Source: Bacteriovoracaceae bacterium
Lineage (GTDB): Bacteria; Bdellovibrionota; Bacteriovoracia; Bacteriovoracales; Bacteriovoracaceae
Assembly: GCA_016784965.1 (NCBI GenBank)
Contig: JADHTQ010000018.1
Coordinates: 1 to 64,000, forward strand
Direction of reading: 5' to 3'
Length of the DNA: 64,000 bases
In this document: in pieces, positions 1 to 64,000 of the stretch
Position numbering within the stretch: the first letter of the stretch is position 1
Layout of the letters: each line of letters begins with the position of its first letter
Made by a program: the position numbers and the translations under genes
Notes under the pieces: model-generated
What the model was told of the DNA's origin: nothing
Database searches by the model: none
What the model saw: the letters and a program-made list of their open reading frames with translations, nothing else

Positions 1-153
1 GAAGCATGGGCCCTGGATGATTCTGGGGCCTTTTTGTATGCTTTGCAAACAAAAGCGAAAAACCCCCTTAGGTATACTGCGCACATAGTTAATCTTTTTA
101 TTGTATCAAAAGTTAGTCAGGATAAGATATCAGAGCACAAGCGGTTTGGGTGA
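1..153 (+). CDS. C-terminal end of a truncated unknown protein
   Basis: The first reading frame is open from base 1 and stops at TGA 151-153, giving 50 residues that start EAWALDDSGAFLYALQ and end in HKRFG. Composition and the helical, basic look (NPLRYTAHIVN) are protein-like, and the start lies outside the window. The last few codons are already part of the 13-bp repeat array, so the array may have overwritten the original 3' end. I do not recognise the family. A DNA-binding or replication-type protein is possible but not supported by any motif. Confidence 0.4.
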   Translation, partial: EAWALDDSGAFLYALQTKAKNPLRYTAHIVNLFIVSKVSQDKISEHKRFG

Positions 154-363
154 GCGGTTTGGGTGGGCGGTTTGGGTGAGCGGTTTGGGTGGGCGGTTTG
201 GGTGAGCGGTTTGGGTGAGCGGTTTGGTGTGAACGGTTTGGGTGAACGGTTTGGGTGAACGGTTTGGGTGAGCGGTTTGGGTGGGCGGTTTGGGTGAGCG
301 GTTTGGGTGGGCGGTTTGGTGTGAACGGTTTGGGTGAACGGTTTGGGTGGGCGGTTTGGGTTA
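141..363. repeat. 13-bp tandem repeat array, left copy
   Basis: About 17 tandem units of GCGGTTTGGGTGA run from 141 to 363, then decay into degenerate G-rich copies to about 415. Units vary at the first base (G or A) and last base (A or G), and two units (219-232, 311-324) are 14 bp with GGTGT. The same repeat occurs in the opposite orientation at 1662-1779, so the arrays bracket the genes between them. There are no spacers, so this is not CRISPR. A minus-strand frame through it encodes only a P/N/R/T 13-residue repeat and is not taken as a gene. Confidence 0.9.
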
Positions 364-423
364 TGGGTTTGAGTTAGGGGTTTTGGGGGGCAGTTTTGGT
401 TTGGGTTTTGGGGGGTGAGACCG

Positions 424-491
424 CTCTCCTCGGTTGGCAAGTAATGGGGCCCCATGCGCGCGAATCCCCATTAATTGCCAACCGAGGAGAG
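424..491. repeat. Large inverted repeat (26-bp arms) at a gene start
   Basis: Arms 424-449 and 466-491 are reverse complements with a single mismatch and a 16-base loop rich in GC (CCCCATGCGCGCGAAT). The right arm contains the GAGGAG ribosome-binding site (484-489) of the four-helix-bundle gene that begins at 497, so a transcript entering from upstream would bury that site in a stable stem. It could also be a REP-type palindrome recognised by the nearby Y1 transposase. It is not followed by a T tract, so a terminator is less likely. Confidence 0.8.
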
Positions 492-496
492 CTAGT

Positions 497-799
497 ATGT
501 TGGAGAAATTTAGGACTTATCAACTTTCAGTTAAATTTTATCATCGAGCGCAGAGGTTATCGCTTCCGCGGCATTTGAAGGAGCAGATGAATAGGGCCAG
601 TTCATCTGTGTGTTTGAATTTGGCGGAGGGGTCTGGGAAGATGACTTTGAATGATAAGAGGAAGTTTTATGCTATTAGTTTGGGTTCGATGCGCGAATGT
701 CAGGCCATCATGGACCTTTCGAACAATGCTGATCCAGAATTGGTTAAACTTGCGAGTTCTATTGGCGCCTGTATTTATAAATTATGTCGCTCCTCTTAA
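497..799 (+). CDS. Four-helix-bundle protein (S23/intervening-sequence type)
   Basis: This 100-residue product resembles the four-helix-bundle family first described in 23S rRNA intervening sequences (TIGR02436). The clue is the stretch NRASSSVCLNLAEGSGK, matching the family's conserved R-A-x-S-x-x-x-N-x-A-E-G core, followed by a helix with RECQAIMD. ATG 497 is chosen because GAGGAG lies seven bases upstream; an in-frame ATG at 434 falls inside the hairpin arm and would add a non-conserved leader. The protein is slightly short at the C-terminus (family about 115-120). Members often travel with mobile elements, fitting the transposase gene downstream. Function is unknown; nucleic-acid binding is suspected for the family. 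Confidence 0.75.
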   Translation: MLEKFRTYQLSVKFYHRAQRLSLPRHLKEQMNRASSSVCLNLAEGSGKMTLNDKRKFYAISLGSMRECQAIMDLSNNADPELVKLASSIGACIYKLCRSS

Positions 800-840
800 A
801 AAGGGGCGATGTAATTTTTTTTTTAATTTTTTTTATGTAT

Positions 841-860
841 CCTTAAGGGGGGGCTTAAGG
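841..860. repeat. Small G-loop hairpin
   Basis: CCTTAAG (841-847) and CTTAAGG (854-860) form a 7-bp stem around six G residues, just after a long T run (about 812-834) that follows the four-helix-bundle gene. The T run precedes rather than follows the stem on the plus strand, so it does not look like a plus-strand intrinsic terminator. A REP-like palindrome for the transposase is an alternative. Nothing else was recognised between 800 and 1021. Confidence 0.35.
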
Positions 861-1021
861 CCCTTTGAGTGACCAATTTTGAAAAAATTGTAGGGTTAGG
901 TGTTTGGAAGCATTTTAAGGGGGATAGGCAGGGCCCACAAGGGAGATATAATGGGGGAAGACGTTGGTTTGAGCGTTTTCTTACATTTGATAGTTGATCG
1001 GGGATATGCTATAAGAACAGC

Positions 1022-1600
1022 ATGATTAAACATGTTAGAAGAAATGTATTAAAAGAGACTCCAATTCATTGTATTTTGAAAACTGATATTGAATTTTCTC
1101 TGCAAAGTAGTCATTGTTTAAAATTATTTAAAAAGCTTGTTGGGGTTGTGGAAAGAAAGTATTGTGTAACAGTCGCCCAATACTTTGTGCACAAGTCGCA
1201 TATACACATTCTAATTATCACACCTGTTGAAAAAAATTTATCGCTTGCTATGGGGTACATTTCTTCGATGATGGCCCGCGATTTTAATAAAAGGTTTAAA
1301 AGGAAAGGAAGGTACTGGGCGGATCGATTTTATAGCAGTGTAAAAATATCTGCAAAAGAAATTAGACGTGCGATATATTATATTGCAAACCAAATCAAAT
1401 ATATCAATCCATTTAGATGTCGGTTTTGTTCATTGGGTGACGGTAAGGCGATTCCTAGAATTGTATTAAATAGAATTGGAGTAGGTACTTCGAGTAAAAA
1501 GCTAGAAGATGTTGTGCTTTTTGGTAAAGCACCTTATAAATATAATAAATATAGAACAAAAAAATTGATCAACAAAGATATTCAACTATCCTTTTTTTAA
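1022..1600 (+). CDS. REP-associated tyrosine transposase (Y1/HUH, RAYT-like)
   Basis: This 192-residue protein belongs to the Y1_Tnp/IS200-like fold. It has the HUH metal-binding motif as H60-I-H62 within KSHIHILII, the typical GRYWADRF segment (about 97-103), and the helix RRAIYYIANQIKYINP (115-130) that carries the candidate catalytic tyrosines Y119/Y120. Such enzymes cut and rejoin single-stranded DNA at palindromic ends. There is no accompanying tnpB, and the gene stands alone as expected for a RAYT. The bracketing inverted 13-bp arrays and the hairpin at 424-491 are plausible substrates or footprints. The ATG has only a weak upstream ribosome-binding site. Family assignment is confident; current activity is unknown. 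Confidence 0.85.
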   Translation: MIKHVRRNVLKETPIHCILKTDIEFSLQSSHCLKLFKKLVGVVERKYCVTVAQYFVHKSHIHILIITPVEKNLSLAMGYISSMMARDFNKRFKRKGRYWADRFYSSVKISAKEIRRAIYYIANQIKYINPFRCRFCSLGDGKAIPRIVLNRIGVGTSSKKLEDVVLFGKAPYKYNKYRTKKLINKDIQLSFF

Positions 1601-2033
1601 ATACCACTAGTGAGAAGAAGAGTTAGTGAAGAGTTAGTGAAGAGTTGATTACAAAAGTATTCCAAACCGCCCACTCAAACCGCTCACCCAAACCGCCAAC
1701 CCAAACCGCTCACCCAAACCGCTAACCCAAACCGCTCACTCAAACCGCTAACCCAAACCGCTCACACCAAACCGCTCACACCAACAATCAGTTAACCCTT
1801 TTAAGCCCCAAAGTAAAATTAACTAATCTCCATAATATCAAAATGTTACATTTTACTCGGATGCCACATTGTTAACAAATCAAAACAATATTGCAATATT
1901 TCCTTAAAGTGACTGGTATATAAGAAGAACAGCATCTTTTAATTTGTTTAATTATTTAATATTTTTTACTAATTTAATATTTTTACTAATTTAATACATA
2001 TTATAAAACACTCTTAGCTATCGGAGTAAAGAC
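1601..2033. other. Intergenic stretch with repeats and A/T-rich leader
   Basis: No coding region is supported here. It holds an 11-bp tandem repeat (GAGTTAGTGAA, about 1620-1645), the right 13-bp array (1662-1779), and an A/T-rich leader before the DUF3616 gene in which TTTTTACTAATTTAATA occurs twice (about 1963-2000). A weak promoter-like pair, TTGCAA near 1890 and TATAAG near 1918, may drive the downstream gene, but this is a guess. Confidence 0.5.
1662..1779. repeat. 13-bp tandem repeat array, right inverted copy
   Basis: Nine tandem units of CCAAACCGCTCAC, the reverse complement of the unit in the left array. Units alternate between CTCAC, CTAAC, CCAAC and CCCAC endings, and the last unit carries one extra A. 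Array 141-363, the two genes and this array therefore form an inverted-repeat-bounded block of about 1.6 kb. Confidence 0.9.
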
Positions 2034-3179
2034 ATGCATATTATAAATAGAAAATTCGTCATGTTAGTTTTTTTGTTTTGGTCGTTGGTATTTTGGCACG
2101 GAGTAAGTTTTGCTCAAGGTGGGCACAAGAGTGATCTGGGTAAGGTGAAAATTGATGGGGCCATTAGTGGGGCACAGGACCTTAGCGCAGTAGTTTGTAC
2201 TTCTAAAGGAACTTGTTTGTTGGGCAGTGATAAGAGTAATACAGTTACTTCGATTAAAAAAGATGGTGATAAGTACAAGGTTGTTCAGCAAATCAATCTA
2301 TCAGATGGTAGTCAAAAGGTTGATATTGAGGCAGCAACTGTTTGGGGAAGCAGTTATTACATTATAGGGTCGCATGGAAATAGTGAGAAAACTTATGAGG
2401 AGCAGTGGAGTAGTTTTGATTTTTATCAATTACAGATGGATCTTGTTACTGGGAAAACTAGGTATCCTCTGGATATTGATTCTAAGATGCCTATCAAAGG
2501 TATGGTTAAGATGAGTCTGGCCAATTTGTTGGCCCGTGATGTAGAGCTTGGGAGATATTTTGAACAATGCTTGCAGGAAAATGGAATCAATATTGAAGGC
2601 TTGACCGTGAATAGAGGAGCTTTTTATGTGGGGTTTCGGGCACCAAACATTAAAAATAGGGTTCCAGTTTTGGAGGTTGCAGTAGGGGAAATTTTTCGCT
2701 CTGAGGTCAAAGGGGCTTTGCCAGGAGGGTTGCAGATAAATGATGCACATAGGGTCCATTGGATTGATCTGGGAGCTGGTAACTTGGGGATTAGAGGTCT
2801 GGTAGCGCTAAAAAGGGGATTCGTGCTAATGGTCGGCAGTTCGAAACCAAAGGATAAGGCCACATTTCAATTGCGATACTGGGATGGCATACATAGCAAT
2901 ACTACACTGATGGTTGAGGACTTGAAAAAGCATATGGCCAATAAGGATTTGCAGGAAGCAGAACTAGCACAACCTGAGGGGATAGCGTTAATTAGTGAGA
3001 CAGATGAGACAATAGATCTTATGATCGTCTGTGACGGGATACAAAGAGGTGGAGTACGAGTAATTCGTGTTAATAAAAGCAAGAGTGAAGAGGAGTCAAC
3101 ATTATCAGGTGCTTTCAGCGCTTGGAGAGAAAGATATTTACCTGATTATGAAGAATTTATTAGGAAATTAGGGAATTAA
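2034..3179 (+). CDS. Secreted DUF3616-type protein
   Basis: A 381-residue exported protein with a signal peptide (hydrophobic core about 8-22, cleavage likely after SFA, residue 26-27). The mature part resembles DUF3616: DIEAATVWGSSYYIIGSHGN early on and NIEGLTVNRGAFYVGFRAP in the middle, which in this family belong to a beta-propeller-like fold. The role is unknown; related proteins are predicted periplasmic or secreted. The gene ends four bases from the convergent endonuclease gene. The start ATG fits the signal peptide, though no strong ribosome-binding site is seen (CGGAG at 2020-2024 is close). Confidence 0.75.
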   Translation: MHIINRKFVMLVFLFWSLVFWHGVSFAQGGHKSDLGKVKIDGAISGAQDLSAVVCTSKGTCLLGSDKSNTVTSIKKDGDKYKVVQQINLSDGSQKVDIEAATVWGSSYYIIGSHGNSEKTYEEQWSSFDFYQLQMDLVTGKTRYPLDIDSKMPIKGMVKMSLANLLARDVELGRYFEQCLQENGINIEGLTVNRGAFYVGFRAPNIKNRVPVLEVAVGEIFRSEVKGALPGGLQINDAHRVHWIDLGAGNLGIRGLVALKRGFVLMVGSSKPKDKATFQLRYWDGIHSNTTLMVEDLKKHMANKDLQEAELAQPEGIALISETDETIDLMIVCDGIQRGGVRVIRVNKSKSEEESTLSGAFSAWRERYLPDYEEFIRKLGN

Positions 3180-3183
3180 TGAA

Positions 3184-3942
3184 TTAAAAGTCAGCTATTA
3201 CAGATATAAAAGATGGATGATCAATAAATGGATTTGAATTTTTTTGGTCCTTTTTTATATCTGCGTTTCTATCAATTTCTCGTTGGTCAACAACATCAAG
3301 TTTGTGCCATTTTTTTAAGTAGTCTTCTTCCTCTTTGTTGATGCGATAGTCGTACCTAATGGAAAAATAAAAAAGGCTGCGAGCAACGTTTCCTTTGTGG
3401 TCAATGGGGGGTTCAAAGCAGCGGGTGTTAAATTCGCTATATCCCAAAGCACTATCTTCATCGCCACTGATTACAGTTTTTACATCACAAAAGGGCCAGT
3501 TGCTGCGTAGTGAGTTTTTACTGGGGTTTGTGGGGTAGAGGTGATGTAGATCAGACTTGGCAATACCTGAGGCTCCTCTGCTTTGCGGCCAGGTATGCTC
3601 GCAATTCATAACTCTGCTATTGGGGATTCCTTTGGTTTTGACACAGTCTTTGGAGTAGACCGAGCAAACGACTCCACCAAAATTGTCTAACTCGCCAAAC
3701 ATTATTTGGCGTGCTCTACGATAACCTAAATTTTTATTAGTACTAATGATCTGTTTTAATTTCTTTTTAAAATCATCATTGCACAGATTAATGAGTGGTT
3801 GGTAGACACTTTCAAGGTCGGTACTGTCTAAGATTATTTGCCATTTCTGCTGACAAGCTTCATGGGCCTTTTGGGCCTTGCTTTGGGTGCTACTCAGTCC
3901 TAGAGTTATCACCACAAAGAGGTACAAGTAAATTTTTATCAC
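3184..3942 (-). CDS. Secreted endonuclease I (EndA/NucM family)
   Basis: A 252-residue exported nuclease of the endonuclease I family (beta-beta-alpha-metal fold), which degrades DNA in the periplasm or outside the cell. The signature NCEHTWPQS lies at 113-121 with the presumed catalytic His at 116, followed by KSDLHHLYPTNPSKNSLRS (129-147), giving the metal-binding Asn. A signal peptide covers about residues 1-23. Several Cys pairs suit an oxidising compartment. A predatory or scavenging life style would explain a secreted DNase, but that is inference. It converges with the DUF3616 gene and is probably transcribed alone. Confidence 0.9.
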   Translation of the reverse strand: MIKIYLYLFVVITLGLSSTQSKAQKAHEACQQKWQIILDSTDLESVYQPLINLCNDDFKKKLKQIISTNKNLGYRRARQIMFGELDNFGGVVCSVYSKDCVKTKGIPNSRVMNCEHTWPQSRGASGIAKSDLHHLYPTNPSKNSLRSNWPFCDVKTVISGDEDSALGYSEFNTRCFEPPIDHKGNVARSLFYFSIRYDYRINKEEEDYLKKWHKLDVVDQREIDRNADIKKDQKNSNPFIDHPSFISVIADF

Positions 3943-4113
3943 CTAAACTCCATTTTTGTGATTAAAATAAACTACTAAAGTCTCTTATCTTAAAGAATAT
4001 ACATCAATTTGTAGGTGATCAAGTAAATACTTGTTGGTGCTGTGCGGTGTTGCCAACCAACTTTTATCTATACTACAATATTTTATAATGTTTCCAAAAA
4101 CTTAGGTCTTTAG

Positions 4114-4842
4114 ATGGTCGATAATTTAGATGTTTATAATTTAATTTTAACCTCTGGGACAACGATAAAAATTGTCCTTTTTGTTCTGTTGTTGGCCTCA
4201 ATTATTTCTTGGGCGGTGATAATTAGAAAGTATCGATTAATCTCAGTGATTAAAAAGCATAACAATCTATTTATGGATATCTATAACTCTTCCACTAACT
4301 TTAATGAGATAACAGTTGATAGCGAGGAGCTGTATTTGTCATCTTTTCGCATTGTTTTTGTGTCTGGACATGAGGAGCTGTTGGAAACAAAAAAATACTA
4401 TATAGGTAGAGTGGCAAAAAGTGGCAAAAAGGAAAATTACCACTTCGCTGACGTCAGTTTAATTGTCTCAAGGGGGCTGCAAAAGGGGATGGGACAAGTC
4501 AACATCTTGATACAAGATAAACTGTCTACTATCGCGAGCATTGGGGCAATCTCACCTTTTTTGGGACTGTTTGGCACTGTGTGGGGGATCATTAATTCGT
4601 TTAGAAGTATTGCTTCTGGAGGAATTGGAATAGCATCGGTTGCACCAGGAGTTGCCGAAGCGTTGGTTACTACTGCTATTGGGTTAGTTGCGGCCATTCC
4701 TGCCGTTTTGTTTTACAATTATTTTGCGAATGAGAATTTAAAAATTATTGAAGAGATGGAGATGTTTGAGAAAAAATTTCTCAATGATGTGGAGCGATCT
4801 TTAATTTCTCTGGCACAAGCTCTTCGCCCTGAACCGCATTGA
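4114..4842 (+). CDS. tolQ: TolQ/ExbB-type proton channel subunit
   Basis: A 242-residue MotA/TolQ/ExbB family protein with three membrane segments: about 16-38, about 138-160 (ISPFLGLFGTVWGIINSF) and about 172-198 (GVAEALVTTAIGLVAAIPAV). This is the classic TolQ order, with a cytoplasmic loop between TM1 and TM2. TolQ pairs with TolR to use the proton gradient for outer-membrane constriction. No tolR, tolA, tolB or pal follows; a small barrel gene and argG do. It may be a stand-alone copy or its partner may be encoded elsewhere. TolQ is preferred over ExbB because of the length and the conserved TM2-TM3 block, but the separation is not certain. Confidence 0.8.
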   Translation: MVDNLDVYNLILTSGTTIKIVLFVLLLASIISWAVIIRKYRLISVIKKHNNLFMDIYNSSTNFNEITVDSEELYLSSFRIVFVSGHEELLETKKYYIGRVAKSGKKENYHFADVSLIVSRGLQKGMGQVNILIQDKLSTIASIGAISPFLGLFGTVWGIINSFRSIASGGIGIASVAPGVAEALVTTAIGLVAAIPAVLFYNYFANENLKIIEEMEMFEKKFLNDVERSLISLAQALRPEPH

Positions 4843-4878
4843 AAGGGAACTTTATAAATATTAACAAGGAGGTTTAAA

Positions 4879-5364
4879 ATGAAAAAAATTTTATTTGTGT
4901 TAGTACTTTTTACGGGATTGATGAGTGCTAACGTCCATGCAGAGACTAGGTATGGTACGTATTTTTCTGGTTTTTTAGGACTTGGGACATTAACAGTTGA
5001 TGGGACTAGCTGGGGGACCGCAATTGTTCCAGCGGGACACTTGGGATACCATATGGGTTCTTTTTCGCTGGAAGCTGGCTATAAAATAATGTCTTTTGAG
5101 TTATCTGGTAGCAATGCTGAACGCAATGTTATTGAGTTACTTGCAAGATTTTTCTTTGCGCATTATTTTAATTTTAAGGCCGGACTGGGCAATTATTCAT
5201 ACAGTGGATCTAGTTCAAGACCAGCTGAGTTTAAGCCACTTCTTGGAGGGGGATTTATCTTTCCAGCAGGTAGTTTAAATCTGTTTGCGGATTTTACTTA
5301 TCATATGCAGGGTGCAAGTAATGATCTGATGGACTTTGGTGTGGGCTTTCGTTTCTATTTTTAA
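4879..5364 (+). CDS. Small outer-membrane beta-barrel protein
   Basis: A 161-residue protein with a clear signal peptide (cleavage after NVHA, residue 21-22), alternating hydrophobic/polar strands and a C-terminal Phe in VGFRFYF, the hallmark of outer-membrane barrels recognised by BamA. The size suits an eight-stranded barrel like OmpW/OmpX-type proteins, but no specific family is recognised. AAGGAGG (4866-4872) is a near-perfect ribosome-binding site. It follows tolQ by 36 bases and precedes argG by about 20, so co-transcription is possible. Confidence 0.7.
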
Positions 5365-5384
5365 AAAAGGTATTGTGTAAGCTT

Positions 5385-6626
5385 ATGAGTGATGAAAATA
5401 AAAAGGTAGTATTGGCGTACAGCGGGGGACTTGATACCTCGATCATTTTAAAATGGTTGATTGAAAAAGGTTTTGAGGTTATTGCCTATATTGCCGATGT
5501 GGGACAAGTTGAGGATTTTGAGAAAGCTAAAGCCAAGGCCCTTTCAATTGGGGCGTCCCACGTTTATGTCGAGGACTTAAAAGAAGAGCTGTTGACGGAT
5601 TACATATTTCCCATGTTTCAAGCAAATACGCTGTATGAAGGTAGGTATTTGCTTGGAACTGCTATTGCAAGACCGCTGATAGCCAAAAGACAAATTGAGA
5701 TTGCCATGGGAGTGGGGGCAGCTTATGTTTCCCATGGCGCTACTGGTAAGGGTAATGATCAAGTTCGTTTTGAGTTGGCCTTTTATGCTTTAAATCCATT
5801 GATTAAAATTATTGCTCCATGGAAAGATGAAGAGTTTTTAAATGAGTTTAAGGGGAGGCCCGATTTGATTAACTATGCCAAAAAGCACGGTATAGAAGTT
5901 AAATCGACTATTAAAAAATCCTACAGTGAAGATGAAAATATCTTACATATCTCTCACGAGTCAGGGATTTTAGATGATCCAGCACAAGCGGCTCCAGAAG
6001 AGGTGTACTCTTGGACTACTAATCCCCAGGAGGCTCCGGATACTCCCACAGAAATTTCAATTACCTTTAAAGATGGAATTGCTGTTAAAGTTGAAAATCA
6101 GGCCCAAGGGATAGTTAAAACTTCTCCTGTTGAGCTGTTTACTTATTTAAATACTATTGGCAGTCAAAACGGTATTGGGCGCGTTGATATGGTAGAAAAT
6201 CGCTATGTTGGTATCAAGTCTCGAGGTGTTTATGAAACTCCCGGGGGTACTATTTTATTTGCGGCCCATCAAGACATTGAAGGCATTGCTATGGACCGGG
6301 AAGTGATGAGACTTCGCGACATGCTTACTGCTAAGCTTTCTGAGTTGATCTACAATGGTTTCTGGTTTAGTCCTGAGATGGATTTTATTATGTCGGCAAT
6401 TAAAAAATCTCAGGAGTTGATCGACGGAGAGGTCTTTTTAAAACTCTTGAAAGGGCACGTTTATGTAACCGGCAGAACTAGTCACAGCTCCCTGTACGAC
6501 CGGGAACTCTCAAGTATGGACATTGAGGGTGGTTTTGATCAAAAAGACTCCACTGGCTTTATCAAAATAAATGCAATTCGCCTTATGGCCCATAATGCCA
6601 TTACCAAAGGCAAACAAAACAAATAG
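5385..6626 (+). CDS. argG: Argininosuccinate synthase
   Basis: Joins citrulline and aspartate with ATP in the penultimate step of arginine synthesis (cytoplasm). The PP-loop SGGLDTS is at residues 13-19, followed by family blocks [13 protein letters not shown] and [13 protein letters not shown] near the C-terminus. Length (413 aa) is normal. ATG 5385 is preferred because [13 protein letters not shown] places the PP-loop at the usual distance; an in-frame TTG at 5373 would add four residues but leaves no room for the AAAGG ribosome-binding site. argH follows ten bases later, forming an argGH operon. No other arginine gene lies in the window. Confidence 0.95.
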
Positions 6627-6636
6627 CGAGACAACC

Positions 6637-7818
6637 ATGAAACTTTGGAAGAAAGGTTACGATCTAAATCATAAGATTGAACAATTTACCGTGGGCAATG
6701 ATCCAATATTGGACTTGGAGTTGGTACAATTTGACTGCCAAGCGTCTAGCGCTCATGCCAAAATGTTAAAAAGTATTGGTATATTGAGTGAAAAAGAGTT
6801 GGAGCAATTGTTGGGTGGCCTTTTAGAAATTGAAAAACTGGCCGCTTCCAATAATTTTGAGATAAATGTAGCTGATGAAGATTGTCATACTGCCATTGAA
6901 AACTATTTGGTAAAAAAATTTGGTGATACTGGAAAAAAGATTCATACTGCCAGATCTCGCAATGATCAAGTGTTAACTGCTATTCGGCTTTTTGAAAAAC
7001 AAAAGTTAACACAACTGTTAGAGCTAGTTGACTCATTTCAAAAAGCAACACAGTTGACCATTAAAAAATTTGGAAGTGTGGAAATACCTGGCTACACCCA
7101 TATGCAAAAAGCGATGCCCACAGATATTGCCACCTGGCTTACTTGTTTTATCGACAGCTTTGAGGATAATAAGTTACTAATAAACTCGGTATTAGAAGTG
7201 GTGGATCAATCCCCACTTGGGACTGCAGCAGGCTTTGGGGTACCGGTACTTGAGATTGATAGGCAGATGACTGCCGATTTAATGGGATTTAAAAAAGTGC
7301 AAAATAATCCCATTTATGCTCAACTAAGCCGTGGCAAAGTAGAATCCCATATTCTTCATCTGTGCAGTCAAGTCATGTATGATCTCAATAAATTGGCCAG
7401 TGACCTGATTATGCAAAGTATGGTGGAATTTGGTTTGGTCACGCTGCCAGTGGAGTTTTGTACAGGTAGCTCCATTATGCCCCAAAAAAGAAACCCCGAC
7501 GTATTAGAACTAGTGCGGGCAAAATATCATGTGGTTTTGGGTGAGGAGTTTAAAGTAAAAAGTCTCATTGGAAATTTAATTTCTGGATATAATCGAGATA
7601 CGCAACTCACTAAAGACCCACTATTTACAGGGCTTGGCACAACCATGAGCAGCTTAGAAATCATGACTTTGGTTATTGGTGGCATAACTGTTGAGGAATC
7701 AATGTGTAAAAAGGCCCTAACTGACGAGTTATATGCAACCAAAAAGGTCTACGAGATGGTAAAAGACGGTGTGCCTTTTAGGGAGGCGTATCAAAAAATT
7801 GCTAAAAGTATTGAGTGA
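6637..7818 (+). CDS. argH: Argininosuccinate lyase (short form)
   Basis: Cleaves argininosuccinate to arginine and fumarate. It carries the superfamily signature GSSIMPQKRNPD (mobile serine loop), TARSRNDQV and PGYTHMQKAMPT, which hold the substrate-binding and catalytic residues. ATG 6637 (MKLWKKGYD) is the natural start; the upstream in-frame extension overlaps argG and is not conserved. At 393 residues it is about 60 shorter than the common 450-460 residue enzymes, the shortening falling mainly after the catalytic loop and at the C-terminal domain, while DELYATKKVYEMV is retained. It appears intact and co-transcribed with argG. Confidence 0.93.
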   Translation: MKLWKKGYDLNHKIEQFTVGNDPILDLELVQFDCQASSAHAKMLKSIGILSEKELEQLLGGLLEIEKLAASNNFEINVADEDCHTAIENYLVKKFGDTGKKIHTARSRNDQVLTAIRLFEKQKLTQLLELVDSFQKATQLTIKKFGSVEIPGYTHMQKAMPTDIATWLTCFIDSFEDNKLLINSVLEVVDQSPLGTAAGFGVPVLEIDRQMTADLMGFKKVQNNPIYAQLSRGKVESHILHLCSQVMYDLNKLASDLIMQSMVEFGLVTLPVEFCTGSSIMPQKRNPDVLELVRAKYHVVLGEEFKVKSLIGNLISGYNRDTQLTKDPLFTGLGTTMSSLEIMTLVIGGITVEESMCKKALTDELYATKKVYEMVKDGVPFREAYQKIAKSIE

Positions 7819-7830
7819 ATTTTATCTGAT

Positions 7831-8079
7831 CTAAATATCGACTTCAATGCCTTCATCGTTGATTAAAAAAGTAAATTGACTTTTGTCCAACTCTTGTGTT
7901 TTCTCTACGAGGCCTTCAATATTTTTGGCCCCTAACTCAGGCTCTAATCCAAAATCGTTGCTAAAGATTCTAACAATGGCAATGGCCATGGCGTAATCTC
8001 TTTTTTTGGAAAACTCGGCTTCATAAAAGGTTAGTTTCGAGGTTTGTTCTGTACTATCAAATTCGACATCAATTTTCAT
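7831..8079 (-). CDS. Small acidic hypothetical protein
   Basis: An 82-residue cytoplasmic protein, acidic, without membrane segment or signal. An AAGGAG site lies six bases before the ATG, supporting translation. It converges on argH with a 12-base gap. No family is recognised; the regular beta-then-helix pattern ending LINDEGIEVDI suggests a compact fold. Confidence 0.55.
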   Translation of the reverse strand: MKIDVEFDSTEQTSKLTFYEAEFSKKRDYAMAIAIVRIFSNDFGLEPELGAKNIEGLVEKTQELDKSQFTFLINDEGIEVDI

Positions 8080-8213
8080 ATTTCTCCTTTTGGCATCATC
8101 ATAATAATAAATCCGAGATATTGTGTAAACAAAATTGGGCCCATAAATTGGTAGTGGTTAAGGTTTTCCCACTGCTTGTAAAAAATTGCAAATAGTGGTA
8201 ATTTTTAAGTTCT

Positions 8214-9098
8214 ATGAACACTTTGTTTAATTCAGGCAACAAAAAAAAACAAGACAGAGATTTTATTAAAACGGTAATGTCTCTTGCCAAAAATCCTATC
8301 TTGAAAGCGGTTGTGTTTGCCGTGTCGGAAGTTACAAAGGGCATTACCAATCGTCCAAACGTCAAGTCATCACTTGGTGTCATGAAAGCAAAATTGTTTA
8401 ATACCTTTGAGGAAAAATATAAAACTGTAGAGCAAGCAGAGTATCATGCACAAAAGATTGCAGCAGTTATTAAAAAAAGAGGCAAGCACATAAGTCGAAT
8501 TGGTATTAGTGGTATTCCCGGCTCGGGTAAAAGTACCTTGGCCCGTGCACTGGCCAAACGCTTAGGTCTAACTTGGGTCTCTTTAGATCATGAAGCGATG
8601 AATACCCCAAAAGACTTTTCTGGGCGTCTAACAATTTATGAGCATCATAGACTTTTTCAGACGCAAGATATGGACGCCTTTGATGCCATCATTTACATTG
8701 ATGAAACAGTACAAAATGCGCAAAAAAACGTTTTAGAGCGAACCAAAAGTGGCAGAGGGGCACTGATTTTAGATGTGTTAAATTTTGAAAAACTAAAAGG
8801 TGTAAGTAAGCTTGCATTTGATATCTGTGACGGTGATAAAGAGTATATTTCTGGTATTAAAGTTGTAATGAAATTTAGAACAGTCGGTGGATTTAATGCT
8901 ATGGAGAACATTGTTCATAGACTCACTGCTTTTGACTTTGATGTGACAAGCAAAAAAATGGAAAAAGAGGAGATGCTATTTCTTTTAGAATATGGAAAGC
9001 GTCAAAGCGGCTTGTCTGCATATCTAAAATATGGGGCTTACAATGAGGAAATCATCAGAGGCCTCATGATTGGAATTAGTAAGTACCTCGAAGGTTAA
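8214..9098 (+). CDS. P-loop NTPase, uridine-kinase-like
   Basis: A 294-residue protein with a clear Walker A, GISGIPGSGKST (97-108), preceded by about 90 helical, basic residues and followed by SLDHEAMNTP where kinases of the uridine/pantothenate kinase group carry the substrate-binding Asp. A small-molecule or nucleoside kinase is plausible, but no substrate-specific motif is recognised. It lies between the arg genes and the beta-oxidation operon and seems transcribed alone. The N-terminal 90-residue extension is unusual for simple kinases. Confidence 0.55.
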   Translation: MNTLFNSGNKKKQDRDFIKTVMSLAKNPILKAVVFAVSEVTKGITNRPNVKSSLGVMKAKLFNTFEEKYKTVEQAEYHAQKIAAVIKKRGKHISRIGISGIPGSGKSTLARALAKRLGLTWVSLDHEAMNTPKDFSGRLTIYEHHRLFQTQDMDAFDAIIYIDETVQNAQKNVLERTKSGRGALILDVLNFEKLKGVSKLAFDICDGDKEYISGIKVVMKFRTVGGFNAMENIVHRLTAFDFDVTSKKMEKEEMLFLLEYGKRQSGLSAYLKYGAYNEEIIRGLMIGISKYLEG

Positions 9099-9229
9099 TA
9101 AATCATTTAAAATTAATAAATTATAAGTCTTCTTCTTTCTTATCAGTATTTTTTCATCTATGATACTTGGGACAAAAGCAATTTGCTCTGCCTTTTTTAG
9201 CAATTTGTAAAATGTAGGAGAAATAAATA

Positions 9230-10519
9230 ATGAGAGAAGTATTTTTAGTCGAGGCAAAGAGGACCCCTCAAGTCAAGTCTGGCATGGACTTAAAAGACAT
9301 CGAAGCCCCTTATTTGGGAGCATATTTACTGCGACATATTTTAGATGCCCATACCCTTTCAAATGATCATATTGATGAGGTAATCTTTGGCAATATTGGT
9401 ACTCCTGCCAAATATCCCAATCTAGGAAGGGTGATAGCACTTGAAGCTGGACTCCACAAAAAAACTAGTGCCTATACTGTCAATAGAAACTGTGCTTCTG
9501 GTATGGAGGCCTTATCCCAAGCCTATTTAAAGATTGCCACTGGTAGAGGTGATTTAATATTTGCTGGTGGTGTTGAATCGATGTCTTTGTTGCCTTTGAT
9601 TTTTGGCCGCAAAATGACTGATCTTTTTGTTACCTTGATGAAGGCCAAAAGCTTTCCGGCCAAACTTAAGGCCTTGAGCGCTTTTAGACCTCCACACTTG
9701 GCACCAGTAGTTGCTATTAAGCAAGGATTGACCGATCCCATATGTGGCCTTGATATGGGACAGACTGCGGAGCTATTATCGCGGGAGTTAAATATAACCA
9801 GATTAGACCAAGATCAGTTCGCCAACGAATCTCACAAAAAAACAGTAGCCTCCCAGGCCCGAGGTGCTTTTGATGATGAGATCGTACCAATAATAGTAGG
9901 TGAGAAGCTTGATAAGATGCTCACAAAAGATATAGGCCCTCGCAGTAATTCTTCTGTTGAAGGTCTCGCTAAGATGCGCCCATTTTTTGATCGCAAATCT
10001 GGGACGGTAACAATAGGCAACAGTTGTCCTGTCACTGATGGGGGATCTGCAATTTTGCTGGCCAGCAAGGAAGCAGTAAAAAAATATAATTTAGAACCGA
10101 TGGCAAAAATGGTGGATTATCACTTTCATGGTTTAGAGCCACAACGCATGGGTATGGGCCCTCTTCTGGCAATCGATGGAGTCTTAAAGCGCACAAAGTT
10201 GAAGTTAAGCGATATGGATCTCGTTGAAATAAACGAGGCATTTGCTGCACAGGTTTTGGCAGTGCAAAAAGGCTTGAAAGACCAGGATGTGGCCAAAAAA
10301 TTTGGGGTTGATACTGTTTGGGGTGAAGTCCCAGAGTCAAAGCTAAACGTCAATGGGGGAGGGATCGCCCTTGGACATCCCGTTGGATCAACCGGTTCTA
10401 GGTTAGTAGTTACCTTGGCACACGAGTTAAAAAGGAGAAAGGCCAAGTATGGTCTTGCTTCCTTATGTATTGGCGGTGGTCAAGGAGGCGCAGTAATTAT
10501 TGAAAACTTGCAAAAATAA
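9230..10519 (+). CDS. fadI: Acetyl-CoA C-acyltransferase (thiolase, FadI-like)
   Basis: Catalyses the thiolytic last step of fatty-acid beta-oxidation. The nucleophile is C88 in NRNCASGMEA; the other two catalytic blocks are GGGIALGHPVGSTG (His near 384) and CIGGGQGG (Cys near 415). Length 429 is closer to FadI than to the shorter FadA. GTAGGAG lies seven bases before the ATG. The gene is followed after 14 bases by the multifunctional hydratase/dehydrogenase, the usual partner. FadI versus another thiolase class (acetoacetyl-CoA) rests on length and neighbour only. Confidence 0.9.
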   Translation: MREVFLVEAKRTPQVKSGMDLKDIEAPYLGAYLLRHILDAHTLSNDHIDEVIFGNIGTPAKYPNLGRVIALEAGLHKKTSAYTVNRNCASGMEALSQAYLKIATGRGDLIFAGGVESMSLLPLIFGRKMTDLFVTLMKAKSFPAKLKALSAFRPPHLAPVVAIKQGLTDPICGLDMGQTAELLSRELNITRLDQDQFANESHKKTVASQARGAFDDEIVPIIVGEKLDKMLTKDIGPRSNSSVEGLAKMRPFFDRKSGTVTIGNSCPVTDGGSAILLASKEAVKKYNLEPMAKMVDYHFHGLEPQRMGMGPLLAIDGVLKRTKLKLSDMDLVEINEAFAAQVLAVQKGLKDQDVAKKFGVDTVWGEVPESKLNVNGGGIALGHPVGSTGSRLVVTLAHELKRRKAKYGLASLCIGGGQGGAVIIENLQK

Positions 10520-10533
10520 ACGAGGGTCAAAAA

Positions 10534-12654
10534 ATGACTTACAAAAAAATTAGCTATGAAATTAAGGACAACGTGGCCTATATAGGACTCGGCCATAATG
10601 ATCATAAGGCCATGATTGTTATTGATGAAGATCTACTGGTTGACCTGGAAAAGGCAGTTGGAGAGCTTTCAAAGGATATAGCAAAGCTTAAGGGAATGAT
10701 TCTGTTTTCCCATAACCCAAATGTGTTTGCAGCAGGTGCTGATATTAATATTATCTCTTCATTTAAAGATGAAAACGAAGCCGCAGCAGGTGCTGCCAAG
10801 GGACAGGCAGTTTTTAATTTGATTGAGGATTTAAAAATTCACACGGTGGCCTGTGTTGATGGTGTTTGCTTGGGGGGTGGGCTTGAGTTGGCCCTTGTTT
10901 GTGATACCATCCTCGTTTCAGACAATCCAAAAACGAGCTTAGGGTTACCTGAAGTGCAATTGGGACTTATACCAGGATTTGGTGGCACTTATCGCTTGCC
11001 CAAAAAACTTGGCTTGCCGACATCATTGGATTTGATTTTATCTGGAAAAAAGCTAAATGCCAAAAGAGCAAAAAAATATGGAATTGCTTCTGAGGTCTAC
11101 CCCTCGGAGCGTTTACTAGATATGGCCACTAAGCACTTATCCGACAGGCCAAAAAAGTCCACCTTGAAAAAGTCATTGACCGGATTTGCTTCTTCAAACT
11201 TTATAACCAAAAAGATCTTTTTTCAAAAGGCAAGGGAAGCTGTCTTAAAAAAGACGATGGGCCTTTACCAAGCACCTCTAAAGATCATAAATGTTTTAGA
11301 AGAAGGTGACTTTGATAATCGTAAAAATTACTTAAACTCCGAAGCTTCTGCTTTTGGTGAGCTATGCATGTCTGAGCAGAGTAGGAATTTGCGCCATCTA
11401 TTTTTCTTGATGGAGGGTGCCAAAAAATTTGATGGTGACAAAGGAAGTAGTGATACTGCCAAAAACTTCAAAAGAGGGGCAGCTCTTGGAGCGGGCACCA
11501 TGGGGGGAGGTATCACCTGGCTAATGGCAGATAATGCAATGATGCCTATTATGAAAGATTTGGAGCAAAGTGCTTTAGAGTTGGGATTAAAACAATCTTC
11601 TGCCATTTTTTCTGGGGCAAAAAAACGCAAAAAAATTGATAAGGCCACATTTATTAGAAAGCAGCGTTCAATTACTCCTCAACTTAGTTATAGTGGATTT
11701 AAAAATGTTGATTTAATTATAGAGGCAGTTGTTGAAAACATAGATATTAAAAAGAAAGTGTTTGCAGAGCTTGAAGAGCAAATCAGTGATAACTGTATAG
11801 TAGCAAGTAACACATCGGCCTTATCGATCAATGAGATGGCATCTACTTTTAAAAAGTCAAACCGCTTTGCCGGTTTACACTTTTTTAATCCAGTAAATCG
11901 TATGCCCCTAGTGGAAATTATAACCCATGATAGGGTGGCCCCTGAGACTGTTTATGCTCTTTATCAGTGGTGCCTAAAAGTTAAAAAAACTCCTATTGTA
12001 GTTAAAGATGCGCCAGGATTTTTGGTTAATCGCATATTGGTGCCATACATCTCTGAGGCATTTTATCTAGCACAAGAAGGGGTACCAATAATTGATATTG
12101 AAAGGGCATGTTTGAACTTTGGTATGCCCATGGGCCCATTTCGATTATCTGATGAGGTTGGGCTAGATGTTGGTATTAAAATTGGTAAGATCCTTCAGGA
12201 GGGTCTTGGGGAGCGCTTTGTACTTCCACAATTTACCTACAAATTAGTAGGTGATGGCTTTTTGGGCAAAAAAAATAACAGAGGTCTTTATACCTACAGC
12301 AGTGACGGCAAAGAAGATGGTTTAAATGAAGCAATTGATAAGTACTTGACTACCAACAAAGTCAAAATGGATGAGATCGAAATCCAAATGAGAGTCTTTT
12401 TACCCATGATCAATGAAGCGGCTTCGATTTTAGAAGAAGGGATTGTCAAAACTCCAGGTGAAGTAGATCTTGGCCTAATTTTTGGTATAGGATTTCCTCC
12501 CTTTAGGGGCGGCATTTTGCGATATGCTGATTCTGAAGGTCTAGACCGAATCTTAGGGGCGATAGAGCGTTTTAGCAAAGATGTGTCAAATACCAGATAT
12601 GCTCCCTCTGCTTACTTGAAAAAACTAGTGGAAGAAAAACGGACTTTTTATTAG
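10534..12654 (+). CDS. fadJ: Enoyl-CoA hydratase/3-hydroxyacyl-CoA dehydrogenase
   Basis: A 706-residue bifunctional beta-oxidation enzyme. The N-terminal crotonase domain (about 1-200) has AAGADINII for the oxyanion hole and GLPEVQLGLIPGFGG with the catalytic Glu. The NAD-binding dehydrogenase domain follows, GAALGAGTMGGGI near 317-329, with HFFNPVNRMPLVEII carrying the catalytic His, and KDAPGFLVNR begins the C-terminal dehydrogenase domains. It pairs with the thiolase upstream. Its stop codon overlaps the GTG start of the next gene by one base (TAGTG), so all three are probably one operon. Confidence 0.93.
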   Translation: MTYKKISYEIKDNVAYIGLGHNDHKAMIVIDEDLLVDLEKAVGELSKDIAKLKGMILFSHNPNVFAAGADINIISSFKDENEAAAGAAKGQAVFNLIEDLKIHTVACVDGVCLGGGLELALVCDTILVSDNPKTSLGLPEVQLGLIPGFGGTYRLPKKLGLPTSLDLILSGKKLNAKRAKKYGIASEVYPSERLLDMATKHLSDRPKKSTLKKSLTGFASSNFITKKIFFQKAREAVLKKTMGLYQAPLKIINVLEEGDFDNRKNYLNSEASAFGELCMSEQSRNLRHLFFLMEGAKKFDGDKGSSDTAKNFKRGAALGAGTMGGGITWLMADNAMMPIMKDLEQSALELGLKQSSAIFSGAKKRKKIDKATFIRKQRSITPQLSYSGFKNVDLIIEAVVENIDIKKKVFAELEEQISDNCIVASNTSALSINEMASTFKKSNRFAGLHFFNPVNRMPLVEIITHDRVAPETVYALYQWCLKVKKTPIVVKDAPGFLVNRILVPYISEAFYLAQEGVPIIDIERACLNFGMPMGPFRLSDEVGLDVGIKIGKILQEGLGERFVLPQFTYKLVGDGFLGKKNNRGLYTYSSDGKEDGLNEAIDKYLTTNKVKMDEIEIQMRVFLPMINEAASILEEGIVKTPGEVDLGLIFGIGFPPFRGGILRYADSEGLDRILGAIERFSKDVSNTRYAPSAYLKKLVEEKRTFY

Positions 12655-13817
12655 TGTACTTACAATTTAGTAAATATTTTACTCGTTACATCTTTTTTGG
12701 AAAGAGTCGCCAGGGGCTTTTGTTGCTGGCCACCTTTGGATTGTTCATCTCATCATTTTCTTTAATTATACTTCAAAGTGTTATGGGTGGCCTACAAGAT
12801 AAGCGCATAAGTCGACTAAAAAATGTCTTAGGAAGTGCTGAAATACATTTAACCAGGACAGACCAAAGCTATGCTCAAGGTATTTATAACCATGTATTGA
12901 CTAAAACAAAGAAGGTCTACAAGGAGTATGAGATTGAACTTCTTCTTAGAAACTATAACTATCTACTGCCAGTTGTTGTTCATGGAATTGATGAAAAAGC
13001 ACAGCTTCCTAAATTTTTACAAGACCATTTCAAAAAAGATCTAGTACTTTCTCCAAGCATGGCCCATGAATTGCGGATCGAGTTAGGAGATCGCGTGACC
13101 TTGATTTCTCCTGCTCATGTCAATTCTTTTATGGGAGATATCCCAAAAACGGCCGTGGTTGAAGTTGATAGCTTCATTAGTACTGGAGAGCCAGATATTG
13201 ACCAGTTCCATTTGTGGTTACGGCTAACTACTATCCAGAATCTAATTAGAAAAATGGATATCAACCGCATTAGAATTTACGACAGTCTAGATTTTCAAAA
13301 ACTTGGGCGTGAGCTGAAGTTGAAGTTTGGAGAGCATTTTGAGCTTAAAACTTGGGAAGAGATGAATAAGAGTTTATTGTGGTCACTCAGGCTTGAAACT
13401 ACTGTCATGGTCTTTTTATTTACGGCGATGACTATGCTGGTATCTCTGTGTATTGTCTTGGGCCTTGTGGTCTTTTTTGATAAAGTTAAAAATGATTTAA
13501 CCAGTTTTTGGATCTTGGGTGCCTCAAAGCGCAAATTAGAGCTTTCTTCAACTTTGCTTTTGGGGACGATGAATTTGTTTGCAGTACTTTTTGGGCTGTT
13601 TTGTGGAATTGTTTTTTTATGGGTGTTAGACACTTATGGGACCAATATCATGCCAGATGTTTTTGTTGATCGAAAAATCCCCATTTATATATCTTTAAGA
13701 GGTATTATTGTATCTTTTTGTGTGCCCTTTGGAATTTCAATGTTTTTTTCATTTTTTACTGTCAATCAGTTTGACAAAGATACTTCATATCTAGAGCATA
13801 TCAGATCATTTGGCTAA
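12654..13817 (+). CDS. LolC/LolE-like ABC transporter permease
   Basis: A 387-residue inner-membrane protein with the MacB/LolCE topology: one N-terminal membrane helix (about 20-45), a large periplasmic domain (about 46-255), then three helices (about 258-290, 305-335, 350-377). LolCDE extracts lipoproteins for transport to the outer membrane, and this is the best guess for its type. The start is GTG overlapping the fadJ stop by one base, so expression is coupled. No LolD-type ATPase or second permease is nearby, so it must borrow an ATPase or form a homodimer as in LolF-type systems. Association with beta-oxidation genes is odd. Confidence 0.7.
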   Translation: MYLQFSKYFTRYIFFGKSRQGLLLLATFGLFISSFSLIILQSVMGGLQDKRISRLKNVLGSAEIHLTRTDQSYAQGIYNHVLTKTKKVYKEYEIELLLRNYNYLLPVVVHGIDEKAQLPKFLQDHFKKDLVLSPSMAHELRIELGDRVTLISPAHVNSFMGDIPKTAVVEVDSFISTGEPDIDQFHLWLRLTTIQNLIRKMDINRIRIYDSLDFQKLGRELKLKFGEHFELKTWEEMNKSLLWSLRLETTVMVFLFTAMTMLVSLCIVLGLVVFFDKVKNDLTSFWILGASKRKLELSSTLLLGTMNLFAVLFGLFCGIVFLWVLDTYGTNIMPDVFVDRKIPIYISLRGIIVSFCVPFGISMFFSFFTVNQFDKDTSYLEHIRSFG

Positions 13818-14197
13818 ATCTCTTTAATCCATTTTGGATCGTTGGCAACAAGGGCCGGCATACTTATTAAAAATGAGTTGTGCAGACTAAGCTTAAACTT
13901 TTTTTCAATAACCTTTATAACAGCTCCTGCATCATCTAGGATTTGGGCCTTCAAGCTGTGAGAGGCACCGACCACAAAAGCTTTATTTGCAAAACCAGAG
14001 TTAACGGGAATTGCTTTTTGGTCATCGATAATAAGTTTGATTGAAGGGGCCGCTTTATAGGTTACGGGACCTATGGTAATCAATTTATTTTCTAAAATTA
14101 AGTCATGACCTTTTCCTACATAAAACAAAATACTACCTATTGCTATGAATGTAAGAACTAACCCCAACTGAAAAAGCTTCATTCTGTGAGTTATCAT
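13814..14197 (-). CDS. Small membrane-anchored protein of the ABC importer operon
   Basis: A 127-residue protein with one N-terminal membrane anchor (about 8-27) and a periplasmic beta-rich domain. It directly abuts the permease gene upstream (no gap), so it belongs to the importer operon. From memory it resembles small proteins (DUF6672-like) found beside DUF3798 importers in spirochaetes; this needs a profile search. It overlaps the convergent LolC/E-like gene by four bases. It may be an accessory transporter subunit. Confidence 0.55.
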   Translation of the reverse strand: MITHRMKLFQLGLVLTFIAIGSILFYVGKGHDLILENKLITIGPVTYKAAPSIKLIIDDQKAIPVNSGFANKAFVVGASHSLKAQILDDAGAVIKVIEKKFKLSLHNSFLISMPALVANDPKWIKEI

Positions 14198-15316
14198 TTA
14201 ATTGCCTCTTAAGTGTTGTCTTTGTCTTTGATTAGTTTTAAATCTGGTCCAAGCATGCACCACTAGCGCCGCTGAAATTACTCCATAAGTGACAAAGCCT
14301 CTAAAATACTCACCCAGCATGGCAGATCCAATTAAGTTTTTACCGGCCATGGGGGAGACGATAAACATGAGGTGAAATAAAATTACTCCCACAAATACAT
14401 GGGAGATTTGGGCCTTGGAAACGGTGGCGCCGCCTACTAATAGGGCCGCAATGGAAAACATACCGATTTGTTCGTGGCTATTGTAGGTGTTTAGGGTGCC
14501 CATATTCTGCAGGTAAATAATCTGTCCCCAGCAAGCAAGTACAGTAGAGATAATAATTGAGATAATTCGAGTGCGCAGGACACGAATGCCAGCAGCTTCT
14601 GCTACATGCATATCTTGGCCAATCGCCTTCATATCTTGACCAAGTTTTGTTTTTCTAAACCAAACTACGAAAAGACAAAAGAGTGCAATAATAAAAAGAG
14701 TAACTACCGGTATGGGGACTGGACCAAGATCAAAGGAGATGGCACTATCTAGTGAGGAGCGGATGCCAATGAGGTTCACCGTATTTCTAATGCCGTAGCC
14801 CCGAGATAAAACTAGGGTGAGCCTTTCGATAGGAATGATCGCTCCCATGCCATATAGCACTACTAGCTGATACACCCCTTGGGCAAAAAAAGCTAAGACA
14901 AAACCGGTTACCATCTCTTTGCCGGAAGCTTTATTTAAAATGATGCCACAAATTAGGCCCAGCAGTATAGCAAGGGGAGTAGAAATAATCATTGCCAAAA
15001 AGACACCTGGCATACCCACAATATTCCAGTCCGTGACAAAAATAAGGCCTACCTGTCCGGCCATGGCCCCAAGTACCATTCCAAAATTCAGCCCCATTCC
15101 GGCGATGATAGGAATTAAAAGCGACAGTACTAAAAATGAATTTCTAATCAATCTAGTCATTAGCTCTTGACTAAGATAGGAAAAAGAAAACTCTGAAAGT
15201 GGAATTGCCATGGCACTGATTAAGATAAATAAAATGGGAACAGTATTTCTCATCAACAAGTGTGCTGCATTATCTAGAGTCAATAGCTTTTTTAACTGCA
15301 AGTTTTTGGTGGTCAT
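14198..15316 (-). CDS. ABC importer permease 2 (sugar/nucleoside type)
   Basis: A 372-residue BPD_transp_2 family permease with about nine membrane helices. AIGQDMHVAEAAGIRVLRTR matches the cytoplasmic coupling-helix region of RbsC/YufQ-like permeases, followed by ALLVGGATVSKAQISHVFVG. Its start overlaps the end of the first permease gene by four bases (ATGA), a typical operon junction. It likely forms a heterodimeric channel with that permease. Confidence 0.88.
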   Translation of the reverse strand: MTTKNLQLKKLLTLDNAAHLLMRNTVPILFILISAMAIPLSEFSFSYLSQELMTRLIRNSFLVLSLLIPIIAGMGLNFGMVLGAMAGQVGLIFVTDWNIVGMPGVFLAMIISTPLAILLGLICGIILNKASGKEMVTGFVLAFFAQGVYQLVVLYGMGAIIPIERLTLVLSRGYGIRNTVNLIGIRSSLDSAISFDLGPVPIPVVTLFIIALFCLFVVWFRKTKLGQDMKAIGQDMHVAEAAGIRVLRTRIISIIISTVLACWGQIIYLQNMGTLNTYNSHEQIGMFSIAALLVGGATVSKAQISHVFVGVILFHLMFIVSPMAGKNLIGSAMLGEYFRGFVTYGVISAALVVHAWTRFKTNQRQRQHLRGN

Positions 15317-16362
15317 TTTTTTTGCCTCGCCTTGTTTACTCTAGTCATGGCATAAATAATCATACCGTTTGAGACAATTATTCTTATCACTTCAGACATA
15401 TCTGTATGGATGAGGCTATTCATTACAGAAGGAGTCATGGTTAAGATTCCTTGAAATAAAAATGTTCCGACAATTACGTTGGTGATAGTTGCCTTATTAA
15501 TAGAAGCGCCACCGATTAAAATTGCAGCGACCGCCGGAAAGGCCATATAAAACGGTCCCATGTAAAGTTGAATAAAGCCAAATGATTGCTGGTAAACCAA
15601 GATGCCAATGCCTCCAAGGACAGTAGATAAAATAACTGAGATAACTCTCATCTTATCAATATCAACTCCCGAAGCTTTTGCAAAATCTGGATTGGAGCCA
15701 ACAGCAGTTAAAGCACTGCCAAGCTTGGTGTGAAAAAATCCCCAAATCAGAAGGCACATAAATAAAACAAAAAGGATCATACCGGTGGGAAAGACAAATG
15801 ATTCACTAACTCTAAAAGATAAAAAATTATTGAGGACGTGCAGCCAATATCCCTCCACTGTAATGGTGGTTCTAAGGCCACTGCCTCCATACCCCCAAAT
15901 CATTTTGGGGTTTTTAAAAGGTAGAAGCAGCCACATCATGCACATAAAAGCAACTGATGAAAAACCAACATAGGTGGCAATCATCATCTCAGAGCCCTTC
16001 ACCTTATTTAATAGCTTCCCGTAAAAAAATCCAAAAATGGTGCCAAAGACAGTGGTAATTAGCATCGCGAAGCTAAGGCCTATTAGACCTTTAAGTTCAA
16101 GCTCCATGGTGCAAGTTGCACCCAAAAGACCTGCAATTATACCCAGAGGTAATCCAAAGTTTAGGCCACAGCCCGATTGAATCATAGGTACCATAGCAAG
16201 CACTAAAACACATGCCATGCCAAATCTGGCAACGGTATCACTTATGGAAGTGTCAATTCTAACATCGGCCACCGGGGCCAAAATAAAAAGTGACAACAAA
16301 AACAGTCCAATGATTATCCTGGCCCACCCGAAATCTATTATGAAGTTTTGTATGTGTTTCAT
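15313..16362 (-). CDS. ABC importer permease 1 (sugar/nucleoside type)
   Basis: A 349-residue BPD_transp_2 permease with about nine helices; AVGSNPDFAKASGVDIDKMR marks the coupling helix and ILIGGASINKATITNVIVG the conserved late segment. It overlaps both the ATPase gene upstream and permease 2 downstream by four bases. It is homologous to permease 2 but clearly diverged, so the pair is an old duplication rather than a recent one. Confidence 0.88.
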   Translation of the reverse strand: MKHIQNFIIDFGWARIIIGLFLLSLFILAPVADVRIDTSISDTVARFGMACVLVLAMVPMIQSGCGLNFGLPLGIIAGLLGATCTMELELKGLIGLSFAMLITTVFGTIFGFFYGKLLNKVKGSEMMIATYVGFSSVAFMCMMWLLLPFKNPKMIWGYGGSGLRTTITVEGYWLHVLNNFLSFRVSESFVFPTGMILFVLFMCLLIWGFFHTKLGSALTAVGSNPDFAKASGVDIDKMRVISVILSTVLGGIGILVYQQSFGFIQLYMGPFYMAFPAVAAILIGGASINKATITNVIVGTFLFQGILTMTPSVMNSLIHTDMSEVIRIIVSNGMIIYAMTRVNKARQKK

Positions 16363-17957
16363 AATGTTTCCCCAACTCCGGCCATCAGTTTTCCAAAAGA
16401 TATGGAGCTTGAGTCTGCTGGGAGAATGCCCGCAATTTTACCTTTATCAACGATTGCAATTCTATCGCAAATTCCGCGCATCTCTTCAAGTTCAGAAGAA
16501 ACCATTATGATAGTCGTTCCCTTTTGCTTATTTATTTTTCTAAGGGTATCCAAAACAATACTCTTGGCCCCGACATCTATGCCTCGAGTGGGTTCTGAGA
16601 CAAATAATAATTTGGGATCTAGTACAAATGCCTTTGCCAAACAGATCTTTTGTTGGTTTCCACCTGAGAGCTGTCTGACATGCTGCCATTCATTTAAACA
16701 TTTTATTTCCAGCTCATTGATGTATTGTTTAGAGACCTTGGACATTGCTTTACTATCTCGCCACTTAATTAAACCCCACAAATAACTTTTTAAAAATTGA
16801 TCTTTGGTTTGCATGGCGGTAAAGACAATGTTCCAATCAATTGGCTCATCAAGAAGTAGCCCCACTCCTTTTCTATCTTCACTGACAAAGGCCATCTCTT
16901 GGTCGAGGGCCTCACGAGGATTGCCGAGGTTGCATTTTTTGCCAGAAAAATAGACATTGCCTCCGCTTTCAAAATAACCCATGATCCCGTTTGGTATGCC
17001 AAGCTTTCCCTGGCCGGCAAGTCCTCCAATCCCAAAAATCTCGCCTCTGATGACATCAAAAGAGACATCTTCAATGTGTTCTCCAGGCATGTCGACCCAT
17101 AAATTTTCAACTTTTAAGATAATCTCTTTTTGTGCCTGTTCTTTTTGGGCATGGGCCTTACTACTTTCTAGCACTCCACTTCGCCCAACCATACATTCTG
17201 CAATTTTATCAACAGTAGTGTCTGAAGTTTTAGAGGTGTGGATAATTTTTCCATCGCAAAGTACCACTACTTTGTCTGTAATATCCATGATCTCACTTAA
17301 GCGGTGAGAGATGATAATAATGCCAATGCCGTCACTGGCAAGGGTTTTCAAAGATTTAAGTAGAATTTGCGCCTCAGATTCTGTCAACACTGCAGTGGGC
17401 TCATCAAGAACCAACAATTTGATATTTTTTCTATCTAATTCCCGGGAAATTTCTGTAAACTGCTTATGTCCCACCGGCATTTGAGACACTAGCATATCTT
17501 GATCTAGTCTAAATCCCAGTTTATTTATGGCGGCAATGGCCCTTATTTGCATTTCATAGCGGTCGAGAGTAGATAGTCTTGGGCCAAACAGTTCTGTTAA
17601 AAAATTATACCTAGTTGGTTCGCTGTTTAATAAAATGTTTTCTGTGGCGGTCAAACCAGGTATTAAAGAAAACTCTTGGTGAACCATCCCAATACCGGAA
17701 TTTAGGGCCTCTAGGGGGTTTTTAAAAGAAGTTTGTTTGCCTTCAAATAAGATTTGACCACTATATCCACCAGTACTGCTGATGACCTTCATACCAAAAA
17801 GGATGTTCATTAGGGTGGACTTGCCTGCACCATTTTCTCCAACAAGCCCTAAAATTTCACCTTTTTCTAAGTTAAAGTTGATGTCACTGAGGACGTTAGT
17901 ACCAAAAAAATCTTTGCTAACGCCCTCTACTTGAAGCAGGGGCCCTGAAGTTGTCAC
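16359..17957 (-). CDS. ABC importer ATPase with two nucleotide-binding domains
   Basis: A 532-residue fused ATPase of the simple-sugar/nucleoside importer class. Domain 1 has Walker A GLVGENGAGKST (about 36-47) and Walker B LLVLDEPTAVLT but a weak signature motif. Domain 2 has a degenerate Walker A (GGLAGQGKLG), a perfect signature LSGGNQQK, and Walker B FVSEPTRGIDVG in which the usual Asp is Ser. Such asymmetry is common in this class: one composite ATP site is catalytic. It overlaps permease 1 by four bases and follows the binding-protein gene by 14 bases. Confidence 0.9.
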   Translation of the reverse strand: MTTSGPLLQVEGVSKDFFGTNVLSDINFNLEKGEILGLVGENGAGKSTLMNILFGMKVISSTGGYSGQILFEGKQTSFKNPLEALNSGIGMVHQEFSLIPGLTATENILLNSEPTRYNFLTELFGPRLSTLDRYEMQIRAIAAINKLGFRLDQDMLVSQMPVGHKQFTEISRELDRKNIKLLVLDEPTAVLTESEAQILLKSLKTLASDGIGIIIISHRLSEIMDITDKVVVLCDGKIIHTSKTSDTTVDKIAECMVGRSGVLESSKAHAQKEQAQKEIILKVENLWVDMPGEHIEDVSFDVIRGEIFGIGGLAGQGKLGIPNGIMGYFESGGNVYFSGKKCNLGNPREALDQEMAFVSEDRKGVGLLLDEPIDWNIVFTAMQTKDQFLKSYLWGLIKWRDSKAMSKVSKQYINELEIKCLNEWQHVRQLSGGNQQKICLAKAFVLDPKLLFVSEPTRGIDVGAKSIVLDTLRKINKQKGTTIIMVSSELEEMRGICDRIAIVDKGKIAGILPADSSSISFGKLMAGVGETL

Positions 17958-17971
17958 ATGCGTCCCTTAGA

Positions 17972-19189
17972 CTATTTTATCGCATAGTATTTTGAAGGGA
18001 TTTTTATATCAGTCGTATTTAAGTACCCTTTTCCAAAAATATATGTGTCTTGATAGATCAAGATGAAATTATTTGCTTTAATGCCCGTATTGTTATCAGT
18101 ATAAAAGGCACCATTCCAGTTGGCAGAGGGGGTAAATTTGCCATAGGCCTTCATAATATCGGGAAGATTTTTAAGCTTAGATTTTCCCTCAATTACATTT
18201 TTGGCGTGCTCACCAAGACCTGCTGTTGCTGTAAAACCATATGAGTATGCCCATGTACCAAATCTGCCTGCACCTTTTCTTTTGACAATAGTTCGCTCCA
18301 CGGTTTTTAAAATCTTTTTAAAGTCACCTTTGGCATCTTTAAAATCAATTCCCAAAGCACCGGGATAACCCATTAAAGGAGAGGGGAGGTCGGCTTCAAC
18401 AAAGTATCCACCATGGGTGATGATTTGCTTTAGCAGAGGCTCTGTGTGGGCGTCGTTGGTGCAAAAAAAGGCGGTATCTTTGCCATATTTTTTTATCCAT
18501 GCTGGTACTTTTTCCAAAATAAACTGTTGGGCCCCGGCCACTCCGACATCACTTACTGGGTCTGGAGCAGTTTCAAATACAAATTTGAGACCTAAGTCTG
18601 CACTGGCCTGTTGCATGATCGCTTTTCTTCTTGAAAGCGTTTCATAACTCATGTGTCTAGGAAAGGAGATGTGAACAAAAGTTTTGGCCCCTAGCTTTTT
18701 TGCCGAGTCGATGATTAAGTAGCCTCTTGAGACAAAGTCATTGTTGACCGTGAGGTCTGAGGCAGTCATGATCACTAGAGGATCTTCGTGAGTTTCACCC
18801 ACAATGAGCAGGATATCTTTGTTTTTCTTTCTAATTCTTCTAAATGCCTCAGTTGTGCCGGGAATTCCTTGTTGTACAACGATCGCCTTCATTTTAGAGT
18901 CATCAGAGAGCCCTACAATTTGCGAAATAGTGGTTTCCATCTCCTGCATGAAGTTGTCGGGGTAGGTAATGTGCTTGATCATTCCTCCAGAAGAAGCATT
19001 GCCGTAACGCCGAATTAACTCTTCAGCACCACGCAGATCATCTTCTGATTGAGAAACAGTACCGGTAACGACACCGATGTGATACTTGCTCTTTTTGGCG
19101 ATTGCTGCTTGGGTTGCAGAGCTAAATAGCCCTCCAACCGATAAGGTAATAAAAAGTAAAATTTTTAGTATTGAATTTTTGTTAATCAT
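17972..19189 (-). CDS. Periplasmic binding protein, DUF3798 type
   Basis: A 405-residue exported protein with a signal peptide (about 1-28) followed by KYHIGVVTGTVSQSEDDLRG, which matches DUF3798, a family of solute-binding proteins related to the BMP/sugar-binding fold. It is the first gene of a complete importer operon (binding protein, ATPase, two permeases, anchored protein). The ligand is not known; no catabolic genes lie next to it. The family is, to my knowledge, commonest in spirochaetes and Firmicutes, so horizontal origin of the operon is possible. A GGGAGG-type site precedes the ATG. Confidence 0.85.
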   Translation of the reverse strand: MINKNSILKILLFITLSVGGLFSSATQAAIAKKSKYHIGVVTGTVSQSEDDLRGAEELIRRYGNASSGGMIKHITYPDNFMQEMETTISQIVGLSDDSKMKAIVVQQGIPGTTEAFRRIRKKNKDILLIVGETHEDPLVIMTASDLTVNNDFVSRGYLIIDSAKKLGAKTFVHISFPRHMSYETLSRRKAIMQQASADLGLKFVFETAPDPVSDVGVAGAQQFILEKVPAWIKKYGKDTAFFCTNDAHTEPLLKQIITHGGYFVEADLPSPLMGYPGALGIDFKDAKGDFKKILKTVERTIVKRKGAGRFGTWAYSYGFTATAGLGEHAKNVIEGKSKLKNLPDIMKAYGKFTPSANWNGAFYTDNNTGIKANNFILIYQDTYIFGKGYLNTTDIKIPSKYYAIK

Positions 19190-19320
19190 TAAACCCTCCC
19201 CAATTTAGTTGTTGTCTTATAAGTCGTTTTCTTATTTGCTCAACAAGAATAGGAAATGAATAGACTAAAGTCAAGATAGACTGAGTGCGTTGCAAGGGGG
19301 GATAGGTAATGATAAAAATA

Positions 19321-19341
19321 GAGGGGGTCAAAAACCCCCTC
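19321..19341 (-). terminator. Intrinsic terminator of the barrel gene
   Basis: GAGGGGGT (19321-19328) pairs with ACCCCCTC (19334-19341) around a five-base loop. Read on the minus strand, the stem is followed by CTATTTTTATC, so it terminates transcripts of the exported barrel-like gene that stops at 19376. Confidence 0.75.
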
Positions 19342-19375
19342 ACAAAATGTTTAACTTATGTTTAATATGTTTAAC

Positions 19376-20725
19376 TTACTCGTATTCAACTTGAAATTGA
19401 CCACCAACAAAGTATGGTCTCTCTTTTTTGCCATCACCATAATCTCTATCGTACTTTCTCCAATCTTGCTCAGCTGAAAAGACAAAGCTGGCCTTAAGAT
19501 CAGTACCTGGAATGGTCCATTTAGGAGATCTAACTGATAGACCAAGTACTGCTTGACCATACTCTCTCTCATCATCGGCATTGGCCCACTGATGGTCAAC
19601 AGCTCCTTCAATCCACTCATATCCGCCATAAAGATCAATATCATAAGTATCACCAAAGGCACTAAAAGAAAACGTATGAGCGTACATAGCAGAGAGGCTC
19701 TCATCAAATTGTCTGCCATCTCCACGATTGTAATCGACAGAAACCTTATCACTTTTTGTAATGCGATATAGACCACCTGCTGAGTAGGAAGAATTGTTGT
19801 CATCAGTGGTTCCTGCAGAAACATAGAGCTCATAACCTGGTTTTCTCAAGATAACTCGTGCTAGGGCAGCATTTAGTTTCCACCAATCTTGATGCTCATC
19901 AAAAGCAGCTTGATCTAAGCTTACAACATCGGCAATATAGTTATGGGCACCTCTATAAAGAATGCGATCGTGATAAGTATATACATCAACACGAATTTGA
20001 CCTTGATCAAGGGCCTTGACAGCACCAACATTGATGGCGCCAGTATTTGCAATGGTTGCACTTGAGGCAATAGTAGGACCAGGTCTCATACTATCCATTT
20101 GTGATCTTCCAAATTCATTTAAAGATGGACCATTTTCTACTTTAAACTTACCGGCCTTGATAAATAAAAGTGTGTCGTGTCCCATCATTTTGGCACCAAC
20201 AATGGCCACTTCTTGAATGGTAGTCTCAAGATAAATGCGATCAATTCTATCATCGATCATAACTTGGGCCTCAACTCTTTTTTCGGCAAGTGCAGCATCA
20301 ACTTGGGCGACAAGTGCTGGTCTGATTGTATCAGCAATGGCAGCAGGTACTCCTGCAAGCTCTCCTTCGATTTGAGCGAGTAGACCTTGACGCGCATAAG
20401 CTAATTTGGCATCCGTTTTGTCCATTAATGTTTCGCGAGTAGAATCCTCCATTAAGGTAGGAGCAATTGAAAATTTCATGCTCAGGCCAAGTACAAAGTC
20501 GACTTTTCTCCGAGTAAATCCAAAATCGCGCAATATAGAGTTTAGATCTCCTTTGCCGATTTTGATGGATAGATTGCTGTAATCAACATCCGCTTCTTCT
20601 GTTTGTGATTGCCAAAAGGCCTTAGTTTGAACGCTCGCTGATACTTTGAAGTCTTCTTGAGCGTATAGATTTGGGATCATTGACATAATAAGTGCCAATA
20701 CTAGTAGGGTTACAGGTGCTTTCAC
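19376..20725 (-). CDS. Large exported protein, probable outer-membrane barrel
   Basis: A 449-residue protein with a signal peptide (cleavage after NLYA, residue 22-23). Residues from about 230 onward show many alternating, aromatic-edged strands (GYELYVSAGTTDD, YDIDLYGGYEWIEG, FVGGQFQVEYE) like a porin. Residues about 85-165 instead form an Ala/Glu-rich helical stretch, possibly a plug or periplasmic coiled segment. It does not end in Phe. No family is recognised. It could be the outer-membrane route for the adjacent importer, but only adjacency supports this. It has its own terminator and a GGAGG site before the ATG. Confidence 0.65.
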   Translation of the reverse strand: MKAPVTLLVLALIMSMIPNLYAQEDFKVSASVQTKAFWQSQTEEADVDYSNLSIKIGKGDLNSILRDFGFTRRKVDFVLGLSMKFSIAPTLMEDSTRETLMDKTDAKLAYARQGLLAQIEGELAGVPAAIADTIRPALVAQVDAALAEKRVEAQVMIDDRIDRIYLETTIQEVAIVGAKMMGHDTLLFIKAGKFKVENGPSLNEFGRSQMDSMRPGPTIASSATIANTGAINVGAVKALDQGQIRVDVYTYHDRILYRGAHNYIADVVSLDQAAFDEHQDWWKLNAALARVILRKPGYELYVSAGTTDDNNSSYSAGGLYRITKSDKVSVDYNRGDGRQFDESLSAMYAHTFSFSAFGDTYDIDLYGGYEWIEGAVDHQWANADDEREYGQAVLGLSVRSPKWTIPGTDLKASFVFSAEQDWRKYDRDYGDGKKERPYFVGGQFQVEYE

Positions 20726-20916
20726 GTTTTACCTCCGCGTGTTTTGTGTGAGTTGTTAATTTAAAAAATCATCTTTGATTGCACATACCGCCAAAAGAGC
20801 CGATGGTGCGAAGCGTAAACAAGGGTTGTGTATTATTTTCTAAGGTATATGTATTATTTATATTGTACGTTTCCTCTTCAGCACAATAATATGCCTCTTT
20901 TAGAACTTGATCACTG

Positions 20917-20996
20917 TTAATCTATAGATTAAATATAGTTGACATATATTAATATATAGATTAATATATAAACAAACAAATTAATCAATAGGTTAG
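20917..20996. promoter_or_regulatory. Three palindromic operators at exact 32-bp spacing
   Basis: A perfect 16-bp palindrome TTAATCTATAGATTAA sits at 20917-20932. A second copy with one change (TTAATATATAGATTAA) is at 20949-20964 and a third with three changes (TTAATCAATAGGTTAG) at 20981-20996. Start-to-start spacing is exactly 32 bp twice, about three helical turns, so bound dimers would line up on one face. They cover the promoter and ribosome-binding region of the HTH gene that starts at 21001, which probably represses itself. Confidence 0.8.
20939..20967 (+). promoter_or_regulatory. Sigma-70-like promoter of the HTH/Fic pair
   Basis: A perfect -35 TTGACA (20939-20944), a 17-bp spacer and -10 TAATAT (20962-20967). 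The -10 box overlaps the second operator palindrome and the -35 lies between the first and second, so operator binding should block polymerase. Confidence 0.7.
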
Positions 20997-21000
20997 CATT

Positions 21001-21456
21001 ATGAAGACCGATAGGCAACTGGCAATTCAAACTCTTAATAGTAATTACAGGCACCTGGCTCAGCTGAGGGATGTTTTTTTACATAGAAAAAATTGGATTT
21101 TCCATATTAGAAATTTGTTAGGCATGAGTTCTAGGCAATTAGCGCACAGGTTAAATATCTCCGCTGCAGCTATTTCACAAACTGAGGCACAAGAAAAAGG
21201 GGGAGCGATAACTATTAAAAGAATGCAACAGTACGCTCAGAAACTAGAATGTGATTTTGTTTATGCATTGGTTCCCAAAAAAAAGATCAACACAATCATT
21301 GATAATCAAGCCAAGAAGAAAGCCGTAAAACTATTGAAAAAATCTAATGTGATGATGGAGCTTGAGGACCAGGGAATTGAGTCAAAAAGAGAGCTGAACA
21401 AGCAACTAAAGGAGCTTGTAAATAAAATCAAAAACGACAAATCTCTGTGGGACTAA
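21001..21456 (+). CDS. Mobile mystery protein A (HTH regulator/antitoxin)
   Basis: A 151-residue protein matching 'mobile mystery protein A' (TIGR02612). A Xre-type helix-turn-helix spans about 34-62 (GMSSRQLAHRLNISAAAISQTE), followed by ITIKRMQQYAQKLECDFVYALVP, which is typical of this family. It always pairs with a Fic protein, here starting three bases after its stop. The three palindromes upstream make autoregulation likely. Its C-terminal half is a charged helix, plausible for binding the Fic partner. Confidence 0.88.
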   Translation: MKTDRQLAIQTLNSNYRHLAQLRDVFLHRKNWIFHIRNLLGMSSRQLAHRLNISAAAISQTEAQEKGGAITIKRMQQYAQKLECDFVYALVPKKKINTIIDNQAKKKAVKLLKKSNVMMELEDQGIESKRELNKQLKELVNKIKNDKSLWD

Positions 21457-21459
21457 TAT

Positions 21460-22065
21460 ATGAGCATCTTTTTTAATGATAGAGCAGGCAATACACCACT
21501 CTCTTTAGAGGAGAAGCAGGGAATAAAACTTACACTTTTAACAACAATGGATGAGCTTGATATTGTCGAAATGGAGAATATCCAAAAAGGTATTATGTGG
21601 CTACAACGAAAAAAGCTATCTCAACCTGAGCAACTGTTAAACATGACTTTTTCAAATACGTTTCATAAAAAACTTTTTGGGGATGTCTGGAAGTGGGCAG
21701 GAAAACTTAGAACAAGTGAAAAAAATATAGGTGTTGCTCCATGTGAAATTAGCATCAAACTCCATGATTTATTTGAGGATGTAATGACATGGATAAGACT
21801 TAACTCATATGCAGATAGAGAAATTTTGGCCAGATTCCATCATCGTTTGGTCTTGATTCACCCCTATACAAATGGTAATGGGCGCCACTCAAGGTTAATG
21901 ACAGACGCACTAGCGGAATTATTAATAGGTAGTGATCTTAGCTGGTATGAGGAGATAGAAAAAAATAAGCGCAGAAAAAAGTATATAGATGTTTTAAGAC
22001 AAGCTGATATTAGAAATTATACTCCCTTAGTAAATTATTTTCTTAGCATGAAGACAAAAAGCTAA
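21460..22065 (+). CDS. Mobile mystery protein B (Fic-domain toxin)
   Basis: A 201-residue Fic protein (TIGR02613 type), paired with the HTH protein as a toxin-antitoxin-like module. Fic enzymes transfer AMP or similar groups to target proteins. The motif reads HPYTNGNGR (134-142): the catalytic His is present, but the usual Asp/Glu of HPFx(D/E)GN(G/K)R is Asn. To my knowledge this Asn is normal for the mobile mystery B branch, which may mean altered chemistry. No inhibitory (S/T)xxxE(G/N) helix is obvious at the N-terminus, so inhibition would be by the partner. Confidence 0.88.
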   Translation: MSIFFNDRAGNTPLSLEEKQGIKLTLLTTMDELDIVEMENIQKGIMWLQRKKLSQPEQLLNMTFSNTFHKKLFGDVWKWAGKLRTSEKNIGVAPCEISIKLHDLFEDVMTWIRLNSYADREILARFHHRLVLIHPYTNGNGRHSRLMTDALAELLIGSDLSWYEEIEKNKRRKKYIDVLRQADIRNYTPLVNYFLSMKTKS

Positions 22066-22123
22066 AGTATTATAAATACAAACACAGTATAGTGCAGATC
22101 AGGATCAGAGGCAGGGATGAATT

Positions 22124-22996
22124 ATGTTTGAAAAATTTCCCAAAAATGTAAAAATTGTTGAAGTTTCTCCGAGAGATGGCCTGCAGAGCGAGTCAACCAT
22201 TGTGAGTCTATCTGACAAGCTTGCATTTATAGATAAATTAGTGGCCAGTGGGCTTTTGAATATAGAAATCGGAAGCTTTGTGCGCCCTGATATCGTTCCT
22301 CAAATGGCAAATACGAAACAACTCGCACAAACCCTTTTAAAGTCGCAATCTCAGGGAGAGTATTCTGGGGTATCATTTTCTTGTTTGGTTCCCAATATGT
22401 ATGGTTTTAAGCAGGCGGCCCAAGTGGGTATTTGTGAAGTTTCAGTAATCATCGGTGCCAGTGATGAGTTTAATTTGCGCAACACAAATATGGATATTAA
22501 AGATAATTTGGAGCAGGTCGCCTCTATCGCGGCGCTGGCAAAGAAGCAGGGAGTGCGTGTTAGAGGTAGTGTTGCGGTGGCATTTGGGTACAATGTGGGC
22601 ACTCCACTGGATTTTGACAATTTGCAAAGCATTGTAGCTAATCTTTTCAAAATGGGAATTGATGAGATTTGTCTGTGTGACACCGTTGGTATCGCAACAC
22701 CTGCTGTTGTGGATGAAGTGTTAAGTAAATTTCAAAAACAATTCGACCTTGATCGCTTTTGCATGCACTTTCACAACACAATGGGCATGGGACTTGTCAA
22801 CACGATGGTTGCCCTAAACTATGGAATTTCTAATTTTGATACGAGTGTCGGTGATATGGGTGGATGTCCAAATGTAGTGGGTATCAATAGAAATGTAAAA
22901 ACTGAAGACTTAGTCTATATGTTAGATTCACTGAATATTGAAACTGGTATTGACCTGGATGCTGTCAGCTCCAGCATCCAGAGTTTGCCAATTTAA
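22124..22996 (+). CDS. mvaB: Hydroxymethylglutaryl-CoA lyase
   Basis: Cleaves HMG-CoA to acetoacetate and acetyl-CoA, the end of leucine degradation. The TIM-barrel start VEVSPRDGLQSE holds the catalytic Arg/Asp, and SVGDMGGCPNVVG carries the flexible-loop Cys typical of HMG-CoA lyases. Length (290 aa) is normal. It converges with an HMGL-like gene 12 bases beyond its stop. Acetyl-CoA formation links it with the beta-oxidation operon upstream. Other leucine-pathway genes are not in the window. Confidence 0.92.
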   Translation: MFEKFPKNVKIVEVSPRDGLQSESTIVSLSDKLAFIDKLVASGLLNIEIGSFVRPDIVPQMANTKQLAQTLLKSQSQGEYSGVSFSCLVPNMYGFKQAAQVGICEVSVIIGASDEFNLRNTNMDIKDNLEQVASIAALAKKQGVRVRGSVAVAFGYNVGTPLDFDNLQSIVANLFKMGIDEICLCDTVGIATPAVVDEVLSKFQKQFDLDRFCMHFHNTMGMGLVNTMVALNYGISNFDTSVGDMGGCPNVVGINRNVKTEDLVYMLDSLNIETGIDLDAVSSSIQSLPI

Positions 22997-23007
22997 GTAA
23001 AAATCGC

Positions 23008-24132
23008 TTATGGAAATTTTTGTCCAACTGATTCATTAAATTGCTTTTTAAGATCGTCAAGGCCTGGCCTTGCATACTCCATGTGGCCCTCTTTTTTGGT
23101 GCGGCCATTGATGATTGCTTCTGAGCGCAGCTTTCTTTTCATAGTTTTTTCTAAGTTTTTGCCAAGCCATAGAACGCGGTCAATATCATAACCATGATCT
23201 ATTCCCATTTCATCAAGTTGCACGAGGGTATCTTCAAGACACACAAGTCCAACATATAGTGGATTATCGTAATAGTAAGCACCAGTTCCCTTAACGGGGC
23301 GATCATCTAAAAAGTTACTAGGTTGTCCCCCAAGACCGCCCAGGGTGGCCTCAAAGTTAGTTATTCCAGCTTGCAGTGCCGCGAGCACGGAAGCGGAGGC
23401 AATCCTTTTGGTCTCGTGAAAGTGCGCCAGGTGTAGGTTTGTGTCGGGCATAGCATCTAAAATCATAGCAAAATAGCGATAAACATCCTGTGCAGAGGCG
23501 CTGCCATCGTGGTCGGCATGCTCTATATCGTGGGCGCCAATATCCAACCAACGCTTAGAAAATTCCACCGCATCTTTTAAATCAGTAGCACCACCAATAG
23601 GGCTGCCCCAAATAGTGCTGACTGTGCCACACATCTTAATACCTGCATCGCTACATTTTTTAATACTCCGCTCAGCTTCTTTCCAATAATCCGGAAGAGT
23701 TGTACCGGAGTTTGCATAGTGATGTTGCTCTTCGGTAGAAACCATCATTAGTACTCGATCTGGGCCGATCCCCTCTTTTTTTAATTCAATGGCCCGCTCA
23801 ACAGATTTTTCCCGAATGGTTACAGCAGTAAAGCAAATATCATCGTATTTTATTCCTCTTTTTTCACACTTCTTTTTAAACAGATCACTTCTAACATACT
23901 TAAGTAGCTCGATACCATCAGCAAACTGAGGCATCAGGTAGGAGTTCCCCAGATTAGTGATCTCAATATTGCGGCACCCAGCAAAAATTAATTCCTCTAA
24001 ATAAAATTTCTTTGCTTCTGTCGAGACAAATATCTCTTCGTGCTGAAAACCATCTCTGATGGTAATGTCTCCAATTGTTACTTTCTTAGGCATTCTGGGA
24101 AATATCTTCCAATAGTCATATTCTGTGGCCAT
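23008..24132 (-). CDS. HMGL-like pyruvate-carboxyltransferase-family enzyme
   Basis: A 374-residue TIM-barrel enzyme of the HMGL-like superfamily (homocitrate/citramalate synthase, HMG-CoA lyase, pyruvate carboxylase CT domain). The barrel begins VTIGDITIRDGFQHEE and metal ligands are likely in HLAHFHET. It is longer than HMG-CoA lyase and has an extra C-terminal region. The exact substrate is not recognised. The start at 24132 (MATEYDYW) is chosen because GGAGGG lies six bases upstream; the longer open frame to 24417 reads through non-coding repeats. Confidence 0.75.
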   Translation of the reverse strand: MATEYDYWKIFPRMPKKVTIGDITIRDGFQHEEIFVSTEAKKFYLEELIFAGCRNIEITNLGNSYLMPQFADGIELLKYVRSDLFKKKCEKRGIKYDDICFTAVTIREKSVERAIELKKEGIGPDRVLMMVSTEEQHHYANSGTTLPDYWKEAERSIKKCSDAGIKMCGTVSTIWGSPIGGATDLKDAVEFSKRWLDIGAHDIEHADHDGSASAQDVYRYFAMILDAMPDTNLHLAHFHETKRIASASVLAALQAGITNFEATLGGLGGQPSNFLDDRPVKGTGAYYYDNPLYVGLVCLEDTLVQLDEMGIDHGYDIDRVLWLGKNLEKTMKRKLRSEAIINGRTKKEGHMEYARPGLDDLKKQFNESVGQKFP

Positions 24133-24243
24133 AGTCATCCCTCCAACGTGAAATTTATAAAACATAAAATAAAATAATACAGTCTCGCCAGCCGACATAT
24201 ATAACACGTTTAAGTGCCGTAACGCAAATTCCAAAAGGTTCTC

Positions 24244-24339
24244 CAAAAGGTTCCAGGTTCCAAAAAGGGGCGCAATGTGTCTATGCAAAAGGTTCTGCAA
24301 AAGGTTCCAGGTTCCAAAAAGGGGCGCAATGTGTCCATG
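24244..24339. repeat. Tandem 42-bp repeat (period 54 bp)
   Basis: The segment 24244-24285 recurs at 24298-24339 with a single mismatch; both contain AAGGTTCCAGGTTCCAAAAA and GGGGCGCAATGTGT. The second copy runs directly into the 100-bp dispersed repeat, so the element has been partly duplicated at this site. Confidence 0.85.
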
Positions 24340-24410
24340 GGTGTAATCAAGGGAAATTAACAACGTGGAATTTAGTTTTTGTGCGGTAAGTCCCACATGT
24401 CTGCTGGCAC
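24311..24410 (+). repeat. 100-bp dispersed repeat, left copy (island border)
   Basis: Matches 38475-38574 in the same orientation with nine mismatches in 100 bases and no gaps. Internal landmarks are GGGAAATTAACAACGT and TGCGGTAAGTCCCACA, and it ends in GTCTGCTGGCAC (24399-24410). Near its 3' end TTGTGC and GCACAA form short inverted ends. The two copies bound a 14-kb accessory block. It lies in the 285-base gap between an HMGL-like gene and an exported-protein gene. Confidence 0.9.
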
Positions 24411-24417
24411 AATGCAA

Positions 24418-25179
24418 TCAAATTGCTTGCAATAGATAATTTAATACTGCTGGAGATTGATCACCAAGGTTTGTGGCCAAAAATTGGATGAATGTGCTTA
24501 GAGAATCAGAGCTTTTGATTTTTAGAGTTAGGCCATTAATATCATTTAGAGAGATACCAGTAAATAGTGACAAAACAATGGTAACTTTGCTTTTTTGGAT
24601 CTTTGTGTCTACTTTTGCTTTTAGTTTTTTTAGCTTTTTAACTATTTCGCCGGTGCTTCTAAATTGCTGTTCTAACAGACAGATAAACATAAGAAAATGA
24701 TCTATAGAACTTTCGCTTATGCCGCCCCTACCGACATAGTCGGAAAGACCATCCAAGAGATCAAAGCGAGCAGCTTGTGCCAATGCTGTAAAGATGCTTG
24801 TAAGCAGATCAAAGTCTGTTTCATTTTCAATGAGAAGTACAAGCTCGCCCAAACTGAGTTTTTGGTAGTTGATAGAGGTAAAATATGGATCAGGGTATTT
24901 AAGGGTTACAACTTGGGCCCTAATTTGTGGATCAAAACTATACTCGAAAATTCCAGAAGGCAGTCCTGGTGAAGATACTTGGTAATGCATGTTCGCTGTT
25001 TGTAAGTTTTCTTCACTTATTAGAATGGTAAAATCGTTGTCATGGGAAAAAGTTTTAGTGACCTCAAACTGGTGGGTGCTACTTTTAACAACTAAAAAAA
25101 GTGCAGAGTCAGCAAAAATTGATGGGGAAATAGACGTAAAAGCAAGAAAGTATAATAATGATATTAAAACAATTTTCAT
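24418..25179 (-). CDS. Unrecognised exported protein at island left edge
   Basis: A 253-residue protein with a signal peptide (cleavage after IFA, about 23-24), a beta-rich first half with YQVSSPGLPSGIFEYSF, and a helical second half. It is the only minus-strand gene of the toxin island besides the right-edge toxin-antitoxin pair, and is divergent from the 929-residue protein gene. No family is recognised. Its stop lies eight bases from the left dispersed repeat. It may share regulation with the toxin genes through the 118-base divergent gap. Confidence 0.55.
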   Translation of the reverse strand: MKIVLISLLYFLAFTSISPSIFADSALFLVVKSSTHQFEVTKTFSHDNDFTILISEENLQTANMHYQVSSPGLPSGIFEYSFDPQIRAQVVTLKYPDPYFTSINYQKLSLGELVLLIENETDFDLLTSIFTALAQAARFDLLDGLSDYVGRGGISESSIDHFLMFICLLEQQFRSTGEIVKKLKKLKAKVDTKIQKSKVTIVLSLFTGISLNDINGLTLKIKSSDSLSTFIQFLATNLGDQSPAVLNYLLQAI

Positions 25180-25297
25180 AAATTAATGCCCCAAAAACAT
25201 ACCAGTATAGCTTAATTGACCCAGGATGTCAATTTGATTTATAAAGAAAAAGTATTTCTTGACGAGGGGGTTGCGGTCACATATAATGCAATGCACA

Positions 25298-28087
25298 ATG
25301 AAGAAAAATCTAATAATTACATTATGTTGGGGCATCCTCGGATTCTTACTTGTTTTGACAAAAGTCTACAGTGAGGATTCTTTAACTCGTCAATTAGAAA
25401 ATGACCTAGTTAGCTCTATGTTTGCGTGCAATCTGGGTGAAACCAACAAAATATTAGATCAAGGCCTAAATCCAAACTTCACCATAGCGGGTGAGAAGTT
25501 TCCAGCAGGTCAAACACCAGCTAGTCTTGTAAAGTTTCTTCACTGTTTTGATGAAGGGCAACCTTATGATTATAAACAACGAAATGCCAATTACAAATTA
25601 AAGCTTAGAAAAATACTTGAGGATCATGGCGCAAGCATTAGCGAGGAGGGTACCTACCTTCTGCACGGACAATTTAGGGATACGTATCATGATGCTCTGT
25701 TTGCGAGTTTAAAAATTTGTGATGTAGAAAACGTAGAATGGATCTTGCAACGTGGGGATTACTCTTTGGCCCGTTTTGATGGAAATGATTGGTATCAAGG
25801 TATGAACACCATTGCTTATGTCATGGCAAATTTTTGTGGAGAGACAAAACTTTATGATGAAAAAGTTCGAGACAAGGTTTTGGCCAAAAAAAGAGTGCTG
25901 ATAAATATTTTAGTTGAACACGGAGCGGACTTAAATGCATTAGTTCGTGTAAATGACCGTAATATCTATGTGCCGGCTTACCATATTGCCTTTTATACAG
26001 ATGTAAAAACACATGCTACCAAGTTGGCGGTTTACGCTATAATGCTTGGAGCAGATAAATTTGCTAAAACATCAATGGGCAAAAATATCTTATATATGCC
26101 GATCAACCAAGGCGATATAAGTTTCGACAATCTTATGAGACTGCTGGATGTCGGTGTGGATTTTATGGGCCGAGATTTTTTAGGCGCTGATCAGTCTACC
26201 CTGTTTCCAGTTGCGCATTATAGAAGAGTTGAAAATGAACAATTACTAAAGCGTCTACAGACTAAGGGATTTTCCTTCGAAGGCGGCGATTACTCCAAAG
26301 AAGTGCTCGATCATCCTTTCTATCGAGAAATTGAGTTTGCAGTCGACGGCAGGGTTAAAGATAATAGCAATATTGAATACGTTAAGTACATTGAGAAATT
26401 TCTAATAGGTAATTACCCAACACTGTTAAATAGAGGTAGTGGCAAAGAGCAGGTGTCACCTATTATGGCCATGATGAAATTGTTTTGCCCGGTTACCCAG
26501 TTTGACAAAACGATCTCCTATAGTTTTGATTCAAAGTATGAAACAGTATCGCAGCGACAAAAGATGTATGAAGCACGTCTTTATAAGTGGTTTTTAAAAT
26601 TTTTAAAAAGATCTAAGTTTGATGTTAACTTTGTAGATGCTAATGGATATGGGTATATGGCATATGCTGTTCATTTTTGTCCGAATGAAGTTGTTAAGGT
26701 GTTACAAAAGAAGGGTCTTTCGGTAAAGGGCCCAAAGCTTGCTGCAAAAAATGTGACGCAGGTTTTTGAAGATATCCTGGGCATTGATGGGATAAATGAT
26801 CGTTTCAGGCGACTTCCGTTTAATAATGACCATAGAAATTTGAGTTTACTGCAAAGCTCAAGAGAGGACTACCAGCAGTTGAGTCTGCCAGATTACACCT
26901 TTAAAAACAAAAAGATTGTGTCACAATTTAATACTGCAGATGAATTTATCTCGTGGAGGTCACTAGATGAATATGGATTAAGTCGAAATGGCACTTTAAA
27001 AATACCAGTTCTTGCAGAAGTTCAGTTTTATCGCTACACAGATATTTTGAAGCACCAGATAGATCCATATAAAATAAAGAGGGTACAAACCATAAATGTT
27101 GTTGGGACCTTGTTGGCCATCAACTATTATAACACTAAAAAAAGTGGGCCTTATTCATCTATGCAAATTAATTTTCCAGTAACAGCAGTGGAGCTTGAAA
27201 ATAGAGGTGATTACTTGGATGTTACCTTAATCGGTGATAGGCAACAGCAAAAACAATGGATTTCGCTAAAAGATCCAGGTGGACCAGTTGGGATCACTTT
27301 TAAAATGGTCAAAAATAATAAAAGGTCACTTCATAAACGTTTCGTACAGTCAACGCTTAGGTTTAATGGTTTGGCCCAATTACAATTAACAAAAAGTAAT
27401 GCTGGTATCTTCATCGAAGAAACAATATTTGGTCGCTACCATCCAAATATTCACTGTGAAACACCATTTTGTAATTTTTTAACCACCAAAGTTGATTCTG
27501 CTGGAAACTTAAATATTTCGATTGATGAGACTAAGCTTACAAATGTCGATGACATGGGCAAGCTGCTTTGGCAGTTTACTCAGGCAGATGCAGTGGTGAG
27601 AAAAGAATTAGTTGATAATGCTTTTTCTACAACTGATGTTGCTTTTTCTCTGTTTTTTCCAGATCTGTTGTATCTAACACCTAAAACTGTCATAGAAGAA
27701 GATGTTAACCGCAAAATTCTAATCAATCTACTAAGGTTTATAGGTCTTAGAAGAATACAATACGACATAGATGGTCTAATAAAAAAATTAGAAGATATAA
27801 AATATCTCACAAAGTATGGTAAGACCGATTATCTGCTGTTTAAGTATTTGCTTGGTGAGGGGAGTTTAAATACTTTGGTAGCCGCTATTTTAGGTGATTC
27901 ATTAACTTTTAAACGCTTCTATATTAACTTAACACAATTTGACCATTCATTTCGACCAGCAATTAAAGATAAACTTAAAGAGGTAATTCAAGATGTGGGA
28001 GGGAAGATATCAAAGTTGAGACAGAAGTTTAAACTTTCACAAAGAGAAATTGATGCTATCACAAAAAAATTAGGAAAGTTTAGATGA
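25298..28087 (+). CDS. Large exported protein with divergent ankyrin-like repeats
   Basis: A 929-residue product beginning MKKNLIITLCWGILGFLLV with a signal peptide ending near YSE. The first ~330 residues show helix-pair repeats in the ankyrin style (ACNLGETNKILDQGLNPN, INILVEHGADLNAL, YAIMLGADKFA, LMRLLDVGVDF). The middle (about 560-720) is beta-rich and the end is helical and basic. ATG 25298 is preferred because it starts the signal peptide; longer in-frame starts (TTG 25259, ATG 25286) add a charged leader. It overlaps the next gene by four bases (ATGA), heading the operon that contains toxin 1. No whole-protein family is recognised. Confidence 0.6.
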   Translation: MKKNLIITLCWGILGFLLVLTKVYSEDSLTRQLENDLVSSMFACNLGETNKILDQGLNPNFTIAGEKFPAGQTPASLVKFLHCFDEGQPYDYKQRNANYKLKLRKILEDHGASISEEGTYLLHGQFRDTYHDALFASLKICDVENVEWILQRGDYSLARFDGNDWYQGMNTIAYVMANFCGETKLYDEKVRDKVLAKKRVLINILVEHGADLNALVRVNDRNIYVPAYHIAFYTDVKTHATKLAVYAIMLGADKFAKTSMGKNILYMPINQGDISFDNLMRLLDVGVDFMGRDFLGADQSTLFPVAHYRRVENEQLLKRLQTKGFSFEGGDYSKEVLDHPFYREIEFAVDGRVKDNSNIEYVKYIEKFLIGNYPTLLNRGSGKEQVSPIMAMMKLFCPVTQFDKTISYSFDSKYETVSQRQKMYEARLYKWFLKFLKRSKFDVNFVDANGYGYMAYAVHFCPNEVVKVLQKKGLSVKGPKLAAKNVTQVFEDILGIDGINDRFRRLPFNNDHRNLSLLQSSREDYQQLSLPDYTFKNKKIVSQFNTADEFISWRSLDEYGLSRNGTLKIPVLAEVQFYRYTDILKHQIDPYKIKRVQTINVVGTLLAINYYNTKKSGPYSSMQINFPVTAVELENRGDYLDVTLIGDRQQQKQWISLKDPGGPVGITFKMVKNNKRSLHKRFVQSTLRFNGLAQLQLTKSNAGIFIEETIFGRYHPNIHCETPFCNFLTTKVDSAGNLNISIDETKLTNVDDMGKLLWQFTQADAVVRKELVDNAFSTTDVAFSLFFPDLLYLTPKTVIEEDVNRKILINLLRFIGLRRIQYDIDGLIKKLEDIKYLTKYGKTDYLLFKYLLGEGSLNTLVAAILGDSLTFKRFYINLTQFDHSFRPAIKDKLKEVIQDVGGKISKLRQKFKLSQREIDAITKKLGKFR

Positions 28088-29028
28088 AATTAATTAACGT
28101 TGCTTTCTCACTAATCTGTTTTATGTATTTTGCTTCCTGTGTGCATGATAGGACAAAGAGGCTTCGGGATTTTGAAAAAGGTCCTACAGACAAGACTGCT
28201 AAGGAATATATCGATACTATCAACATAAATATTGGAAATGGTCAAACGATTTGCGGGGTCCTCAATTTGACACATAGCAATGATCTTGAGCTTTGGGCAG
28301 ATAACCAATTGCATGTTGCTCATAACTGGCAAAAAACAATAGATGATCATTTTACCCCTATAGAAAGCGCTAATGTGAGATCATTTATGAAAGATTTTTT
28401 ATTAAATATAAGTGAACGAGAATTTGATAAAGCAGTTTTAACAAAAGATGTAATTGGAAATTGGGTACAAAATCTTAGTTTGGTTGATCACGATGATTTT
28501 AAAAGGGCATTGGATATTAGAAAGCTACAACCTGTTACTACTTCACAAAGACAAATATTTGATTGTGCTGAAGAGGTTATATATCGATTAAACTATAAAA
28601 AGGTTGCAAAAAAGTTAGCGTTAGTAGTGGCCATCTATATGACTATAGAGCAACAAAATATTGCTCATAGATTGCATATTGTGAAATTGGAATTCAGTTT
28701 TCAAAATTCTATGAATTACATTCTTCCACTCCAAGGTGCTCTTGAGGAATTTGAAAATAAAATTGATAGCTTTACCTTGAGTCAGCTTCTTGAGCTGATT
28801 GAGCGGTTGTTAACCCTAAGTGTGGATTTACAAAAAAATTTAGATGACTACAAAGATTTCTTTTCCGTCACACAACAAGTAAATGTGACTTCTATGTTTG
28901 AAAGTATGAAGAAATTGCAAGATACTCTTAAGAACATGAAAAAAGATGCAGAGGCAAAATGGTATATGTATATGGATGTACATGTTGAGAGTGCTCTTGA
29001 ATCTCTTCGGGCCATTGGAGATCTTTAA
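28084..29028 (+). CDS. Unrecognised lipoprotein coupled to toxin 1
   Basis: A 314-residue protein with a lipoprotein signal: hydrophobic N-terminus and lipobox YFASC, so Cys19 would be lipidated. The rest is almost entirely helical with coiled-coil character in the last 120 residues (EEFENKIDSFTLSQLLELIE, SMFESMKKLQDTLKNMKK). It overlaps the upstream gene by four bases and the toxin gene by one (TAATG), so the three are translated together. Coupling to an exported toxin suggests an export or anchoring partner; this is inference. Confidence 0.6.
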   Translation: MKLINVAFSLICFMYFASCVHDRTKRLRDFEKGPTDKTAKEYIDTININIGNGQTICGVLNLTHSNDLELWADNQLHVAHNWQKTIDDHFTPIESANVRSFMKDFLLNISEREFDKAVLTKDVIGNWVQNLSLVDHDDFKRALDIRKLQPVTTSQRQIFDCAEEVIYRLNYKKVAKKLALVVAIYMTIEQQNIAHRLHIVKLEFSFQNSMNYILPLQGALEEFENKIDSFTLSQLLELIERLLTLSVDLQKNLDDYKDFFSVTQQVNVTSMFESMKKLQDTLKNMKKDAEAKWYMYMDVHVESALESLRAIGDL

Positions 29029-31034
29029 TGAAAAGGATAGTTCTATATTTGGTATTGCTGAGCTTGGTGGCCCTGCAAGTTTTTGCAGTAGATGAAGTAG
29101 TATCTGTAATAAAAGATGGACGAAATAATCCGATGGCAACCGTGACATACTACCATGAACAAGGAGGTGTGGGGGTTAGTGTTTCATCTTTTCCAGGTCT
29201 TTTAGTAAAAGAGGTTGGGTCTGAAGACATCTTGGTATACGATTTCGATACCTCCTCTGAATTAATAATGCATGTAAAAGTATTTGAAATTTTAAATCCA
29301 ATTACTGCAGGAGGAGTACGAGCAGAAATAGGATATACTAAACAATTTGGAGTCGATGTTGCAACATTACCACTAGTTTCCAAGTTGGATGAAAAATCGC
29401 CACTTATAAAAAAGAAAGAAATAAAACGTAAATACCTGATTAGTCATTCGACCATATCACATGCAGTTAACTTGATAAAAGATCTGCCTAAGCCGTTTCA
29501 AAAGACTGTCCATTATCCTAAATCTGCATATGATCAACATATGCAAGAGCATGAACACTTATATCGAAGTATGTTAGAGCGCTTGTTGGAGAGACGTGCA
29601 CAATTTCAAGATTTCAAAAATCGTATTCGAAATTCACTAGGGGCGCCATATGCTCAAAGAGAAGACGATGTCAGGTTACAAATTCAAGCAGCGATGGATG
29701 GCCTTGACGTTTATGGTGAGGATATCCGCTTTGTCCAAACAAGTGCCAATGCTCTTTTGAGACCGACTTTGCCGTCTTCTATAGATCCAATAGAAATTGT
29801 AGCAGAGGAGAAGATAGCATCTGCAGAGATATTAGTAGAGCGGGAAGCTTTTAATAAGGCACTCTATGCCGATGTAACTGCCCCGACATTCTATTCAGAT
29901 TTACTACAGCTTGATATTAAGTTTAACCCTAAAGACGACAGCGATTTGAGTGCATTAACCATCTACCGAGATGCCCAAAAGCAAAAGTCAAAAAGACAGA
30001 AAAAAGATCAAAGGTATTATGAGCTAGACTTTTCGCAAAATATTATTGAGATTAGGCAGGCCAAGAAAACACAATTTGAACAAATTGTTCTAGATCACTT
30101 AAGTGATATTGCAACTGCTGTTAACGAACAAAATAACCATCTTTTAATCGAATCTTTATCCTTTTTTTCCAAATCAGAAGATTTTCAAAAAGGTCTTGCG
30201 GCCTCTTTTGCCAATAATATTAATCCGGTCTCTTTTTTATATCCGATTCAAGCTGGTTGTGAATCAAACTGGTGTGAGCTAGGAGCTGTCGTCGGTGATG
30301 CAAGTTCCATGCTTCTTGGTACCTTAGAATTACTTGGGGGAGTTGGATTGACAATTGGAGGTAGTGGGCTTGCCGTTGGAAGTGCTTTAGCAGCATCTGG
30401 GGGGGCAATACCGGCCCTTGCCGCTGCGTCTGTTGGTGCACTTGCTGTAATAAAAGGTCTAGCTTTTGCATCCCATGGAGCATCGGTTTTTAGTAATGCT
30501 TTTGGTTCTATGTATGACAAGATTACTAGTAAGTTTAATTTGCGGCAGGTATTTAAAAGTAAAAAGGTGATGGATTCTGCGGGGAAATTGGGACTAAAAA
30601 AAGCAGATGATATAAAACAATACGCTTCTAAGGTAAAGAATTATAAAGGAAAAATCCCTGTTGGTGATATTCCATATTGGAAAGGATCAGGACCACAAAG
30701 TGGAATCCTAGGAATAAATGATTTATCAAAATCCAATAAAGCAATAAAGAACTATTTTCCGAAGGAAGGTGGAATTGAGTATGTTTTTGATACCAAAACC
30801 AATACTTTTTTAGTGGGAAAAGCTAAAAAACACTCACTACGCCATCCAGGATTAGCTGATTCAATACAAGCAGATCACAATAATGTTGTTGGAGGTATGT
30901 TCTCAAGAGGAAAAAATGGCGAAATTTTCCTTAATCAACATACTGGACATTTCTATAAGAATTGGACTCCAGCAATTGAAAAACAACTTAAAGAAGCGAT
31001 GAAGAAACATGGCATAGATTTTATATGGAAATGA
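29028..31034 (+). CDS. Sec-exported polymorphic toxin 1
   Basis: A 668-residue modular toxin. Parts: signal peptide (1-20, ends LQVFA); beta domain (about 21-130); helical carrier (about 140-405); Gly/Ala-rich hydrophobic segment (about 413-497, GGVGLTIGGSGLAVGSALAA); junction FKSKKVMDSAG ending near 518; then a unique 150-residue tip. The carrier is nearly identical to toxin 2 (35466-37418) from about residue 140 to the junction, where identity stops abruptly. The tip ends IFLNQHTGHFYKNWTPAIEK and from memory resembles type-43 polymorphic toxin (BECR-fold RNase) tips; this is unverified. The candidate immunity gene follows. Confidence 0.8.
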   Translation: MKRIVLYLVLLSLVALQVFAVDEVVSVIKDGRNNPMATVTYYHEQGGVGVSVSSFPGLLVKEVGSEDILVYDFDTSSELIMHVKVFEILNPITAGGVRAEIGYTKQFGVDVATLPLVSKLDEKSPLIKKKEIKRKYLISHSTISHAVNLIKDLPKPFQKTVHYPKSAYDQHMQEHEHLYRSMLERLLERRAQFQDFKNRIRNSLGAPYAQREDDVRLQIQAAMDGLDVYGEDIRFVQTSANALLRPTLPSSIDPIEIVAEEKIASAEILVEREAFNKALYADVTAPTFYSDLLQLDIKFNPKDDSDLSALTIYRDAQKQKSKRQKKDQRYYELDFSQNIIEIRQAKKTQFEQIVLDHLSDIATAVNEQNNHLLIESLSFFSKSEDFQKGLAASFANNINPVSFLYPIQAGCESNWCELGAVVGDASSMLLGTLELLGGVGLTIGGSGLAVGSALAASGGAIPALAAASVGALAVIKGLAFASHGASVFSNAFGSMYDKITSKFNLRQVFKSKKVMDSAGKLGLKKADDIKQYASKVKNYKGKIPVGDIPYWKGSGPQSGILGINDLSKSNKAIKNYFPKEGGIEYVFDTKTNTFLVGKAKKHSLRHPGLADSIQADHNNVVGGMFSRGKNGEIFLNQHTGHFYKNWTPAIEKQLKEAMKKHGIDFIWK

Positions 31035-31048
31035 AACAAGAGGTAATT

Positions 31049-31552
31049 ATGTTTGACATTCTAAAAAAATATAAAAATATTGAAAATGACGAAAATATAG
31101 ATTTACAAAAACAAATTCAGTGGATTTCAATATTTTCAGTCTCAAATGACTATACAGGAGCATCTGTAGGCATTTCTCAAGAAAACAAGTGGATTATCAA
31201 AAAGGATAATAAAGTATATAATATAATCCATAATAATTCATATATGCCAGGATTATTTCTGCTCGAGCATGACATGAGTCATATTTATAAGCTAATAAGC
31301 AAAATTGAGCTAGAAACGGGTACTAAATTAAACTTTCCCTTTGAAGCAATAACAAAAGAAGGCATGAAATCTGATTCGGATTATTGGATAGATTATGCAT
31401 TTAAGTGGTATGAAAAACTTCCTGCAGATAACAAGAAAACCTTTTTTGAAGATTTCAAGAGGATGGAAAAATTAAAAAAATGTCACCAAAAGATTAAACA
31501 AAAGGCAAGTAGAGAAGTAAAAAGAATTTCAAATAACTACTATTCAGACTAA
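31049..31552 (+). CDS. Candidate immunity protein for toxin 1
   Basis: A 167-residue, lysine-rich protein without signal peptide or membrane segment, starting 14 bases after toxin 1. ATG 31049 (MFDILKKY) is chosen because AAGAGG lies six bases upstream; an in-frame ATG at 31025 overlaps the toxin end and has no such site. No family is recognised. Immunity is inferred from position only: a small cytoplasmic protein immediately behind a toxin tip. A cytoplasmic location would fit a toxin that acts inside the recipient cell. Confidence 0.6.
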   Translation: MFDILKKYKNIENDENIDLQKQIQWISIFSVSNDYTGASVGISQENKWIIKKDNKVYNIIHNNSYMPGLFLLEHDMSHIYKLISKIELETGTKLNFPFEAITKEGMKSDSDYWIDYAFKWYEKLPADNKKTFFEDFKRMEKLKKCHQKIKQKASREVKRISNNYYSD

Positions 31553-31599
31553 AAACCAAAAGGTTAACCAACGGGAAATACAAAATAGATATTGAAGGT

Positions 31600-31854
31600 A
31601 TGAAAAAGCATAAAATGGGTATTATTCCAGGCAAAAGCAAATTTTACCACTCAGTAGATGCAGATAAAGCGGTATTGGATGCGGCAGCATTTGCAGATAA
31701 ACATAATCTTTGGACTGGTTCAGGCCTTAATAAAGCGAAGGTTCCGGTTTTAAATACTCAACATATAGGTGTAACAGGAGGAGGAAAAATGACTAGGATT
31801 ATTAATGTGTACGGATCGAAAACAGGATTTATTCACGGAACACCAGGGAATTAA
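31600..31854 (+). CDS. Orphan polymorphic-toxin tip (no carrier)
   Basis: An 84-residue product from ATG 31600, containing FADKHNLWTGSG and ending VYGSKTGFIHGTPGN, the style of a toxin C-terminus. The frame is open upstream to 31537 and still reads protein-like (RLTNGKYKIDIEG) before the ATG, and GAAGG lies only one base from that ATG. This looks like a displaced toxin tip cut off from its carrier, not a free-standing gene. A small gene starts two bases after its stop, as an immunity gene would. The toxin family is not identified. Translation on its own is doubtful; recombination with a carrier could revive it. Confidence 0.6.
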   Translation: MKKHKMGIIPGKSKFYHSVDADKAVLDAAAFADKHNLWTGSGLNKAKVPVLNTQHIGVTGGGKMTRIINVYGSKTGFIHGTPGN

Positions 31855-31856
31855 GT

Positions 31857-32252
31857 ATGGATATTACAAATAGTATTGTAAGTGCATTAAAATCAAGTTT
31901 GCCTTGGTATCCATTTTTACTAAATGAATTTGTAAATGAGGTAGAGTCAACTTTTCCTCAACTGATAACTGAGTACGAAGAAGAAGCAGGTGAACGATGG
32001 ATTAGGTTGAGCTTGAACAATGAACTGTGCTTACTGTTGCACGTTAAGATTCCATTGGTTTTTGCAAGAAGCGATGTTGAAATGAGTGATAAATGGTCTT
32101 GTAAGCTAGACTGGATAAAGTTTAAGGATTCGCAATCAACAGTATTTTCAGCAAAGAAAAATGTGATTGAAGAGTTAAATGATGGTTGTATAGGTGATGC
32201 TCTTGATTCAAGTAATTTCTGCTTAAACGATTTGTGGGTTGTAACTTTATAG
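31857..32252 (+). CDS. Candidate immunity protein for the orphan tip
   Basis: A 131-residue acidic protein without signal peptide, starting two bases after the orphan tip. Its pattern (helical N-terminus, then strands ERWIRLSLNNELCLLLHVK and KLDWIKFKDSQ) is like small cytoplasmic immunity proteins, but no family is recognised. Retention of an intact immunity gene behind a carrier-less tip is the usual state of orphan cassettes in polymorphic toxin loci. The role is inferred from position. Confidence 0.55.
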   Translation: MDITNSIVSALKSSLPWYPFLLNEFVNEVESTFPQLITEYEEEAGERWIRLSLNNELCLLLHVKIPLVFARSDVEMSDKWSCKLDWIKFKDSQSTVFSAKKNVIEELNDGCIGDALDSSNFCLNDLWVVTL

Positions 32253-32289
32253 GGTAACCCGTCCCAGTCACTGGGGGTCATCCATATGA

Positions 32290-32301
32290 GTCTGCTGGCA
32301 C
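32290..32301 (+). repeat. Short copy of the island repeat end
   Basis: GTCTGCTGGCAC here is identical to the last 12 bases of both 100-bp dispersed repeats (24399-24410, 38563-38574). It lies in the 76-base gap between the orphan cassette and the next toxin operon, just after a small hairpin (CCCAG, 32263-32267, with CTGGG, 32271-32275). It thus marks a third module boundary. A chance 12-mer is unlikely but not excluded. Confidence 0.55.
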
Positions 32302-32328
32302 ATGTTTTCATGTTTTGGAGGTATCTGT

Positions 32329-34071
32329 ATGAAAATTGTCTTTCTAGGTTTGCTTCTACTAAGCTTTGTCTTAGGTGCAAGTAATTCAATGCAACCAGAT
32401 ATTTCCTTCCAAACAAAAATAGATATCTCCCAATTTGACCATAAAAAAGTGAGCGCAATATGGTGTATTTTTAGTTCACCGGAATCTAGCACATTCACAG
32501 AAAGTTTACAGGGCAGCTGGCAAGGAACAAAACAACAGCAGGTTCAGCGCTTTGTAAAAAATGGGCATGAATACCTTGCAAGAAAAATTCACTGGGATAG
32601 TGCTCAAACAGATAATACTTTTAAGCTTGTCTTTAAAGCAGACTCTTCACATTTTCAGGGCAGTCATACCCATGACAGACACACCTGCACCTATCGCACA
32701 TGGAGGGGACAGACATCCTCTGCCAGTAATGTCTTAACTGCAAATGCTGCGTTTGTAATCCCTAAAAATGTTTGGGTAGTGAGGATACGAGCAAATAAGA
32801 AAGAGGACCAGTCATTAACCAATGTTCGATTATATAACCTAGATTATAGTACTTCTTCAGATAATGCACACAAGACTTTAATTAAGCGTGCATTTTATTC
32901 ATTTGATGGCAATGAACGATACAAATATTTTTTAGTGAACCCAAGTATTGATGGTACCGATAATTTTGTCTATCTCAATTTAACCCATGTAAGTAAGACT
33001 ATGCAGGCAGACAAACTTGATTTGAGTTTTAAGGTCGATTTCTTGGCCAGAGATGAGTGTTTGAGCAGCTTAAAAGGAGTAACACTATCAGAAATTCTAC
33101 TCAATGAGGTGAAAAATAGTGGAGTTAATGCTGCTATTGTTAATTTATCTTGTATGCTCTCTCCTTTGTACATTGTGCATACCCTTTCTAATCTTATGAT
33201 CCATGGGGTATCGGATTTTTTTCGACAGGTTGACCAGTTGGAGAAGGTTATCACCAAAAAAGTTAAAAAAAATCTTGATAGAAGTAGTATTGATTCCTTT
33301 GCCGTTTTAAATGTACTACTTGATAGGGTAAGGTTTTATTATGCCTATGAAATTTCAAAGGACTTGATGGGACTACTTGCCAGTAATACTGATTTGGGCC
33401 TTGACGGATTACAGTACTTAGAAACCTTGCGGGCCCGAGGTGTATTATATTTAACTGCAGTAATTGATGAACTGATGGCGACAACTGAGCGAATTGATCA
33501 AGGTAGTGACCTTTTTGTGGAAATGAATATTAGAGACAAAAATAATATGAGTATCTTTGGACAAAATTTACTAGCAATGGAAGTTGCCGATTTGGCCCAA
33601 GCTTACCATAAGTTGCCTATACCTAACATGTTAAGTAGAAACCATTATCAACAACTTCTGGCAGCAGTTGAGCGTTTGAAGGTGAGTTATCACGGTTTTA
33701 ATGCTAATTTGACACCTTTTATGAAAAAACCTCATGACTACACCACTGCTGTGCTTAGGACCATACAAGATGACCTGCATGAATTGTTAATTGCCCTAGA
33801 AAATTACACTATGGCGTGGGAAAAATTTGCAGATAATCTACTAGCAGTTAAAAATGAACCAGCACAAATTGCAGATGCTCACAAAAGGTTTCTCTCAGAA
33901 ATTGAGGCCATGTTTAATCTAAATATTGTGGGCCTACATAAAATTTTAACTGAATACTTTAAACACCACTTCGAAGATCCAATATTCGCTAATATGAAGA
34001 CTGCAGGTAAAGTTTATAAAAACCCAAGTGATTTTATGGCAGATTTTAATAAGTTGTTGAGGGTAAAATGA
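32329..34071 (+). CDS. Unrecognised exported protein heading toxin 2 operon
   Basis: A 580-residue protein with a signal peptide (MKIVFLGLLLLSFVLGAS, cleavage about 18-20). The first ~220 residues are beta-rich with a His/Cys cluster (SHTHDRHTCTYRTWRG near 115-130), and the rest is a long helical domain. ATG 32329 is chosen because TTGGAGG lies about seven bases upstream; nine extra residues from 32302 would spoil the signal peptide. It overlaps the next gene by four bases (ATGA). It occupies the position that the 929-residue protein has in the first module but shows no obvious similarity. Function unknown. Confidence 0.6.
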   Translation: MKIVFLGLLLLSFVLGASNSMQPDISFQTKIDISQFDHKKVSAIWCIFSSPESSTFTESLQGSWQGTKQQQVQRFVKNGHEYLARKIHWDSAQTDNTFKLVFKADSSHFQGSHTHDRHTCTYRTWRGQTSSASNVLTANAAFVIPKNVWVVRIRANKKEDQSLTNVRLYNLDYSTSSDNAHKTLIKRAFYSFDGNERYKYFLVNPSIDGTDNFVYLNLTHVSKTMQADKLDLSFKVDFLARDECLSSLKGVTLSEILLNEVKNSGVNAAIVNLSCMLSPLYIVHTLSNLMIHGVSDFFRQVDQLEKVITKKVKKNLDRSSIDSFAVLNVLLDRVRFYYAYEISKDLMGLLASNTDLGLDGLQYLETLRARGVLYLTAVIDELMATTERIDQGSDLFVEMNIRDKNNMSIFGQNLLAMEVADLAQAYHKLPIPNMLSRNHYQQLLAAVERLKVSYHGFNANLTPFMKKPHDYTTAVLRTIQDDLHELLIALENYTMAWEKFADNLLAVKNEPAQIADAHKRFLSEIEAMFNLNIVGLHKILTEYFKHHFEDPIFANMKTAGKVYKNPSDFMADFNKLLRVK

Positions 34072-35465
34072 AAGTGATACTAATTTCTATTGTTTTTTCT
34101 CTTTTTTGCTCTACTTATAGTTTTGCAGAGGAGAGTCCTGAAGCTGCCATTGGAGACTATATAAAAAAAATTGACCAAAAATACAAAGCTATTGCAAAAT
34201 CTCTCGTTATGATGAGCTATGCTCGCATTTTTGCCAATCAGCTTCCTAGTGATAGTAAAGTGCCAGATTTTTCCTCAATTTCTGACGATATATTTACAAT
34301 AGTGTTTTCTAACAAGATACAACAGGAAAAAATAGACAGTTTAACTCAAACATTTGTGAAGATAAATTTGATTAAAAGAAAATGGTTAAGTAAAGGATCA
34401 AAGTTAAAAACTTCATCACTGATGTTTAATAATTTTTTTACAGATAATGCCAATATATGCTCTGAAAAAAATTTTCAAGATTCTCTTGCTCTTATTAATA
34501 CCAACACTCCATCAGGGATTGATCTTTCAAACTTAACGCGGGCCTTCGAAGTGGGGTTTACTGTAACTTTATCAGAAGATGGCAGCTTACAAAACGCTGA
34601 TATTTTTAGTCAATTTGAGGTTTCAAAAAATGAAAATGAATATAAAGAGGCAATCTCATTTGGAGTTGGGGCGGGAGTGTCACTGATTGCAAAAAGTGCT
34701 AAGTTAGGCCCATATGTTGCTGTCGGGGTGGCAGTTGCAATTTTGATAAAACTTTCATGGGATCTAGTAGAGCTGCAAGAGCACAACAAAAAATTAAGGG
34801 CACTTGCTATTTTACATAAGGAGCTCTTTAATAAATTAACCTTTGAAAAGACCGTACGCGATTATTATTATTTGTTTTGCAAGAAAGTTAGCTCAGCTTA
34901 TACTGATAACTTACCACTAGTACAGGAGATATTAGAAGCAAAGGCACAACCACAGCAAATACAGGAAAAAATTGCAATACATAGTGCATATTTGGCCCAG
35001 AGAAAAATTATTGAACAAGCTGACAATATTGATTTTCTTGATCGGCCTTCTGACTTTTACCATTTTTTTTCTTGGAGGCTTCTTCAAAGTGTGGTTGCTA
35101 GTAAACAACAAAGCGGTGTTTATGATACTACCTGGAGTAATGTTATGCAAGAGTACTCGCTTTTAGAACAATCAATCCAAGATGCGATGACAAAGATTAT
35201 AGAGAGTAAAAAACAGCAAGATATTAACTTTAGACAGGTAATGATAGATTTATTTGATTTTGCTAACTTCAAAAGACAGTTTACCAAGCTACTTTTAAAA
35301 CAGCGTCAAGCAGTCAATGTCGAAGATCAAGTAAGATACCTAGAAGAACTAGAAAACCTATTGGCCTATTTTCAAATGGGAAAAAAGAGTTTAACTGTTT
35401 CACAACTTGAGTTTTTAAAAGGATATAAAAAAATTGTTGAGCAAATTAGACAGGAGCAGCAGTAA
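34068..35465 (+). CDS. Unrecognised exported helical protein coupled to toxin 2
   Basis: A 465-residue protein with a signal peptide ending TYSFA (about 20), a helical body, one hydrophobic segment near 198-224 (FGVGAGVSLIAKSAKLGPYV, AVGVAVAILIKL) and a glutamine-rich coiled-coil C-terminus. Its ATG overlaps the upstream stop by four bases and its TAA touches the ATG of toxin 2. Like the lipoprotein before toxin 1, it is the gene immediately coupled to a toxin, so a role in its folding, export or surface display is a reasonable guess. No family recognised. Confidence 0.6.
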   Translation: MKVILISIVFSLFCSTYSFAEESPEAAIGDYIKKIDQKYKAIAKSLVMMSYARIFANQLPSDSKVPDFSSISDDIFTIVFSNKIQQEKIDSLTQTFVKINLIKRKWLSKGSKLKTSSLMFNNFFTDNANICSEKNFQDSLALINTNTPSGIDLSNLTRAFEVGFTVTLSEDGSLQNADIFSQFEVSKNENEYKEAISFGVGAGVSLIAKSAKLGPYVAVGVAVAILIKLSWDLVELQEHNKKLRALAILHKELFNKLTFEKTVRDYYYLFCKKVSSAYTDNLPLVQEILEAKAQPQQIQEKIAIHSAYLAQRKIIEQADNIDFLDRPSDFYHFFSWRLLQSVVASKQQSGVYDTTWSNVMQEYSLLEQSIQDAMTKIIESKKQQDINFRQVMIDLFDFANFKRQFTKLLLKQRQAVNVEDQVRYLEELENLLAYFQMGKKSLTVSQLEFLKGYKKIVEQIRQEQQ

Positions 35466-37418
35466 ATGTACAAAAACGTTATTTTAGCTATACTGCTGAG
35501 TTTGGTTGCTCTGCAAGTTTTTGCATGGGATGAAATCAAAGCAGTAATAAGAGACGGTCAAGGTAAGCCTATGGCGACGGTGACCTACTCTTATGAAAAA
35601 AAAGATGTTAGATACGAGATTGAAACATTTCCTGGGCTTCTACTAAAAGATGTTGGACGGAGAGTAATTACTCAACATGATCACAACATTTCTCCTCCAT
35701 TAACTGTGACTATATTTGTATTTGAAATTATCAACCCATTTACTGGTGGCGGGGTACGCTTAGAAATTGGGAGTGCAAACATATCTGAATGTGACTGTAA
35801 AACTGGACCAATAGTTTCTAGGTTGGATAGAACATCACCACTTATGCATAAAACTATAATTAAGCCGGCATACTTTATAGACCACTCGACTATATCACAT
35901 GCAGTTAATTTGATAAAAGACTTGCCAAAACCATTTCAAAAGACTGTCCATTATCCTAAATCGACCTATGATCAACATATGCAAGAAAATGCACAATTTT
36001 ATCGAAGTATGCTAGAGCGTTTTTTGGAGAGACGTGAACAATTTCAAGATTTCAAAAATCGTACTCGGAATGCTCTAGGGGCACCATACGCTCAACGAGA
36101 AGAAGATGTCAGGCTACAAATTCAAGCAGCTATGGATGGTCTTGACGTTTATGATGAAGATATCCGCTTTGTCCAAACAAGCGCTAACGCTCTTTTGAGA
36201 CAGAGTTTACCGTCCATAAAACCAGTAGATTTTGTTGCAGAGGAGTTAGCACCTGTAGAAATATTAGCAGAACAGGAAGCTTTTAATAAGGCACTCTATG
36301 CGAATATAACCACCCCGACATTTTTTTCAGACTTATTACAGTTTGATATAAAGTTTGACCCTCAAGACGACAGCGATTTGAGTGCATTAACCATCTACCG
36401 AAATGCCCAAAAGCAAAAGTCAAAAAGACAGAAAAAAGATCAAAGGTATTATGAGTTAGACTTTTCTCAAAATATTATTGAGATTAGGCAGGCCAAGAAG
36501 ACACAATTTAAACAAACTGTTCTAGATCGCCTAAGTGATATTGCAACTGCCGTTAACGAACAAAACAACCGCCTCTTAATCGAATCTTTGTCCTTTTTTT
36601 CCAAATCAGAAGATTTTCAAAAAGGTCTTGCGGCTTCATTTGCCAATAATATTAATCCGGTCTCTTTTTTGTACCCGATTCAAGCTGGTTGTGAATCGAA
36701 CTGGTGTGAGCTAGGAGGTGCCGTAGGCGATGCAAGTTCCATGCTTCTTGGTGCTTTAGAATTGCTTGGGGGAGTTGGATTGACAATTGGAGGTAGTGGG
36801 CTTGCTGTTGGAAGTGCTTTAGCAGCATCTGGGGGGGCAATACCGGCCCTTGCCGCTGCGTCTGCTGGTGCACTTGCTGTAATAGAAGGTCTAGCATTGG
36901 CATCTCATGGAGCATCGGTTTTTAGTAATGCTTTTGGTTCTATGTATGACAAGATTACTAGTAAATTTAATTTGCGGCAGGTATTTAAAAGTAAAAAGGT
37001 GATGGATTCTGCGGGTAACTTTGTTGGAAAGAATATAGATGATGTCAAAAAATTTGCAAAAAATATAAAGAAATCACCAGATAATAATTTTCAACATGTT
37101 CTATATCCTAGAGGTAAAGGAGCTTCGTCTCTTCCTGCACCAAAAGGATATACAAAAGTGAGTAGGTGGGTAAACCAGACAGAGGTTAAACCTTGGTTTA
37201 AAGGTGGAGGAACAAGAATTCCTCAAGAAATTGGAGCAAATAATCGCTTGTATGTTACCAAGTTCGGTGCTCCAAAACCAGGAGGTACTGGACCCATAAG
37301 AATTGATTTTGAGGTTCCAGGTGAAATGCTTCAAAGAGCAGGCAGTGGTGAGTGGAGACAAATTTTGCAACCACAGGCAAGTTCTCCAATTTACAATGTA
37401 GAAATTTTTCTACCATAA
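35466..37418 (+). CDS. Sec-exported polymorphic toxin 2
   Basis: A 650-residue sister of toxin 1. Signal peptide 1-20 (LQVFA) and the beta domain (to about 130) are clearly diverged from toxin 1, residues about 140-516 are nearly identical, and identity ends at KSKKVMDSAG (DNA junction 37011-37015 versus 30579-30583). The unique tip (about 134 residues) contains YTKVSRWVNQTEVKPWFKGG, NNRLYVTKFGAPKPGG, DFEVPGEML and GSGEWRQI. That pattern is faintly like ADP-ribosyltransferase-type tips (TreTu-like), a weak impression. A small candidate immunity gene follows 11 bases later. Confidence 0.8.
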   Translation: MYKNVILAILLSLVALQVFAWDEIKAVIRDGQGKPMATVTYSYEKKDVRYEIETFPGLLLKDVGRRVITQHDHNISPPLTVTIFVFEIINPFTGGGVRLEIGSANISECDCKTGPIVSRLDRTSPLMHKTIIKPAYFIDHSTISHAVNLIKDLPKPFQKTVHYPKSTYDQHMQENAQFYRSMLERFLERREQFQDFKNRTRNALGAPYAQREEDVRLQIQAAMDGLDVYDEDIRFVQTSANALLRQSLPSIKPVDFVAEELAPVEILAEQEAFNKALYANITTPTFFSDLLQFDIKFDPQDDSDLSALTIYRNAQKQKSKRQKKDQRYYELDFSQNIIEIRQAKKTQFKQTVLDRLSDIATAVNEQNNRLLIESLSFFSKSEDFQKGLAASFANNINPVSFLYPIQAGCESNWCELGGAVGDASSMLLGALELLGGVGLTIGGSGLAVGSALAASGGAIPALAAASAGALAVIEGLALASHGASVFSNAFGSMYDKITSKFNLRQVFKSKKVMDSAGNFVGKNIDDVKKFAKNIKKSPDNNFQHVLYPRGKGASSLPAPKGYTKVSRWVNQTEVKPWFKGGGTRIPQEIGANNRLYVTKFGAPKPGGTGPIRIDFEVPGEMLQRAGSGEWRQILQPQASSPIYNVEIFLP

Positions 37419-37429
37419 AGGATTTTGTA

Positions 37430-37708
37430 ATGAGTTCAATTAAAGTAACAAATTTCCACGGTATTATTATTAAAAAAGATGCTATAGCTTCAAAGTCAAT
37501 TAATATAGAAGAAATTTTAAAAGCACTAGAATCTTCTCCTCTAGATGAAAGTAATGATTTGATTTCCTTTGGCCCTTCATTTGGTAAAGAGGCTGCCGAT
37601 GAGTTTATTAAGAGATTGGAGAAATTGGGACTAGACTATGTGGAGGATTTTTATGTTTTTGAAGGTGATTTTCCTGAATGGATTTCTTTTAGGGTGGAGC
37701 TAAATTAA
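37430..37708 (+). CDS. Candidate immunity protein for toxin 2
   Basis: A 92-residue acidic cytoplasmic protein starting at ATG 37430, with AAAGGA eight bases upstream; the longer in-frame start at 37352 lies inside the toxin gene and is rejected. The end, YVEDFYVFEGDFPEWISFRV, suggests a strand-rich fold. No family recognised. Immunity is inferred from its place directly behind the toxin 2 tip, and from being acidic against a basic tip. Confidence 0.6.
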   Translation: MSSIKVTNFHGIIIKKDAIASKSINIEEILKALESSPLDESNDLISFGPSFGKEAADEFIKRLEKLGLDYVEDFYVFEGDFPEWISFRVELN

Positions 37709-37714
37709 TTGTTC

Positions 37715-37751
37715 ATACGTAAACAGTGCATTAAACATCGCGTTTACGTAT
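37715..37751. repeat. 10-bp inverted repeat between converging genes
   Basis: ATACGTAAAC (37715-37724) and GTTTACGTAT (37742-37751) are perfect reverse complements with a 17-base spacer, in the 74-base gap between immunity gene 2 and the convergent PIN-toxin gene. No T tract follows, so termination is unlikely. A protein-binding or recombination site is possible. Confidence 0.5.
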
Positions 37752-37782
37752 AAGTGTGTTGGAACGAATAGGATGCAAGGTT

Positions 37783-38172
37783 TCAAAGCATCATCAGTTT
37801 CAAGTGACTTTTTACTTTTGTGATTTGGGCAAAATGTTTGTCTTGTGTGATTAGGGTTGTTTTTGAATCAAGTACACATTGAGCAATATAAAGGTCAATA
37901 AGTGGAGGATAATAACCTTTTTTGGCCACTTCAAACGCAAGTTTAGCAACCTCATCCCATTGTGTGCTCAAATGAACAAAATTTGACAGCATCTTTTCTA
38001 GCTTGATGTAATCTTGTTTTGTTTTCACACCTCTTAAAACCTCAGCAGAAATTACATCGATAGTTATAATGAGGTTTTTCATAAATAATGGGGCAACCTT
38101 GCCAATGATTGCCTGGTTTTTTCGCTCTAATTCAATCCAAATTGAGGAGTCGAGAATATATTTATCTTTCAT
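37783..38172 (-). CDS. PIN-domain toxin (VapC-like)
   Basis: A 129-residue PIN-domain ribonuclease. The four acidic residues expected for metal binding are visible: D8 in ILDSSIW, E44 in SAEVLRG, D93 in PLIDLYIA and D111 in TQDKHF. VapC toxins cleave specific RNAs, often initiator tRNA or 23S rRNA, when the antitoxin is degraded. It starts directly after the stop of the small antitoxin gene, the standard vapBC order. It sits at the right edge of the toxin island, where an addiction pair would help keep the island. Confidence 0.85.
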   Translation of the reverse strand: MKDKYILDSSIWIELERKNQAIIGKVAPLFMKNLIITIDVISAEVLRGVKTKQDYIKLEKMLSNFVHLSTQWDEVAKLAFEVAKKGYYPPLIDLYIAQCVLDSKTTLITQDKHFAQITKVKSHLKLMML

Positions 38173-38379
38173 TTAACGATCTTTTTTTCTTAGAGACAGG
38201 GGATTAAAACCTTTTTGAAAAGAAATATTCTCAAATTCTTTAAGAAAATCTTGCTGTTTTTTGTTAATTTGAAAAAAATGGATGACTTTTTCTACTGCCT
38301 TTTGTCCAGTTTTCTCCCCGGTTAATTTTTTGAGTTCTTTTATAAGCGATGATGATAGTTTTATGTTTGCAGTGCTCAT
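38173..38379 (-). CDS. Antitoxin partner of the PIN toxin (VapB-like)
   Basis: A 68-residue protein: a short strand-helix-helix N-terminus (NIKLSSSLIKELKKLTGEKT) like ribbon-helix-helix antitoxins, then a charged C-terminal tail for toxin binding. It directly precedes the PIN gene. AGGAGG lies six bases before the ATG. It probably represses its own promoter in the A/T-rich gap upstream. Confidence 0.75.
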   Translation of the reverse strand: MSTANIKLSSSLIKELKKLTGEKTGQKAVEKVIHFFQINKKQQDFLKEFENISFQKGFNPLSLRKKDR

Positions 38380-38474
38380 TTGTGCCTCCTAATAACAAGA
38401 TGTTTATTATGATAGCTCAAGCAAGGTGTAAATTCAATTAACAAAACTACACATTTGGTAGTCGGTGCTAAAAG

Positions 38475-38574
38475 GTTCCAAAAAGGGACACCATGTGTCT
38501 ATGGGTGTAACCAAGGGAAATTAACAACGTCGAATTTTATTTTTGTGCGGTAAGTCCCACAAGTCTGCTGGCAC
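38475..38574 (+). repeat. 100-bp dispersed repeat, right copy (island border)
   Basis: Direct repeat of 24311-24410 (91 of 100 bases identical, ungapped). It lies in a 291-base gap between the VapBC-like pair and the membrane glycosyltransferase gene; nothing else was recognised in that gap. Unlike the left copy it lacks the upstream tandem duplication. Confidence 0.9.
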
Positions 38575-38670
38575 GATTTAGGATTTAGGATTGAGATGGC
38601 CCATAATTGACAACTTCATTGGTCGTAAGATATTTTGTAATGCCATACAATATTACGTTGAGGAAGTTTA

Positions 38671-40188
38671 GTGGAAGCTCTAAGTGAAGGTGAAAAAAGA
38701 CAATACGACTTAAAAATTATTTTGTTTGCTGCCCTGGTGGTATTTTTGCAACATGCCTGGGTTAGAGGCTTTTTTCATGATGGTTATCTCTATGCGGCCT
38801 TTGGTAAAAATGCTGCCAACTTAGGGCATTGGCTGGTACCATTTCAATCTGCATCTCAATATCCAGAATTTAGTCAACACCCTCCATTTATTTTTATGTT
38901 GGAGGGGGTCTTTTTTAAAATATTTGGATCTAACTTTACTCAGGCCAGGATATTTGGTGCTATGTGGGGCGTATTTTCGGTCATGGCGATGGCACTTTTT
39001 TTAAAGCGACAAAATCGGATTCGCTGGTCCTATTTAACTGCAATTATAATTTTGCTGATTCCATATTTTCTAAAAAAATCTCGCTTTCCCAATATGGATA
39101 TTCCTCTGACTTTTTGTTTTATATTGAGTTATCTTTTTTACTTTAAAGCATTCACCCAAAAAATTGCAGGTCAGGCAAATTATAAAAATTGGCTTTTAAG
39201 TGGAAGTTTTATGGGGCTTGCTTTGCTTATCAAAGGGCCAACTGCTCTGATGATCATTTTTGGGGTGTTTATACATCTATGTTGGACCAAGCAAGTGTTA
39301 AAAGAGTTAAAGTCCTGGGCACCTTGGGCCTCTTTGCTTCTAGGTTTTGCAATATTTGCGATCTGGCCCTTAAGTCTTCTGAGTATTGACAAATTTTATA
39401 TATTTGAAAATTATCTAAGCGGTCAACTTATGGGCACTATCGTTCATGGTAGAAGTAATACGAGCATTGATTTTGTTTTATATTTTCGGCATTTGATGAG
39501 GTCATCTGCTTTGTGGTTTATACTCTCTATTTGGAGCATAGTTCACTATTTTAGAAATAGAGCAAAAAAGGCCGATCCTCTTTACTTACTTTTTTTATGT
39601 TGGTTTTTATCTGTTATTGTTCCCTTTTCTTTTATGAGGTTTAAGTATTCTCACTATATTTTACCTGCATTACCTGCATTTCCTGCATTTCCTGCATTTC
39701 CTGCATTTCCTGCATTTGCGGCCATTGCAGCTTATCCCTTAGTGGGACTGCCAAGTCGTTTCCACCAAATCGTGCGAGATTTATTTAAGTACCTTGTAAT
39801 TGCTGCAACTTTAGTGCTTTTAATCTTTCCTGTAACCACTAACATTAGAAGAGATAAATATCTTTATGAGGTGGAAGATAAACTTAGAAAAATGAATAGC
39901 TCTCCTAAATCTTGGGTGGTGATTGATAATGCACAAGACTACTGGCATGTAAGTAACTACAGCTCATATGTGTTTAGTGCAAATCCCTACAGGAGGCCCG
40001 TCAGCTACTTTATAAATTATCTAAATGAAACAGGTGAGCAAAGCCAGTTTCCTAAAGGTCCAATATTTTTTCTAAAACATAGCTTCTTTGAAAGTATTAA
40101 AAATCAATATAGTAATGTGATCAATAAAAAATTAACCGTAATTTTATCAGATAAAAAGATCAATCTGGTGGTGGTGCTTGCTAGATAA
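38671..40188 (+). CDS. GT39/ArnT-type membrane glycosyltransferase
   Basis: A 505-residue polytopic inner-membrane protein of the dolichyl-phosphate-mannose/ArnT-like group (PMT_2), which moves a sugar from a polyprenyl carrier to lipid A, protein or other acceptors. The first periplasmic loop has HDGYLYAAFGKNAANLGHWL with the acidic residue expected there, and ARIFGAMWGVFS and ARFPNMDIP-like blocks (KSRFPNMDIPLTF) follow. About ten helices are visible. The start is GTG 38671 with GAGGAAG before it. A 9-bp tandem repeat is translated as a (PAF)n run near residue 335. It is overlapped by the next gene. Substrate is unknown. Confidence 0.78.
   Translation: MEALSEGEKRQYDLKIILFAALVVFLQHAWVRGFFHDGYLYAAFGKNAANLGHWLVPFQSASQYPEFSQHPPFIFMLEGVFFKIFGSNFTQARIFGAMWGVFSVMAMALFLKRQNRIRWSYLTAIIILLIPYFLKKSRFPNMDIPLTFCFILSYLFYFKAFTQKIAGQANYKNWLLSGSFMGLALLIKGPTALMIIFGVFIHLCWTKQVLKELKSWAPWASLLLGFAIFAIWPLSLLSIDKFYIFENYLSGQLMGTIVHGRSNTSIDFVLYFRHLMRSSALWFILSIWSIVHYFRNRAKKADPLYLLFLCWFLSVIVPFSFMRFKYSHYILPALPAFPAFPAFPAFPAFAAIAAYPLVGLPSRFHQIVRDLFKYLVIAATLVLLIFPVTTNIRRDKYLYEVEDKLRKMNSSPKSWVVIDNAQDYWHVSNYSSYVFSANPYRRPVSYFINYLNETGEQSQFPKGPIFFLKHSFFESIKNQYSNVINKKLTVILSDKKINLVVVLAR
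39664..39717 (+). repeat. In-frame 9-bp tandem repeat in the glycosyltransferase
   Basis: Six units of CCTGCATTT (the first ends in A) encode PAL then five PAF tripeptides within a membrane segment. As the unit is a multiple of three, slippage would change the length without breaking the frame. Confidence 0.9.
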
Positions 40189-41062
40189 CAAAAGTATAAT
40201 TTCACGCCTGGCCCCCACTCCTAGTGGGTATTTGCATATAGGAAATGCAGTTAATTTTGTTTTAACTTGGGCAAAAGTTAAACAGGTGGGTGGCAAGTTA
40301 GCTCTTAGAATTGATGATGCAGATGCGGCCCGATGCAAGCTTGAATTTATTGAGGATATTTTTTATCAACTGGATTGGCTTGGTATAGAGTACGATGAGG
40401 GACCAACTGGACCAGATGATTTTTATAAAAATTATTCACAACAGGCAAAAAGAGATTACTATTTTGAAATTATCCAAAATCTAAAAAAACAAAACCCTTT
40501 AGTATATGCTTGTAAGTGTTCTAGAAAATCAATTCAACAAAAGGGTGGCAGTGGAGTATATAGTGGCACCTGTAGAGAGTTGAATCTGCCCTGGGAACCC
40601 ATTAAAACAGCGATACGAGTGCTGGTTCCCCAAAAAACCTGTATTCAAGTTGGTAAACAGTTGGTTTGTCTTGATCAGCAGATGGGAGATTTTGTTTTAT
40701 GGAGAAAAGACAATTTACCATCTTATCAAGTGGCCAGCTTAATTGATGATCGCGACTTGGGGGTCAATCTCGTCGTTCGAGGTGAGGACCTTTTGACCTC
40801 GACTGCCGCCCAGCTCTTTATTGCCAGGCAGTTGGATTATAAAAAGTTTGTTGCCAGCAAGTTTATTCACCACCCATTAATGAGTGGGATAAATGGCAAA
40901 AAACTTTCAAAGTCTGGTGATGCATTTTCTATTAAACAGATGAGGGCCAAATTTAGCTGTCCTCAAGCTATTTTTAAGCAGATTGCAACATTTTTAAAGA
41001 TTAATGCAGATGAAATCAGCTGTCTCGACGATTTCAGGAGACTGCTTAGAGTAGAATCTTAG
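40178..41062 (+). CDS. gluQ: Glutamyl-Q tRNA(Asp) synthetase
   Basis: A 294-residue truncated glutamyl-tRNA synthetase paralogue that attaches glutamate to queuosine in tRNA(Asp). It has the HIGH motif (SGYLHIGNA, near 18-24), the KMSKS-like KKLSKSGD, and the zinc-site pattern of this subgroup (ACKCSRKS, then YSGTC about 15 residues later), and it lacks the anticodon-binding domain. The likely start is TTG 40178, overlapping the glycosyltransferase stop by 11 bases; no ATG exists nearby. GGTGG just upstream could act as ribosome-binding site. Confidence 0.85.
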   Translation: MLDNKSIISRLAPTPSGYLHIGNAVNFVLTWAKVKQVGGKLALRIDDADAARCKLEFIEDIFYQLDWLGIEYDEGPTGPDDFYKNYSQQAKRDYYFEIIQNLKKQNPLVYACKCSRKSIQQKGGSGVYSGTCRELNLPWEPIKTAIRVLVPQKTCIQVGKQLVCLDQQMGDFVLWRKDNLPSYQVASLIDDRDLGVNLVVRGEDLLTSTAAQLFIARQLDYKKFVASKFIHHPLMSGINGKKLSKSGDAFSIKQMRAKFSCPQAIFKQIATFLKINADEISCLDDFRRLLRVES

Positions 41063-41083
41063 ATCTTTAATTATCAATTCGTG

Positions 41084-41473
41084 CTATTTTTTCTTAGCAG
41101 GTGTTGCTGTAGGTGCAGGAGTTGCAGCTTTTTGTTCTTTTGCATCAGCTGCAGCAGCTTCTTTCTGTTTAGCGGCATCAATTGCAGCATCTTGATTAAG
41201 TGGCCTTGCAATAGGCGTTTCAGAGTCTAGAATGGAGGTTCCAGTCTTTGAACTTTGAAGTTTGGCCAGATATATGCAATTGGCAAAGAAAATAATGGCA
41301 AGAACTGTTGTGATCTTACTTAATATGTTTCCTTGTTGTGAACCAGAAAAGACCGCATCAGATGCGCCACCTGAGATAAGTCCCGCTTCGGCACCTTTAC
41401 CAAATTGTAGAAGAACCATGAGGATCATAAGTAGAGAAATAAAAGCGTGGAACACCATAAGAGCAGTAGTCAT
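41084..41473 (-). CDS. secG: Preprotein translocase subunit SecG
   Basis: A 129-residue SecG: two membrane helices (about 4-24 and 52-72) joined by the conserved loop LLQFGKGAEAGLISGGASDAV-type segment (LQFGKGAEAGLISGG). The last 50 residues are an Ala/Lys/Pro-rich tail ending in KKK, longer than in many SecG proteins. It follows tpiA, the common gene order gap-pgk-tpiA-secG, and is needed for efficient SecYEG export. Confidence 0.92.
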   Translation of the reverse strand: MTTALMVFHAFISLLMILMVLLQFGKGAEAGLISGGASDAVFSGSQQGNILSKITTVLAIIFFANCIYLAKLQSSKTGTSILDSETPIARPLNQDAAIDAAKQKEAAAADAKEQKAATPAPTATPAKKK

Positions 41474-41584
41474 AACGTATAAACCTTTGAATTAAAACTA
41501 TATCATTTTAGCCTTAATGTTTTTACATAAAAATTATAGGCATGGCAAGAGGTTAAATCACATCGTGTACAAAACATCCCATAC

Positions 41585-42334
41585 TTAGGATGCTTTGCAC
41601 AATGCTGCAAAATCAGATGCTTGAAGGCTTGCCCCACCAACTAGCGCTCCGTCAATGTTTGGCATGGACAGAAGCTCTTTGATGTTGCCAGGCTTTACCG
41701 ATCCACCATAAAGAAGAACGATCTCGTCCCCTTTCATTTTAAGCTCGTCTGTTAGATAGTCACGGATGACTTTGTGCACATCTTCGGCTTGCTCGGGGGT
41801 GGCAGTTTTTCCGGTACCGATGGCCCAAACTGGTTCGTAGGCCACGATCAATTTGGATAATTTCTCATTGGGGAAATTTTTCAGACCCTCTTTTAGCTGC
41901 TCTTTGACTACATCTTCAGTTTTACTGGCCTCTCTTTGCTCCAGAGTTTCTCCAATGCAAAAAATTACAGATAGATCATACTCCAGTGCCTTGTGTGTTT
42001 TTTCATTTAAGATGGCATGGGTTTCACCAAAAAATGCTCTTCTTTCAGAGTGGCCCACCAGGGTAAACTGGGTGCCGAGATCTTTCAGTGACTCCGCAGA
42101 GATGTCACCGGTAAATGCTCCTGATGTTTTATGTGAGCAGTTTTGGGCACCAACGGCAATTCCGAAAGAGTCTGCAAATTCTCTGACAATAGGAATGTGA
42201 ATGTGTTGTGGTGCGATCCAACTATTACAATTGAAGTCATCTTTAAGCTTAGAAAACTCTTCAAAAAAAGTTTTGATGTCATCCATTTTTTTGTTCATTT
42301 TCCAGTTGCCAACTATGTGTATTTTTCTAGTCAT
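41585..42334 (-). CDS. tpiA: Triosephosphate isomerase
   Basis: Interconverts dihydroxyacetone phosphate and glyceraldehyde 3-phosphate. GNWKMNK (8-14) holds the catalytic Lys, VGHSERR (near 93-99) the His, and AYEPVWAIGTGKTATPEQA the catalytic Glu and mobile loop; YGGSVKPGN binds phosphate. Length 249 is standard. It is the third gene of the minus-strand glycolytic cluster, 40 bases after pgk, with an AAGGAG site. Confidence 0.96.
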   Translation of the reverse strand: MTRKIHIVGNWKMNKKMDDIKTFFEEFSKLKDDFNCNSWIAPQHIHIPIVREFADSFGIAVGAQNCSHKTSGAFTGDISAESLKDLGTQFTLVGHSERRAFFGETHAILNEKTHKALEYDLSVIFCIGETLEQREASKTEDVVKEQLKEGLKNFPNEKLSKLIVAYEPVWAIGTGKTATPEQAEDVHKVIRDYLTDELKMKGDEIVLLYGGSVKPGNIKELLSMPNIDGALVGGASLQASDFAALCKAS

Positions 42335-42374
42335 AATTAAATGCTCCTTAACTAAAACTTAAAAATTAAAAAAA

Positions 42375-43562
42375 TCAGATGCCAAACTTTAAGGCCTGGA
42401 CACCTGGCAGCTGCCCCATTTCAATATATTCTAAAGAGGCGCCACCTCCTGTTGAAATATGAGACATCTTTTCGGCCAATCCAGATTTGTTAACTGCACT
42501 TACTGAATCACCTCCACCGATTAGTCGAAAGGCACTTGATTCGGATAGAATTTTAGCAATCTCAAAAGTGCCATCAGCAAACTGGGGATCTTCAAAATAT
42601 CCCATGGGACCATTCCAAAAGATGGTTCTGGCGTCGTTAATTTGATCCTTGTAAAGACTAAGTGTCTCAGGACCAATATCAAGCCCCATCTTGCCTTCGG
42701 GAATGTCTATTTCTTTGAGCACTTCTGGGTCCCCACCTATTTTATTTGAAATGACATGATCAACAGGTAAGTAAATTTTATTTGCACGTCCCGAGTTTAA
42801 AATCTTCTTGGCCAAGTTTAGGTCTTCATCATTACAAAGCGAACTACCGACGGTGAATCCCTTGGTTTTTAAAAAGGGATAGGCCATGGCCCCACCTATT
42901 ATCATGCGGTCAACTTTGGAGAGCAGTTGCTCAATGATTTTAATTTTATCACTGACTTTTCCACCACCAATAATTGCTACAAATGGAGGGGAGGGGGATT
43001 CAACTAATTTATTTAACGCCTCAATTTCTTTTTTGAGTAAGAAGCCACCACAACATGAATTTTTATGGTAGGCCACAATGCCGTATGTTGAGGCATGTTT
43101 TCTATGTGAGGTACCAAAAGCATCGTTGACATAGATGTCACCGTAGCTTGCAAGCCGCTTGGCAAAGGTGGGATCGTTACCCTCTTCTTCGGGGTGAAAC
43201 CGCAAGTTTTGTAAAAGAATTATTTTGTTAGACTTTAAAGACAGTAGTGACTTTATTCCCGAATCGGTAGCTGACTCAGTGAGAGTGACATCTGTATCAA
43301 GCACAGAAGCTAGGTAATTTGCCACTGGCTCCAGTGTAAAGCGCGGATCTACTTTGCCTTTGGGCCTTCCTAGGTGACTCATAAGTACGAGTTTGCTCGC
43401 ACCACTTTCTAAAATGTGTTTTATACTAGGCAGAGAGCGGTCAATTCGCGTTGTATCGGTGATTTCTAACGACCCATCCTTGCGGAGTGGGACGTTAAAA
43501 TCAAAACGGGCAATCACCTTTTTATCTTTAAAATCTACTTGATCAATAAATTGCAACGCCAT
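42375..43562 (-). CDS. pgk: Phosphoglycerate kinase
   Basis: Transfers phosphate from 1,3-bisphosphoglycerate to ADP. RFDFNVPLRKDG near the start, SHLGRPKG, and GGGDSVSAVNKSG-type C-terminal block with STGGGASLEY mark both domains. Length 395 is normal. Its ATG overlaps the gap stop codon by one base, so translation of the two is coupled. Confidence 0.96.
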   Translation of the reverse strand: MALQFIDQVDFKDKKVIARFDFNVPLRKDGSLEITDTTRIDRSLPSIKHILESGASKLVLMSHLGRPKGKVDPRFTLEPVANYLASVLDTDVTLTESATDSGIKSLLSLKSNKIILLQNLRFHPEEEGNDPTFAKRLASYGDIYVNDAFGTSHRKHASTYGIVAYHKNSCCGGFLLKKEIEALNKLVESPSPPFVAIIGGGKVSDKIKIIEQLLSKVDRMIIGGAMAYPFLKTKGFTVGSSLCNDEDLNLAKKILNSGRANKIYLPVDHVISNKIGGDPEVLKEIDIPEGKMGLDIGPETLSLYKDQINDARTIFWNGPMGYFEDPQFADGTFEIAKILSESSAFRLIGGGDSVSAVNKSGLAEKMSHISTGGGASLEYIEMGQLPGVQALKFGI

Positions 43563-44575
43563 TATAGTTTATCTCCCATTAAGCGGGCCAGGTCCATGAC
43601 TCTATTAGAAAAGCCTACTTCGTTATCATACCAAGACACAACTTTTAAAGTGGTTCCGTCAATGATGTTGGTCAAAGTTCCATCGACAGTAGATGACTCA
43701 GTTGTTCCACAAAAGTCAATGCTTACAAGCTTTTTCTCAGTATATCCAAGTACCCCTTTTAAGCGACCATTAGCGGCATCTGAAAGTGCTTTTTTGACCT
43801 CTTCCAGAGTAGCTGGTTTTTTTAAATTAACAGTTAAGTCGACGACCGATACATTGGGGGTAGGTACGCGGATGGCGAAACCGTCTAATTTGCCTTTTAG
43901 CTCGGGAATAACAAGGCCTACCGCTTTGGCCGCACCGGTGGTAGTTGGAATCATGGATAGGGCGGCTGAACGCATACGCCTTGGATCACTATGCATGCTA
44001 TCAAGAAGCCTTTGGTCTTGGGTGTACGCATGAGTTGTGGTCATCATACCATTTTGAATACCCCAATTGTCGTGGATGATTTTTGCGATGGGGGCCAGGC
44101 AGTTAGTGGTACAACTAGCATTTGAAACAATGTGATGTTTGCTAGAATCATAGGTCTCATCATTGACACCCATTACAAAAGTACCATCGAGGTCTTTTCC
44201 TGGAGCGCACATAATAACCTTTTTTACAGATCCTTTCATATGGCGTCCAAGACCTGCTTTATCTTTGAAGATGCCGGTACCATCAATTACAAGATCAATG
44301 TTGTGTGTGTCCCAAGGAATCTCAGATGGATCTTTAATGCCGTAGTACTTGATATCCTTGCTGTCGATATAAAGGCTGTCACCATCTGCTTGTACTGTGC
44401 CCTGATATCTACCGTGAACTGAGTCGTATTTAAAGAGGTGGGCGATTTGGTTTATATCAGCTAGGTCATTAACCGCAACTACATCGATGTTTGCACTTTT
44501 ATTATTAAGGATTGCTTTTAGGACTTGCCGCCCAATTCTTCCCATTCCATTGATGCCTACTTTAAGATTGGCCAT
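43562..44575 (-). CDS. gap: Glyceraldehyde-3-phosphate dehydrogenase
   Basis: NAD-dependent step of glycolysis. GINGMGRIGRQVL binds NAD, and the active-site Cys is C155 in SNASCTTNCLAP. NEVGFSNRV is the usual C-terminal signature. D33-type acidic residue is not obvious in VVAVNDLAD beyond the standard ND pair, consistent with NAD. It heads the cluster gap-pgk-tpiA-secG and is divergent from the exoribonuclease gene across a 173-base gap that must hold its promoter. GGAGAC lies before the ATG. Confidence 0.96.
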   Translation of the reverse strand: MANLKVGINGMGRIGRQVLKAILNNKSANIDVVAVNDLADINQIAHLFKYDSVHGRYQGTVQADGDSLYIDSKDIKYYGIKDPSEIPWDTHNIDLVIDGTGIFKDKAGLGRHMKGSVKKVIMCAPGKDLDGTFVMGVNDETYDSSKHHIVSNASCTTNCLAPIAKIIHDNWGIQNGMMTTTHAYTQDQRLLDSMHSDPRRMRSAALSMIPTTTGAAKAVGLVIPELKGKLDGFAIRVPTPNVSVVDLTVNLKKPATLEEVKKALSDAANGRLKGVLGYTEKKLVSIDFCGTTESSTVDGTLTNIIDGTTLKVVSWYDNEVGFSNRVMDLARLMGDKL

Positions 44576-44748
44576 AATTGTCTCCTATTTGTTGGTAGAT
44601 GATTAATACTTATGTGTCATATGTTTGCCAAAAATTATGGCATATATTTGCTTGGTTGTGTAGACATTTTAACTGTTTTAAGTATTATTGATAAAGTTTG
44701 CATGAAGGGAGTCGATTAAAAAATATTTTATCAATAGGATCGGATTAA

Positions 44749-45831
44749 TTGAAAAAAACACAATTTGTTAATACCTTGTCGCCCAAAGATGTCATCAACA
44801 CTACATTTATGGTGAAGTATATTGCTTTGAGAGAATCTAGAGACGGGAAGCATTACCTCAATATTGTACTTGCTGATTCTACTGGTGAGATAGAGGCCAG
44901 AAAGTGGCACGGAGTGGAAAAAATTGCCGAAGAGGTCAAAGTTTCAGATATAGTTTTTGTTGAGGGCAAAGTAAATCAATTCCAGGGCAGATTACAGTTG
45001 ATTGTAAATACCATTAACGCCGTTCATCCAAATGAAATTGTCGAAAGTGACTATATTATTTGTGCCGATAATCCTCCAGATAAGATGTTTGAGGAGCTAC
45101 TTGTAATCGTTGATGGCCTTAGTGACGTCTATATTAAAGAACTCTTACAAAGCATCTTAAGTGATGTAGAAATTAAAAGGCGACTGAAGTTGTGGCCTGC
45201 TGGCAAGACTATCCATCACCCTTATAAATCTGGATTATTGGAGCACTTATTGTCCTGTGCTAAAATGGCAACTGATCTTTGTCCCCATTATGATGTTAAT
45301 CCCAATTACGTTATTGCAGGATCAATTTTACATGATCTCTGCAAAATATATGAACTGTCCGATGGACCAGTTGTTGAGTACACTGAGGAGGGCAAGTTGA
45401 TTGGGCATCTCTTCAAAGCGGCAGAATTGATTGATCGTTTTGGTGTGAGAATTAAAAATTTTCCTCATCACATAAAGGTTCATTTAAAACATATAGTGCT
45501 CTCTCACCACGGCTCACATGAGTTTGGTTCATCCACACTCCCTCAAACTGCAGAAGCACTACTAGTACACCACATTGATCTTCTCGATTCGAAAATGAAC
45601 TCTTTTAAAACGGTGATTTCTAACGATATGAACTGCGGACACTGGAGCAATTACGTCAAGCATCTAGACAGAGTAATTTTTAAAGGTGAATTACCAACGC
45701 ATACAGAGTACTTGACAGATGATATCCACATAGAAGTAAAAAAGACGCGCATCCCAGATAAAAAACATCAAGAAATGGCGAATAAACCAAAAATGGCATC
45801 TCTTCTAAAAAATTTTAAGATAGAGGAATAA
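44749..45831 (+). CDS. YhaM-like 3'-5' exoribonuclease (OB fold + HD domain)
   Basis: A 360-residue protein with an N-terminal OB-fold nucleic-acid-binding domain (about 15-105, DSTGEIEARKWHGVE) and an HD-type phosphohydrolase domain (about 155-290) with IHHPYKSGLLEHLLSC and SILHDLCKIYEL supplying metal ligands, then HHGSHEFGS. This order matches YhaM/CBF1 exoribonucleases, which trim RNA and single-stranded DNA. The start is TTG 44749 with AGGATCGGA upstream. It is longer than YhaM (about 314) by a charged C-terminal tail. Divergent from gap. Confidence 0.85.
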   Translation: MKKTQFVNTLSPKDVINTTFMVKYIALRESRDGKHYLNIVLADSTGEIEARKWHGVEKIAEEVKVSDIVFVEGKVNQFQGRLQLIVNTINAVHPNEIVESDYIICADNPPDKMFEELLVIVDGLSDVYIKELLQSILSDVEIKRRLKLWPAGKTIHHPYKSGLLEHLLSCAKMATDLCPHYDVNPNYVIAGSILHDLCKIYELSDGPVVEYTEEGKLIGHLFKAAELIDRFGVRIKNFPHHIKVHLKHIVLSHHGSHEFGSSTLPQTAEALLVHHIDLLDSKMNSFKTVISNDMNCGHWSNYVKHLDRVIFKGELPTHTEYLTDDIHIEVKKTRIPDKKHQEMANKPKMASLLKNFKIEE

Positions 45832-46001
45832 TTTTTCTAAAATAAACAGCTAAATCAAACAAATATTATGTTAATAATATTAGATACTTAAGAAAACTTA
45901 ATAATTTTTTTATTTTTGCTGAATCATCACCACCTATATTCACTCTAGAACAAATAAATTAGCTGAGGATTTTTTAAATCAGGTAAATCAGGAGAGAGTG
46001 T

Positions 46002-46169
46002 ATGGTATCTAGAGTTTTTCGCGATGTAGCTGTTGTAATATCAGTAATTGTTTTAAACATTTTTGCTCACGGAAACTCTCATCATGATCCACATACTCAC
46101 ATTCATACCAATTATTGTCAAAATGCTGAAAGAGTAAGAACGTCAGATATTCACGGTATTATTATCTAG
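46002..46169 (+). CDS. Small exported histidine-rich peptide
   Basis: A 55-residue gene with a good GGAGAG site eight bases before the ATG. The N-terminus (VAVVISVIVLNIFAHG) looks like a signal peptide, and the mature part contains HGNSHHDPHTHIHTNYC, with seven His in about 16 residues plus one Cys. This suggests metal binding in the periplasm. It lies 99 bases before the MotB-like gene on the same strand. No family is recognised. A chance short frame is possible, but signal peptide, ribosome-binding site and composition together favour a gene. Confidence 0.55.
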   Translation: MVSRVFRDVAVVISVIVLNIFAHGNSHHDPHTHIHTNYCQNAERVRTSDIHGIII

Positions 46170-46254
46170 TCCACCTTGAACAACTAAGAGTCATAATAAA
46201 CCATTAAGTAATTCATATTTTAAGCCGATACTCCATCCACACCCTATAGAGTTG

Positions 46255-46266
46255 CGCGGAGGCGCG
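46255..46266 (+). promoter_or_regulatory. Ribosome-binding site in a hairpin loop
   Basis: CGCG (46255-46258), GAGG (46259-46262) and CGCG (46263-46266) form a tiny GC hairpin with the Shine-Dalgarno sequence GGAGG exposed in the loop, six bases before the ATG at 46269. Such a display could tune translation of the MotB-like protein. Confidence 0.45.
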
Positions 46267-46268
46267 TT

Positions 46269-48089
46269 ATGAGCTTGGATTATGATAAAATAAGACAGAA
46301 CATAGATGAGTCAGCATCCAGTAAAATGGCTTCTTATAGCGACTTGTTCATGGTTTTATCTTTTGTATTTTTATTACTATATGTTGTAGCGAGTATCAGA
46401 AACGGTGCTTTTAGTATCCAAAAAAATGGAGAATTTAGACGTTTGGCCAGAGAAGCGGCCGATTTAAAACAGCAGATTAGAGTTTACAATGCTCTAAAGG
46501 ATGATCATTTAGAAAAAAAGGCGACTTCTGAGGAACAGAAGGCATATGAGGAACTGATGGACAAACTGTCGTTACTCAAAGAAAACGCCAAGGATGAAAA
46601 AGAAAAACTGCGCAAGTTGTCTATTGAAAATGAAAGAAAAGAAAATGCCCTCAATAAGTATCAACAACTGGTAAGAAATATAATTAACACCAACATTCTA
46701 GCAAAAGGCAGGATCAAAAGAAGAGATAAGATCATAGTGACCAAAAAAGAGGTTATTAATGTTCAGGCCAAGGATATTCACGAAAAAAAGGCACTCCTAG
46801 AGCAAAGAGCAGCAACCATTGCTAAAAATCAGCAGATGCTGCAAAAAAAAGAAATCCTGATTCAAAAGAACAAGCAAATCTTGGATGAAAAATCAAATGA
46901 GATTGTGGAGTTAAAAGATTCAGTGAGTAGCAAGAAGGCCACAATTAATGCAAACAAAAAACTTATTGCTACAATTAACAGCGACATTAAAAACAAAGTA
47001 ACTCTACTTGAAAAATTAAAACAAAACCAACAGATATCTGAAGAAAAATTTCAAAAGAGGATCAAAAGACTTCAAGAGGAAAGTGAGCTACAGGTTGCCA
47101 AAATCAATGAGAAAAACCAGACCATGAGTCAAAACTTGGCACAAATTAATGCCAAGTTGTTTGTGGCCAACACAGAATTAAACAAGGCCAATAAATCAAT
47201 AAAACAGCAGATACAAGAACAACAAAAGCTGGCACAAAATTTAGAGGAGGCCAAAAATACCAAAATTATTATGGAGCAAGCACATGCTAGAAAGCTAGCT
47301 CAAGTAGAAGACAGAATTCAAGCTCAGAAATCAAAGTTTGCAGCTCAAAAGGAACGCGATAAGCAAGTATTTTTAAAACAGCTAAGATCACAAAAGATGA
47401 GTGCTAAGGCCCGTGCTAAAAAACTGGCGGAATTTAAGGCCAGAAGTAGGAAAAAGGAGATGGCCCTTAAAGACAAAATTAATAAAATTTCAGGTGACCT
47501 TAAAAAAGCACAAGATATTATCAATATGACCAAAGTTGTGACCAGAAATATCGTTCAAAATTTTAAGAAAAAAGGCATCGATGCCAAGGTTGATAAACAG
47601 ACCGGAGATGTAATTTTAAATTTTGGTCAAGAGTACTTTACTACAGGTGCCTCTAAACTAAAGCCTGCCATGCGTACGATACTGAGAAAATTTATGCCAG
47701 CATACTCTGAGAGTCTTTTCAAGGATGCCAAGATTGCCAAAAAGATTAAGTCAGTTGAAATTGTTGGTTTTTCTTCTCCTACATATAAAGGTCGATATGT
47801 CGATCCAAAAAGCTTAAAAGCAAGTGATCGTGCCGCTATTAGTTACAATTTAGATTTAAGTTTTTATCGTGCCAAGTCTATTTTTAACTATATTTTTGAT
47901 AAATCTAAAATGGAATATAAACACCAAAAAACACTGCTGCCGCTTGTCAAGGTCACCGGAAGAAGCTTTTTAGCAGAAGGAATCAAAGGGCGAAATATAG
48001 CCTCAGGTATGGGCCAGAAGCAGTATTGTAAAAAATATAATTGCAAAAAATCACAACGAGTAATTATAAAATTTAATTTAAAAAATTAA
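46269..48089 (+). CDS. MotB/OmpA-like coiled-coil membrane protein
   Basis: A 606-residue protein with one membrane helix (about 26-43) preceded by SYSDLFMVLSFVFLLLYVV: the Asp (D25) sits where MotB-type stators carry the proton-accepting Asp. A coiled coil of about 370 residues follows (about 55-425), and a C-terminal OmpA-like domain (about 430-606) with VDKQTGDVILNFGQEYF, VEIVGFSSPTYKG and YNLDLSFYRAKSIFNYIF (N-x-x-L-S-x-x-R-A pattern), expected to bind peptidoglycan. MotB normally has a short linker, so the long coiled coil is unusual. It is followed 13 bases later by the MotA/TolQ-like channel gene, its likely partner. Confidence 0.75.
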   Translation: MSLDYDKIRQNIDESASSKMASYSDLFMVLSFVFLLLYVVASIRNGAFSIQKNGEFRRLAREAADLKQQIRVYNALKDDHLEKKATSEEQKAYEELMDKLSLLKENAKDEKEKLRKLSIENERKENALNKYQQLVRNIINTNILAKGRIKRRDKIIVTKKEVINVQAKDIHEKKALLEQRAATIAKNQQMLQKKEILIQKNKQILDEKSNEIVELKDSVSSKKATINANKKLIATINSDIKNKVTLLEKLKQNQQISEEKFQKRIKRLQEESELQVAKINEKNQTMSQNLAQINAKLFVANTELNKANKSIKQQIQEQQKLAQNLEEAKNTKIIMEQAHARKLAQVEDRIQAQKSKFAAQKERDKQVFLKQLRSQKMSAKARAKKLAEFKARSRKKEMALKDKINKISGDLKKAQDIINMTKVVTRNIVQNFKKKGIDAKVDKQTGDVILNFGQEYFTTGASKLKPAMRTILRKFMPAYSESLFKDAKIAKKIKSVEIVGFSSPTYKGRYVDPKSLKASDRAAISYNLDLSFYRAKSIFNYIFDKSKMEYKHQKTLLPLVKVTGRSFLAEGIKGRNIASGMGQKQYCKKYNCKKSQRVIIKFNLKN

Positions 48090-48102
48090 GGAGAGTTAGC
48101 AT

Positions 48103-49128
48103 ATGTTTTCTCAATCCATTATTCAAACATTTGTAGATGGGCTGGTATATTTTGCTACCGATCTGCTTTTGCCACTTATGTGCTTGATCTTTGTGATGGC
48201 GGTAATATTTAGAGTTCTCATTTACTTTACCATCAAACGTGAAGATTGGTTTGCCAGAGAGTTTGAAAAAAGAGTTCATGCATTTATGGACGGACCACTT
48301 GAGCAAGTAAAATTCTGGTCCTTTTTTATCCACATGAAAACATTACTTGAAAAGACATACTATGAGATCTTTGAAGTGCGTGCCATCATGAAAAGAAGAA
48401 AGCCAGATGTGGTGATGACCGTAAGTGATAGGATATTTCTGATTCAACATGGGGTTGCTTGGTTAGTTAATGATACTTTGAAAAAAATAAAGTATTTAAA
48501 GTACGGAACTGAAAGACCCAGATTGCTAGATATTTCCAAAAATGTCTTTCAAAACAATCCATGTTTTCGCAAGGTATTTGGATTAATTCCTGTGGGGCCT
48601 GTTAGTGATGTTTTAAATGTTTTGCCCGGTATGTTTATTATCGGAGGGATTTTTGGAACATTTCTTGGCATTATGAAAGCACTACCAGAGCTTGGAGGTA
48701 TGGATTTAAATGATGTAGAAGGCACCAAAATGATTATGGATAACTTTCTACTAAAGATTTCTTTTTCCATGAGTACCTCTATTATAGGTATTGTTTTGTC
48801 CGTTTCGATGACTCTGGTTAATACTCTCACATCTCATGAAAAGTTATTTGTAAGTATTGTAGAGCGCTTTGAAAATACCCTTGATACTTTGTGGAATAGA
48901 TGTGAAAACAATGAACTTCCAGAAAATATCGTTGAATTTGAAGGGCCAAAAGATCCACTTGAGGCAATGGCCGCAGAAGCACTCAAAAACCAACTGTCCA
49001 AAAGTCAACTTGGCATCAAGAAAAACAATCCGAACATAGAGATGGTGGATGAAGAAGACGTCGAAGAAAGTGACGATGTAGAATACGAGTACGAGGAAGA
49101 AGAAGAGTTTGATGAAGAAGCTTCCTAA
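48103..49128 (+). CDS. MotA/TolQ/ExbB-like channel protein
   Basis: A 341-residue inner-membrane protein with helices at about 18-44, 166-196 (LNVLPGMFIIGGIFGTFLGI) and 212-240 (SFSMSTSIIGIVLSVSMTLV), matching the MotA/TolQ/ExbB proton-channel domain (PF01618) with a cytoplasmic loop of about 120 residues between TM1 and TM2. The C-terminus is a strongly acidic tail (EEDVEESDDVEYEYEEEEEF). With the upstream MotB-like protein it should form an ion-driven stator-like complex. AAGGAG precedes the ATG. It is only distantly like the tolQ product at 4114-4842. Confidence 0.8.
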   Translation: MFSQSIIQTFVDGLVYFATDLLLPLMCLIFVMAVIFRVLIYFTIKREDWFAREFEKRVHAFMDGPLEQVKFWSFFIHMKTLLEKTYYEIFEVRAIMKRRKPDVVMTVSDRIFLIQHGVAWLVNDTLKKIKYLKYGTERPRLLDISKNVFQNNPCFRKVFGLIPVGPVSDVLNVLPGMFIIGGIFGTFLGIMKALPELGGMDLNDVEGTKMIMDNFLLKISFSMSTSIIGIVLSVSMTLVNTLTSHEKLFVSIVERFENTLDTLWNRCENNELPENIVEFEGPKDPLEAMAAEALKNQLSKSQLGIKKNNPNIEMVDEEDVEESDDVEYEYEEEEEFDEEAS

Positions 49129-49229
49129 CTTGTTATAAATACATAATTCATTTCCTCTATATGTCCCCTTAAAAAACACTTAAATAATTATGACTACTTG
49201 CCGATAAGAAGTCGGGGAAGTCTAGAAGT

Positions 49230-50849
49230 TTGTCAAATGTGAAGGAGCAAATTATTAGACCGATAGAAGTAGAAATATATTCACAGGGGAAGTTAACCAC
49301 TACCCAACAGGTGACATCTGACATTTGTATAGTGGGACGTTCGGCCAAGGCCGATTTGAGAATAAAGGCAGAGGGGATAAGTAGAAGACATATAAAACTT
49401 CTTAGAAAAGCAGACCAACTTTATGTAAAAGACTTGGGCTCCGCCAATGGTACATATTTGGATGATGTACCAATTCTCAAAGGCAAAAGACATAAGTGCT
49501 CATATAACAAGGTTATTAAATTGGGAATCTCTGGCATTACTCTGAGAGTTGCCTTGGCAGAAAAAGTGGATAATCGTCAAGAGTTAATGGCACTGACCCT
49601 TGAAGAAATAGATGATTTGAAAGTGTATGCCAAAAAAGAGGCCTTGAAAATTAAGGTTGAAGCAGATGAATATGCTTCTACCACCAGGTTGCAGGCCAAA
49701 AATGAAGCCAGTGCATATCTAGCACAGGCCAATACAAACGCAGCTCAAATGAAACAAGAGGCACAAATTGCAGCAGATGCTATGCGCGAGGATGCTTTGA
49801 GGGCCTGCAAAGACCTAGAAAATAGAACTGTCACAGCGATGAATAATCTTACCAAGCAGGTAGAAAAAGAAGTGGCCTATATGAAGACAGTTGCCCAAGA
49901 CAGTATTGCTAGGCAAAAGCAGGTGGCAAAAAAAGAAGCCGATCGGATGATGGAGGTCGCAAAATCCAATATTGACATAATGGAGCAGGATAAAAAGTGG
50001 GAGTTAAGTGAGATAGAGGAAAAAACTAAAGCAGTAAGAGAAATTGAAATAGATTTAAATAAAAAACGAAAAGCGGTTGAGGAACAATTGGGCATGTTGA
50101 GTTTGGAAAAAGCAGATGTGCATGAACAAAAAGAATCTCTTTTGGAGGAAGTCAATCAGATTGAGCGCCGAAAAGAAGAATTGGATAAAAAAGTTCAACA
50201 GATGGAGTTAACTCTCAAAAAACAAGAAGATAAAGTTAAGCAAAAGCTGGACAAAAGAGAAAGGGAAGTTGACACCAAAGAAGCACAGTACAAATTAACT
50301 CTTGTCAATATGGAAGTAGAACTTGAGGAAGTAGCAGCAAGACAAAAAATTATTGATAAGCAGTGTGAGATAGCTACTCGTAATAAAGAACAGCTAGAGT
50401 TAGAAGTAGAGCAGCTCAGAGAACAAAAAGATGAAGTTCGAAACGAAATTAATGATATCAGAGTTTCAAATGATGAGAAGGTTGAGCAACAAACAATTGA
50501 AATAAGCACTCTTTTAAACGAGAAAGTTGGTATTCAAGAAACCATTGAACAGTTAGAACAAAAAATTAAAGGGCTAGAGTTAGATGTTACAAAGCAAGTG
50601 CAAGATCGCATCAAAAGATACGATGAAGTTAGTAAATTAGAAAAGAAAATAGGTAAATTAAGTAGCAAAGTCCTTGAAAAGAAAAGGGAGCTAAAAGATA
50701 TAACCGTGGCATTTGATGTCGAATTGCTACGCATTCAATCAGAAAGAAAGGTACTAGAAAAAGAGTTAGAAGGAAAAAGAAAACAGATTGAATTAAAGCA
50801 GGCCCAACTCAATAAGGAGGCACAAGTCAATTTGGAAGAAGCAAGTTAA
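49230..50849 (+). CDS. FHA-domain coiled-coil protein 1
   Basis: A 539-residue cytoplasmic protein: FHA domain at about 10-105 with CIVGRSAKADLRI, GISRRHIKL and DLGSANGTYLDD (the Gly-Arg, Ser-x-x-His and Asn-Gly signatures), then about 430 residues of uninterrupted coiled coil. FHA domains bind phosphothreonine, so a Ser/Thr kinase is expected, but none is in the window. The early coiled coil (DEYASTTRLQAKNEASAYLA) is Ala-rich, like DivIVA or F-ATPase b-type rods. The start is probably TTG 49230; no ATG lies before the FHA domain. Second FHA gene follows 29 bases later. Confidence 0.8.
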   Translation: MSNVKEQIIRPIEVEIYSQGKLTTTQQVTSDICIVGRSAKADLRIKAEGISRRHIKLLRKADQLYVKDLGSANGTYLDDVPILKGKRHKCSYNKVIKLGISGITLRVALAEKVDNRQELMALTLEEIDDLKVYAKKEALKIKVEADEYASTTRLQAKNEASAYLAQANTNAAQMKQEAQIAADAMREDALRACKDLENRTVTAMNNLTKQVEKEVAYMKTVAQDSIARQKQVAKKEADRMMEVAKSNIDIMEQDKKWELSEIEEKTKAVREIEIDLNKKRKAVEEQLGMLSLEKADVHEQKESLLEEVNQIERRKEELDKKVQQMELTLKKQEDKVKQKLDKREREVDTKEAQYKLTLVNMEVELEEVAARQKIIDKQCEIATRNKEQLELEVEQLREQKDEVRNEINDIRVSNDEKVEQQTIEISTLLNEKVGIQETIEQLEQKIKGLELDVTKQVQDRIKRYDEVSKLEKKIGKLSSKVLEKKRELKDITVAFDVELLRIQSERKVLEKELEGKRKQIELKQAQLNKEAQVNLEEAS

Positions 50850-50878
50850 AAGTAATGGAATAAGTAGGAGATGAGAGA

Positions 50879-52387
50879 CTGAAGGTTTTCAAAGTACAAG
50901 TATATTTAGACAGTGGTTATGAGACAAAATATGTCGAGAAGAAAACCTTTACCGTAGGAAGATCAAAAAAGGTCGATTGTATCGTAAATCTAGAGGGTAT
51001 CAGTCGCAAGCATCTAAAAGTAAAATTAAAAAATAATGAAATTTGGCTTACAGATTTGGGATCGGCCAATGGAACATTTATAGGGCAACAACGACTTAGC
51101 CCCAATGTACCATTTCAGTATGATATGAAAAAGCCAATTCGCCTGGGTACTTGTACAGAGATTTTAACGTTAGAAAATATCTTAGGTGATTATACTGATC
51201 CCAAGCAGCTTATTATAAAACCTGAGCTAGATAAGCAGCCAGAGGAACAAAGTTACAATTTTGATGAAGTTTTAGATCATGATACTGGTGGATATAGAGT
51301 AGAGTCATCTGGATTTCAAGATGTAGATGGTCAAGATATGTCAATCAATGAAGAGACCGAACAAAAAGAGGCACTCTCTATCAAAGATAGTATCCCCCGG
51401 CCCCATCCCCAGCCACAGCCTCAGAGCCAGGTAGAGATTCCCCAAGCTGATGACGGTCTAAAAGACAAGTATGAAAAACTAGCAGTTAGAGAAAAGCAGC
51501 TAGATGAACGTATGGGCCTATTGCAGGTAAGAGAGAGACAGTTCATAGAGGATAAAGCAAACTTTGAAAAATATAAAAAACAGTTTCTAAAAAATATGAA
51601 AGCACATGAGGACTCTAGACCTGCGATGGAGCAAACGAGTGAGTCGGCAAAAGAAGAGTTAGAAAAACTACAACATGAAATTAGAAAGATGAGGGCCGAA
51701 ACAGAAGCAAGCAAAGCTGAAGCGAAACTAGAAATCATTCAGCTGCAAGTTGATGTTAAGAAAGCATACTCAGAAAAAGTTATTATAGAATCCGAACTAA
51801 AAGTACTTACTGCCGAGAAGAAGAGTTTTGATGAAGAGATGAGAAATTCCACAGATGCACTGAATGAGCTTAAGGTAAGAAAACATGATGTTTTTAGACA
51901 AAAAAATCGTCTAGTCAAAGAAGTTTTAGAAATAGAGCAGCAAGTAAAACAGTTTAAAAATGAATATGAAAAAGAGCATGATAAGCAAAAAGAGATTACT
52001 AAAGCGACCCAAGAGGTAAACTCTAAGTATAATGCAGCTCAAGAGATGTTACAGGCAAAAATGACTGAAGTCGAACAGACCAAGACAAAGTTAGCGCTTG
52101 AACTGAGGGGCATAAGAGCACAGGCGCAAGCAGAAGAGGCAGATGCCAAACTCAAACTGATGAGGATTGAAGCTGACTGTGAAGAGAAAAAGCTAGAAGC
52201 AACAAAGTATGAAGCACAGTTGCGCGATTTGAAACAAGAGACAAAAGCTGATGAGGTGCCCACTCAACAAATGGAGTGGAAACCACAAAAAAAATATACA
52301 TTAAAAGAAAGGCCAACAGAAGAATATGGCAACGTCGAGGATATCACAATCAAGCGTGATAAGGGAAGGAAGGTGTCAAATGAGTAA
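50879..52387 (+). CDS. FHA-domain coiled-coil protein 2 (apparent CTG start)
   Basis: A 502-residue paralogue-like protein: FHA domain at about 2-90 (FTVGRSKKVDCIV, GISRKHLKV, TDLGSANGTFIGQQ), a Pro/Gln-rich linker (PRPHPQPQPQSQ, about 163-180) and a coiled coil (about 190-460). The frame is open back to TAA 50861-50863, and no ATG, GTG or TTG precedes the FHA core. CTG 50879 has AGGAG eight bases upstream (50866-50870) and begins KVFKVQVYLD, the first FHA strand. A start at TTG 51056 would delete the FHA domain. The stop overlaps the next gene's ATG. Confidence 0.75.
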   Translation: MKVFKVQVYLDSGYETKYVEKKTFTVGRSKKVDCIVNLEGISRKHLKVKLKNNEIWLTDLGSANGTFIGQQRLSPNVPFQYDMKKPIRLGTCTEILTLENILGDYTDPKQLIIKPELDKQPEEQSYNFDEVLDHDTGGYRVESSGFQDVDGQDMSINEETEQKEALSIKDSIPRPHPQPQPQSQVEIPQADDGLKDKYEKLAVREKQLDERMGLLQVRERQFIEDKANFEKYKKQFLKNMKAHEDSRPAMEQTSESAKEELEKLQHEIRKMRAETEASKAEAKLEIIQLQVDVKKAYSEKVIIESELKVLTAEKKSFDEEMRNSTDALNELKVRKHDVFRQKNRLVKEVLEIEQQVKQFKNEYEKEHDKQKEITKATQEVNSKYNAAQEMLQAKMTEVEQTKTKLALELRGIRAQAQAEEADAKLKLMRIEADCEEKKLEATKYEAQLRDLKQETKADEVPTQQMEWKPQKKYTLKERPTEEYGNVEDITIKRDKGRKVSNE

Positions 52388-54635
52388 AATACATAGCATC
52401 TATAGTAGCAAAAATGATAATGACATCCTTGAGGCCGAGGCCCGGCTTGAAAAAGTTCGAATTCAATCTGAAACTCAGAATTTACTCTTGCAAAAAGTAA
52501 GCATCGAAGCAGAAGTTAAAACCCTAGATTCAAAAAAAGAGATGCTAAAGAGAAAAGTTGCAAAAACTAGAGATCAACTAGAAAGTGACCAACTAGAGCT
52601 CGATGAGATTAATTTGAGTAAAGAAGCAGCGAAAATGACCTTAGATGATTTTGAAAAAAATAAGCGAGTTGAAGCAGAAAAAATAGAAAAGCTCTGTAGC
52701 AAAAGAGATGAGTTGCAAAAAGAAATTGAAAAGGTAGAAGAAGACAATGCACAGAAGATTTTGCAATTTGAGGTCAAAAGAAAAGAGTATGAAGATCAAT
52801 TAGATGAGCTAGGCTTATTAATTAAAGATCAAGAAATTGCCGGTGAAATGACAACTGAAAAAGTACGACTGGAAAAGGCCAAAATTAGCAATGAATTACA
52901 AGATATGGAAAAGCAAAAAGGCGAGTTAATTGGCCAAATTCAAAATAATGAGGAGATTTGGCAGAAGAAGGAGCACTTTTTGCGAGATTATAAGGGTGAG
53001 TTAGATGAGCTAAAAGTGAGCATTTTAGAAAAAAGAAAGATACTTGCAAGTTTTTCTGAAGAAGCTACGCAGGAGGAAGTCCGCAAAGATGAATTGTCCC
53101 AACAAGTAATAGATTTTGAAAAGAAAAAAGAAAGCTTAACCAAGCAGCTGGCCAAGCTCAGAAGTGTCAAAAACGAAACCGAGCAAGGAATAATTAAGCG
53201 CAAAGAAGAGGCCTCTGAGGGTCTTAAAGAGGAGTTGAACCAGTTAGATCAGCAGGCCCTAGACAACAAAAGAGAGCTAGAAAATTTGGTCGAGGAAAAA
53301 AACAAAGTGGACTTGACCAAAAAAGAAGTGTTGAGTGAAATTGATGAGATGAAGTTGGAAAAAGTTAAAATTGAAGAGGAGATAGAAAACTTACAAAATA
53401 CCAGGCAACAGGGCTTAGCAGATATTGAAAGACAAAAGCAACAGGCCATGCTGGAAGTAGAGGAGTTAAGCGATGATGCCAAAGGAGCAAGAATTGCACG
53501 ACAAAATGCAGAGCGTGCACTGGAACAGCTAAAAGAAGCTCAGGAAAAAGAAAATAAGTTACGTCATGAAATTAACTCATTTGAAATCACTAAAAGCAAA
53601 CAAGACAACATTATTGCCAAGATGAAGCTTGAGGCCCAACAGGAGCTAAAAGAAGTACGTGAAAAACAAAGAGCAGAAATAGAAAGGGAAAAAGCAAATG
53701 TATTAAAAATGGCCGATGAGCGTGCTAAAAAAGAATATCAAGATCAACTAGATATCATTGAAAGAAAGCTCAAAGAGGATAAAAGAAAGGCCGAGGTCGA
53801 ATATAAGAAAAAGTGTGCAGATGATGAGCGTAGATTTGCCAACAAAAAGGCACAAGAAATTGACAATATAACAACTGGAGTGAGTGAAGCAGTTGTTTAT
53901 AAGATAAAGGATATTCTAAAGAAGAAGGATCGCCAAAAACACCTTGATGAATTGATGAATAACATTCATGGATTAGTCTACTCTAGTTTAAACAAAGAAG
54001 GGCCCTCAAGTAATGAAAAATTAAAAGATATGATGTCATTTAGCCAAACGAGGGTGGAAAAAAACAAGAGGTATTACTTTAAAGTGGTCGTTGCAAGTGT
54101 TGTTTTTGTAATGCTTCTCATTATCCATTTGACTACTCCGGTGACGAGAAACATCAGGATAGCAATCGTAAATATGCTAAGAACCGACAAGTCTGCTTCT
54201 GATATGTTTATAGAAAATGTTAAGGACAAAAGGGCAACAGATTCATTGTATGAGCCAGAGCAAACTAGTGATTATAAAGATTCTTATACGCACAATATTC
54301 TGTTTACACTCGACTACTTAGATGCGGTACAAGAGGAAGAATATAAAAATGAATGGGTAGTTTCTTTGAATGCATTTTTGATAAATAAACTTGAATTAAG
54401 TGATAACAGCATTGTAGATTTTATGTCGATTGAAACCAATCTAATGGAGCAGTTGGTTCACATTAGAAGTAGCATAACACCCATGACCGAAGAAAAAAGT
54501 ATTCAGAAAATGGAAAACATTGAAGCAGCAGCAACAGAAGATATTGTGAAGCTAATGCAGTCTGATAAAAATTACAATGAATTCAAGCAATTTCAACAAA
54601 AGTTTTATCAGGATTATCTCTCACAACAAGAATAA
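52380..54635 (+). CDS. Long coiled-coil protein with C-terminal membrane anchor
   Basis: A 751-residue protein: almost continuous coiled coil from about 15 to 540, one membrane helix near 568-588 (FKVVVASVVFVMLLIIHL) and about 160 residues beyond it, presumably periplasmic, with no recognised fold. ATG 52380 overlaps the FHA 2 stop by eight bases, with AAGGAAGG upstream; the longer frame from 52326 lies in the FHA 2 gene. The topology puts the coiled coil in the cytoplasm, where it could meet the two FHA rods. It is the last gene of the operon. Generic coiled coils of this kind can resemble SMC or myosin without homology. Confidence 0.7.
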   Translation: MSKIHSIYSSKNDNDILEAEARLEKVRIQSETQNLLLQKVSIEAEVKTLDSKKEMLKRKVAKTRDQLESDQLELDEINLSKEAAKMTLDDFEKNKRVEAEKIEKLCSKRDELQKEIEKVEEDNAQKILQFEVKRKEYEDQLDELGLLIKDQEIAGEMTTEKVRLEKAKISNELQDMEKQKGELIGQIQNNEEIWQKKEHFLRDYKGELDELKVSILEKRKILASFSEEATQEEVRKDELSQQVIDFEKKKESLTKQLAKLRSVKNETEQGIIKRKEEASEGLKEELNQLDQQALDNKRELENLVEEKNKVDLTKKEVLSEIDEMKLEKVKIEEEIENLQNTRQQGLADIERQKQQAMLEVEELSDDAKGARIARQNAERALEQLKEAQEKENKLRHEINSFEITKSKQDNIIAKMKLEAQQELKEVREKQRAEIEREKANVLKMADERAKKEYQDQLDIIERKLKEDKRKAEVEYKKKCADDERRFANKKAQEIDNITTGVSEAVVYKIKDILKKKDRQKHLDELMNNIHGLVYSSLNKEGPSSNEKLKDMMSFSQTRVEKNKRYYFKVVVASVVFVMLLIIHLTTPVTRNIRIAIVNMLRTDKSASDMFIENVKDKRATDSLYEPEQTSDYKDSYTHNILFTLDYLDAVQEEEYKNEWVVSLNAFLINKLELSDNSIVDFMSIETNLMEQLVHIRSSITPMTEEKSIQKMENIEAAATEDIVKLMQSDKNYNEFKQFQQKFYQDYLSQQE

Positions 54636-54658
54636 GTTGGCCATACCAGTTGCCTTGA

Positions 54659-55144
54659 TTAGCTTAGCTTTTTTTCAATAATATATTGTTTTGCTGGAGC
54701 ATTACAAACTATGTTGACCCTTTCTTCTATGACTTGGAAACCTTTACTCTTAAAGAACCTTATTGCCAAGGTGCTACTTTCTGCAAAAATTCTCTTCATT
54801 TTGGTTCGTATTGCTTCTTGCTCTAGGCATTCAAATAATTGAGTGCCTACTCCTTTTGCTATCCATTCAGGTAAGCAATAAAACATATCAATATGACCGT
54901 CTGTCTCTAACTCTGCAAAGCCAACAATTATATTATCTACAACGGCCACAAAGGGATTTCTTTGGGATATTCTATCTATCCACTCTGTAAGGTCATTGCT
55001 ATCAGGGGCCCATCTTTTTACTTGGTCAAGTGTATACTCTTTGGATACAACCTCACGAGTTGAGCGAAAATAAACCTGCCATATCGCTTTTTCTTCACCT
55101 CTTTTGTACCGTCTTATTTTTATTTCTAGCTTGCTATTTTCCAT
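54659..55144 (-). CDS. GNAT-family N-acetyltransferase
   Basis: A 161-residue acetyltransferase of the GNAT fold. The acetyl-CoA-binding motif A is seen as FYCLPEWIAKGVGTQLFECLE (GxGxxL type: KGVGTQL), preceded by strand IVGFAELETDGHIDMF, and the C-terminal strand follows FFKSKGFQVIEE. Substrate unknown; many such enzymes act on amines or small metabolites. It converges with the coiled-coil operon, 23 bases apart. Confidence 0.85.
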   Translation of the reverse strand: MENSKLEIKIRRYKRGEEKAIWQVYFRSTREVVSKEYTLDQVKRWAPDSNDLTEWIDRISQRNPFVAVVDNIIVGFAELETDGHIDMFYCLPEWIAKGVGTQLFECLEQEAIRTKMKRIFAESSTLAIRFFKSKGFQVIEERVNIVCNAPAKQYIIEKKLS

Positions 55145-55260
55145 AACGAAATAATACCAAACTGAAAGTAAGAAGGTAAACTTTTTTTAATTGAAATATT
55201 GTCAAATATTTAGCAGACGCCTTTTTATCAACTATACGGAGTTATTTAACAAAAATATTT

Positions 55261-55560
55261 TTATACTTTAGAAATTTTATTATAGTAGGTATCAATGTAT
55301 AACTCTATAGCTTGAATAATAAGTTGCTGATACTTTCGCCCATTAGCGGTAGCAATTTTTTTTAATTCACTCAGATCATTCTCTGGAATTCTTAGAGATA
55401 TGGCTTTTCTATTTCCAGCCCCCAAAATTTTTCGATGTTCTTCTGGGGATATAGCTTCACTAAGGGCCAAAAGATCCAATGATGAACTCTTCTCAAATTT
55501 GCTAGCAGCTTCTTTCCACCTTTTTTCATCTGTATTTTGTTTTTTTGATGATTTTTTCAT
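55261..55560 (-). CDS. brnA: BrnA-like antitoxin
   Basis: A 99-residue protein starting MKKSSKK with AAGGA about nine bases upstream, overlapping the toxin gene by 35 bases. The C-terminal half holds RKAISLRIPENDLSELKKIA, a ribbon-helix-helix (CopG/BrnA-type) DNA-binding segment, followed by a helix ending the fold. It should neutralise the toxin and repress the operon at the palindrome 55851-55890. An upstream in-frame start (55590) lies deeper in the toxin gene and is less likely. Confidence 0.75.
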   Translation of the reverse strand: MKKSSKKQNTDEKRWKEAASKFEKSSSLDLLALSEAISPEEHRKILGAGNRKAISLRIPENDLSELKKIATANGRKYQQLIIQAIELYIDTYYNKISKV

Positions 55561-55825
55561 AAATCTCAATCCTTTTTTTGTTTGGCTCAAAAGCAGTAAT
55601 CAGATTCAATGTTTCTCGATGTTTTTCCCAAGCTACAAATAAAACTCGCTTCTTTTTCGTTTTGCCAATGGTCCAATATCTAATATACGGAGGAAAATTT
55701 AGTTGTTCAGGCGCTCTCAAGGGAATAGGTTTTGGATTATTTTCAAAAACAACTTCCCAAGCTTCTTTGACACTTACATCATGTTTATTGATGTGATTTT
55801 GTGCCCATTCCATGTTGTCCCACAT
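55526..55825 (-). CDS. brnT: BrnT-like RNase toxin
   Basis: A 99-residue BrnT/RelE-like toxin. It begins with the family style W-x-x-N-x-x-K-H-x-V-S (EWAQNHINKHDVSVKEAWEV), then RYWTIGKTKKKRVLFVAW and RIEIYEKI. BrnT is a ribosome-independent mRNase. AGGAG precedes the ATG by about nine bases. The order toxin then antitoxin, overlapping, is the BrnTA norm. Confidence 0.82.
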   Translation of the reverse strand: MWDNMEWAQNHINKHDVSVKEAWEVVFENNPKPIPLRAPEQLNFPPYIRYWTIGKTKKKRVLFVAWEKHRETLNLITAFEPNKKRIEIYEKIIKKTKYR

Positions 55826-55847
55826 ATGGACTTCTCCTATTTATATC

Positions 55848-55876
55848 ATTATACAGCAATACATTTGTATATACAA
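55848..55876 (-). promoter_or_regulatory. brnTA promoter
   Basis: On the minus strand a perfect -10 TATAAT (55853-55848) lies 17 bases from a -35 TTGTAT (55876-55871). The -35 is inside the palindromic operator and the -10 overlaps its end. Confidence 0.65.
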
Positions 55877-55890
55877 ATGTATTACTGTAT
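55851..55890. promoter_or_regulatory. 40-bp near-perfect palindrome, brnTA operator
   Basis: The central 26 bases (55858-55883) are a perfect palindrome centred on TATA, with half-site ATACATTTGTAT. It extends to 40 bases through ATACAG (55851-55856) and CTGTAT (55885-55890) with a single mismatched pair (55857/55884). It starts 26 bases before brnT and covers the promoter, so it is the expected BrnA or BrnT-BrnA binding site. Confidence 0.8.
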
Positions 55891-56163
55891 AAGTTCTAAA
55901 TTGGTAGTGTTTTTAGGTGGTTATGCAAGAAATATGTGCTTGTGTTACCCAATAATGTCAATTCTTCTGATAGATAATATCACTTCACTCAGAATTTTTA
56001 TTTCACCTTAAAAGCATTGTGTTTCATAGCTACTTTTTCCAGGAAAAGCTTTGGGTTTCATCATGCAAACTATCGATAAATACAGGGAAGTAATCGTTAT
56101 GGCACTTGAAAAAGCACAGCTTTTTTGCTATAAATTAGCATCACTAAAACGAAGGAAATGCCG

Positions 56164-57093
56164 ATGAATACAGCATCTTTGAACGATAAACAGCTATTGG
56201 TAAATACAAAAACATTTGTTAAAAAAGAGAGCGAGATCTCTGTGAAGATCTTAGAGCATTTGGCCGAGATAGAGCGTAGAAAACTTTTTTGCGATCTTTC
56301 ATATTCATCTCTTTTCTCCTATTGTTTGGGAGAATTGGGGTTCTCTGAACAAGAAGCATTCAGAAGGATTGATGCCATGAGATTGGCAAAGAAGATGCCA
56401 GAGGTTAAAGCTGGCCTCAACAATGGAAATTTAAGTTTAACCAATACCAATATGATCAGTTCTCTGTTTAAAAAAAGTGAGATAACAGAAGATGATAAAA
56501 TTAGGATTGTTAAAGATGTTGAAGGTATGACTAAAAAAGAATGTGAGGCAAAGATTGACAAGATAAAAGATGACCTTGGAATCACTCCACCTCCAAAAAA
56601 TGAAAAGAAAAGTAAGGAGCAAAATGGAGGTATTAGACTACACCTGTCTTTAAGTAAAAAGACTGCAAAAAAATTTGAAAAGCTTAAAGGACTTCTTGCC
56701 CACCAGAAAGATCACTCTACCGAGGAGCTGTTGAACCTGATGTTAGATAATATGATAGAAAAAACCGAGAAAAAGAAATTTAAGTCACAGAAGAAGACAA
56801 GTCAAAAACCAAGTAACAAACAAACTCGTTATATTGACAAGGCCACAAGAGATGAAGTCTACACTAGGGCCCATGGCAAGTGTCAAAACTGTGGATCAGT
56901 CTATGCACTTGAGATTGACCATGTCGATAATTATGCAAAAGGTGGCAGTAATGATCCAACTAATTTGCAACTGTTATGCAGGGCCTGCAATTCCAGAAAA
57001 TCTATAGTTGATTATGGAATTGAAAAGATTGAGAGTTTTACTTTGTCTGGAATAAGTGTGGCAAAACCAAAGCAGTATGAGCTTTTTACGTGA
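56164..57093 (+). CDS. HNH endonuclease-domain protein
   Basis: A 309-residue protein: a helical N-terminal domain (about 1-150), a basic linker with KKTSQKPSNKQTR, and a C-terminal HNH domain with zinc Cys pairs in CQNCG and CRAC and the catalytic motif ALEIDHVDNYAKGG...NLQLLC (about 235-285). It should nick or cut DNA. ATG 56164 is chosen because GAAGGA lies seven bases upstream; ATG 56158 is too close. Proteins with this layout are, to my knowledge, multicopy in Bdellovibrio-type genomes. Its role (mobile, defensive or repair) is unknown. Confidence 0.82.
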   Translation: MNTASLNDKQLLVNTKTFVKKESEISVKILEHLAEIERRKLFCDLSYSSLFSYCLGELGFSEQEAFRRIDAMRLAKKMPEVKAGLNNGNLSLTNTNMISSLFKKSEITEDDKIRIVKDVEGMTKKECEAKIDKIKDDLGITPPPKNEKKSKEQNGGIRLHLSLSKKTAKKFEKLKGLLAHQKDHSTEELLNLMLDNMIEKTEKKKFKSQKKTSQKPSNKQTRYIDKATRDEVYTRAHGKCQNCGSVYALEIDHVDNYAKGGSNDPTNLQLLCRACNSRKSIVDYGIEKIESFTLSGISVAKPKQYELFT

Positions 57094-57138
57094 AATAATC
57101 CCAAGAAGACCGGGAAATTTAATCTGAGTTAAGTACAA

Positions 57139-57507
57139 TTAAATACTTTCAAACAATGCAACTCTATTTCCTTCACTATCTTTAAACTCAGCAGAGAACT
57201 CTAAGTTTGGAACTGAAGTTTTTAAAAAAAGTTCTTCTCCACCAACCTCTTTGGCCTTTGCCATTGTTTTATCAATACTTTCAGTAGATAGATATATCAA
57301 GCTCCCATAAACAGAAGGCCTATAAATCTCCCCTTTAGCAAGAGAGCCTGAAATACCTTGCCCTTGCTCAGTAAATGGGAAAAATGCCATTTCACAGCCA
57401 TGAATGACTTCTTTGGTAAACTCCACATTAAAGACATGAGAGTAAAACTTGATTGCTCTGTCCATATCATTCACTGGAATCTCAAAATATGTTCCTAAAT
57501 TGCTCAT
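57139..57507 (-). CDS. VOC/glyoxalase-fold protein
   Basis: A 122-residue vicinal-oxygen-chelate family protein with paired beta-alpha-beta-beta-beta units: YFEIPVNDMDRAIKFYSHVF opens the first, EFKDSEGNRVALFES closes the second. A metal-binding Glu is present near the C-terminus (EGNRVALFE). Substrate unknown; the family includes glyoxalases, dioxygenases and antibiotic-binding proteins. It follows the carbonic-anhydrase-like gene by one base and is probably co-transcribed. Confidence 0.82.
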   Translation of the reverse strand: MSNLGTYFEIPVNDMDRAIKFYSHVFNVEFTKEVIHGCEMAFFPFTEQGQGISGSLAKGEIYRPSVYGSLIYLSTESIDKTMAKAKEVGGEELFLKTSVPNLEFSAEFKDSEGNRVALFESI

Positions 57508-57508
57508 T

Positions 57509-57925
57509 TTAAAGGCCCATTACACTGGTTTTTAATGGGTATACCTTATGGGGTTGAAAAGTTTCATCTACCCATATTCCGATAAACTCAACTTCCTCAT
57601 AAACTTGTTTGAGGATGTGAATAGATGCTTCTATTTGCTCAATTTGAGTTTCTTTTTCTACTGAATTGCCGGCACAATCATGATGACCAACTACTGCAAC
57701 ATGTTTTGAACCATGTTTTACAATAGATAAATCTATTAACCTCTTGATTCGTTCAATTTTACTTGAATCAACATTTTCTGTGATGATTTTTATGGGACCT
57801 GTCTCTGTAATCATATCTACATAATCTACATCATAGTTACTTTTAAGATATTCAATTACTGGCAATTGAACTCTACCATCGATGCAATTAACTGCTGTAG
57901 CAAAATGTTTAGTATTGTAAGTCAT
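57509..57925 (-). CDS. Small carbonic-anhydrase-like protein
   Basis: A 138-residue protein resembling the short putative carbonic anhydrases related to beta-CA. The zinc-site pattern is visible: C14 with D16 and R18 in NCIDGR and H81/C84 in VGHHDC. It is shorter than classical beta-carbonic anhydrases (about 200-220). Reversible CO2 hydration is likely but not certain; some members lack activity. Confidence 0.72.
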   Translation of the reverse strand: MTYNTKHFATAVNCIDGRVQLPVIEYLKSNYDVDYVDMITETGPIKIITENVDSSKIERIKRLIDLSIVKHGSKHVAVVGHHDCAGNSVEKETQIEQIEASIHILKQVYEEVEFIGIWVDETFQPHKVYPLKTSVMGL

Positions 57926-58112
57926 TTATAATAAATATGCTTGGTGGCACTGCGTTTCAATCTTGCCAAATGATAGTACTAGTATGTTTGCCAGGTAGCC
58001 ACTTTTCTGACACATACAAGCTCTTCACTCGTTGATGTTATGTCTCTAAACGCAAACACTGTCAACAAAATCTTACTATCTCTTGCCGACCAAAACAAAA
58101 AGGCCGCGTTAG

Positions 58113-60860
58113 CTAAGCTTCAATATTAAAATCCATGGCCAGCCTTTTTTGTAGACTAATAACGATTTGGACAGATTTTTCCAGCAGATCACGTTCTAAA
58201 ATATTAAGTTCCATAACCTCTACATTATTATTTAGAGTTTGATTATTAGAAATTAATTTTGCTTGATGCTCAAGCTTTAATTTAAGCAAAAAATTATAAG
58301 TGCTATTTAGCTCATCATACTCCATAGAGTTAAAAATTTCTTTTTGGAGGATCTCGTCGATTCTCTGTTTTGTATTAAGAGAGATCATCTTATGTTTTAG
58401 AGAATAAATCCTGACAAAATGTACAATGGGATTCATGATTCTTTTAATATTAAATGTTCTGTGGCCTTCACCATCTTCTTCTCCTTTTTGAGTTTGAATA
58501 TGCCCCCAAAAATCGGTGGGTAGTTTAAAAGAGAGTGTGTTTGCCACAAGATTATTAAAAAATATTGTTTTGTTATTCAGTGTTGTTTGAATGTGTGTAA
58601 AAAGATTATCAGAGTATGATTTCTCTCCGTAAATTGTTCTAAAATCAAAAAAAATACTTACACTCATCAGATCATTTGCATTGGCAGTATCTATCCAAAT
58701 AGAAAAATTTTCCTTCCACTCATGTAAACTTAAACACCATTTGGGATTTTTGGCCATTACATCACTGGCACAATATTTATAGCCGGACATATGAAGCCAT
58801 TTGGAAACTTTTGTTGCAAGTTTAGAAAAATATTCTTTTGCTAGAAGATTTTCATTGGTGTTGCAATTTTCAAATATGATAGCGTTATCTTGATCTGTCA
58901 CAAGAGTTTGCTCGGCCCTTGCTTGGCTACCTAGAGCTATATAAGAAAAATTACATGGTGGATTGCCAAGCTCATCGATAGCAAGTTGAATTAACTTGCT
59001 TAAAATCGAATCGGATAGTTTAGAAATAATACTTGTAATTATGATTGGAGATACACCTGACTCAACAAGATTTTTAACAAACCATGGATAACTTTGCTTA
59101 ATATTCACAATTTCATTAAGATGTACAGCAGACTCTATTTGGAGACAAAATCTATCTAAAGAGTTATAGCTCAATGCTTTCAACTTCCAAATATTCACCT
59201 TTCCGCAGATATTATTACTCTGATCAATAACTGCAAGCGAATCAATCCTTCTATTTTCCATTTTTGTTATAGCGTCTACTACGAGGGTATTTTCGCTGAT
59301 ATGCTCCCTAGAGGTCTCTTGATTATCTTCACCAGGGGTTTTTTCAATAAATGGTAAAACCGGTCCTAAAAGAATATTTCTTGAACTGTTGAGAGAGTTG
59401 ACCTCATTTTGCAAATGCTTCATTGTGGTTGCACTTTTGGAATTATCAAAGATTGCTCCATCATAGTGCTCAACATGACCACTTTCATCGAGAACTTGTG
59501 TCAAAGTGATATTTAGTACTAAAGTATTATTGTCTTTATCAATTTTTTTAATCTCGAATTGTTTTACCTGTCCCTTTTCATGTAGTACATGTAAAAGAGA
59601 ATCTATTTTAGATTTCTGGTGAAAACAATCTCTAAATTGGGTAGACATAATATCTTGATCAGAAATCTCTAATATCTTCAAAGCATATCGATTTGCAGCT
59701 TCGATCACGGGATTTTTATCTGGCGATATTCTAAAGATTCCAAAATCAATTACATTTATAAGAGAGGTAAACTCTTCGTGAAAATTTCTTTTGTGAAGTA
59801 GATTTTCATTTTTGGTAAGATCTTTAACCGTCAATATGTGTCCTGGTTTATTCATGAAATTAATAATAGAGATACTGATTAGAACTTTTAACTTTTGCCT
59901 ATCTGCTTTTAACAAAGATGTCTCAAAATGTTTGGGAACTTTTTCGCCATTTAAAAAGTTAATTAAGGTATTCTCTATGTGTCCGTGATCTGCCATTTCA
60001 GGAATAATCTCAAAGATAGTATAAATTTTATCCTTGCCAATCATCTGTTGCAAAACTTTATTGGTGTAAATTAGTTTATTGTCCAAAAACATTAAAATAC
60101 CGTCAGTGGCAGATTCTACGAGCGTTCGATATCTCTCCTCCGATTTTTTTAAAAGTGTTTGCGCATTTTGTTTATCGGTCTCAATTTTTAGACTGTTTTT
60201 AAAAACGAATAAGGTTAAAACCACAAGTATTAGGATGATTAAAAAAGAAACGAGTAATATCTTATTTAGAATTCTTTGAGTTTGAACTTTAATATCATTA
60301 ATATATATTCCTGTTCCAATTATCCAACCCCATGGTGCAAAACCTTTTACGTAGGATATTTTGGGCAAAATTAGATCAGCATTATCTCTTGCCTGCCACA
60401 TATAACGAACATGGCCATCTCCTTTTGCTTTAACTATTTTTACAAATTCTACAAAGAGTAATTTTCCATTTTGATCTTTGTAATCATCTAAGTTTACACC
60501 ATCAAGATCTGTCCTGTATGGATGCATAATCATTTTGGGAGTCATATCTGTAAGCCAATAGTAATCCTTGCCATCCACTCCATAGCGAAGTGCTTTAATG
60601 CTTTCTTTGGCCTTCAGTTGGGCATCCTCCAAACTCATTTCTTTTTTTGATTCAAGCTTATGGTACTTATCTAAAATACTCCATGCAGTGTGTGTAAGCT
60701 CCTTCATCATTTCATGCTTGTGTACAATTAACTGTTCATGAAATGTAGGGATAAAAACAAAATAGGTTGCAATAACAAATAGGCTTATTGTTAAAAATAT
60801 TGGAAGAAAAATCCTAAAGAAAAAATTTGACTTGTTTTGCGTTTTTGTGATCATAACCAA
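58113..60860 (-). CDS. Cache-PAS-CBS-DUF294 nucleotidyltransferase-like sensor
   Basis: A 915-residue membrane sensor. Order: membrane helix (about 14-36), periplasmic single Cache domain (about 55-195, GVDGKDYYWLTDMTPKMIMH), second helix (about 203-225), two PAS-like domains (about 243-360 and 365-480), a CBS-like unit (about 530-580, RRIDSLAVIDQSNNICGKV), a DUF294 nucleotidyltransferase-like domain with GSQARAEQTLVTDQD (near 643-657), and its C-terminal helical partner domain. The NTase motif GSxxRxE-x(5)-TDxD is intact, so nucleotidyl transfer is possible. CBS-DUF294 proteins are usually soluble; direct fusion to a Cache/PAS sensor links external ligand sensing to this module. Twenty-three bases separate it from the upstream TPR gene. 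Confidence 0.82.
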   Translation of the reverse strand: MVMITKTQNKSNFFFRIFLPIFLTISLFVIATYFVFIPTFHEQLIVHKHEMMKELTHTAWSILDKYHKLESKKEMSLEDAQLKAKESIKALRYGVDGKDYYWLTDMTPKMIMHPYRTDLDGVNLDDYKDQNGKLLFVEFVKIVKAKGDGHVRYMWQARDNADLILPKISYVKGFAPWGWIIGTGIYINDIKVQTQRILNKILLVSFLIILILVVLTLFVFKNSLKIETDKQNAQTLLKKSEERYRTLVESATDGILMFLDNKLIYTNKVLQQMIGKDKIYTIFEIIPEMADHGHIENTLINFLNGEKVPKHFETSLLKADRQKLKVLISISIINFMNKPGHILTVKDLTKNENLLHKRNFHEEFTSLINVIDFGIFRISPDKNPVIEAANRYALKILEISDQDIMSTQFRDCFHQKSKIDSLLHVLHEKGQVKQFEIKKIDKDNNTLVLNITLTQVLDESGHVEHYDGAIFDNSKSATTMKHLQNEVNSLNSSRNILLGPVLPFIEKTPGEDNQETSREHISENTLVVDAITKMENRRIDSLAVIDQSNNICGKVNIWKLKALSYNSLDRFCLQIESAVHLNEIVNIKQSYPWFVKNLVESGVSPIIITSIISKLSDSILSKLIQLAIDELGNPPCNFSYIALGSQARAEQTLVTDQDNAIIFENCNTNENLLAKEYFSKLATKVSKWLHMSGYKYCASDVMAKNPKWCLSLHEWKENFSIWIDTANANDLMSVSIFFDFRTIYGEKSYSDNLFTHIQTTLNNKTIFFNNLVANTLSFKLPTDFWGHIQTQKGEEDGEGHRTFNIKRIMNPIVHFVRIYSLKHKMISLNTKQRIDEILQKEIFNSMEYDELNSTYNFLLKLKLEHQAKLISNNQTLNNNVEVMELNILERDLLEKSVQIVISLQKRLAMDFNIEA

Positions 60861-60883
60861 ATTCCATTTTTTAAATTATGAGG

Positions 60884-61657
60884 TCACCTTTTATCAGGAA
60901 ATAGTTGTTTAATAATATTTCGTTTTTCCAAGGGTTTTCCCTGTAAAATATTTAGATTATTTTTTGCAACATGATTATCCTTCCATAGGGAAATAGCTTT
61001 TTGATAATACTCCATCGATTTTTTTGGATTGCCAACATATCTTTCAACTATGCCTAAGTTTGTGTAAATCACAGACAATCGTCTGTTAGATTCTTCACTT
61101 GATTTTAAAATATCTTCAATCCGTCGCTTCTTAATTACAATAACATCATAATTGTCAAAAGCGATATTTTCTTTGTTATAGATTGCTGCAAGATATCTCC
61201 TGAGGCCTTCTTTGGTTTGGCCCCTCACCCATTTTGCCCATTTATTTTGAATTGCAAGGGCCTTTTCTAAGTTGCGCCTTGCTGCAGCTAAATAGGCTTC
61301 TAGATTACCTTTTAACTTCTTTTTATCTCCTATTAATTTTGATTTTTTTAAGTATTGAGTTTCAACTCTTGTAATATAAACTGAGGCCTTATCATTATAA
61401 AAAAGTGCAAGTTCAAAAGAATTCTCATAACCTGGTGTTGCCAGAAACTTTTTCTCTGTTTGCTCGATAATTGCAAGTGCATCATCAAACTTATTTTCTG
61501 AAACTAATTTCGGAAATTTCATATATTCTATTTTTGCATCTAAAACCCTTGGGTCTTCAGAGGAATTTAATCTTTTGTAATATATAAAGGCGAATAAAAT
61601 AACCAATGAACTAATAGAAACTGATATTAATAAAGCTTTTTTAGATGTTTGCATCAC
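60884..61657 (-). CDS. Membrane-anchored TPR protein
   Basis: A 257-residue protein with one N-terminal anchor (about 8-27) and a helical periplasmic part. A TPR-like helix pair is seen in SVIYTNLGIVERYVGNPKKS and MEYYQKAISLWKDNHVAKNN (about 200-240). No specific family. It precedes the Cache/PAS sensor gene by 23 bases and may serve the same signalling function. Confidence 0.65.
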   Translation of the reverse strand: MMQTSKKALLISVSISSLVILFAFIYYKRLNSSEDPRVLDAKIEYMKFPKLVSENKFDDALAIIEQTEKKFLATPGYENSFELALFYNDKASVYITRVETQYLKKSKLIGDKKKLKGNLEAYLAAARRNLEKALAIQNKWAKWVRGQTKEGLRRYLAAIYNKENIAFDNYDVIVIKKRRIEDILKSSEESNRRLSVIYTNLGIVERYVGNPKKSMEYYQKAISLWKDNHVAKNNLNILQGKPLEKRNIIKQLFPDKR

Positions 61658-61690
61658 AATTAAAATTATACCAAAATTATTTTTGTAAAA

Positions 61691-61720
61691 AAAGCTGAAG
61701 ACCTATAGATCTTCAGCTTT
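61691..61720 (-). terminator. Intrinsic terminator after the symporter gene
   Basis: AAAGCTGAAGA (61691-61701) pairs with TCTTCAGCTTT (61710-61720) around an eight-base loop, flanked by A and T runs on both sides. On the minus strand it is followed by a T run (CTTTTTTTAC) and ends the symporter transcript, 21 bases after the stop codon. Confidence 0.88.
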
Positions 61721-61740
61721 TTTTAAATTAAAACGATTAA

Positions 61741-63408
61741 TTAAACTCCGTGTACATTTTCTGCAAGAAACTTCTTAATCTCTTCAGGAGTCTCTTCTGT
61801 AAATTTTGCCACAATAATATGTACAATAACAGACAAAGGACCACCAATCCAAGCATAGTACCAAGGATTAACCCAATAATTAATAAAGCTTGCTCCAGGT
61901 AACACTACATTAAACTTTCCGGCAATAAAGTATGTAATCGCCAGAAGAGTTATCCCAATACCTGTAGAAAGTCCTGCAATCGCACCTGCACGATTTGAAC
62001 CACTCCACCAAATTCCAAGCAAAAATAATGGAAATAGTGTACAACCGGCCATAGAAAAGGCAACTGCAACAAGCTGAGCAATTAATGCCAACTTGGCAAG
62101 AGCAACGACGGCAACAGAGACGGCCATAAGGATAGTTCCAAGTCTTGCCATCTGCATCTGTTTTTGGTTTGAAGCTTCTGGATTAAACACTTTATAGTAG
62201 AGGTCATGCGAAAAAGATGATGCTCCCGCAACAAGTAGTCCTGAAACTGTAGAGAAAGCTGCGGATACACCTCCTGCCGCTAGAAAACCTGTAATTAACG
62301 GATGTACACTCCCAAGTTGTGCTGTGTAAACAACAATCGCATCTTTTGATAATTTTCCAATTTCTGGGTTAGAGGATAGAAGCTTGCCAAAAGCTGAGTA
62401 GACAGGTGAAAACCAATAAAGAATGCAGATAAAAAACAGTCCCCAAACAACAGACCATCTTGCATCACTTGGCTTTGGCACAACATAGAATTTTTGAATA
62501 ACATGGGGGAGACCTGCAGTACCAACCATTAGAGAAAAACATGTTGCCATCCATTGAAAATACTCTTTTCCGGTTGATGGGTCCCAGGGCATTGCAAATT
62601 CTGGGCTTGGTAGGATCGTTGCTTTATGTCCAAATGCATTGACCATTTCAGAAGTTGGAATACCTGCAACGATATCAGATACCAATTGGCCATATCCAAA
62701 CTGTGGTAGAAGCCAAAAATAATCAAACTTAAATGTCAAAATTACAGTAGGTATAAGAAACGATACAATGATTACTACATATTGAATCTGTTGATTTTTG
62801 GTAACTCCTAGCATTCCTGAAATCAATGTATAGGCCAAAACAACAGATGAGCCGATAATAACGGCCCAAGAATAGGGAACTCCCATGATCCATTGAAACA
62901 TAAGTCCAATACCACCAAATTGACCAACACAATAACTAAAAGAGATACAGATTGCCATTACAGCGGTTGTAATTCTAAGCCCTCTTGAATAATAACGATC
63001 TCCAATAAAGTCAGCTGCGGTATATTTTCCAAATTTTCTAATTTGGGATGCCATCAAGACTAAAAGAAGAACATAGCCCCCTGTCCAACCAACAACATAA
63101 GCTAAGCCGTGGTAGCCTGAACCGTACATAATTGCGGCCATTCCCAAAAAAGAAGCAGCACTCATCCAGTTTGAAGCGATGGCCATACCTGAGCCAACTT
63201 TAGAAATGGATCTTCCGGCTGCCCAATAATCATCAGTTTCTTTAACCTGATTTAAAAGCCCTACTAGAATGAAAATAATAATCATCGTTATCATTATAAT
63301 TGCAGGACCCAGCTTAAATGACTCATCCAACTTAACAACTGCAAATACTTCAGACGTTATCAACATCATGCCTAAAGTAAAAAATATTTTATTTAAACGA
63401 TCTAACAT
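61741..63408 (-). CDS. Sodium/solute symporter (acetate/ActP-like)
   Basis: A 555-residue member of the sodium:solute symporter family with about 13 helices. DDYWAAGRSISKVGSGMAI near 58-76 and GGYVLLLVLMASQIRKFGKY, TAADFIGDRYYSRGLRI match the acetate permease/VC2705 branch; GVSAAFSTVSGLLVAGASSF carries the Na+-site Ser/Thr. Substrate is probably a short carboxylate such as acetate, inferred from the branch. The gene follows a partner gene whose C-terminus resembles the small subunit of such symporters, supporting a two-component transporter. Confidence 0.85.
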   Translation of the reverse strand: MLDRLNKIFFTLGMMLITSEVFAVVKLDESFKLGPAIIMITMIIIFILVGLLNQVKETDDYWAAGRSISKVGSGMAIASNWMSAASFLGMAAIMYGSGYHGLAYVVGWTGGYVLLLVLMASQIRKFGKYTAADFIGDRYYSRGLRITTAVMAICISFSYCVGQFGGIGLMFQWIMGVPYSWAVIIGSSVVLAYTLISGMLGVTKNQQIQYVVIIVSFLIPTVILTFKFDYFWLLPQFGYGQLVSDIVAGIPTSEMVNAFGHKATILPSPEFAMPWDPSTGKEYFQWMATCFSLMVGTAGLPHVIQKFYVVPKPSDARWSVVWGLFFICILYWFSPVYSAFGKLLSSNPEIGKLSKDAIVVYTAQLGSVHPLITGFLAAGGVSAAFSTVSGLLVAGASSFSHDLYYKVFNPEASNQKQMQMARLGTILMAVSVAVVALAKLALIAQLVAVAFSMAGCTLFPLFLLGIWWSGSNRAGAIAGLSTGIGITLLAITYFIAGKFNVVLPGASFINYWVNPWYYAWIGGPLSVIVHIIVAKFTEETPEEIKKFLAENVHGV

Positions 63409-63438
63409 ATTTACCTCTCAAAAATTGTTTTAAAATAA

Positions 63439-64000
63439 TTATTCAACACCATGCTTTTCAACAATCTTTTGAAAAACAAGACAGTAAACCAAACAGATCA
63501 GTACAAATATAATCAGCAATATTTCTGATGTGTATAAATAATGGAAAGGAAATCCCAGGATTTTTGTATCAGTTAATGCTGATCTGTTATGTATCATATA
63601 TTTTGCTACAATTCCGTCCATAAAATCTAGTTTAGTCTGTACTTCATTCAAGGCCACTTCATTTCCGACAATCGAAGTTAATGAGTATGGAATGATTGGG
63701 GCCAGCAGATCGGTTTGACTCATTTGAAGAGCACTCAGCATTGATGCACTTGCATTGCCTTTTTCGGAAATTAAAGTTTGTAATTCTCCCCTAGCTGATT
63801 CCGGTAATAGGTCATTGATTAAAACAGTTGTAAGTTTCTTTAAGCTCTCATTGCTCCTTAATGGTATATATCTTGTTAAAAGATTTAAATTAATCTTAAG
63901 AAGCTTTAGTTTGCTCTGTGTGCTAATTGTCCCACTTTTTACTTCCGCTGAAATCTCTTTAAAAGTGTGATACTGAGGCTCAGGAACAGGACTTTCGGTA
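63439..64000 (-). CDS. Symporter partner with DUF4212-like C-terminus, 5' end outside window
   Basis: The minus-strand frame ending at 63439 stays open to the right edge (187 codons), so the gene is longer than the 100 residues counted from an internal Met at 63741. The last 45 residues (ILGFPFHYLYTSE, then a membrane helix LLIIFVLICLVYCLVF, then EKHGVE) resemble the C-terminal half of the small symporter subunit DUF4212. The remainder is charged and helical (KLLKINLNLLTRYIPLRSNE) without membrane helices. It may be a fusion of a sensory or periplasmic domain with the subunit. It ends 30 bases before the symporter start. Confidence 0.65.
   Translation of the reverse strand, partial: TESPVPEPQYHTFKEISAEVKSGTISTQSKLKLLKINLNLLTRYIPLRSNESLKKLTTVLINDLLPESARGELQTLISEKGNASASMLSALQMSQTDLLAPIIPYSLTSIVGNEVALNEVQTKLDFMDGIVAKYMIHNRSALTDTKILGFPFHYLYTSEILLIIFVLICLVYCLVFQKIVEKHGVE

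Follow-up and report, generated by a model that had tools for sequence, protein, structure and literature searches.

The 64,000-nucleotide stretch of DNA analysed here (the window; contig C48 of a 4.59 Mb Bdellovibrionota draft genome, a MAG) carries an operon that probably encodes an ion-driven 5:2 motor of the MotAB/TolQR/ZorAB superfamily, non-flagellar and anchored to peptidoglycan, with a separate, bitopic FHA protein as its cytosolic partner. Our searches returned this operon from Bdellovibrionota alone. The genes, their domain order and the conservation of both residues and operon were observed directly. No description of the operon or of a motor family of this sort was found in the open literature.

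Gene layout and motor subunits

The closest named relatives of the window are Bdellovibrionales and Bacteriovoracaceae MAGs, and no tRNA or Rfam elements were found in it. All five large, closely spaced plus-strand ORFs described in the initial annotation are present (Table 1), flanked by a YhaM-like exoribonuclease gene on one side and an opposite-strand GNAT acetyltransferase gene on the other. The B- and A-subunit genes are separated by 13 bp and the A-subunit and first FHA (FHA1) genes by about 100 bp, and the start of the last gene (CC-TM) overlaps the end of the second FHA (FHA2) gene. A 55-aa His-rich ORF at 46002, previously counted as a component of the system, had no counterpart in the loci of relatives (tblastn, E of at least 3) and is probably not part of it.

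Table 1. Coordinates of the motor operon and its principal features in the window.
Feature	Position	Strand	Basis or remark
MotB/ZorB-like B subunit, 606 aa	46269..48089	+	ORF, profile searches, ortholog conservation
B subunit, D25	46341-46343	+	in SYSDLF, ahead of TM
B subunit, ZorB/OmpA-like domain	about 47499-48086	+	NxxLSxxRA and invariant C-x4-C
MotA/ZorA/TolQ-like A subunit, 341 aa	48103..49128	+	ORF, profile and fold matches
A subunit, T186	48658-48660	+	aligns with ZorA T147 (number counted on profile alignment to ZorA)
A subunit, S226	48778-48780	+	aligns with ZorA S184 (number counted on profile alignment to ZorA)
FHA1-coiled coil protein, 539 aa	49230..50849	+	ORF, Pfam FHA
FHA1 domain	about 49329-49526	+	phosphothreonine (pThr) core GR/SRxH/NG intact
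FHA2-coiled coil protein, about 500 aa	about 50879..52387	+	Pfam FHA, likely CTG start
FHA2 domain	about 50951-51124	+	pThr core intact
Coiled coil-TM-helical C-terminal domain protein (CC-TM), 751 aa	52380..54635	+	ORF, C-terminal domain match
CC-TM, TM	about 54055-54125	+	predicted
CC-TM, conserved helical C-terminal domain, about 150 aa	matched 54027-54632	+	domain match

The B subunit comprises a short N-terminus, one transmembrane helix (TM), a periplasmic coiled coil of ~370 aa and a ZorB/OmpA-like domain, and is a single OmpA/ZorB-type protein rather than one of the ExbD/TolR type. It matched the PADLOC ZorB1 profile at 2.2e-27 and Pfam MotB_plug weakly, below the cut-off (matches to EnvC and other coiled-coil proteins were judged compositional). 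The aspartate at the start of its TM helix, singled out earlier as stator-like, was retained in 45 of the 45 B-subunit orthologs with an intact N-terminus.

For the A subunit, which has three predicted TMs and a disordered, variable tail ending in E-A-S, the match to Pfam MotA_ExbB was likewise weak and below the cut-off; its profile matched solved ZorA structures (E values of 1e-7 to 1e-8), PADLOC ZorA1 matched at 1e-6 and an AlphaFold model (pLDDT 72.6, with the tail at low confidence) gave modest-scoring matches to the folds of ZorA, TolQ and ExbB. Both ring residues of ion-driven family members (T186 and S226) are present and invariant (49 of 49 orthologs). The acidic tail, by contrast, did not hold up as a feature of the system: among these orthologs, tails vary in sequence and in length (23-174 residues), and only the last residues are conserved. 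The final residue was S, A or G and the penultimate A, V, G, S or T in all 49 (related rather than independent rows), mostly as K-A-S or K-A-A, compared with a background of 29 comparable endings among 552 neighbouring ORFs, and the codons used differ between orthologs, placing selection at the protein level. Other MotA/ExbB-family proteins of the genome mostly lacked this end motif (8 of 10, ends inspected by eye). Loci with no rod gene, L036 among them, keep the motif, and the sister motors described below have a less strict version of it, so its partner would not be the rod alone; it may be a docking peptide or a protease tag, to name the obvious candidates.

The third gene

In most relatives the operon consists of three genes, encoding MotB, MotA and one FHA-coiled coil-TM-helical-domain protein (the rod; 707-1440 aa), with the TM ~185 residues before the C-terminus and a YTDNVLYT-like motif in the C-terminal domain. 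That domain was modelled with a pLDDT of about 97 and had no convincing match in the PDB by sequence or fold search. An FHA domain was present in 34 of 40 third-gene entries, its pThr core mostly intact; the core has been lost in some lineages that retain the operon (L080, L084, L085 and L029), so phospho-reading is not always needed.

In the window, Pfam FHA matched the two FHA-coil proteins at 1e-14 and 2e-13. The FHA1-coiled coil protein has no TM and ends in E-E-A-S. The FHA2 gene has no ATG, GTG or TTG ahead of its FHA domain and likely starts at a CTG (50879) behind AGGAG, the alternative being a base error, and the coiled coil of CC-TM is predicted to be cytoplasmic. Together, the FHA2-coil and CC-TM proteins correspond to the fused third gene of relatives, which is split in the window and in one other genome (G004), while a third genome (G029) has an FHA-coil protein alone next to the motor and two full-length rods elsewhere. 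On these sequence comparisons, the two FHA rods and tail-anchored coil reflect splitting and expansion of the third gene specific to this lineage, and the window's version of this common system is a derived one; the initial annotation was right that all three proteins are present, but as a definition of the system they give way to the single fused protein that is the norm in the phylum. Four Hanks-type kinases are encoded in the window's genome.

Distribution across Bdellovibrionota and a sister motor

We surveyed 369 genomes of the phylum with the A-subunit profile and the rod C-terminal domain as queries. A-subunit orthologs occurred in 143 genomes, the rod domain in 132 and both in 128, and in 113 the rod gene lay downstream of the A subunit (same strand, within 6.5 kb), such that the proposed gene neighbourhood is borne out in relatives, with the three-gene operon conserved in at least 10 families. 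The link between motor and rod is not absolute, given 15 genomes with MotA but no third gene and orphan third-gene copies, one of them in the window's own genome. The system is phylum-wide and mostly single-copy; neighbours beyond the three genes were not conserved, and no effector gene recurred beside the operon in about 45 relatives. Plasmid and viral collections yielded no relatives, PHROGs gave no match and a scan of named genomes returned only three close loci; within these collections and the phylum genomes, the system was found only in Bdellovibrionota. In a tree, orthologs from one family mostly clustered together, though families were mixed in places, a pattern that fits ancient inheritance and some transfer. 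The system is common in genus g71 (about 20 genomes), which is probably Bdellovibrio.

Eleven related motor pairs formed a separate clade (100/97 support). In all 10 of the sister operons tested, a cNMP_binding gene adjoined MotB-MotA (on the opposite strand in L046). These sister motors have the same A/B architecture, similar C-terminal residues and the same C-x4-C in B, but their third gene encodes a small cyclic-nucleotide-binding protein where the window's system has an FHA rod, a pairing that suggests signal-gated motors. That these related motors differ in the cytosolic reader they are paired with is the best clue to a signal-coupling role for the third gene, and it favours the reading of the FHA rod as a gate or coupling.

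Comparison with known motors

The claim that the operon does not match Zorya needs qualifying. By sequence and fold, its A and B subunits most resemble those of Zorya ZorAB (8qyd, 8vvn, 8vvi), with a distant ZorA/ZorB-homologous core that falls below NCBIfam cut-offs. They share the Asp and Thr/Ser ring, which pack against each other in Zorya, and a peptidoglycan-binding B subunit, as ZorB is known to be (PMC11890865). The rest of Zorya is missing: the window encodes no ZorC/ZorD/ZorE-like gene and its A subunit has no helical tail, so the system is not Zorya; also unlike Zorya, its B subunit has a long periplasmic rod, and an FHA-coil-TM partner is part of an operon fixed across the phylum. 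A Zorya-type anti-phage system or derivative, in which MotB would sense phage damage to the wall and the rod would signal to effectors through FHA, could draw on this subunit similarity and on the need of ZorA, too, for a long tail in the cytoplasm (PMC11890865), a part that a separate rod could play. We consider it very unlikely in view of the absent Zorya genes and tail, the lack of a recurrent effector gene or of plasmid and viral relatives, and a phylum-wide, mostly single-copy distribution in a fixed operon, which makes a defence role less likely.

The window's genome also encodes two flagellar-type MotAB pairs, two AglRQS-like sets and three ExbB/TolQ-type genes (classified by visual inspection of subunit order and the type of B subunit), and given this coexistence the window's motor is unlikely to substitute for any of them. 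AglRQS/GltG of Myxococcus gliding offers a parallel: there too, a motor of TolQ type is paired with a bitopic protein bearing a cytosolic FHA domain (PMC3169522), much as FHA and TM are combined in the fused relatives of the window's proteins, but GltG differs in its periplasmic TonB domain. A motor for gliding or surface motility of this sort, with the FHA bitopic protein linking motor to cargo, would suit a phylum in which Bdellovibrio glides (PMC3169522), but is unlikely: the AglRQS B subunits (AglQ and AglS) are of the ExbD/TolR type, as opposed to the single OmpA/ZorB-type B subunit here, AglRQS-like sets are already present separately in the genome and no Glt-like envelope genes recur beside the operon. 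The third gene had no homology to GltG above the cut-off; across the genomes, the GltG profile matched weakly in every one and exceeded the cut-off in none, and so could not discriminate between them.

The three-TM fold of the A subunit is also that of TolQRA/Pal and ExbBD-TonB, and TolQ-type fold matches, a B subunit that by analogy binds peptidoglycan and a coiled-coil, bitopic third protein superficially resembling TolA might together indicate a Tol-Pal-like motor for division or envelope constriction. However, those systems have B and third proteins of different types, and whereas the coil of TolA is periplasmic, that of the rod is predicted to be cytoplasmic (FHA at its N-terminus, TM close to its C-terminus); with three ExbB/TolQ-type sets already in the genome, we regard such a function as distinctly unlikely. 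An accessory flagellar stator would fit MotA/MotB-like genes in a mostly flagellated phylum (FliG in 333 of the 369 genomes), with an Asp ahead of the TM helix and an OmpA-like peptidoglycan-binding domain as in flagellar MotAB. Yet the system is present, and FliG absent, in two near-complete genomes (G269, 97% complete, and G271, 99% complete), so a flagellum is not needed, and the ZorA/TolQ-like fold of the three-TM A subunit, the absence of rotor or other flagellar genes nearby and the separate flagellar-type MotAB pairs make this reading extremely improbable.

Discussion

In the peptidoglycan-anchored, ion-driven motor that we favour, two MotB-like helices would sit inside a ring of five MotA-like subunits, D25 and the T186/S226 ring would form the path of protons or Na+, and the MotA ring would turn, driven by this flow, about a B dimer held at the wall by its long rod and peptidoglycan-binding domain, as expected from what is known of the family. 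The third protein would place an FHA reader and long cytoplasmic coiled coil on one side of its TM and a novel helical domain in the periplasm; more tentatively, the FHA rod may engage threonine-phosphorylated partners and either gate the motor or be moved by it, and one guess is that the output is mechanical work on the envelope, cell shape or surface movement. Since H+ and Na+ are both candidate drivers of the Zorya motor (PMC11890865), the proton named in the initial annotation is one candidate for the driving ion, but the remainder of that proposal, a peptidoglycan-anchored, ion-driven motor with a phospho-reading arm, is well supported by analogy. Against this reading, the rod of the B subunit (41-72 nm, assuming a straight helix) exceeds the reach to peptidoglycan.

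It is also possible, though we put this forward tentatively, that the window's motor and its sisters belong to a hitherto undescribed Bdellovibrionota family of rotary motors, anchored at the wall and gated by signals. Cytosolic readers that can replace one another, the FHA rod reading phosphothreonine and the other protein binding cyclic nucleotides, would then switch or steer the motor, and the conserved C-terminal peptide of the A subunit would serve as a docking or turnover tag.

Ion-driven 5:2 motors with known jobs are only a handful: those of flagella, Tol, Ton, gliding, the type 9 secretion system (T9SS) and Zorya. A further such motor, present as a fixed operon across a phylum known for its predators and linked to phospho-signalling, would extend the range of motor types and provide a way to study how ion-driven motors are switched from the cytosol, and its frequent occurrence in what is probably Bdellovibrio, where genetic tools exist, makes direct tests feasible.

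At the extreme C-terminus, every MotA ortholog (L028-L119 and the window) retained a conserved K-A-S/A-like ending preceded by a hypervariable tail, and the window's FHA1 also ended in E-A-S. Elsewhere in the same genome (G000), we observed a MotA-domain protein of 587 aa whose C-terminal part is long and terminates in K-L-A-S, possibly a ZorA-like protein. The window's FHA2 lacked a standard start codon, its CTG being overlapped by a short frame (ATG-AGA-GAC-TGA), an anomaly that could reflect either an unusual start or a base error.

Relatives of the rod proteins were also observed away from motors: an orphan relative of the coil-TM protein in G000 had no Pfam FHA match and no adjoining motor, and genus g118 encoded short FHA-coil-TM paralogs (480-545 aa; L128, L129, L131 and L132) at a conserved locus common to four genomes, apart from any motor. 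Separately, the window encoded a pair of large proteins, of 668 and 650 aa, that both looked exported; they were almost identical in their central parts but differed at their C-terminal ends. A small ORF followed each gene, an arrangement resembling a polymorphic toxin/immunity array.

In the sister MotB-MotA operons, a gene for a PF00027 cyclic-nucleotide-binding domain adjoined MotA in 10 of the 10 tested (L041, L044 and eight further loci among L037-L047). A C-x4-C motif, close to where the OmpA/ZorB-like domain ends, was invariant in MotB orthologs and was also carried by most sister-family members; this cysteine pair may form a periplasmic disulfide.

Coordinates of features in the window and at related loci
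Feature	Coordinates	Detail
668- and 650-aa protein genes	window:29028-37418	
MotB C587 and C592	window:48027-48044 region	C-x4-C
MotA conserved C-terminal ending	window:49117-49125	
FHA2 start region	window:50871-50882	CTG at 50879
PF00027 gene beside sister MotA	L041:8589-9059	own genome, C49
PF00027 gene beside sister MotA	L044:9773-10252	
Orphan coil-TM relative, 1136 aa	L124:6883-10293	G000:C40
MotA-domain protein, 587 aa	L144:1189-2952	G000:C52
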